Shown one piece after another: positions 1 to 18,293 of a stretch of DNA of 18,293 nt. Origin of the DNA: Desulfobulbus sp. (GTDB lineage Bacteria > Desulfobacterota > Desulfobulbia > Desulfobulbales > Desulfobulbaceae); NCBI GenBank assembly GCA_028684915.1, contig JAQUEZ010000114.1, forward strand, positions 1-18,293, in the 5' to 3' direction. The notes under the pieces are model-generated. The model saw only the letters and a program-made list of their open reading frames with translations, did no database searches and was not told where the DNA came from. Position numbers and translations under genes: made by a program. The stretch's first letter is position 1, and each line of letters starts with the position of its first letter.

Positions 1-421
1 GCATGCGCCAGCCGTGATAGCCGTTGCCGCAGCCGACATCGAGAACTCTGCGTCCTGCCAGCGGCTGGATGTGCGGCAGCAGGCGCTCCCACTTCCAATC
101 GGATCGCCACTCGGTATCGATCTCAATGCCGAAAAAATTGTAGGGGCCTTTACGCCAGGGGTGAAAAGCCTGGAGCCGGGCGACCAGCTCTTCGCGGCTG
201 ATGGTGCCAAGATCAGCACTCGTGCCGATGGTTACCTTGTCCTGCAGCGAAAATCGAGACGGCCGTATCTCCGGCAGCGACTGCAGAGCGCTCAGCCAGC
301 CCGCCATATCGCCGTAACGTTCCAGCAGCAGTTCCTCGGACAGGGACGTTTGCAGGTGCTCAGCCCAACGCTCCTGACCCATGGCAGCAAGGTGCGGATA
401 GAGTGAATCGTAGAATTTCAT
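1..421 (-). CDS. cmoB: CmoB, tRNA U34 carboxymethyltransferase (N-terminal 140 residues, cut by window edge)
   Basis: CmoB moves the carboxymethyl group of carboxy-SAM onto 5-hydroxyuridine at tRNA wobble position 34, giving cmo5U. The visible part starts [19 protein letters not shown] and carries the family segment [20 protein letters not shown] (residues 87-106). A SAM-binding motif [11 protein letters not shown] follows at 126-136. The window ends there, so about half of the protein is missing (E. coli CmoB is about 323 residues). The ATG overlaps the TGA of cmoA in an ATGA tetranucleotide. No good Shine-Dalgarno precedes it, so translational coupling to cmoA is likely. The identification is firm because both the neighbour and the motifs fit. 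Confidence 0.95.
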
Positions 422-1152
422 GTAATCGCGACCAGGGAGACAAAATTGAAGCACTGGAACCAAAGTTCAGAGGAAGAGAAACCTGCCGCCTGCAAACGTT
501 TTTGATGACACGCGAGGGTCTCGGGGATCAGCACCTTCTCCAGCGCTGACCGCTTCTGGCTGATCTCGAGATCGCTGTAGCCGTTGGCCCGTTTAAAGTC
601 GTGATGCAGCTCTTCATGAATCTGTTGCCGCTCCGACTCGCTAAATGCGATCTTCTCTGAGAGAATGAGAATGCCGTCCGGTCTGAGCCCCGCATGGATC
701 CGCTGAATCAGCGCCAATCGCTGTTCTGGGGGGATGAACTGCAGGGTGAAGTTTAGGACGACGACCGAGGCGTTCTCAATCGCAACATTCTGGAGATCGG
801 AACAGATCATCGTCACCGGAATGGTCGACTCGGTATCGAGAGCCAAGAGCTCGCCGGCACGCTCAATCATCGCCGGGGAGTTGTCCACCGCAATAATGTC
901 GCAGTCCGGCGCAGTGATGCGCTGGCGCATAGCCAGGCTGGCCGCCCCGAGGGAACAGCCCAGATCATAGCAGTGACTCCCGGCCTGGGCGTATTTCGCC
1001 GCGAGGATGCCGATATTGGATATAATCAACCCGTAGCCGGGAACCGAGCGTTGTATCATGTCGGGAAATACGGCGACAACCCGTTCATCGAATTGAAAAT
1101 CAATTATACTCTGCAGGGGGGAAGCATAGATGGCATCTTTTTTACGGGTCAC
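418..1152 (-). CDS. cmoA: CmoA, carboxy-S-adenosyl-L-methionine synthase
   Basis: CmoA makes carboxy-SAM from SAM and prephenate, the donor used by CmoB. With the GTG start at 1152 the product is 244 residues, close to E. coli CmoA (247). Family segments seen are [20 protein letters not shown] (21-40) and the SAM-binding loop [12 protein letters not shown] (62-72). The frame stays open upstream to an ATG at 1239, but the extra 29 residues have no counterpart in the family. GTG is preceded by AAGGA about ten bases away, and [12 protein letters not shown] aligns with the usual N-terminus. I therefore prefer GTG. It is the first gene of a cmoA-cmoB operon, with a four-base overlap into cmoB. Confidence 0.93.
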
Positions 1153-1194
1153 AGTCTTTTTGTCCTTATCAAGCTGGCAGTTCGAAAAAAGTTG

Positions 1195-1223
1195 AAGATA
1201 TCGATTCTGCTGCAGAACATCAA
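1195..1223 (-). promoter_or_regulatory. Candidate sigma70-type promoter of cmoAB with a palindrome in the spacer
   Basis: On the minus strand TTGATG (1218-1223) and TATCTT (1195-1200) are separated by exactly 17 bases, about 43 bases before the cmoA GTG. The spacer contains the odd-centred palindrome TTCTGC-T-GCAGAA, a possible operator. The -10 is weak, so this is only a candidate. Confidence 0.35.
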
Positions 1224-1287
1224 GAACTAAAAGAACCATTACGCTATAAGCCTGACCGGCCTGGCTGTAAGGTCGGTGGTTACGCTA

Positions 1288-1343
1288 AAAAATGGACACT
1301 TCCCAATTTAAGTCTATTGGTAAATAGGGAAGTATCCATTTTT
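1288..1343. repeat. Long imperfect hairpin between cmoA and the IS copy
   Basis: Left arm segments AAAAATGGA (1288-1296), ACTTCCC (1298-1304) and ATTTA (1306-1310) pair with TAAAT (1321-1325), GGGAAGT (1327-1333) and TCCATTTTT (1335-1343) across a ten-base loop. Only two positions in each arm fail to pair. A-rich and T-rich tails lie on both sides, so it could act as a bidirectional terminator. It could also be a MITE-like palindrome or IS remnant. Downstream (1344-1436) no gene is recognised; one plus frame is open for about 30 codons and ends at TAA (1434-1436). Confidence 0.7.
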
Positions 1344-1484
1344 ACAAGCTGCTAATGCAATAAAGCAAGAACCTCCTGAAGTCTCGCTTAAAGTGCATGC
1401 CAAGGAAGTGCCACAACTCAGAAAATTTATATTTTAACGGGCTGTTGCTCAAACGACAACATTCTGGCCCTAACTAGCTGATTA

Positions 1485-1493
1485 TGCTATAAT
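1485..1493 (+). promoter_or_regulatory. Extended -10 promoter of the transposase (copy 1)
   Basis: TGCTATAAT is a consensus extended -10 element, 32 bases before the ATG at 1525. No strong -35 is seen at the right distance, as is usual for extended -10 promoters. The same site lies at 9346-9354 in copy 2. Confidence 0.55.
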
Positions 1494-1524
1494 CCTGCCA
1501 TCATTAGCTATTTGGAGAGTCGCC

Positions 1525-2997
1525 ATGATGGGAGTCCAAGAACAACCTCAGAGCAGTCTGTTTCACTTTGGTGTGAACCTCGACAAGAGAATCAGAAGCA
1601 ACCATCCTCTTCGGAAGGTAAACGAACTTGTCGATTTTTACTTTGTCTATGATGAAGTAAAAAGCTTCTACGGCCACAATGGCAATGAATCTGTTCCACC
1701 ACCAGTTATCCTGAAGCTGATGCTCCTGCTGGTTTTCTACAATGTCCGCTCAGAACGGGAGCTGATGGAAACTCTCCCGGAACGCATGGACTGGTTGTGG
1801 TTCCTGGGTTATGACCTTGATTCGACGATTCCAAACCATAGCGTATTATCCAAAGCCAGAAAGAAATGGGGAGTTAGTGTATTTCAAAGCTTTTTCGAAC
1901 GGATAGTCCTGCAGTGCGTCCAGGCCGGATTGGTTAACGGCAGCAAGATTTTTGTCGATTCAAGCCTGATCGATGCTAATGCATCAAACAATTCCGTCCT
2001 CGACACGAAAAACCTGAAACACCAGCTTCACAGGAACTACCAGAAACTTGAAGCCCGTCTGACAGAGGGCAACGAAAGCACAGATTCTTCACGGTACTAC
2101 GAAAAGAAGAACAGTCGCTACATTTCCAGTACCGACCCGGATGCATCTATCGTAAACCGTGGCAAGCCGAAACTTTCTTACCAGGTGCACCGTGCAGTTG
2201 ACGGAAAGAATGAAATCATCACGGCAACCGATGCAGCTTCTGGCGATGTCAACGAGGCTCACCTGATGCTGCCGCTTTTAGAGCAACATGAGACGACAAC
2301 AGGAATTACGGCTGACACCATAGTGGCAGACAGCAAGTATGGCACCATCGACAACTTTCTAGCTTGCCACGACAGAGGGGTCAAGGCCCATATCCCTGAC
2401 TTGCGGCAAGCAGCACTTAAACGGACGAAGAAACGTTCCATCTTTACCGATGATCAGTTTCTTTATGATCCGCAAATCGATATGTACCGCTGCCCAGCCG
2501 GGAAGCTGCTCAAGCGCAAGTCTCTACATAAGCACCGCGAAAGCAGTGATTATGGGGCTCCCAAGAAAGTCTGCGCGGCTTGCGAGCTGCGTGAGCAATG
2601 CACCAAGAACAAAACCGGGCGAACGGTCAAGCGTCACCTGCGCCAGGACGAACTGAATATCATGCGTGAACAAAGCCAATCTAACGAGGCCAAACGGGAT
2701 ATAAAAACAAGGCAACACCTCATGGAGCGCTCATTTGCCCGATCAACACGCTACGACTTCGACCAGGCCCGGTGGCGCGGACTTTGGAAGATGAAGATTC
2801 AGGAGTACCTCACCTGTGCGATCCAGAATATCCAGACGTTAATCAAGTATGGATCAAAACCTCAAAAGGCAGTGGCGGCAAGGGCAAAAGCAGAGCAAAT
2901 GGCAATAAAACCAGCTAAAACGGCGATTATGTCGCCAATAAAAGCTGCCTTATGGCCTTTCAATATGAACGAAGGAATATTTTTTCAAAGAACATGA
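1525..2997 (+). CDS. IS1182-family DDE transposase, copy 1
   Basis: This 490-residue intact protein catalyses cut-and-paste transposition of its IS. The N-terminal region (about 10-125, FHFGVNLDKRIRSNHPLRKV onward) matches the DUF772/InsH-like N-terminal domain. The catalytic fold follows, with likely DDE residues D145 (KIFVDSSLID), D269 (IVADSKYG) and E401 (HLMERSFAR). A cysteine cluster (C323, C350, C353, C359) sits in the insertion before the catalytic Glu, typical of the IS1182 group. GGAG lies seven bases before the ATG. There is no frameshift or stop, so the element may be active. The protein is identical to the one encoded at 9386-10858. Confidence 0.93.
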   Translation: MMGVQEQPQSSLFHFGVNLDKRIRSNHPLRKVNELVDFYFVYDEVKSFYGHNGNESVPPPVILKLMLLLVFYNVRSERELMETLPERMDWLWFLGYDLDSTIPNHSVLSKARKKWGVSVFQSFFERIVLQCVQAGLVNGSKIFVDSSLIDANASNNSVLDTKNLKHQLHRNYQKLEARLTEGNESTDSSRYYEKKNSRYISSTDPDASIVNRGKPKLSYQVHRAVDGKNEIITATDAASGDVNEAHLMLPLLEQHETTTGITADTIVADSKYGTIDNFLACHDRGVKAHIPDLRQAALKRTKKRSIFTDDQFLYDPQIDMYRCPAGKLLKRKSLHKHRESSDYGAPKKVCAACELREQCTKNKTGRTVKRHLRQDELNIMREQSQSNEAKRDIKTRQHLMERSFARSTRYDFDQARWRGLWKMKIQEYLTCAIQNIQTLIKYGSKPQKAVAARAKAEQMAIKPAKTAIMSPIKAALWPFNMNEGIFFQRT

Positions 2998-3094
2998 ATC
3001 TATGAAAATACGGTTTCATTCTACAGCTGACGTCTGATCTGAGCTAAAAAAGTTGTTTCGGCAACAGGTCGTGGAGACCTGACACCATTGTCAT

Positions 3095-3250
3095 TTGGAT
3101 TCGATGACCGAAGCGCTCGGTTCCTTCCTGAAGCAACAGATAAAACCGGTACCGGTCGGTATCGTCGAAAAAAATGTCCTGGCGGGCATTCCCGCGCAAG
3201 ATCACATGATAGTATGCGCCTGGATAATGGATACGGGGTTTTCTTGCCAT
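3095..3250 (-). pseudogene. RAYT (REP-associated tyrosine transposase) 5' fragment, copy 1
   Basis: Residues 1-52, starting MARKPRIHYPGAYYHVILRG and running through DIFFDDTDRYRFYLLL, are the typical start of Y1/IS200-like RAYT transposases. Family similarity ends at about HRIQ. Beyond it the frame reads through a repeat motif into the IS end and stops at 3044. The HUH motif (NHVHL) and the catalytic tyrosine lie downstream in intact members and are missing, so the fragment cannot be active. The truncation point coincides with the IS side of the repeat unit, suggesting the IS or a linked rearrangement removed the rest. An identical fragment lies at 10956-11111. Confidence 0.85.
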
Positions 3251-3267
3251 GGGAAGATTGTAGTTTA

Positions 3268-3300
3268 AATATCAAATAATGCAAGCCTGACCCTATTGCC
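3268..3300. repeat. REP-like 33-bp repeat upstream of the RAYT fragment
   Basis: On the RAYT sense strand this is GGCAATAGGGTCAGG followed by TTGCATTATTTGATATT, about 18 bases upstream of the RAYT ATG. The same 33 bases occur with one mismatch at 6983-7015 and identically at 11129-11161. It is probably a conserved end of RAYT-type elements. Confidence 0.75.
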
Positions 3301-3305
3301 TTCTT

Positions 3306-3560
3306 GACGTTCGGAGCGGTTTTGAATTCAAAGCCGGACACATCCCCGGAGCGATCCATGCCCCAACATGGAAAATACTCCTGCTATTAGCACGCCTCCC
3401 TTCCGACAAAAATGCCGAACTGGTCGTAACATGCGAACATGGACCGCGTGCCCAAGTAGCCAAAGGACTATTGGAAGTCCGTGGCTATCGGAATGTTAAA
3501 CTTTTATCTGGACACATGTTCGCTTGGCGAAATGCTGGCCATGCTGTGAATCGGATTTGA
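3306..3560 (+). pseudogene. Rhodanese-like domain, 5'-truncated, copy 1
   Basis: From LLDVRSGFEFKAGHIPGAIH to AWRNAGHAVNRI and TGA, this 84-codon stretch is the C-terminal three quarters of a single rhodanese (sulfurtransferase) domain. It shows the DVR...EF.AGHIPGAI signature, the active-site loop CEHGPRA with the catalytic Cys, and the closing GG-like loop LLSGHMFAW. The N-terminal 20-30 residues and any start codon are replaced by the REP-like repeat ending at 3300. It is therefore a gene remnant, carried in both copies of the large repeat (11167-11421). An intact homologue elsewhere in the genome would be expected. Confidence 0.75.
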
Positions 3561-3564
3561 ATTT

Positions 3565-3588
3565 CCTGGAATTCCGAGGAATTCCAGG
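3565..3588. repeat. Perfect 11-bp hairpin (REP-like)
   Basis: CCTGGAATTCC (3565-3575) and GGAATTCCAGG (3578-3588) are exact inverted copies separated by GA. The following GGGACAGTATATTTAA resembles sequence often found beside RAYT elements. Copy 2 lies at 11426-11449. Confidence 0.8.
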
Positions 3589-3687
3589 GACAGTATATTT
3601 AACTTCGAAAAATTGCGTGTAGTATCCCCCGAAAGAGTGTTTGTACTCCCCCCCTTTTCGAACAGAAACCTTAAAAGGCCGATTTTG

Positions 3688-3722
3688 CCCCCGAAAATGG
3701 ACGTTTAAGCCGTTTTTGGGGG
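3688..3722. terminator. C/G-run hairpin, terminator-like
   Basis: CCCCCGAAAA (3688-3697) pairs with TTTTTGGGGG (3713-3722), including one G-T pair, and is followed by TATATTTT. It could terminate transcription coming out of the rhodanese remnant, or be another mobile-repeat hairpin. Copy 2 lies at 11549-11583. The stretch 3589-3782 otherwise holds no gene. Confidence 0.4.
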
Positions 3723-3958
3723 TATATTTTCAGGGTTTTTCTTTAACTTTCGACTGGTTAGCTTGGTCCGACCCCAGACACACCATTAGTCTCTATTTTT
3801 AAAAGAACGTTCCATTAGCCTCTTTGCAAATCATTGGGGAAGGTATAAGATGAATTCGTTTTCTTTTTCTTGCAATTTTATTGTCGGCGTTGCTGCTTGT
3901 CGGAGCAACCGTTCAGGCCGGGAAAAACCCGCAGCCAAAAAAAATGGAGGGAAAGACT

Positions 3959-4291
3959 ATGAGCGCACTTGTGGTGAAGATTCAGATGAAAGCCGAGTTT
4001 CGTGATCAGTTCATCAAGGAGATGTTGGCCGACGCCATCGGTTCGGAGAAGAATGAACCGGGTTGCCTGATGTTCAACATTGTAAATGACGCCGCCGATC
4101 CCAACGTCCTCTATCTGTTCGAAGTATACAAGGACGCCGACGCCATTGAGACTCACAAGAAAATGCCGCATTTCGTGAAGTGGCTGGAAACGACGAAGGA
4201 CTGGCTTGCAGCGCCCCTCGAAATTATGCCGAGCAATGTGATATATCCCCCAATGAACGGCTTGGAGAAACGTCCCGCGCCCGCGATGTGA
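3959..4291 (+). CDS. ABM-domain monooxygenase (putative quinol monooxygenase, YgiN-like)
   Basis: The 110-residue product has the antibiotic-biosynthesis-monooxygenase fold signature: ALVVKIQMKAEFRDQF, then EPGCLMFNIV, then LYLFEVYKDADAIETHKK and FVKWLETT. Such cofactor-free small dimeric proteins oxidise quinols or related aromatics; the substrate here is unknown. I chose the ATG at 3959 because GGAGGG lies seven bases upstream. The same frame is open upstream to 3854 without ATG (TTG at 3881). It encodes a hydrophobic stretch RFLFLAILLSALLLVGATV ending in VQA, a convincing signal peptide. An ATG with an excellent ribosome site (GGGGAAGG, 3837-3843) lies at 3850 but in another frame. The gene may thus be an exported protein with a frameshift, or may use the internal start. 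Confidence 0.75.
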   Translation: MSALVVKIQMKAEFRDQFIKEMLADAIGSEKNEPGCLMFNIVNDAADPNVLYLFEVYKDADAIETHKKMPHFVKWLETTKDWLAAPLEIMPSNVIYPPMNGLEKRPAPAM

Positions 4292-4310
4292 GATGTGGCG
4301 TGAAAACTGA

Positions 4311-4347
4311 AAAGCCCCCTCCGGCGAGATATCCGGAGGGGGCTTTT
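4311..4347 (+). terminator. Rho-independent terminator of the ABM gene
   Basis: AAAGCCCCCTCCGG and CCGGAGGGGGCTTTT form a strong GC-rich stem, with T residues on the plus side and A residues on the other. It starts 20 bases after the stop codon of the monooxygenase gene. Confidence 0.9.
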
Positions 4348-4888
4348 GCACTTTGGGGGTCTTGAAAAGTCAGTTTCTTATAGTTCAAGACATAAATTGC
4401 CAATTTGTTTAACCCAAACAGACTAATGCACTAAAGCAACAACGGGCCCTTGGCCCTCGGGGAGTGCCCCGGTTTTTCCTAACGAGTAAGCTGTCCCCAG
4501 AATTCAATGGGTAACTGGTGCAGCTAAAGCTGACATCTAAAAGAAAAAGAAATAGCGGCAATGGTTACGATGTCGGTGGCTGAAAAGCAAGGCTGAGAAA
4601 ACTCATGTTCATGCATAGGGGAAGTCTTTGCCGTTGACAGCGGCCTTTTAATGGGTGACCCCATTGCCTTTGACCCCATTGCCTTCGAAGTGAAAAAGAA
4701 ATTGTTGAGGGAATTGCACTGTTAAAGAAAGCATGGTTCGGGCAGGAGTAAAACCGGAGAGGATGGGCAACGGCCGACAAAGGTCACGGGGTCACCCTTT
4801 GCCCGAAACGGATATCAAAAGGTAAACGCACTCCCCAAAAGCCCCATTCCGCTCGCAATCCCTCCAAACCCCTCCTCGCCTACCGACG
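4348..4888. other. Gene-free interval with repeat fragments
   Basis: I see no supportable gene here. It holds a 26-base repeat (4359-4384) shared with 18068-18092. A small CGGGG-agtg-CCCCG hairpin followed by GTTTTT lies near 4459-4477. A perfect tandem duplication of TGACCCCATTGCCTT lies at 4656-4685. The short open frames across it are broken by stops or made of repeat sequence. Confidence 0.6.
4656..4685. repeat. Tandem 15-bp duplication of the GACCCCATTGCC motif
   Basis: TGACCCCATTGCCTT occurs twice back to back (4656-4670, 4671-4685). Its core matches the end of the REP-like repeats at 3268-3300 and 6983-7015. Confidence 0.85.
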
Positions 4889-5224
4889 TCACCACCACCA
4901 TCTCCTCGAACGCCAGGCATTTATCATTTGCCACCACCAGATGTCTCCGAAAACTCCGGCCATCACTGCCGACAGGAGCGACGAAACGCCGATGACAAGC
5001 CAAGCCGACGGTCCCTGGTGCCAGAAACGCATCCAGATCAACGTGCCCATACCGGCCCCGGCCAGAGCCCCGCAGATAAAATGTATCCAGAATCTTTCCC
5101 AATCATAGGGCTCTTCGGCGGGTCTTCGAGGCCGTGGAGGACGGTATTTGCGAAATACCAATCCGCAGCTGCGGCAAATTTCTCCATCCGGCTGATTCTC
5201 GGAGCACTTCGGGCAGGTAATCAT
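4889..5224 (-). CDS. Zinc-ribbon inner-membrane protein of unknown function
   Basis: The 111-residue product begins MITCPKCSE and has a four-cysteine zinc ribbon (C4, C7, C17, C20). A basic proline-rich linker (RPPRPRRP) follows, then two hydrophobic segments (about 47-66 and 73-97) and a Trp-rich, basic end (RSRRWWW). This suggests a cytoplasmic zinc knuckle on a two-helix membrane anchor. An ATG five codons upstream is possible, but the ATG at 5224 has GGGGA at good spacing. It is the last gene of a minus-strand group, 79 bases after the glutaredoxin gene. I do not recognise a named family. Confidence 0.7.
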   Translation of the reverse strand: MITCPKCSENQPDGEICRSCGLVFRKYRPPRPRRPAEEPYDWERFWIHFICGALAGAGMGTLIWMRFWHQGPSAWLVIGVSSLLSAVMAGVFGDIWWWQMINAWRSRRWWW

Positions 5225-5303
5225 TGCTGAATCCCCCATACAGCCTGCAATTTCTCATCTGAAACCAGTGTTGCGGGGTCTGGCTTTGGCATCGTGATTC
5301 TCG

Positions 5304-5789
5304 CTATCTGCCCAGACACGACAGCACGGCATCGGGATTGTAGCCACGAATGACCGTGGAGCCAATCCGAACCACCGGGACCCCACCCCCGCCCAGCTCC
5401 TGGAAAGTTTTTGCGGCGGTACTGTCCTGTTCTATGTCGTAGGCAACATACGAAATGCCTTTTTCCTTCAGGAACCGCTCCATCTTTTTGCAGTAGCCGC
5501 ACCAGGAAGTTTGGTACAACTCGACGGTATTTCCGCCGTACGAAATGCTCTTGCGCGGCAAAGGCTCTTGAGATTTACGAGTCGAGGGGGCCGGGCCGGC
5601 ATCGACAATGGAAATGTCGCCTGAGGACCCGGTTTGCTGAAGCTGTTTGCGGTATTTAGCCGGCACCTTGGAGATGTCATCGACAAAATGCAATGACCCT
5701 TTACTGTCCGTGTAGCGGTAAATTTCACCTTGGGCCGTACCGGCGAAAAGAGGCAGGATAAAGGTTGCAAGTAGCAAGAAATATCTCAT
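5304..5789 (-). CDS. Exported DUF4124-glutaredoxin fusion protein
   Basis: The 161-residue protein starts with a signal peptide (MRYFLLLATFILPLFAGTAQ, cleavage probably near residue 21). A DUF4124-like module follows (EIYRYTDSKGSLHFVDD, about 22-55), then a flexible Ser/Pro-rich linker. The C-terminal glutaredoxin domain (about 87-161) has the dithiol site C97-G-Y-C100 and the cis-proline GVP (P138) that shapes the thiol site. This indicates a periplasmic thiol-disulfide oxidoreductase or disulfide-handling protein. AGGGAG lies six bases before the ATG. It sits between a small lipoprotein gene (upstream) and a zinc-ribbon membrane protein, all on the minus strand. The fusion is common in Geobacter-type bacteria; the physiological partner is unknown. 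Confidence 0.88.
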   Translation of the reverse strand: MRYFLLLATFILPLFAGTAQGEIYRYTDSKGSLHFVDDISKVPAKYRKQLQQTGSSGDISIVDAGPAPSTRKSQEPLPRKSISYGGNTVELYQTSWCGYCKKMERFLKEKGISYVAYDIEQDSTAAKTFQELGGGGVPVVRIGSTVIRGYNPDAVLSCLGR

Positions 5790-5832
5790 ACATGACTCCC
5801 TCTGACATGACTATCGTTCAAGGAAGCAGTCG

Positions 5833-6030
5833 CTAACGGCACGTTCCCACATAATCACCGTGGCCCAGATGGGCATCGACTGCCGCTTCATCCACATAGA
5901 TGGTTTTCTTCCCCTTGTGACAGACAGGCACCTTGCCGCCCGCCTGAGTCGGGGGTCCCACGGAAACCACTGCGCACCCCGCACAGCAAAACATCGCACC
6001 GGAAATGATTGTCGCTCTGATCAAATTCAT
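5833..6030 (-). CDS. Small putative lipoprotein with a CHKGK...HLGHGDYVGTC motif
   Basis: This 65-residue protein has a hydrophobic N-terminus with a near-consensus lipobox C-A-G-C (acylated Cys would be C19), although position -3 is Cys rather than Leu. The mature part is one short module, VCHKGKKTIYVDEAAVDAHL then GHGDYVGTC. Its Cys/His pattern (C37, H38, H54, H57, C64) is found as a small module in many secreted bacterial proteins, where it may bind metal or form a disulfide; that role is inference. GAGGAGG precedes the ATG. It is first of the three minus-strand envelope genes. Confidence 0.75.
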   Translation of the reverse strand: MNLIRATIISGAMFCCAGCAVVSVGPPTQAGGKVPVCHKGKKTIYVDEAAVDAHLGHGDYVGTCR

Positions 6031-6118
6031 GCCTGCCTCCTCGTGTGTAGATGCTCCGGCTACTCTACTTCGTCAAACAATTTTATGCAACATACGGTTC
6101 TCACTTCAGAGAGGCCTC

Positions 6119-6145
6119 GAAAGTCAAAAGGTCAAACCCGACCCT
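6119..6145. repeat. Half-copy of the TCAAAAAGTCAAACC repeat
   Basis: AAAGTCAAAAGGTCAAACCC followed by GACCCTA matches, in reverse complement, the left arm of the repeat at 13954-14023 (22 of 25 bases). It lies just upstream of the ferritin promoter. Confidence 0.55.
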
Positions 6146-6165
6146 ATCCCCCCCTATGCCCTGAT

Positions 6166-6194
6166 TTGCATTGTCCCTGAAGCAGCGCTAGAAT
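6166..6194 (+). promoter_or_regulatory. Sigma70-type promoter of the ferritin-like gene
   Basis: TTGCAT (6166-6171) and TAGAAT (6189-6194) are spaced by 17 bases and lie 28 bases before the ATG of the ferritin-like gene, leaving a short leader with AAGGAGG. Confidence 0.6.
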
Positions 6195-6221
6195 TTAAGA
6201 CTCAAGCAAAAGGAGGAATGT

Positions 6222-6722
6222 ATGAACCTTGAATCCATTACTGTCCAGGAGGCGGTTCGAAGCTCACTGCAAACCGAAAAGAATGCCATGGATTTTTATC
6301 GGCTGGGCGCCCTGAAAATGAAAGACCCCGAGTCCAGAAGGGTTTTTAAGATCCTTGAGAGGGAAGAGCGTGAGCATGCCGGCTTCTTCTATGCTATTTA
6401 CTCGGGCACCGATATACCGTCTCTGGATGCGTTTCTCGACCAGCCGCCACATCACGAATCCGATTGGCTCTCAGAACTGAATCGGATTATCGACACCGGT
6501 TTCAACGAGCAGAAAGCGCTTGAACTGGCCATGCACAAAGAAAAGCAGCTAGAGGAAGTTCTGTCCAGGATGGCCGAAAGGATACCCGATCCGGCAGTTA
6601 AGGCGGTGTTCGAGTTGAATATCAGGGGAACACATAACCACTATCTGATGATCGAGTCCGAATACTCCAGGTTGATGGGGATGGTTGACGAATCGGATAT
6701 GGATATCTATGTGCGTGAATAA
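6222..6722 (+). CDS. Rubrerythrin/ferritin-like diiron protein
   Basis: The 166-residue all-helical protein resembles rubrerythrin-type ferritin-like domains, without the rubredoxin tail. Likely iron ligands are E19 (QTEKNAMDFY) and E49-x-x-H52 (EREEREHAGFF) in the first helix pair, and E101/E107 in the third helix. In the fourth helix, where a second ExxH is expected, the sequence reads ELNIRGTHNHYLMIE: H138 and H140 are present but the glutamate is replaced (R135 or T137). The site may bind metal differently or be degenerate. The role would be peroxide detoxification or iron handling in the cytoplasm. It is monocistronic, with a strong AAGGAGG five bases before the ATG. Confidence 0.82.
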   Translation: MNLESITVQEAVRSSLQTEKNAMDFYRLGALKMKDPESRRVFKILEREEREHAGFFYAIYSGTDIPSLDAFLDQPPHHESDWLSELNRIIDTGFNEQKALELAMHKEKQLEEVLSRMAERIPDPAVKAVFELNIRGTHNHYLMIESEYSRLMGMVDESDMDIYVRE

Positions 6723-7094
6723 GGAGTGGCAGCAATCCACCAGAACTCACGTCAATTGGGGTACTTTCATAGCGGCATGAACTTCGACTTCTTCGACAAC
6801 CGTAAAACTGGGGCATCATGAAGTTGGGGCACGACCCTATTTCTTGAGTCGGAAAAGAGGAGTTCCCCTATTGTCTAGCTAAGTTTGCAAGATTGCAATC
6901 CTGACCCAAAACTCGCCCAACCATATTTCTCAGCTAGGCACTTCAAATATAAAAATCTAAAGGGCGTCCCCAAAACCCCCTGAATATCAAATAATGCAAG
7001 CCTGACCCCATTGCCTGAGGGCATTATTTGTAGTAAATTCGATAAGATTCATAGCTGTATTTCTCTATCTACCCATTTTAGTCGTTAATGTTTT
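6723..7094. other. Gene-free interval rich in GACCC-type repeat fragments
   Basis: No gene is seen. The interval has several related motifs: GCACGACCCTATTTC near 6827, GCAATCCTGACCC near 6895, and the full 33-bp RAYT-upstream repeat at 6983-7015. It separates the ferritin gene from the convergent mreB-like gene. Confidence 0.6.
6983..7015. repeat. Solitary copy of the 33-bp RAYT-upstream repeat
   Basis: It is identical to 3268-3300 except at one base (C7009 against T3294), but has no RAYT gene beside it. It is probably a solo end left by, or used as a substrate of, a RAYT-type element. Confidence 0.75.
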
Positions 7095-8027
7095 CTATGA
7101 GTTCTTGTTTAATAATGAAACAATCGGCAGCATTTCCCGTGCACCTGCCACGACAGCATCAAGAGGGTTGGATGCAACTTTTACGGAAATATGAGTCGTT
7201 TCTTCCAACCTTTTTCTCATGCCCTTAAGAAGCGCTCCTCCACCACTCAGGTAGATGCCATTTTCAATTATTTCACAACCAATATTAGGAGAAAGATCGT
7301 GTAGCATTTTCTGCGCGACATCGAGAATTTCAACTGTAATCGGCTCAAGACATTCATGAATTTCTTTTCGAGTGACATTCGAATCACTTGTCGACAAATT
7401 CTGTACATTGCGTACGTTAATATTCTTGCTGTTTGGCGTAATGTTTCGTTCTACTCCAATTTCGCGAATGATTCGTTCCGCCTCGATGTCGGAAATACGA
7501 ATTTTCATTTTTGTTTCCATAATGTTGACTACACGATGTCGGAAATTGAAGCACCCCACCCTCACAGCTCGCTTGCTTATGATCCTACCGGACCGAATGA
7601 CTGCACAGTCCGTAATTCCTTCGCCAATATCTAAGACCATTCCAGCATAAGGCGAAGCTACTTCCATCCCAGCACCAATTGCGGCGGCAAGAGGCTCCAA
7701 AACGATACAAACCGTTGAAGCCCCTGCTTTGGCAATACACGCTTTCAGCATATCAAGTTCTTCAAAGGTGATATCTGATGGGACGCAGGTCACAGCATTA
7801 GGACGAAAGATGCCGAATTTCCGTACGCGGAATAGCAGGGGCTCAAGTAGTTCCACTGCTGAACTAAAATCTTTGATGACTCCCGAATTAAGCACATATT
7901 GTCCTCTAACCATTGATGGAACCTTTAACAAATTTCTTGTGCCGGATGATATACGAGTCATTGCCGTTCCAAGATCTATTGCAATATCTGGTTTCCATAA
8001 CGAACTGCGGAGACGCATTCCCATCAT
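7095..8027 (-). CDS. Divergent MreB-family actin homologue
   Basis: MreB polymerises on the inner membrane and guides cell-wall synthesis. This 310-residue paralogue keeps the actin ATPase motifs. Phosphate-1 is DIAIDLGTAMTRI (14-26). The connector is EPLAAAIGAG (111-120). Phosphate-2 is DIGEGITDCAVI (133-144, where MreB has DIGGGTTE). The adenosine motif is GIYLSGGGALLKGMRKRL (257-274). It is about 35 residues shorter than typical MreB, and the subdomain around 195-220 is short and Asn/Ser-rich. It lies 18 bases downstream of an Rnk-type gene and not with mreCD, so it is an accessory copy. GTGAGG precedes the two ATGs at 8027/8024; either may be used. Confidence 0.88.
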   Translation of the reverse strand: MMGMRLRSSLWKPDIAIDLGTAMTRISSGTRNLLKVPSMVRGQYVLNSGVIKDFSSAVELLEPLLFRVRKFGIFRPNAVTCVPSDITFEELDMLKACIAKAGASTVCIVLEPLAAAIGAGMEVASPYAGMVLDIGEGITDCAVIRSGRIISKRAVRVGCFNFRHRVVNIMETKMKIRISDIEAERIIREIGVERNITPNSKNINVRNVQNLSTSDSNVTRKEIHECLEPITVEILDVAQKMLHDLSPNIGCEIIENGIYLSGGGALLKGMRKRLEETTHISVKVASNPLDAVVAGAREMLPIVSLLNKNS

Positions 8028-8045
8028 TGATACCTCACATTTGGG

Positions 8046-8474
8046 CTATAGATGAAAATCACCAGCCTTCTCAGGCTGATAGAGGATTTTTACTACCTTC
8101 ATGCGTCTTTCCCCGGTTGGGGTTCTGAATTCTAAAACATGGCCAACTCGGCATCCAATCATTGCAGTTCCTAGTGGAGAAAGAACCGACACCCTATTTT
8201 GCTCAATATTTGCTTCCCTTGGGAATACTATCGTATATGCCATATGCTCGCTTCTCTCGAGGTCGTTAAGGAGCACCATGGAATTCATGGTAATAACATT
8301 TGAAGGAATGTCGTCAGATTCCACAACTTCGGCTGACAATAATTCTTCAGATAATTCTTCGAGATGTTTTTGGTCTCTAGAGATGCTTTCTCCTGTTACT
8401 GAAAGCAATTCTTCCAATCGAGCCATGTCTTTTTCAGTTATATATATGGATTTTATTCCTTTATTTTTTTTCAT
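8046..8474 (-). CDS. rnk: Rnk-type nucleoside diphosphate kinase regulator (GreA/GreB family)
   Basis: The 142-residue protein matches Rnk along its length. It has an N-terminal coiled-coil-like helical part (12-50), NVITMNSMV (59-67, compare VVTMNS in Rnk), and the GreA-type C-terminal domain with SPLGTAMIGCRVGH (99-112) and the ending YQPEKAGDFHL (132-142). Rnk binds RNA polymerase near the secondary channel like GreA but has no acidic cleavage-stimulating tip. In E. coli it affects nucleoside diphosphate kinase and polysaccharide production. GGAG precedes the ATG at proper spacing. It is first of a two-gene unit with the mreB paralogue, 18 bases apart. It could be a dedicated paralogue rather than the only Rnk of the genome. 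Confidence 0.88.
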   Translation of the reverse strand: MKKNKGIKSIYITEKDMARLEELLSVTGESISRDQKHLEELSEELLSAEVVESDDIPSNVITMNSMVLLNDLERSEHMAYTIVFPREANIEQNRVSVLSPLGTAMIGCRVGHVLEFRTPTGERRMKVVKILYQPEKAGDFHL

Positions 8475-8701
8475 CCTATTATCTCCAAGTAAATAGCTGA
8501 TTTTATATAAAAAGCCAGCTGGTCATCTTGACTCCTTGGAATTCGGACGCAGGAATACCTTTAGTCCTGTGTTCAAACTCGTTTTGTGCAGGATGTAAAG
8601 ATGCACCAGTAGCGCTAAAAGGTCGAAGAGCAGTCTAGAAGACGCAAAAGACCACGACCATTACCGCTTATGGTTGGCAAGAAAGAGTGTTATTCAGGAT
8701 A
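8475..8701. other. Interval with no supportable gene
   Basis: No coding region, RNA gene or clear promoter was recognised. On the minus strand, TATATAAAAT (8500-8509) is a possible -10 element for rnk, without a convincing -35. Confidence 0.5.
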
Positions 8702-9034
8702 TCAGGAAAGATACAAGGGGGGTGCCCTGGCAGGGGCTGCCGAATGACATAAAGCGAAGATAAATCGACACGCAAGTCGATCAATTGAAGTTAACTTGGA
8801 AGAGGGTTCTACGAAAGGAGTCCCTCTCAATAGCGCAACGACTTTGAAGGATTTCTTTACCTGTGGATTGGATTTATTCCCTTTTTCCTTAAAGATGTTT
8901 GTTTGTGACTTGGTTTCAGGAAGAATTGAAGAAAAGGATACAAGTATCCCTTGAGCGATGAAAAACGCAAAAACAGTAAGGATCGCAAGTTTAAGAAATA
9001 ACTTGTTCTTGATAAACTTTCCGACGGGGTTCAT
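8702..9034 (-). CDS. Small single-pass membrane ORF, possibly a truncated gene
   Basis: The 110-residue ORF begins MNPVGKFIKNKLFLKLAILT and has one strong membrane segment (about 13-36). A Lys/Asn/Ser-rich stretch follows, then FKVVALLRGTPFVE. The last 40 residues (Cys, Ala, Pro and Arg-rich) look non-coding. The layout, N-terminal anchor plus the start of a soluble domain, suggests the 5' part of a longer membrane-anchored protein, interrupted. The ribosome site is weak. I do not recognise a family. Confidence 0.35.
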   Translation of the reverse strand: MNPVGKFIKNKLFLKLAILTVFAFFIAQGILVSFSSILPETKSQTNIFKEKGNKSNPQVKKSFKVVALLRGTPFVEPSSKLTSIDRLACRFIFALCHSAAPARAPPLYLS

Positions 9035-9222
9035 GGCTCAACCATATCCCAAATCCCCGGAAGTATCAAGCCATGTTCTTGTTAATGATATCTTCACCAA
9101 TATCATTGGTAGGCAAAAAGGAATACGCATCCTAAATATACTGAAAAACAGGTCGTTATACTTATTATTGCGTCTCAACATTCTGGATATTGATTCTTTC
9201 TCGCTAACAGAATCATGGGGTC

Positions 9223-9297
9223 AGAATCGTGAGAATCGTGGGGTCAGGATTAAAGGTTATGGTGTCAGGTCTCCACCTGTGACAATGTCATGAGTGG
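9223..9297. repeat. Cluster of GGGTCAG-type motifs and a REP-like hairpin left of IS copy 2
   Basis: GGGGTCAGAATCGTGAGAAT is followed by GGGGTCAGGATTAAAGG and by ATGGTGTCAGGTCTCCAC (9259-9276). The last forms a hairpin, GTCAGGT-ctcc-ACCTGTGAC. The 18-mer is repeated in inverted orientation on the other side of the IS (10932-10949, and 3071-3088 in copy 1). Confidence 0.7.
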
Positions 9298-9299
9298 AC

Positions 9300-10931
9300 G
9301 GGCTGTTGCTCAAACGACAACATTCTGGCCCTAACTAGCTGATTATGCTATAATCCTGCCATCATTAGCTATTTGGAGAGTCGCCATGATGGGAGTCCAA
9401 GAACAACCTCAGAGCAGTCTGTTTCACTTTGGTGTGAACCTCGACAAGAGAATCAGAAGCAACCATCCTCTTCGGAAGGTAAACGAACTTGTCGATTTTT
9501 ACTTTGTCTATGATGAAGTAAAAAGCTTCTACGGCCACAATGGCAATGAATCTGTTCCACCACCAGTTATCCTGAAGCTGATGCTCCTGCTGGTTTTCTA
9601 CAATGTCCGCTCAGAACGGGAGCTGATGGAAACTCTCCCGGAACGCATGGACTGGTTGTGGTTCCTGGGTTATGACCTTGATTCGACGATTCCAAACCAT
9701 AGCGTATTATCCAAAGCCAGAAAGAAATGGGGAGTTAGTGTATTTCAAAGCTTTTTCGAACGGATAGTCCTGCAGTGCGTCCAGGCCGGATTGGTTAACG
9801 GCAGCAAGATTTTTGTCGATTCAAGCCTGATCGATGCTAATGCATCAAACAATTCCGTCCTCGACACGAAAAACCTGAAACACCAGCTTCACAGGAACTA
9901 CCAGAAACTTGAAGCCCGTCTGACAGAGGGCAACGAAAGCACAGATTCTTCACGGTACTACGAAAAGAAGAACAGTCGCTACATTTCCAGTACCGACCCG
10001 GATGCATCTATCGTAAACCGTGGCAAGCCGAAACTTTCTTACCAGGTGCACCGTGCAGTTGACGGAAAGAATGAAATCATCACGGCAACCGATGCAGCTT
10101 CTGGCGATGTCAACGAGGCTCACCTGATGCTGCCGCTTTTAGAGCAACATGAGACGACAACAGGAATTACGGCTGACACCATAGTGGCAGACAGCAAGTA
10201 TGGCACCATCGACAACTTTCTAGCTTGCCACGACAGAGGGGTCAAGGCCCATATCCCTGACTTGCGGCAAGCAGCACTTAAACGGACGAAGAAACGTTCC
10301 ATCTTTACCGATGATCAGTTTCTTTATGATCCGCAAATCGATATGTACCGCTGCCCAGCCGGGAAGCTGCTCAAGCGCAAGTCTCTACATAAGCACCGCG
10401 AAAGCAGTGATTATGGGGCTCCCAAGAAAGTCTGCGCGGCTTGCGAGCTGCGTGAGCAATGCACCAAGAACAAAACCGGGCGAACGGTCAAGCGTCACCT
10501 GCGCCAGGACGAACTGAATATCATGCGTGAACAAAGCCAATCTAACGAGGCCAAACGGGATATAAAAACAAGGCAACACCTCATGGAGCGCTCATTTGCC
10601 CGATCAACACGCTACGACTTCGACCAGGCCCGGTGGCGCGGACTTTGGAAGATGAAGATTCAGGAGTACCTCACCTGTGCGATCCAGAATATCCAGACGT
10701 TAATCAAGTATGGATCAAAACCTCAAAAGGCAGTGGCGGCAAGGGCAAAAGCAGAGCAAATGGCAATAAAACCAGCTAAAACGGCGATTATGTCGCCAAT
10801 AAAAGCTGCCTTATGGCCTTTCAATATGAACGAAGGAATATTTTTTCAAAGAACATGAATCTATGAAAATACGGTTTCATTCTACAGCTGACGTCTGATC
10901 TGAGCTAAAAAAGTTGTTTCGGCAACAGGTC
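9300..10931 (+). mobile_element. IS1182-family insertion sequence, copy 2
   Basis: Identical to the copy at 1439-3070. It is the better candidate for the original insertion. The 18-mer ATGGTGTCAGGTCTCCAC lies to its left (9259-9276) and its exact inverse to its right (10932-10949), so it sits between two arms of a REP-like repeat. Copy 1 has only the right arm. Confidence 0.8.
9386..10858 (+). CDS. IS1182-family DDE transposase, copy 2
   Basis: The 490-residue product is identical to the transposase at 1525-2997, with the same proposed catalytic residues (D145, D269, E401), extended -10 promoter (9346-9354) and ribosome site. Both copies are intact, so either can supply transposase to both elements. 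Confidence 0.93.
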   Translation: MMGVQEQPQSSLFHFGVNLDKRIRSNHPLRKVNELVDFYFVYDEVKSFYGHNGNESVPPPVILKLMLLLVFYNVRSERELMETLPERMDWLWFLGYDLDSTIPNHSVLSKARKKWGVSVFQSFFERIVLQCVQAGLVNGSKIFVDSSLIDANASNNSVLDTKNLKHQLHRNYQKLEARLTEGNESTDSSRYYEKKNSRYISSTDPDASIVNRGKPKLSYQVHRAVDGKNEIITATDAASGDVNEAHLMLPLLEQHETTTGITADTIVADSKYGTIDNFLACHDRGVKAHIPDLRQAALKRTKKRSIFTDDQFLYDPQIDMYRCPAGKLLKRKSLHKHRESSDYGAPKKVCAACELREQCTKNKTGRTVKRHLRQDELNIMREQSQSNEAKRDIKTRQHLMERSFARSTRYDFDQARWRGLWKMKIQEYLTCAIQNIQTLIKYGSKPQKAVAARAKAEQMAIKPAKTAIMSPIKAALWPFNMNEGIFFQRT

Positions 10932-10955
10932 GTGGAGACCTGACACCATTGTCAT

Positions 10956-11111
10956 TTGGATTCGATGACCGAAGCGCTCGGTTCCTTCCTGAAGCAACAG
11001 ATAAAACCGGTACCGGTCGGTATCGTCGAAAAAAATGTCCTGGCGGGCATTCCCGCGCAAGATCACATGATAGTATGCGCCTGGATAATGGATACGGGGT
11101 TTTCTTGCCAT
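10956..11111 (-). pseudogene. RAYT 5' fragment, copy 2
   Basis: Identical to the fragment at 3095-3250: the first 52 residues of a REP-associated tyrosine transposase without the HUH motif or catalytic tyrosine. The 33-bp repeat upstream of its start is at 11129-11161. Confidence 0.85.
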
Positions 11112-11128
11112 GGGAAGATTGTAGTTTA

Positions 11129-11161
11129 AATATCAAATAATGCAAGCCTGACCCTATTGCC
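11129..11161. repeat. 33-bp RAYT-upstream repeat, copy within direct repeat 2
   Basis: Identical to 3268-3300, and one base different from the solitary copy at 6983-7015. Confidence 0.75.
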
Positions 11162-11166
11162 TTCTT

Positions 11167-11421
11167 GACGTTCGGAGCGGTTTTGAATTCAAAGCCGGAC
11201 ACATCCCCGGAGCGATCCATGCCCCAACATGGAAAATACTCCTGCTATTAGCACGCCTCCCTTCCGACAAAAATGCCGAACTGGTCGTAACATGCGAACA
11301 TGGACCGCGTGCCCAAGTAGCCAAAGGACTATTGGAAGTCCGTGGCTATCGGAATGTTAAACTTTTATCTGGACACATGTTCGCTTGGCGAAATGCTGGC
11401 CATGCTGTGAATCGGATTTGA
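11167..11421 (+). pseudogene. Rhodanese-like domain, 5'-truncated, copy 2
   Basis: Identical to 3306-3560. It keeps the active-site loop CEHGPRA but lacks the N-terminal part of the domain and a start codon. Confidence 0.75.
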
Positions 11422-11425
11422 ATTT

Positions 11426-11449
11426 CCTGGAATTCCGAGGAATTCCAGG
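11426..11449. repeat. Perfect 11-bp hairpin, copy 2
   Basis: CCTGGAATTCC-ga-GGAATTCCAGG, as at 3565-3588. Confidence 0.8.
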
Positions 11450-11662
11450 GACAGTATATTTAACTTCGAAAAATTGCGTGTAGTATCCCCCGAAAGAGTG
11501 TTTGTACTCCCCCCCTTTTCGAACAGAAACCTTAAAAGGCCGATTTTGCCCCCGAAAATGGACGTTTAAGCCGTTTTTGGGGGTATATTTTCAGGGTTTT
11601 TCTTTAACTTTCGACTGGTTAGATTGGTCCGACCCCAGACACAGCCTGGGTACCAATACCAA

Positions 11663-11690
11663 TTGACATCCTGCAAACACCATACATAAT
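11663..11690 (+). promoter_or_regulatory. Sigma70-type promoter upstream of the 147-residue membrane protein
   Basis: A consensus TTGACA (11663-11668) is followed after 16 bases by CATAAT (11685-11690). The leader to the ATG at 11824 would be about 125 bases, which is long. It starts just past the right end of direct repeat 2. Confidence 0.5.
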
Positions 11691-11823
11691 TTAAGGGCTG
11701 AAATAAATAATATCCCCCGAACTATGCCAACTAGGGCTGATAATAACCGGCAGAAAGTGTCCGCGACAAGGCCACGTTTCCGTGACCCTTTACTCGATGG
11801 AAGAATGAACTTAGGAGAACAAT

Positions 11824-12267
11824 ATGGAAGATGGAAAAGATATTTCTCATCCTACCGATAATGAATTGCTAGTTGAGTACCAAGCTGCCCAAGATTCTGC
11901 TCAGCATCATGATACCCTTATATGGTTAATAAACAGTGTTATATGGAGTGCTTCACTGATACTGTTGGGCTTACTATTAAAATCTTCTCCGGATAGAAGT
12001 ATGATTCTGATTGTATCTATAGTTAGTCTATTGGGCATTTTTCTTGTTATTAAAGTCTGGATTTATACGTTTCAGTTGGCTGAACTAAAGCGAAAGAAGT
12101 ATGAAAGATGTAAGGAAATTGAGAAAAGGCTTGGTTTTACACAGCATACATCGGTAGTTTGGAAAAGCGGAATGCAAAGGGTTTTATATTCTATAGTGAT
12201 GATACTTTTTATTGTAATATGGTTAATTGTTGCATGGACGTATTTAAAGCCTTGTATTTGCCAATGA
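11824..12267 (+). CDS. Three-helix membrane protein of unknown function
   Basis: The 147-residue protein has a short acidic cytoplasmic-looking N-terminus, two close membrane segments (about 31-52 and 60-83), and a basic helical stretch ELKRKKYERCKEIEKRLGF (87-105). A third membrane segment lies at about 120-141. The helical stretch after a 2TM unit is reminiscent of small 2TM proteins found beside defence genes (SLATT/RipA-like), but I cannot assign it to them. AGGAG lies six bases before the ATG. It is AT-rich, unlike the genes left of the repeat, and it converges on the minus-strand island, so it is probably part of the accessory region. Confidence 0.65.
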   Translation: MEDGKDISHPTDNELLVEYQAAQDSAQHHDTLIWLINSVIWSASLILLGLLLKSSPDRSMILIVSIVSLLGIFLVIKVWIYTFQLAELKRKKYERCKEIEKRLGFTQHTSVVWKSGMQRVLYSIVMILFIVIWLIVAWTYLKPCICQ

Positions 12268-12342
12268 TGGGGGAATCTCTGGGATCATGCAGTGGCCGGG
12301 GTCAGATACTTTCTTGATTACTACTTGTCAAGATGAATCTTT

Positions 12343-12413
12343 GGGGTCAGTTTAGATTTTTGACTTTTGTGTGACAAATATCAAAAAATCAAACCCTACC
12401 CCATAAGGCTCCT
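12343..12413. repeat. Imperfect ~70-bp palindromic repeat, copy A
   Basis: GGGGTCAGTTTAGATTTTTG through CAAACCCTACCCCATAAGG. It aligns without gaps over 46 core bases to 13954-14023 (34 of 46 identical). The ends are inverted copies of each other, so it can fold into an AT-rich hairpin. It lies at the 3' end of the DUF4747-membrane cassette. Confidence 0.65.
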
Positions 12414-12940
12414 CAATCTGCATTGTCATCTTCGTTAAATTTATTGAACCAGTCTGAAAGCTGGAAAACTGCCATAACAGCAGCTAATGCAGATGATACT
12501 GAGTAGAGGAAAACCAAAAAACCTAGCCAAGCAAGCGGACCAAAAATAACACCCCATGCCTTGAATACTATTGCCAATAGCAATGCTATAATTTGTAAGA
12601 TCAAAAAATTTGTAAAAGCAGCAATTATTGTTATAAATGGAGATGATCCATCATGATCATCCCCTGAAATAGCTTTTTGAAACGCCTCGTTTCCAAAAGC
12701 CAGAAGGATCGCATACCCTCCAAGAGTAAAACCAAGCATACTCGGGGTGATAGCAAGAACAAAATCGAACCAAGCTCCATCTTTTTCAAAGTCCCAGAAT
12801 GGCCACGTGAGAAGGAACAGCAAGATAGATAAGTGAAGATATGGTGAATAAACAAGTGATTTAAAGCCACCATACACTCGCCAATAGCGTCTAAAGATTT
12901 TATAAATTGCCTTGTACGGTTTCTGCCATTCTTGGTGCAT
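12413..12940 (-). CDS. Four-helix membrane protein paired with the DUF4747-like gene
   Basis: The 175-residue protein starts MHQEWQKPYKAIYKIFRRYW, a basic aromatic N-terminus. Four hydrophobic segments follow (about 33-49, 57-82, 102-126, 130-158), then an acidic tail (NKFNEDDNAD). A polar loop, GDDHDGSS, lies between segments two and three. It starts four bases after the stop of the DUF4747-like gene, with AAGGA inside that gene's end, so the two are co-transcribed and probably act together. I recognise no enzymatic motif. An inner-membrane effector or anchor for the upstream protein is an inference from the operon, not from the sequence itself. Confidence 0.75.
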   Translation of the reverse strand: MHQEWQKPYKAIYKIFRRYWRVYGGFKSLVYSPYLHLSILLFLLTWPFWDFEKDGAWFDFVLAITPSMLGFTLGGYAILLAFGNEAFQKAISGDDHDGSSPFITIIAAFTNFLILQIIALLLAIVFKAWGVIFGPLAWLGFLVFLYSVSSALAAVMAVFQLSDWFNKFNEDDNAD

Positions 12941-12944
12941 GCCT

Positions 12945-13820
12945 TCAATTCCTTGTCAGACTAGCATACATACGTGAAGCCATATTTTTAAAAAACGAAA
13001 GTTCTGTCTGGGTATCTGGATTGAATCGGTCTTTCATGATTCTAGGGTGACTCTGCGTAGACTCAGTAATTTTTTGTTCATTTGCACCTAAACCTTCAGC
13101 AGTTATCAACCCATTTGAGCTAGCAACGCGCATAAGCATTTTTATATCTTCATCTGGCTCCAGCCCTTGTCCTTTATGACTATCCCATTTTTCGGACAAC
13201 TTCCTAGCCTTTACCCTGTCAAATCTTTTAAAAACTTTTGCCTCATCATCTTCGTCCAAAACATCTCCGGGATTAGGCTTGGAAATTTTAATTTCAAGCT
13301 TGTTTAATATCGGGATGGCTAGAATTTTTTCAACAGCTTCTATTGACGTCTCAATTTCTACATCAACGTTACCATATTTGTTCACTATGCTTTTCTGCCG
13401 AAAAAGTGATTCCATAAGATGCATCGCCATTTTAGGAGGTAACAAGTCAGACTCAAAAAACATTCGATGATGTTTTGGGTAGAATATATAAAAAATCTCC
13501 TTCAAATTCGGCTTCAAATTTTCAGCAATAGGCTGTACTATTCGTCCTTCTTTATCCTTTACGGGCATTTTTGTTAAAGTGTTTAGCCAAGGATCTTTTG
13601 GATCAATATTCAAAAATTTATAAATAGTTCCGAAATGAACTATCTTGTCATTATCTTTATCACTCTGGAAGGTACCCAGCATTCCCCAACTTGACCCTCT
13701 GATTTTTACACTTTTTCCTATGGTAAATACATCAGTTAAGAGACTTGAATAACCGGATTCAGAGTGTGGGTGTGTTTTTATGTTTAGTGCCCCAACCCGA
13801 AGTACACGAGATCTAGCCAT
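12945..13820 (-). CDS. DUF4747-like protein
   Basis: The 291-residue soluble protein starts MARSRVLRVGALNIKTHPHS. It contains KIRGSSWGMLGTF (39-51), then YKFLNIDPKDPWLN (67-80) and NLKPNLKEIFYIFYPKHHRM (100-119). Further on are FGxV-like YGNVDVEIETS and a C-terminal VASSNGLITAEGLGANEQK with a STQSHPR motif. I associate this pattern from memory with the DUF4747 family, which is found in scattered, horizontally moving loci; that assignment is not confirmed. No nuclease, ATPase or DNA-binding motif is evident. AAGGAG lies nine bases before the ATG, and a perfect palindrome (13853-13865) lies in the leader. It is AT-rich and first gene of the two-gene cassette. Confidence 0.7.
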   Translation of the reverse strand: MARSRVLRVGALNIKTHPHSESGYSSLLTDVFTIGKSVKIRGSSWGMLGTFQSDKDNDKIVHFGTIYKFLNIDPKDPWLNTLTKMPVKDKEGRIVQPIAENLKPNLKEIFYIFYPKHHRMFFESDLLPPKMAMHLMESLFRQKSIVNKYGNVDVEIETSIEAVEKILAIPILNKLEIKISKPNPGDVLDEDDEAKVFKRFDRVKARKLSEKWDSHKGQGLEPDEDIKMLMRVASSNGLITAEGLGANEQKITESTQSHPRIMKDRFNPDTQTELSFFKNMASRMYASLTRN

Positions 13821-13852
13821 ACTTTGCGCTCCTTACAAGTGGAAGAATTTCA

Positions 13853-13865
13853 GTCACCCGGTGAC
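13853..13865. promoter_or_regulatory. Perfect 6-1-6 palindrome, candidate operator of the DUF4747 cassette
   Basis: GTCACC-C-GGTGAC lies 33 bases upstream of the ATG at 13820. Its position in the leader or promoter region and its symmetry suit a dimeric regulator, possibly autoregulation. Confidence 0.4.
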
Positions 13866-13953
13866 CAGAATGGGTTTATTAGCAATTAAATGGAAATGTT
13901 GCCTTAAAAACAAACAATTGCCAACTTATTGTGTATGAGTTTGCGGAACTTTT

Positions 13954-14023
13954 AGGGTCTGGTTTGACTTTTTGACTTTTATGTGAAGAATGCCAGAAAG
14001 CTAAACCCACCGCATAAGTCCCT
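13954..14023. repeat. Imperfect ~70-bp palindromic repeat, copy B
   Basis: AGGGTCTGGTTTGACTTTTT through CTAAACCCACCGCATAAG, in the same orientation as copy A (12343-12413). With A it brackets the two-gene cassette. The left arm is also found inverted at 6119-6145. Confidence 0.65.
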
Positions 14024-14047
14024 ATGCCCCATGCGGATATATGTATG

Positions 14048-16024
14048 TCAAATCACATGTAATCCAATTTCTTTCAAATACTCGAAAGTCACATCATAAA
14101 ACACTGGGTTTCGCGTATGGTCCCCCTCATCACCTTGAGGAATAACAATCACCATACCCTGACGTGCACGGGTCAAAAGAACACGATAAGCGTTTTTGAG
14201 ATACTGCTTACGCTGCTCTTTCTTGATATTGTTCCACCGATCTCCACAAAATGAATAATGCCCCCATCCATTTTTTGAATATCTGAAATCGGCGTCCCAT
14301 GTAACACACGCCCAGTCGAGTTCCAAACCTTGGACATGGAACTCAGTCGCCACTTCCTCAAGATAATACGACGACCGCACATCATACTTCCCGTCCAAAA
14401 ACCAATGAATAGGATCCATAGGCGACTTCACATCAATGGCGTGTGGCTTCAAACGTTCCGCCTGTGATGAAACAACAATGCCATATCGTTCAGATCCCCG
14501 AGCTTGATTTTTCAACCATTGCTTGGCCTTGCCTAAATCACGAGTGAGAACAATCGGATATTTATCTTTCACGTTTTCGAACGTCTGACGTGCGGCATCA
14601 ACTTCAAGGTCAAGGATCTGTTTTACGAGCAGGGAAACATTCTCCGCTCTGAAGGAACGCATCGATACTGCAAGATGAAGTTCATCTCTTTTCACAACGT
14701 GTTGACGCGATTTCAGCTCATTGAGCAACTTCTCAACGTTGTATTCACTGTCGGCAAGACGTGATGAGATGTAAATACGCCAATCTGGGAAAGATCGATT
14801 TAACGACTCAATCCACTCTCCTATCCCGGCCTCACCAGTATTGATTTCTTGGCCACCCCCAACAAGACAGACAATGACAGCCCAATCTGTATGGCGATTG
14901 AGGCAGGAGATGAGAAATTCGGGTTCGGAGTGATTGAAGTCAGGCGTATTTTTCGTTCGCCGCATAAACGCAGAAGTTTGCTCCAAGTTCCAAGCACGCT
15001 GTGCCTCATCAAATATGGCTACGTGCTCAATAGGCGGGCGATCATGATGAATAAGGCATTCATCTCTGAAATGGTGGACATTCTGGATGAAAGGCTTTAC
15101 ATCGCTTCTCGCTTTGCCGATCCTCAATTTTTCCCCATCATCCTCACTACGCCGAACCCTGTCACGTGCAAGCGCCTCACAAAGAATTTTTACAAGTGGA
15201 CCATTACCAGACAGATACACACTATAAAGATCATCAGTTTTGTCGATGTGTTTTGTAGCAACATTGAGGCCGACAAGCGTTTTCCCAGCGCCAGGGACAC
15301 CAGTTACAAAACAGATGGATTTTTGCGAGCGATCTCTCGACGAACGGATAATGTCGCTAATCACCTCGGATGTCTGACTAAGGTTAATTGCGCTTGCATC
15401 ACTTCTGGATATCTCAGCAACTGAATGATTATTGTAGAGTGCCATAGCTGCTTCGATGATGGTTGGCGTCGGGCAATAGCGGCCACGTTCCCATTGGGTA
15501 CGTTCTATGTCCTTCCCGTCAGAAAAGTTAAGCACATTTGCAATTACGCTACTAAGCAGTTTTGAGTCAGTCTTAATTGGCAATAGCAATTTGTCATTTT
15601 GAGGCGTTATAGCGATAACAGGATCGGCACCTTTAGCATTGGTGGCGATTAGGATTGGAGCTATATATTGTTCATGACTAGATTCGTGGAAGTTTTTCAA
15701 GTCCAAAGCGTAATCCCAGACTTGATCTATGGCGTAAGTAGTGAATTCTTGCTCGCCAACCTTAAACTCAAGAACAAAGATGACAGGCCCAATCAGCAGC
15801 ACAACATCAATGCGCCGTCCCATGCGAGGTATGGAGTACTCAAAGTAGATTGAACCACGATACGGCTCAAGGACTTTCCGGAGGATGTGAATTTGTGCTA
15901 CCCAAGCATCACTTTGCGTTTGGATTAACGCAAAATCATTGTTGAGCGAAAGTTTGCCCAGAATTTCCTCAGTTGAAGAGTGTAGGAAACTGGCGATGGA
16001 ATCAGAATAATACTCTCGCTGCAT
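14048..16024 (-). CDS. PD-(D/E)XK nuclease-DUF2075 helicase fusion (defence-type)
   Basis: The 658-residue protein has an N-terminal nuclease-like domain with [10 protein letters not shown] (71-80) and VLEFKVG (84-90). D73 and E86-F87-K88 fit a PD-(D/E)XK active site. The second half is a DUF2075-type superfamily 1 ATPase. Walker A is TGVPGAGKT (241-249) and Walker B is [10 protein letters not shown] (336-345). A motif-III-like [12 protein letters not shown] (387-398) follows. Late motifs are [14 protein letters not shown] (558-571) and [17 protein letters not shown] (613-629). It probably tracks on and cuts nucleic acid. The layout recalls the single-gene nuclease-helicase immunity protein Nhi, a comparison by architecture only. 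AAGGA precedes the ATG. It is downstream of the Mrr gene, 134 bases away. Confidence 0.88.
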
Positions 16025-16158
16025 GCGATGTCCTTATTAAGATCTCTGTCCTGACACTTTGCGGGACATATGGAATCTTCCCCCAGTCATTAAACTTCCA
16101 TGACTGAACGTGGAATCGTCCATCGAAGGGAAAATCTATTAGAAAACAGTTTCTATTC

Positions 16159-17004
16159 TCAATTCTCCAAGGCTCGCGTGCCGTGACATTTTGGGTAATT
16201 TGACCATCCCCAAAACTCCTTACCTGCATTTGCCCCTTTTCGCGCAATCCGCTTTATCATACTGGCTCCGCAATCAGGACATTCTCGTTCTCTTTCAAGG
16301 CCAGCCTGAGCAATTGGATGATTAAAAGTACTCAGATTTGATTGTCGAACTTCCTTAATCATGTTTGTCAGCTTCTGCCCATCAATTAGTTGGATGTTTT
16401 TCCCTTCAGCAAATTTGCGAGCTTCACTGGTATATTCTCCAGACGTTACGAAATATCCACCGGTTGCACCTTCAGCTGCAATAACACCATATAACTCTCG
16501 GACCTGAGGCACTCCGACTTTGTAAGCTTTCCACTGTTTACATTGGACGAGATACTTTTCACTTCCCTTTTTCAAAACAATGTCAACACCCCCGTCAGCA
16601 CCATCCCCAGTTAGTGATGCATTAAACCCGCGACGGCGGAAAAACTCGCTGATAATCATCTCAAACTCTTTCCAATCCATGTCACCCAAAGCATTTATTT
16701 TTTGAGATGTTGCAACATTCTCGTATAGATTTTTCCGTTTACGAGTATTGAGAAAAGAAATTATCGCACCTAAGAGAAAAACAAACGGAAGAATGAATTG
16801 GCCGAACGTCGCTAATGTTCTAGTGACACTCTTGACAACTATAGTTCCCATTTGGCCTGGACCAGTAAGAGTACCAACAGGGCTTGCAGAATATATGTGT
16901 AAAGCTACATATGATACGAGCGCCAAGAGGACATCCGCCCACCAAGGCAACTTACTCGCGATTTCAAAAAGGTCTTCAATTAAACTGTTCTTGTTCCTTG
17001 CCAT
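16159..17004 (-). CDS. Membrane-anchored Mrr-type restriction endonuclease with topoisomerase-like zinc finger
   Basis: The 281-residue protein has two membrane segments (about 22-40 and 65-84). An Mrr catalytic domain follows (about 105-215), with FEMIISEFFRRRGF, then DGADGGVDIVL (D141) and LVQCKQW (Q154-C155-K156), a PD-(D/E)XK variant. A topoisomerase-type zinc finger closes the protein (C242, C245, C273). Its third cysteine is replaced by W267 (FWGWSNYPKC, normally FWGCSNYPKC), so zinc binding may be lost. Mrr enzymes cut modified foreign DNA; membrane anchoring may place this one near the site of phage DNA entry. The frame is open to an ATG at 17067, but the ATG at 17004 has GAGG at good spacing, starts like relatives (MARNK...LPWW), and avoids overlap with the HNH gene. 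Confidence 0.88.
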   Translation of the reverse strand: MARNKNSLIEDLFEIASKLPWWADVLLALVSYVALHIYSASPVGTLTGPGQMGTIVVKSVTRTLATFGQFILPFVFLLGAIISFLNTRKRKNLYENVATSQKINALGDMDWKEFEMIISEFFRRRGFNASLTGDGADGGVDIVLKKGSEKYLVQCKQWKAYKVGVPQVRELYGVIAAEGATGGYFVTSGEYTSEARKFAEGKNIQLIDGQKLTNMIKEVRQSNLSTFNHPIAQAGLERERECPDCGASMIKRIARKGANAGKEFWGWSNYPKCHGTRALEN

Positions 17005-17054
17005 GCAAACCTCATTATCATTTTTTGTCTTCAGAAATGCCAAATTGTTATGGG

Positions 17055-18035
17055 CTACAACCGCCACTTACTCCTATGCCACTTCAAATGCTTTTGCTCC
17101 GGCCACAATTTCCTGTCAGTTGGAGGGATAATCCCTCTCCCGGCAAGCATCAGCAAAAATCCCGGCACATTCGGATCAGCCGCAATCTGCCGAGAGGTAA
17201 TGACGTTGTATTCCTCAGACACCCCCATCATCCCCTCGTCAAACGCCCAGTGACAAAGCTTACACAGAGCCATGCCATTACGGATGTCGTCGTTTTTGCT
17301 GACGCTCCAAGGCACGATGTGAGCGGCATCGACCACGGTATGACATTCCGACGTAACGATCCGAACTCCACACATGGCACACCGATGATCATAGGTGGTA
17401 ACCACCGCCCGTCGAAATCCCTGGTTCCGCACGGCAGGCTTGTACTTCTCCGAATCGAGAATCTCCTTCACTCGTGGCTGGTGGGCAACCTTCAACAGTT
17501 CCAGGTTGTAGGTGAACGCCTCGGAATTCACCTGTGCCTGTTCCAGAAGTGCCTTTTGCGCCTCTTCGGAGAAACTTGACTGTAAAAGGACCAATCGCAG
17601 AGAGTTACGGTTATCCCGCTGCTGGAGGAGCAGGAACAGATCTTCATCCATCCGTGCACCAAGTGCAACTGTCCGGAGCTGATTCAGCGACGTGATATTG
17701 TTGATTGCCTCGCGAGTTATCTCTCGACCGGATACCGGAACTAGCTCCCAGAATGGTTCGTTATGAAGTCGGGAAAAAGGAAAAGCAATGCTGCTTTTTT
17801 GAGAGATCGGGACAACTTTGCGCCAATAGCCGGCAAAGAGATCGTTCAGTTCAACCAGGTCATCATCCAGGGAAATGAAGCTCGAGCTGATTACTCTCCG
17901 CTCGATCAGATCCATCAACGCCAGAAGAAGCAGCGGCTTGTGCGGAGCACGGTTTCGCGTTGCCTCGCTCCAAGATTGACCCGGTGCACGACGTAGCTTG
18001 GCGAACTGCTGTATATATTTCTCAATTTCGCTCAT
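17055..18035 (-). CDS. HNH restriction endonuclease with ScoMcrA-SBD-like N-terminal domain
   Basis: The 326-residue protein ends in an HNH nuclease. The zinc cysteines are C219 and C222 (HRCAMCG) and C258 and C261 (LCKLCH); the catalytic core is H239 (VDAAHIVPW), N253 (RNGMALC) and H262. The N-terminal part (about 28-100: RAPHKPLLLLALMDLIE, then FAGYWRKV, then IAFPFSRLHNEPFWELVP) resembles the head and sulfur-binding module of ScoMcrA/SprMcrA-type enzymes that recognise phosphorothioate DNA. That match is from memory. A type IV enzyme against modified DNA is likely. The frame is open to 18131, but those 32 codons lie over a repeat. The ATG at 18035 gives the expected N-terminus and leaves room for the upstream gene, which ends at 18131. 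Confidence 0.85.
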   Translation of the reverse strand: MSEIEKYIQQFAKLRRAPGQSWSEATRNRAPHKPLLLLALMDLIERRVISSSFISLDDDLVELNDLFAGYWRKVVPISQKSSIAFPFSRLHNEPFWELVPVSGREITREAINNITSLNQLRTVALGARMDEDLFLLLQQRDNRNSLRLVLLQSSFSEEAQKALLEQAQVNSEAFTYNLELLKVAHQPRVKEILDSEKYKPAVRNQGFRRAVVTTYDHRCAMCGVRIVTSECHTVVDAAHIVPWSVSKNDDIRNGMALCKLCHWAFDEGMMGVSEEYNVITSRQIAADPNVPGFLLMLAGRGIIPPTDRKLWPEQKHLKWHRSKWRL

Positions 18036-18067
18036 GCCTTTTTCCAGTGCGACTCGCTGGGGGTCAA

Positions 18068-18092
18068 GTCTTGAAAAATCAGTTTCTATAGT
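18068..18092. repeat. 25-base repeat shared with 4359-4384
   Basis: GTCTTGAAAAATCAGTTTC then TATAGT. At 4359 the sequence is the same with one substitution and one extra T. It is preceded by GGGGGTCAA, like other repeats here, and lies in the leader of the HNH gene. Confidence 0.6.
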
Positions 18093-18130
18093 ATTAGTAA
18101 ACCTTCTACAGACTAAACTCCTACACCCCA

Positions 18131-18293
18131 CTACATTATTGTAAATTCTCCCTCTTTCGACTTATCGGGATATAAACGGGTCAAAGATTCCCTTTGTGAT
18201 TTTTCCTGCGGATTTACCCATGACTTTTTCTGACCAGTGCCGATTAATCGATATAGTATCATTCCTAAAAGCGGCAGAAAAAGTACCAAGAAA
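18131..18293 (-). CDS. C-terminal end of a membrane protein (cut by window edge)
   Basis: One minus-strand frame is open from the window edge for 53 codons to the TAG at 18131-18133. It begins with a hydrophobic stretch (FLVLFLPLLGMILYRLIG) and continues with a charged tail (KKSWVNPQEKSQRES, then LYPDKSKEGEF). This looks like the last membrane helix and cytoplasmic tail of a protein encoded beyond the window, upstream of the HNH gene on the same strand, 95 bases before its ATG. Function cannot be told. Confidence 0.55.
   Translation of the reverse strand, partial: FLVLFLPLLGMILYRLIGTGQKKSWVNPQEKSQRESLTRLYPDKSKEGEFTIM

Follow-up and report, generated by a model that had tools for sequence, protein, structure and literature searches.

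Introduction

The described systems closest to the gene pair considered here are lambda RexA and RexB, the RexAB-type pairs of actinophages and a related pair from a Pseudomonas putida prophage. For the actinophages Sbash and CarolAnn, the published accounts report that defence requires both genes, and in Sbash the exchanges R70A and D73A, which lie between spans 2 and 3 of the membrane protein gp31, are reported to abolish it. The actinophage papers tie the soluble protein to DUF4747 through weak HHpred matches, for Butters gp30 with a probability of 69.48 and an E value of 140 (PMC7542560). In P. putida, RexABpp is described as having a four-span toxic effector that is activated by the soluble protein and damages the membrane without depolarisation, and overexpression of the RexA-type protein is reported to inhibit growth only when the membrane partner is present. 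Also named in passing is an immune operon called the “DUF4747/CarolAnn prophage system”, which lies behind CapK/CapS in 17 of 443 capK loci (PMC13373217). The RexAB models of DefenseFinder are stated to derive from Pfam or COG (PMC9090908).

An earlier note, made from sequence alone, singled out two adjacent genes in the window (the whole stretch of DNA analysed, 18,293 nt from Desulfobulbus sp.) and knew of no described system with such a pair. That statement is not supported, given that RexAB-type actinophage pairs and the DUF4747/CarolAnn prophage system both appear in published accounts. Within the open-licence PubMed Central literature, we found no experimental test of a pair whose soluble member belongs to DUF4747 at the level of Pfam.

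Results

The two genes are separated by four bases, as the earlier note had described (Table 1), and are indeed AT-rich, with a GC content of 0.35-0.40 across the pair against 0.42-0.53 across the upstream genes. Its phrase “row of nucleases” is also fair, because a Schlafen-group-3 helicase, an Mrr-type nuclease and an HNH protein are encoded upstream on the same strand. By eye, the N-terminal part of the Mrr-type nuclease is hydrophobic. Behind the pair, on the opposite strand (11824-12267), lies a gene for a 147-aa small membrane protein with a weak likeness to the 8xMP family (23.4 bits, cut-off 30), which could be another effector. Comparison of nine window proteins with Pfam and of six with PHROGs revealed no gene for phage structure or integration, and Rfam gave no match in the window at gathering cut-offs. 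A scan listed seven promoter-like sites where 5.9 were expected and four terminator-like sites, all intragenic, where 1.4 were expected. Elsewhere in the window, a 2346-bp element with a DDE transposase gene is present in two copies (1437-3782 and 9298-11643, 99.96% identical), each enclosing a short truncated transposase-like fragment (3044-3250 and 10905-11111) whose N-terminus we take to be as in REP-associated transposases. An MreB-like gene adjoins a GreA/Rnk-like gene (7095-8474) outside the defence stretch.

Table 1. Coordinates of the gene pair, of the genes upstream and of the neighbouring repeat and palindrome features.
Feature	Position	Strand	Remarks
DUF4747 gene	12945..13820	minus	291 aa; proposed RexA-like DNA-binding infection sensor
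Membrane-protein gene	12413..12940	minus	175 aa; predicted four-span; proposed RexB-like effector
Spacer between DUF4747 gene and membrane gene	12941..12944	minus	4 bp
Schlafen-group-3 helicase gene	14048-16024	same strand, upstream of pair	PF09848 9.1e-84; PADLOC candidate PDC-S41 4e-288
Mrr-type nuclease gene	16159-17067	same strand, upstream of pair	C-terminal zinc ribbon; phrog_33422 1.8e-61
HNH protein gene	17055-18131	same strand, upstream of pair	resembles phosphorothioate-DNA restriction enzymes, 141.6 bits, below cut-off 180
Imperfect palindromic hairpin element	12343..12412		just behind membrane-gene stop codon; 77% identical to 13955-14018
Second element copy	13954..14023		between helicase gene and pair, just behind helicase stop codon; z -2.3
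13-nt palindrome in leader	13853..13865		6-bp arms, 1-nt loop; chance level

The soluble protein, first described as DUF4747-like, proves to be a true and full-length member of DUF4747 (PF15931; E 1.1e-63, 215.5 bits against a cut-off of 27), with the match spanning residues 13-262 and positions 1-253 of the 257 in the profile; it also matches phrog_10040 at 3e-61. A PDB fold search with its model, a check suggested earlier, returned lambda RexA first and RdgC second, and a RexA/RdgC fold is accordingly the predicted one. This likeness does not extend to the RexA profile PF15969: in Pfam at E up to 1 the window protein matches only DUF4747 and DUF5749. As a control, lambda RexA matches PF15969 at 1e-97 and gives no DUF4747 match at E up to 10.

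The membrane protein falls into no Pfam family above cut-off and matches phrog_20580 at 1.3e-29. Its initial description as a four-helix membrane protein is borne out by hydropathy, which gives four spans, and by an all-helical AF2 model with a mean pLDDT of 90.7. Exactly four spans are likewise found by hydropathy in 39 of 47 family members, 38 of them with the N-terminus inside by charge, so that the predicted arrangement, with both ends cytoplasmic, is the topology published for RexB-type proteins. The family search yielded 29 proteins, the window protein included, and in their alignment W57, P66, G70-G75, A77, G83 and F112 are invariant, with L69, F87, Y23-G24 and F109 among the nearly invariant positions. 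Conservation is concentrated at the start of span 2 and the stretch after it, residues 66-77 being the most conserved, and the stretch LGFTLGGYA is conserved in the family. This region is comparable to that around R70 and D73 in Sbash gp31, although the two proteins cannot be aligned. In Pfam, the RexB profile PF15968 did not match the window protein at E up to 1, while lambda RexB, the control, matches it at 8.5e-92. No RexB chain stood among the PDB matches listed for the membrane-protein model, and a search of viral models placed a 165-aa Sbash protein no higher than rank 13, with an E value of 1.2. A resemblance between the family stretch and LGATLSSYA of lambda RexB (probability 0.3%) was not upheld in the later controlled profile comparison.

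That comparison used hmmsearch and hhalign with reversed and column-shuffled controls, taking lambda alone, then four and then 46 RexA sequences (46 of 52, six short or partial ones being dropped). Neither RexA nor RexB scored above the controls against DUF4747 or the membrane family by either program, so that no sequence relation to RexA/RexB is detectable at the profile level. RexA compared with the actinophage proteins scored 30.2 against a shuffle maximum of 18.6. Against the window families, the CarolAnn and Toast proteins scored no better than shuffles at profile level, and Sbash is likened here by its published description. CarolAnn gp44, Butters gp30 and Toast gp42 have no match to Pfam DUF4747 at E up to 10.

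The two genes are a near-obligate, co-diverging pair, and the check proposed earlier, whether they are conserved together across unrelated genomes, comes out in favour. Starting from DUF4747, an adjoining membrane gene was found in all six loci of the species genomes, in five of six viral loci (the exception, L013, is cut by the contig end), on both plasmids and in eight of nine further genomes above the Pfam cut-off, the ninth (G967) being a fragment; this makes 21 of 23 loci, near-duplicates among them, with G408 left out as below cut-off and carrying three stops. Starting from the membrane protein, without use of DUF4747, 40 of 43 viral loci (IMG/VR contigs) have DUF4747 upstream; the three unpaired loci are L077, at a contig start, and L042 and L044. 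When membrane proteins were clustered at 90% identity, with profiles rebuilt from hits and the window excluded, 46 of 47 clusters had a paired member, in which DUF4747 immediately precedes the membrane gene on the same strand at an intergenic gap of -52 to +24 nt, and in the remaining cluster a contig start truncates the locus; L042 and L044 fall within a cluster that has paired members. Trees of the two proteins from the 46 relatives and the window correlate with r 0.797, compared with 0.404 for the best of 2000 permutations, a test that ignores the shared ancestry of the carriers. Damaged copies were also seen: a stop within the DUF4747 match beside an open membrane gene (L006, around 10001-10150), DUF4747 in two pieces beside an open membrane gene (L053:5011-5988) and a DUF4747 fragment without a membrane partner that adjoins a formamidopyrimidine-DNA glycosylase gene (L089:9785-10159).

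The viral contigs L042 and L044 (around 5950) bear on how the two proteins may be wired. All but roughly the last 12 codons of DUF4747 are deleted there. The membrane gene is intact and differs from that of the intact relative L046 by eight synonymous and two non-synonymous codons of 192; the deletion counts as one event, because the two contigs are nearly identical there. If expressed, the orphan would be consistent with a membrane protein that does no harm before activation, and would argue against DUF4747 as an antitoxin. A toxin-antitoxin or addiction module, with the membrane protein as a constitutive toxin, would suit a tight operon of a soluble and a small membrane protein that also occurs on plasmids and viral contigs, yet it sits poorly with this deletion, and we know of no antitoxin that is a DNA-binding protein of the RexA fold; we regard it as very unlikely. 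The opposite wiring, in which antiviral action comes from the DUF4747 protein itself and is restrained or tempered by the membrane protein, has its precedent in Butters, where gp30 alone is reported to block phage PurpleHaze and co-expression of gp31 to weaken the block (PMC7542560), and phage DNA could be a direct target of the same fold. However, Butters gp30 lies outside Pfam DUF4747 (no match at E 10), and none of the 23 DUF4747-led loci holds a complete DUF4747 gene without the membrane gene. Together with the survival of the membrane gene alone in L042 and L044, this pattern speaks against an autonomous soluble effector, because such an effector predicts the opposite, and we consider this wiring unlikely.

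DUF4747 is rare, appearing above cut-off in nine of 1732 genome searches outside the five centre genomes, which were picked for having it; the groups searched overlap slightly (G329 is in two). A housekeeping factor linking DNA and membrane, with no phage role, could be imagined from the second fold match, RdgC, a chromosomal recombination factor, but so patchy a distribution, with copies on plasmids and viral contigs, makes this a highly improbable reading. The family is carried by phages or prophages, as the 43 IMG/VR contigs attest; this is not seen for the window itself, whose scanned proteins include none recognised as serving phage structure or integration. Neither the two window proteins nor a Bordetella DUF4747 relative matched anything in 50,697 phage records. 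Around 32 clusters on viral contigs, 102 of 111 called neighbouring genes were scanned, and integrases, CI-/CII-like regulators, Rz spanins, head proteases and a late activator were each found in two to three proteins (among the best 25 of 129 families). The many pairs in viral contigs would accord with superinfection exclusion or lysogeny control, with defence as a by-product of an action of the pair on phage entry or of the RexA-like protein on a prophage switch. Lambda RexA is reported to bias the CI-Cro switch as well, in a study that does not decide whether exclusion is its true role (PMC11077077). In the window, the scanned proteins include none recognised as phage structural or integration proteins, restriction-type genes adjoin the pair and there is no visible switch to tune, which renders this role quite unlikely.

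Enrichment near defence genes was one of the checks suggested in the earlier note. PADLOC at 1e-8 was applied to 176 of 203 called neighbours within seven genes of the pair at 17 loci, including the fragment locus L089 and L087, whose contig is also in the viral set; the 27 dropped were 26 proteins under 100 aa and one of 144 aa. Strong matches near the pair were QatB, QatC, QatD, type I restriction-modification, RmrA and PDC-M11A, and weaker ones PDC-S31, capP and pVip (in both cases among the best 25 of 27 and best 25 of 151 families). The control comprised 96 of 116 genes from eight other places in seven of the same genomes, 20 genes of up to 258 aa having been dropped by eye as likely spurious; such pruning was applied to the control genes and not to the neighbours, so the two counts were not made alike. 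Among the best 25 of 30 families, the control gave RtcR-type matches of up to 1e-107 in two proteins, mad3 and mad8 in three each, E1-E2, and QatD at 2e-23, and we read these as housekeeping look-alikes. Matches in both sets are given per family and not per member, on crude gene calls and with no P value. Strong matches do lie near the pair, but enrichment is not shown, because control regions also matched, one family as strongly as 1e-107. At one cellular locus (L082:4360-10983) the pair lies on one strand directly behind type I restriction-modification genes and starts 47 bp past the specificity gene. For the window pair itself, PADLOC-DB 2.0.0 returned no family for either protein at E up to 1; this library has no profile for the pair and would thus fail to annotate this branch.

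The direct repeats of about 70 bp said to bracket the pair are real (65 bp at 77% identity, E 1.4e-7; 47 nt at 74% ungapped), but they do not delimit a cassette. The first is 73% identical to its own reverse complement and each is 70-71% identical to the reverse complement of the other; minus-strand RNA of the first folds at -26.4 kcal/mol (z -3.6). The terminator scan listed no terminator-like site at either repeat. Both repeats fold as hairpins and lie behind two different stop codons, with partial copies at 3267-3296, 6120-6147, 6983-7011 and 11128-11157; we interpret them as hairpin elements scattered through the window, possibly of a REP-like kind, and reject them as cassette ends. The perfect palindrome reported in the leader is likewise present, but a regulatory role for it is not borne out: when the 140-nt leader was shuffled 2000 times, 167 of the results contained one as good, and its paired half-sites recur in none of 46 relatives' leaders, four of which hold other palindromes. 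Being at chance level and unconserved, it therefore offers no evidence of an operator, and we reject it as one.

Discussion

We propose, with a probability of roughly 0.7, that the two genes act in abortive infection as a RexAB-like unit composed of a DNA-binding sensor and a membrane effector; the pair is most likely a suicide-type defence and a distant variant of lambda RexAB. The sensor/effector layout suggested earlier finds support in the conservation of the pair, in its presence in viral contigs, on plasmids and once behind restriction genes, and in the predicted RexA fold. By analogy with tested relatives, the DUF4747 protein would bind DNA as a dimer and without sequence specificity. 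Its trigger during phage infection may be a phage protein or an intermediate of replication or recombination; once triggered, it would activate the membrane protein, which is presumably inert until that point. The activated membrane protein could open or form a lesion in the inner membrane, and the cell would stop or die ahead of phage production. These roles are assigned as they are proposed for lambda, Sbash and CarolAnn and seen in P. putida in the published descriptions.

A broader claim, to which we give slightly less than even odds, is that DUF4747 with its LGFTLGGYA partner constitutes a further RexAB-like lineage, invisible to RexA and RexB profiles and spread over Pseudomonadota, Desulfobacterota/Desulfuromonadia and Acidobacteriota on viral contigs, on plasmids and beside restriction genes; the phyla of the carriers are assigned from the titles of their records. 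If true, DNA clamps of the RdgC/RexA fold would be phage-DNA sensors of a general class that is coupled to unrelated four-span membrane killers and largely escapes current defence annotation. How RexA senses infection is described as still an open question (PMC11077077). A diverse family with the predicted fold of RexA and its own conserved membrane partner would supply alignments for locating a shared contact surface, and the many genomes without a visible lambda-type switch would allow defence to be studied separately from lysogeny control.

Taken in a wide sense, the features of a RexAB-type system include a soluble protein of the RexA fold and an adjacent gene for a four-span membrane protein with cytoplasmic ends, and these two are predicted for the window pair. 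Like lambda RexA and RexB, the pair consists of a soluble, putatively DNA-binding protein followed by a small four-span membrane protein. The lambda proteins nevertheless belong to Pfam families separate from DUF4747 and have no detectable sequence relation to either window protein, and the window pair differs from them further in having no recognised cI repressor alongside and in the LGFTLGGYA stretch of its membrane family. RdgC, which shares the predicted fold, is a chromosomal recombination protein for which we know of no membrane partner.

The actinophage pairs Sbash gp30/gp31, CarolAnn gp44/gp43 and Toast gp42/gp41 have the two-gene layout and four spans of the window pair. In print, CarolAnn gp44 and Butters gp30 carry a DUF4747 motif, whereas the Pfam model does not match them. 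Butters gp30/gp31, described as syntenic in actinobacteria, also joins a soluble to a four-span membrane protein, but unlike the wiring proposed here its soluble protein is reported to be antiviral alone (PMC7542560). RexABpp of P. putida prophage P1 (PP_5643/PP_5644), likened here by its published description, has a RexA-type fold with a comparable Z. Because no profile relation links it to RexA/RexB and the actinophage proteins have no Pfam-level match, the window pair is a separate sequence lineage, joined to the RexAB-type systems by fold, layout and topology.
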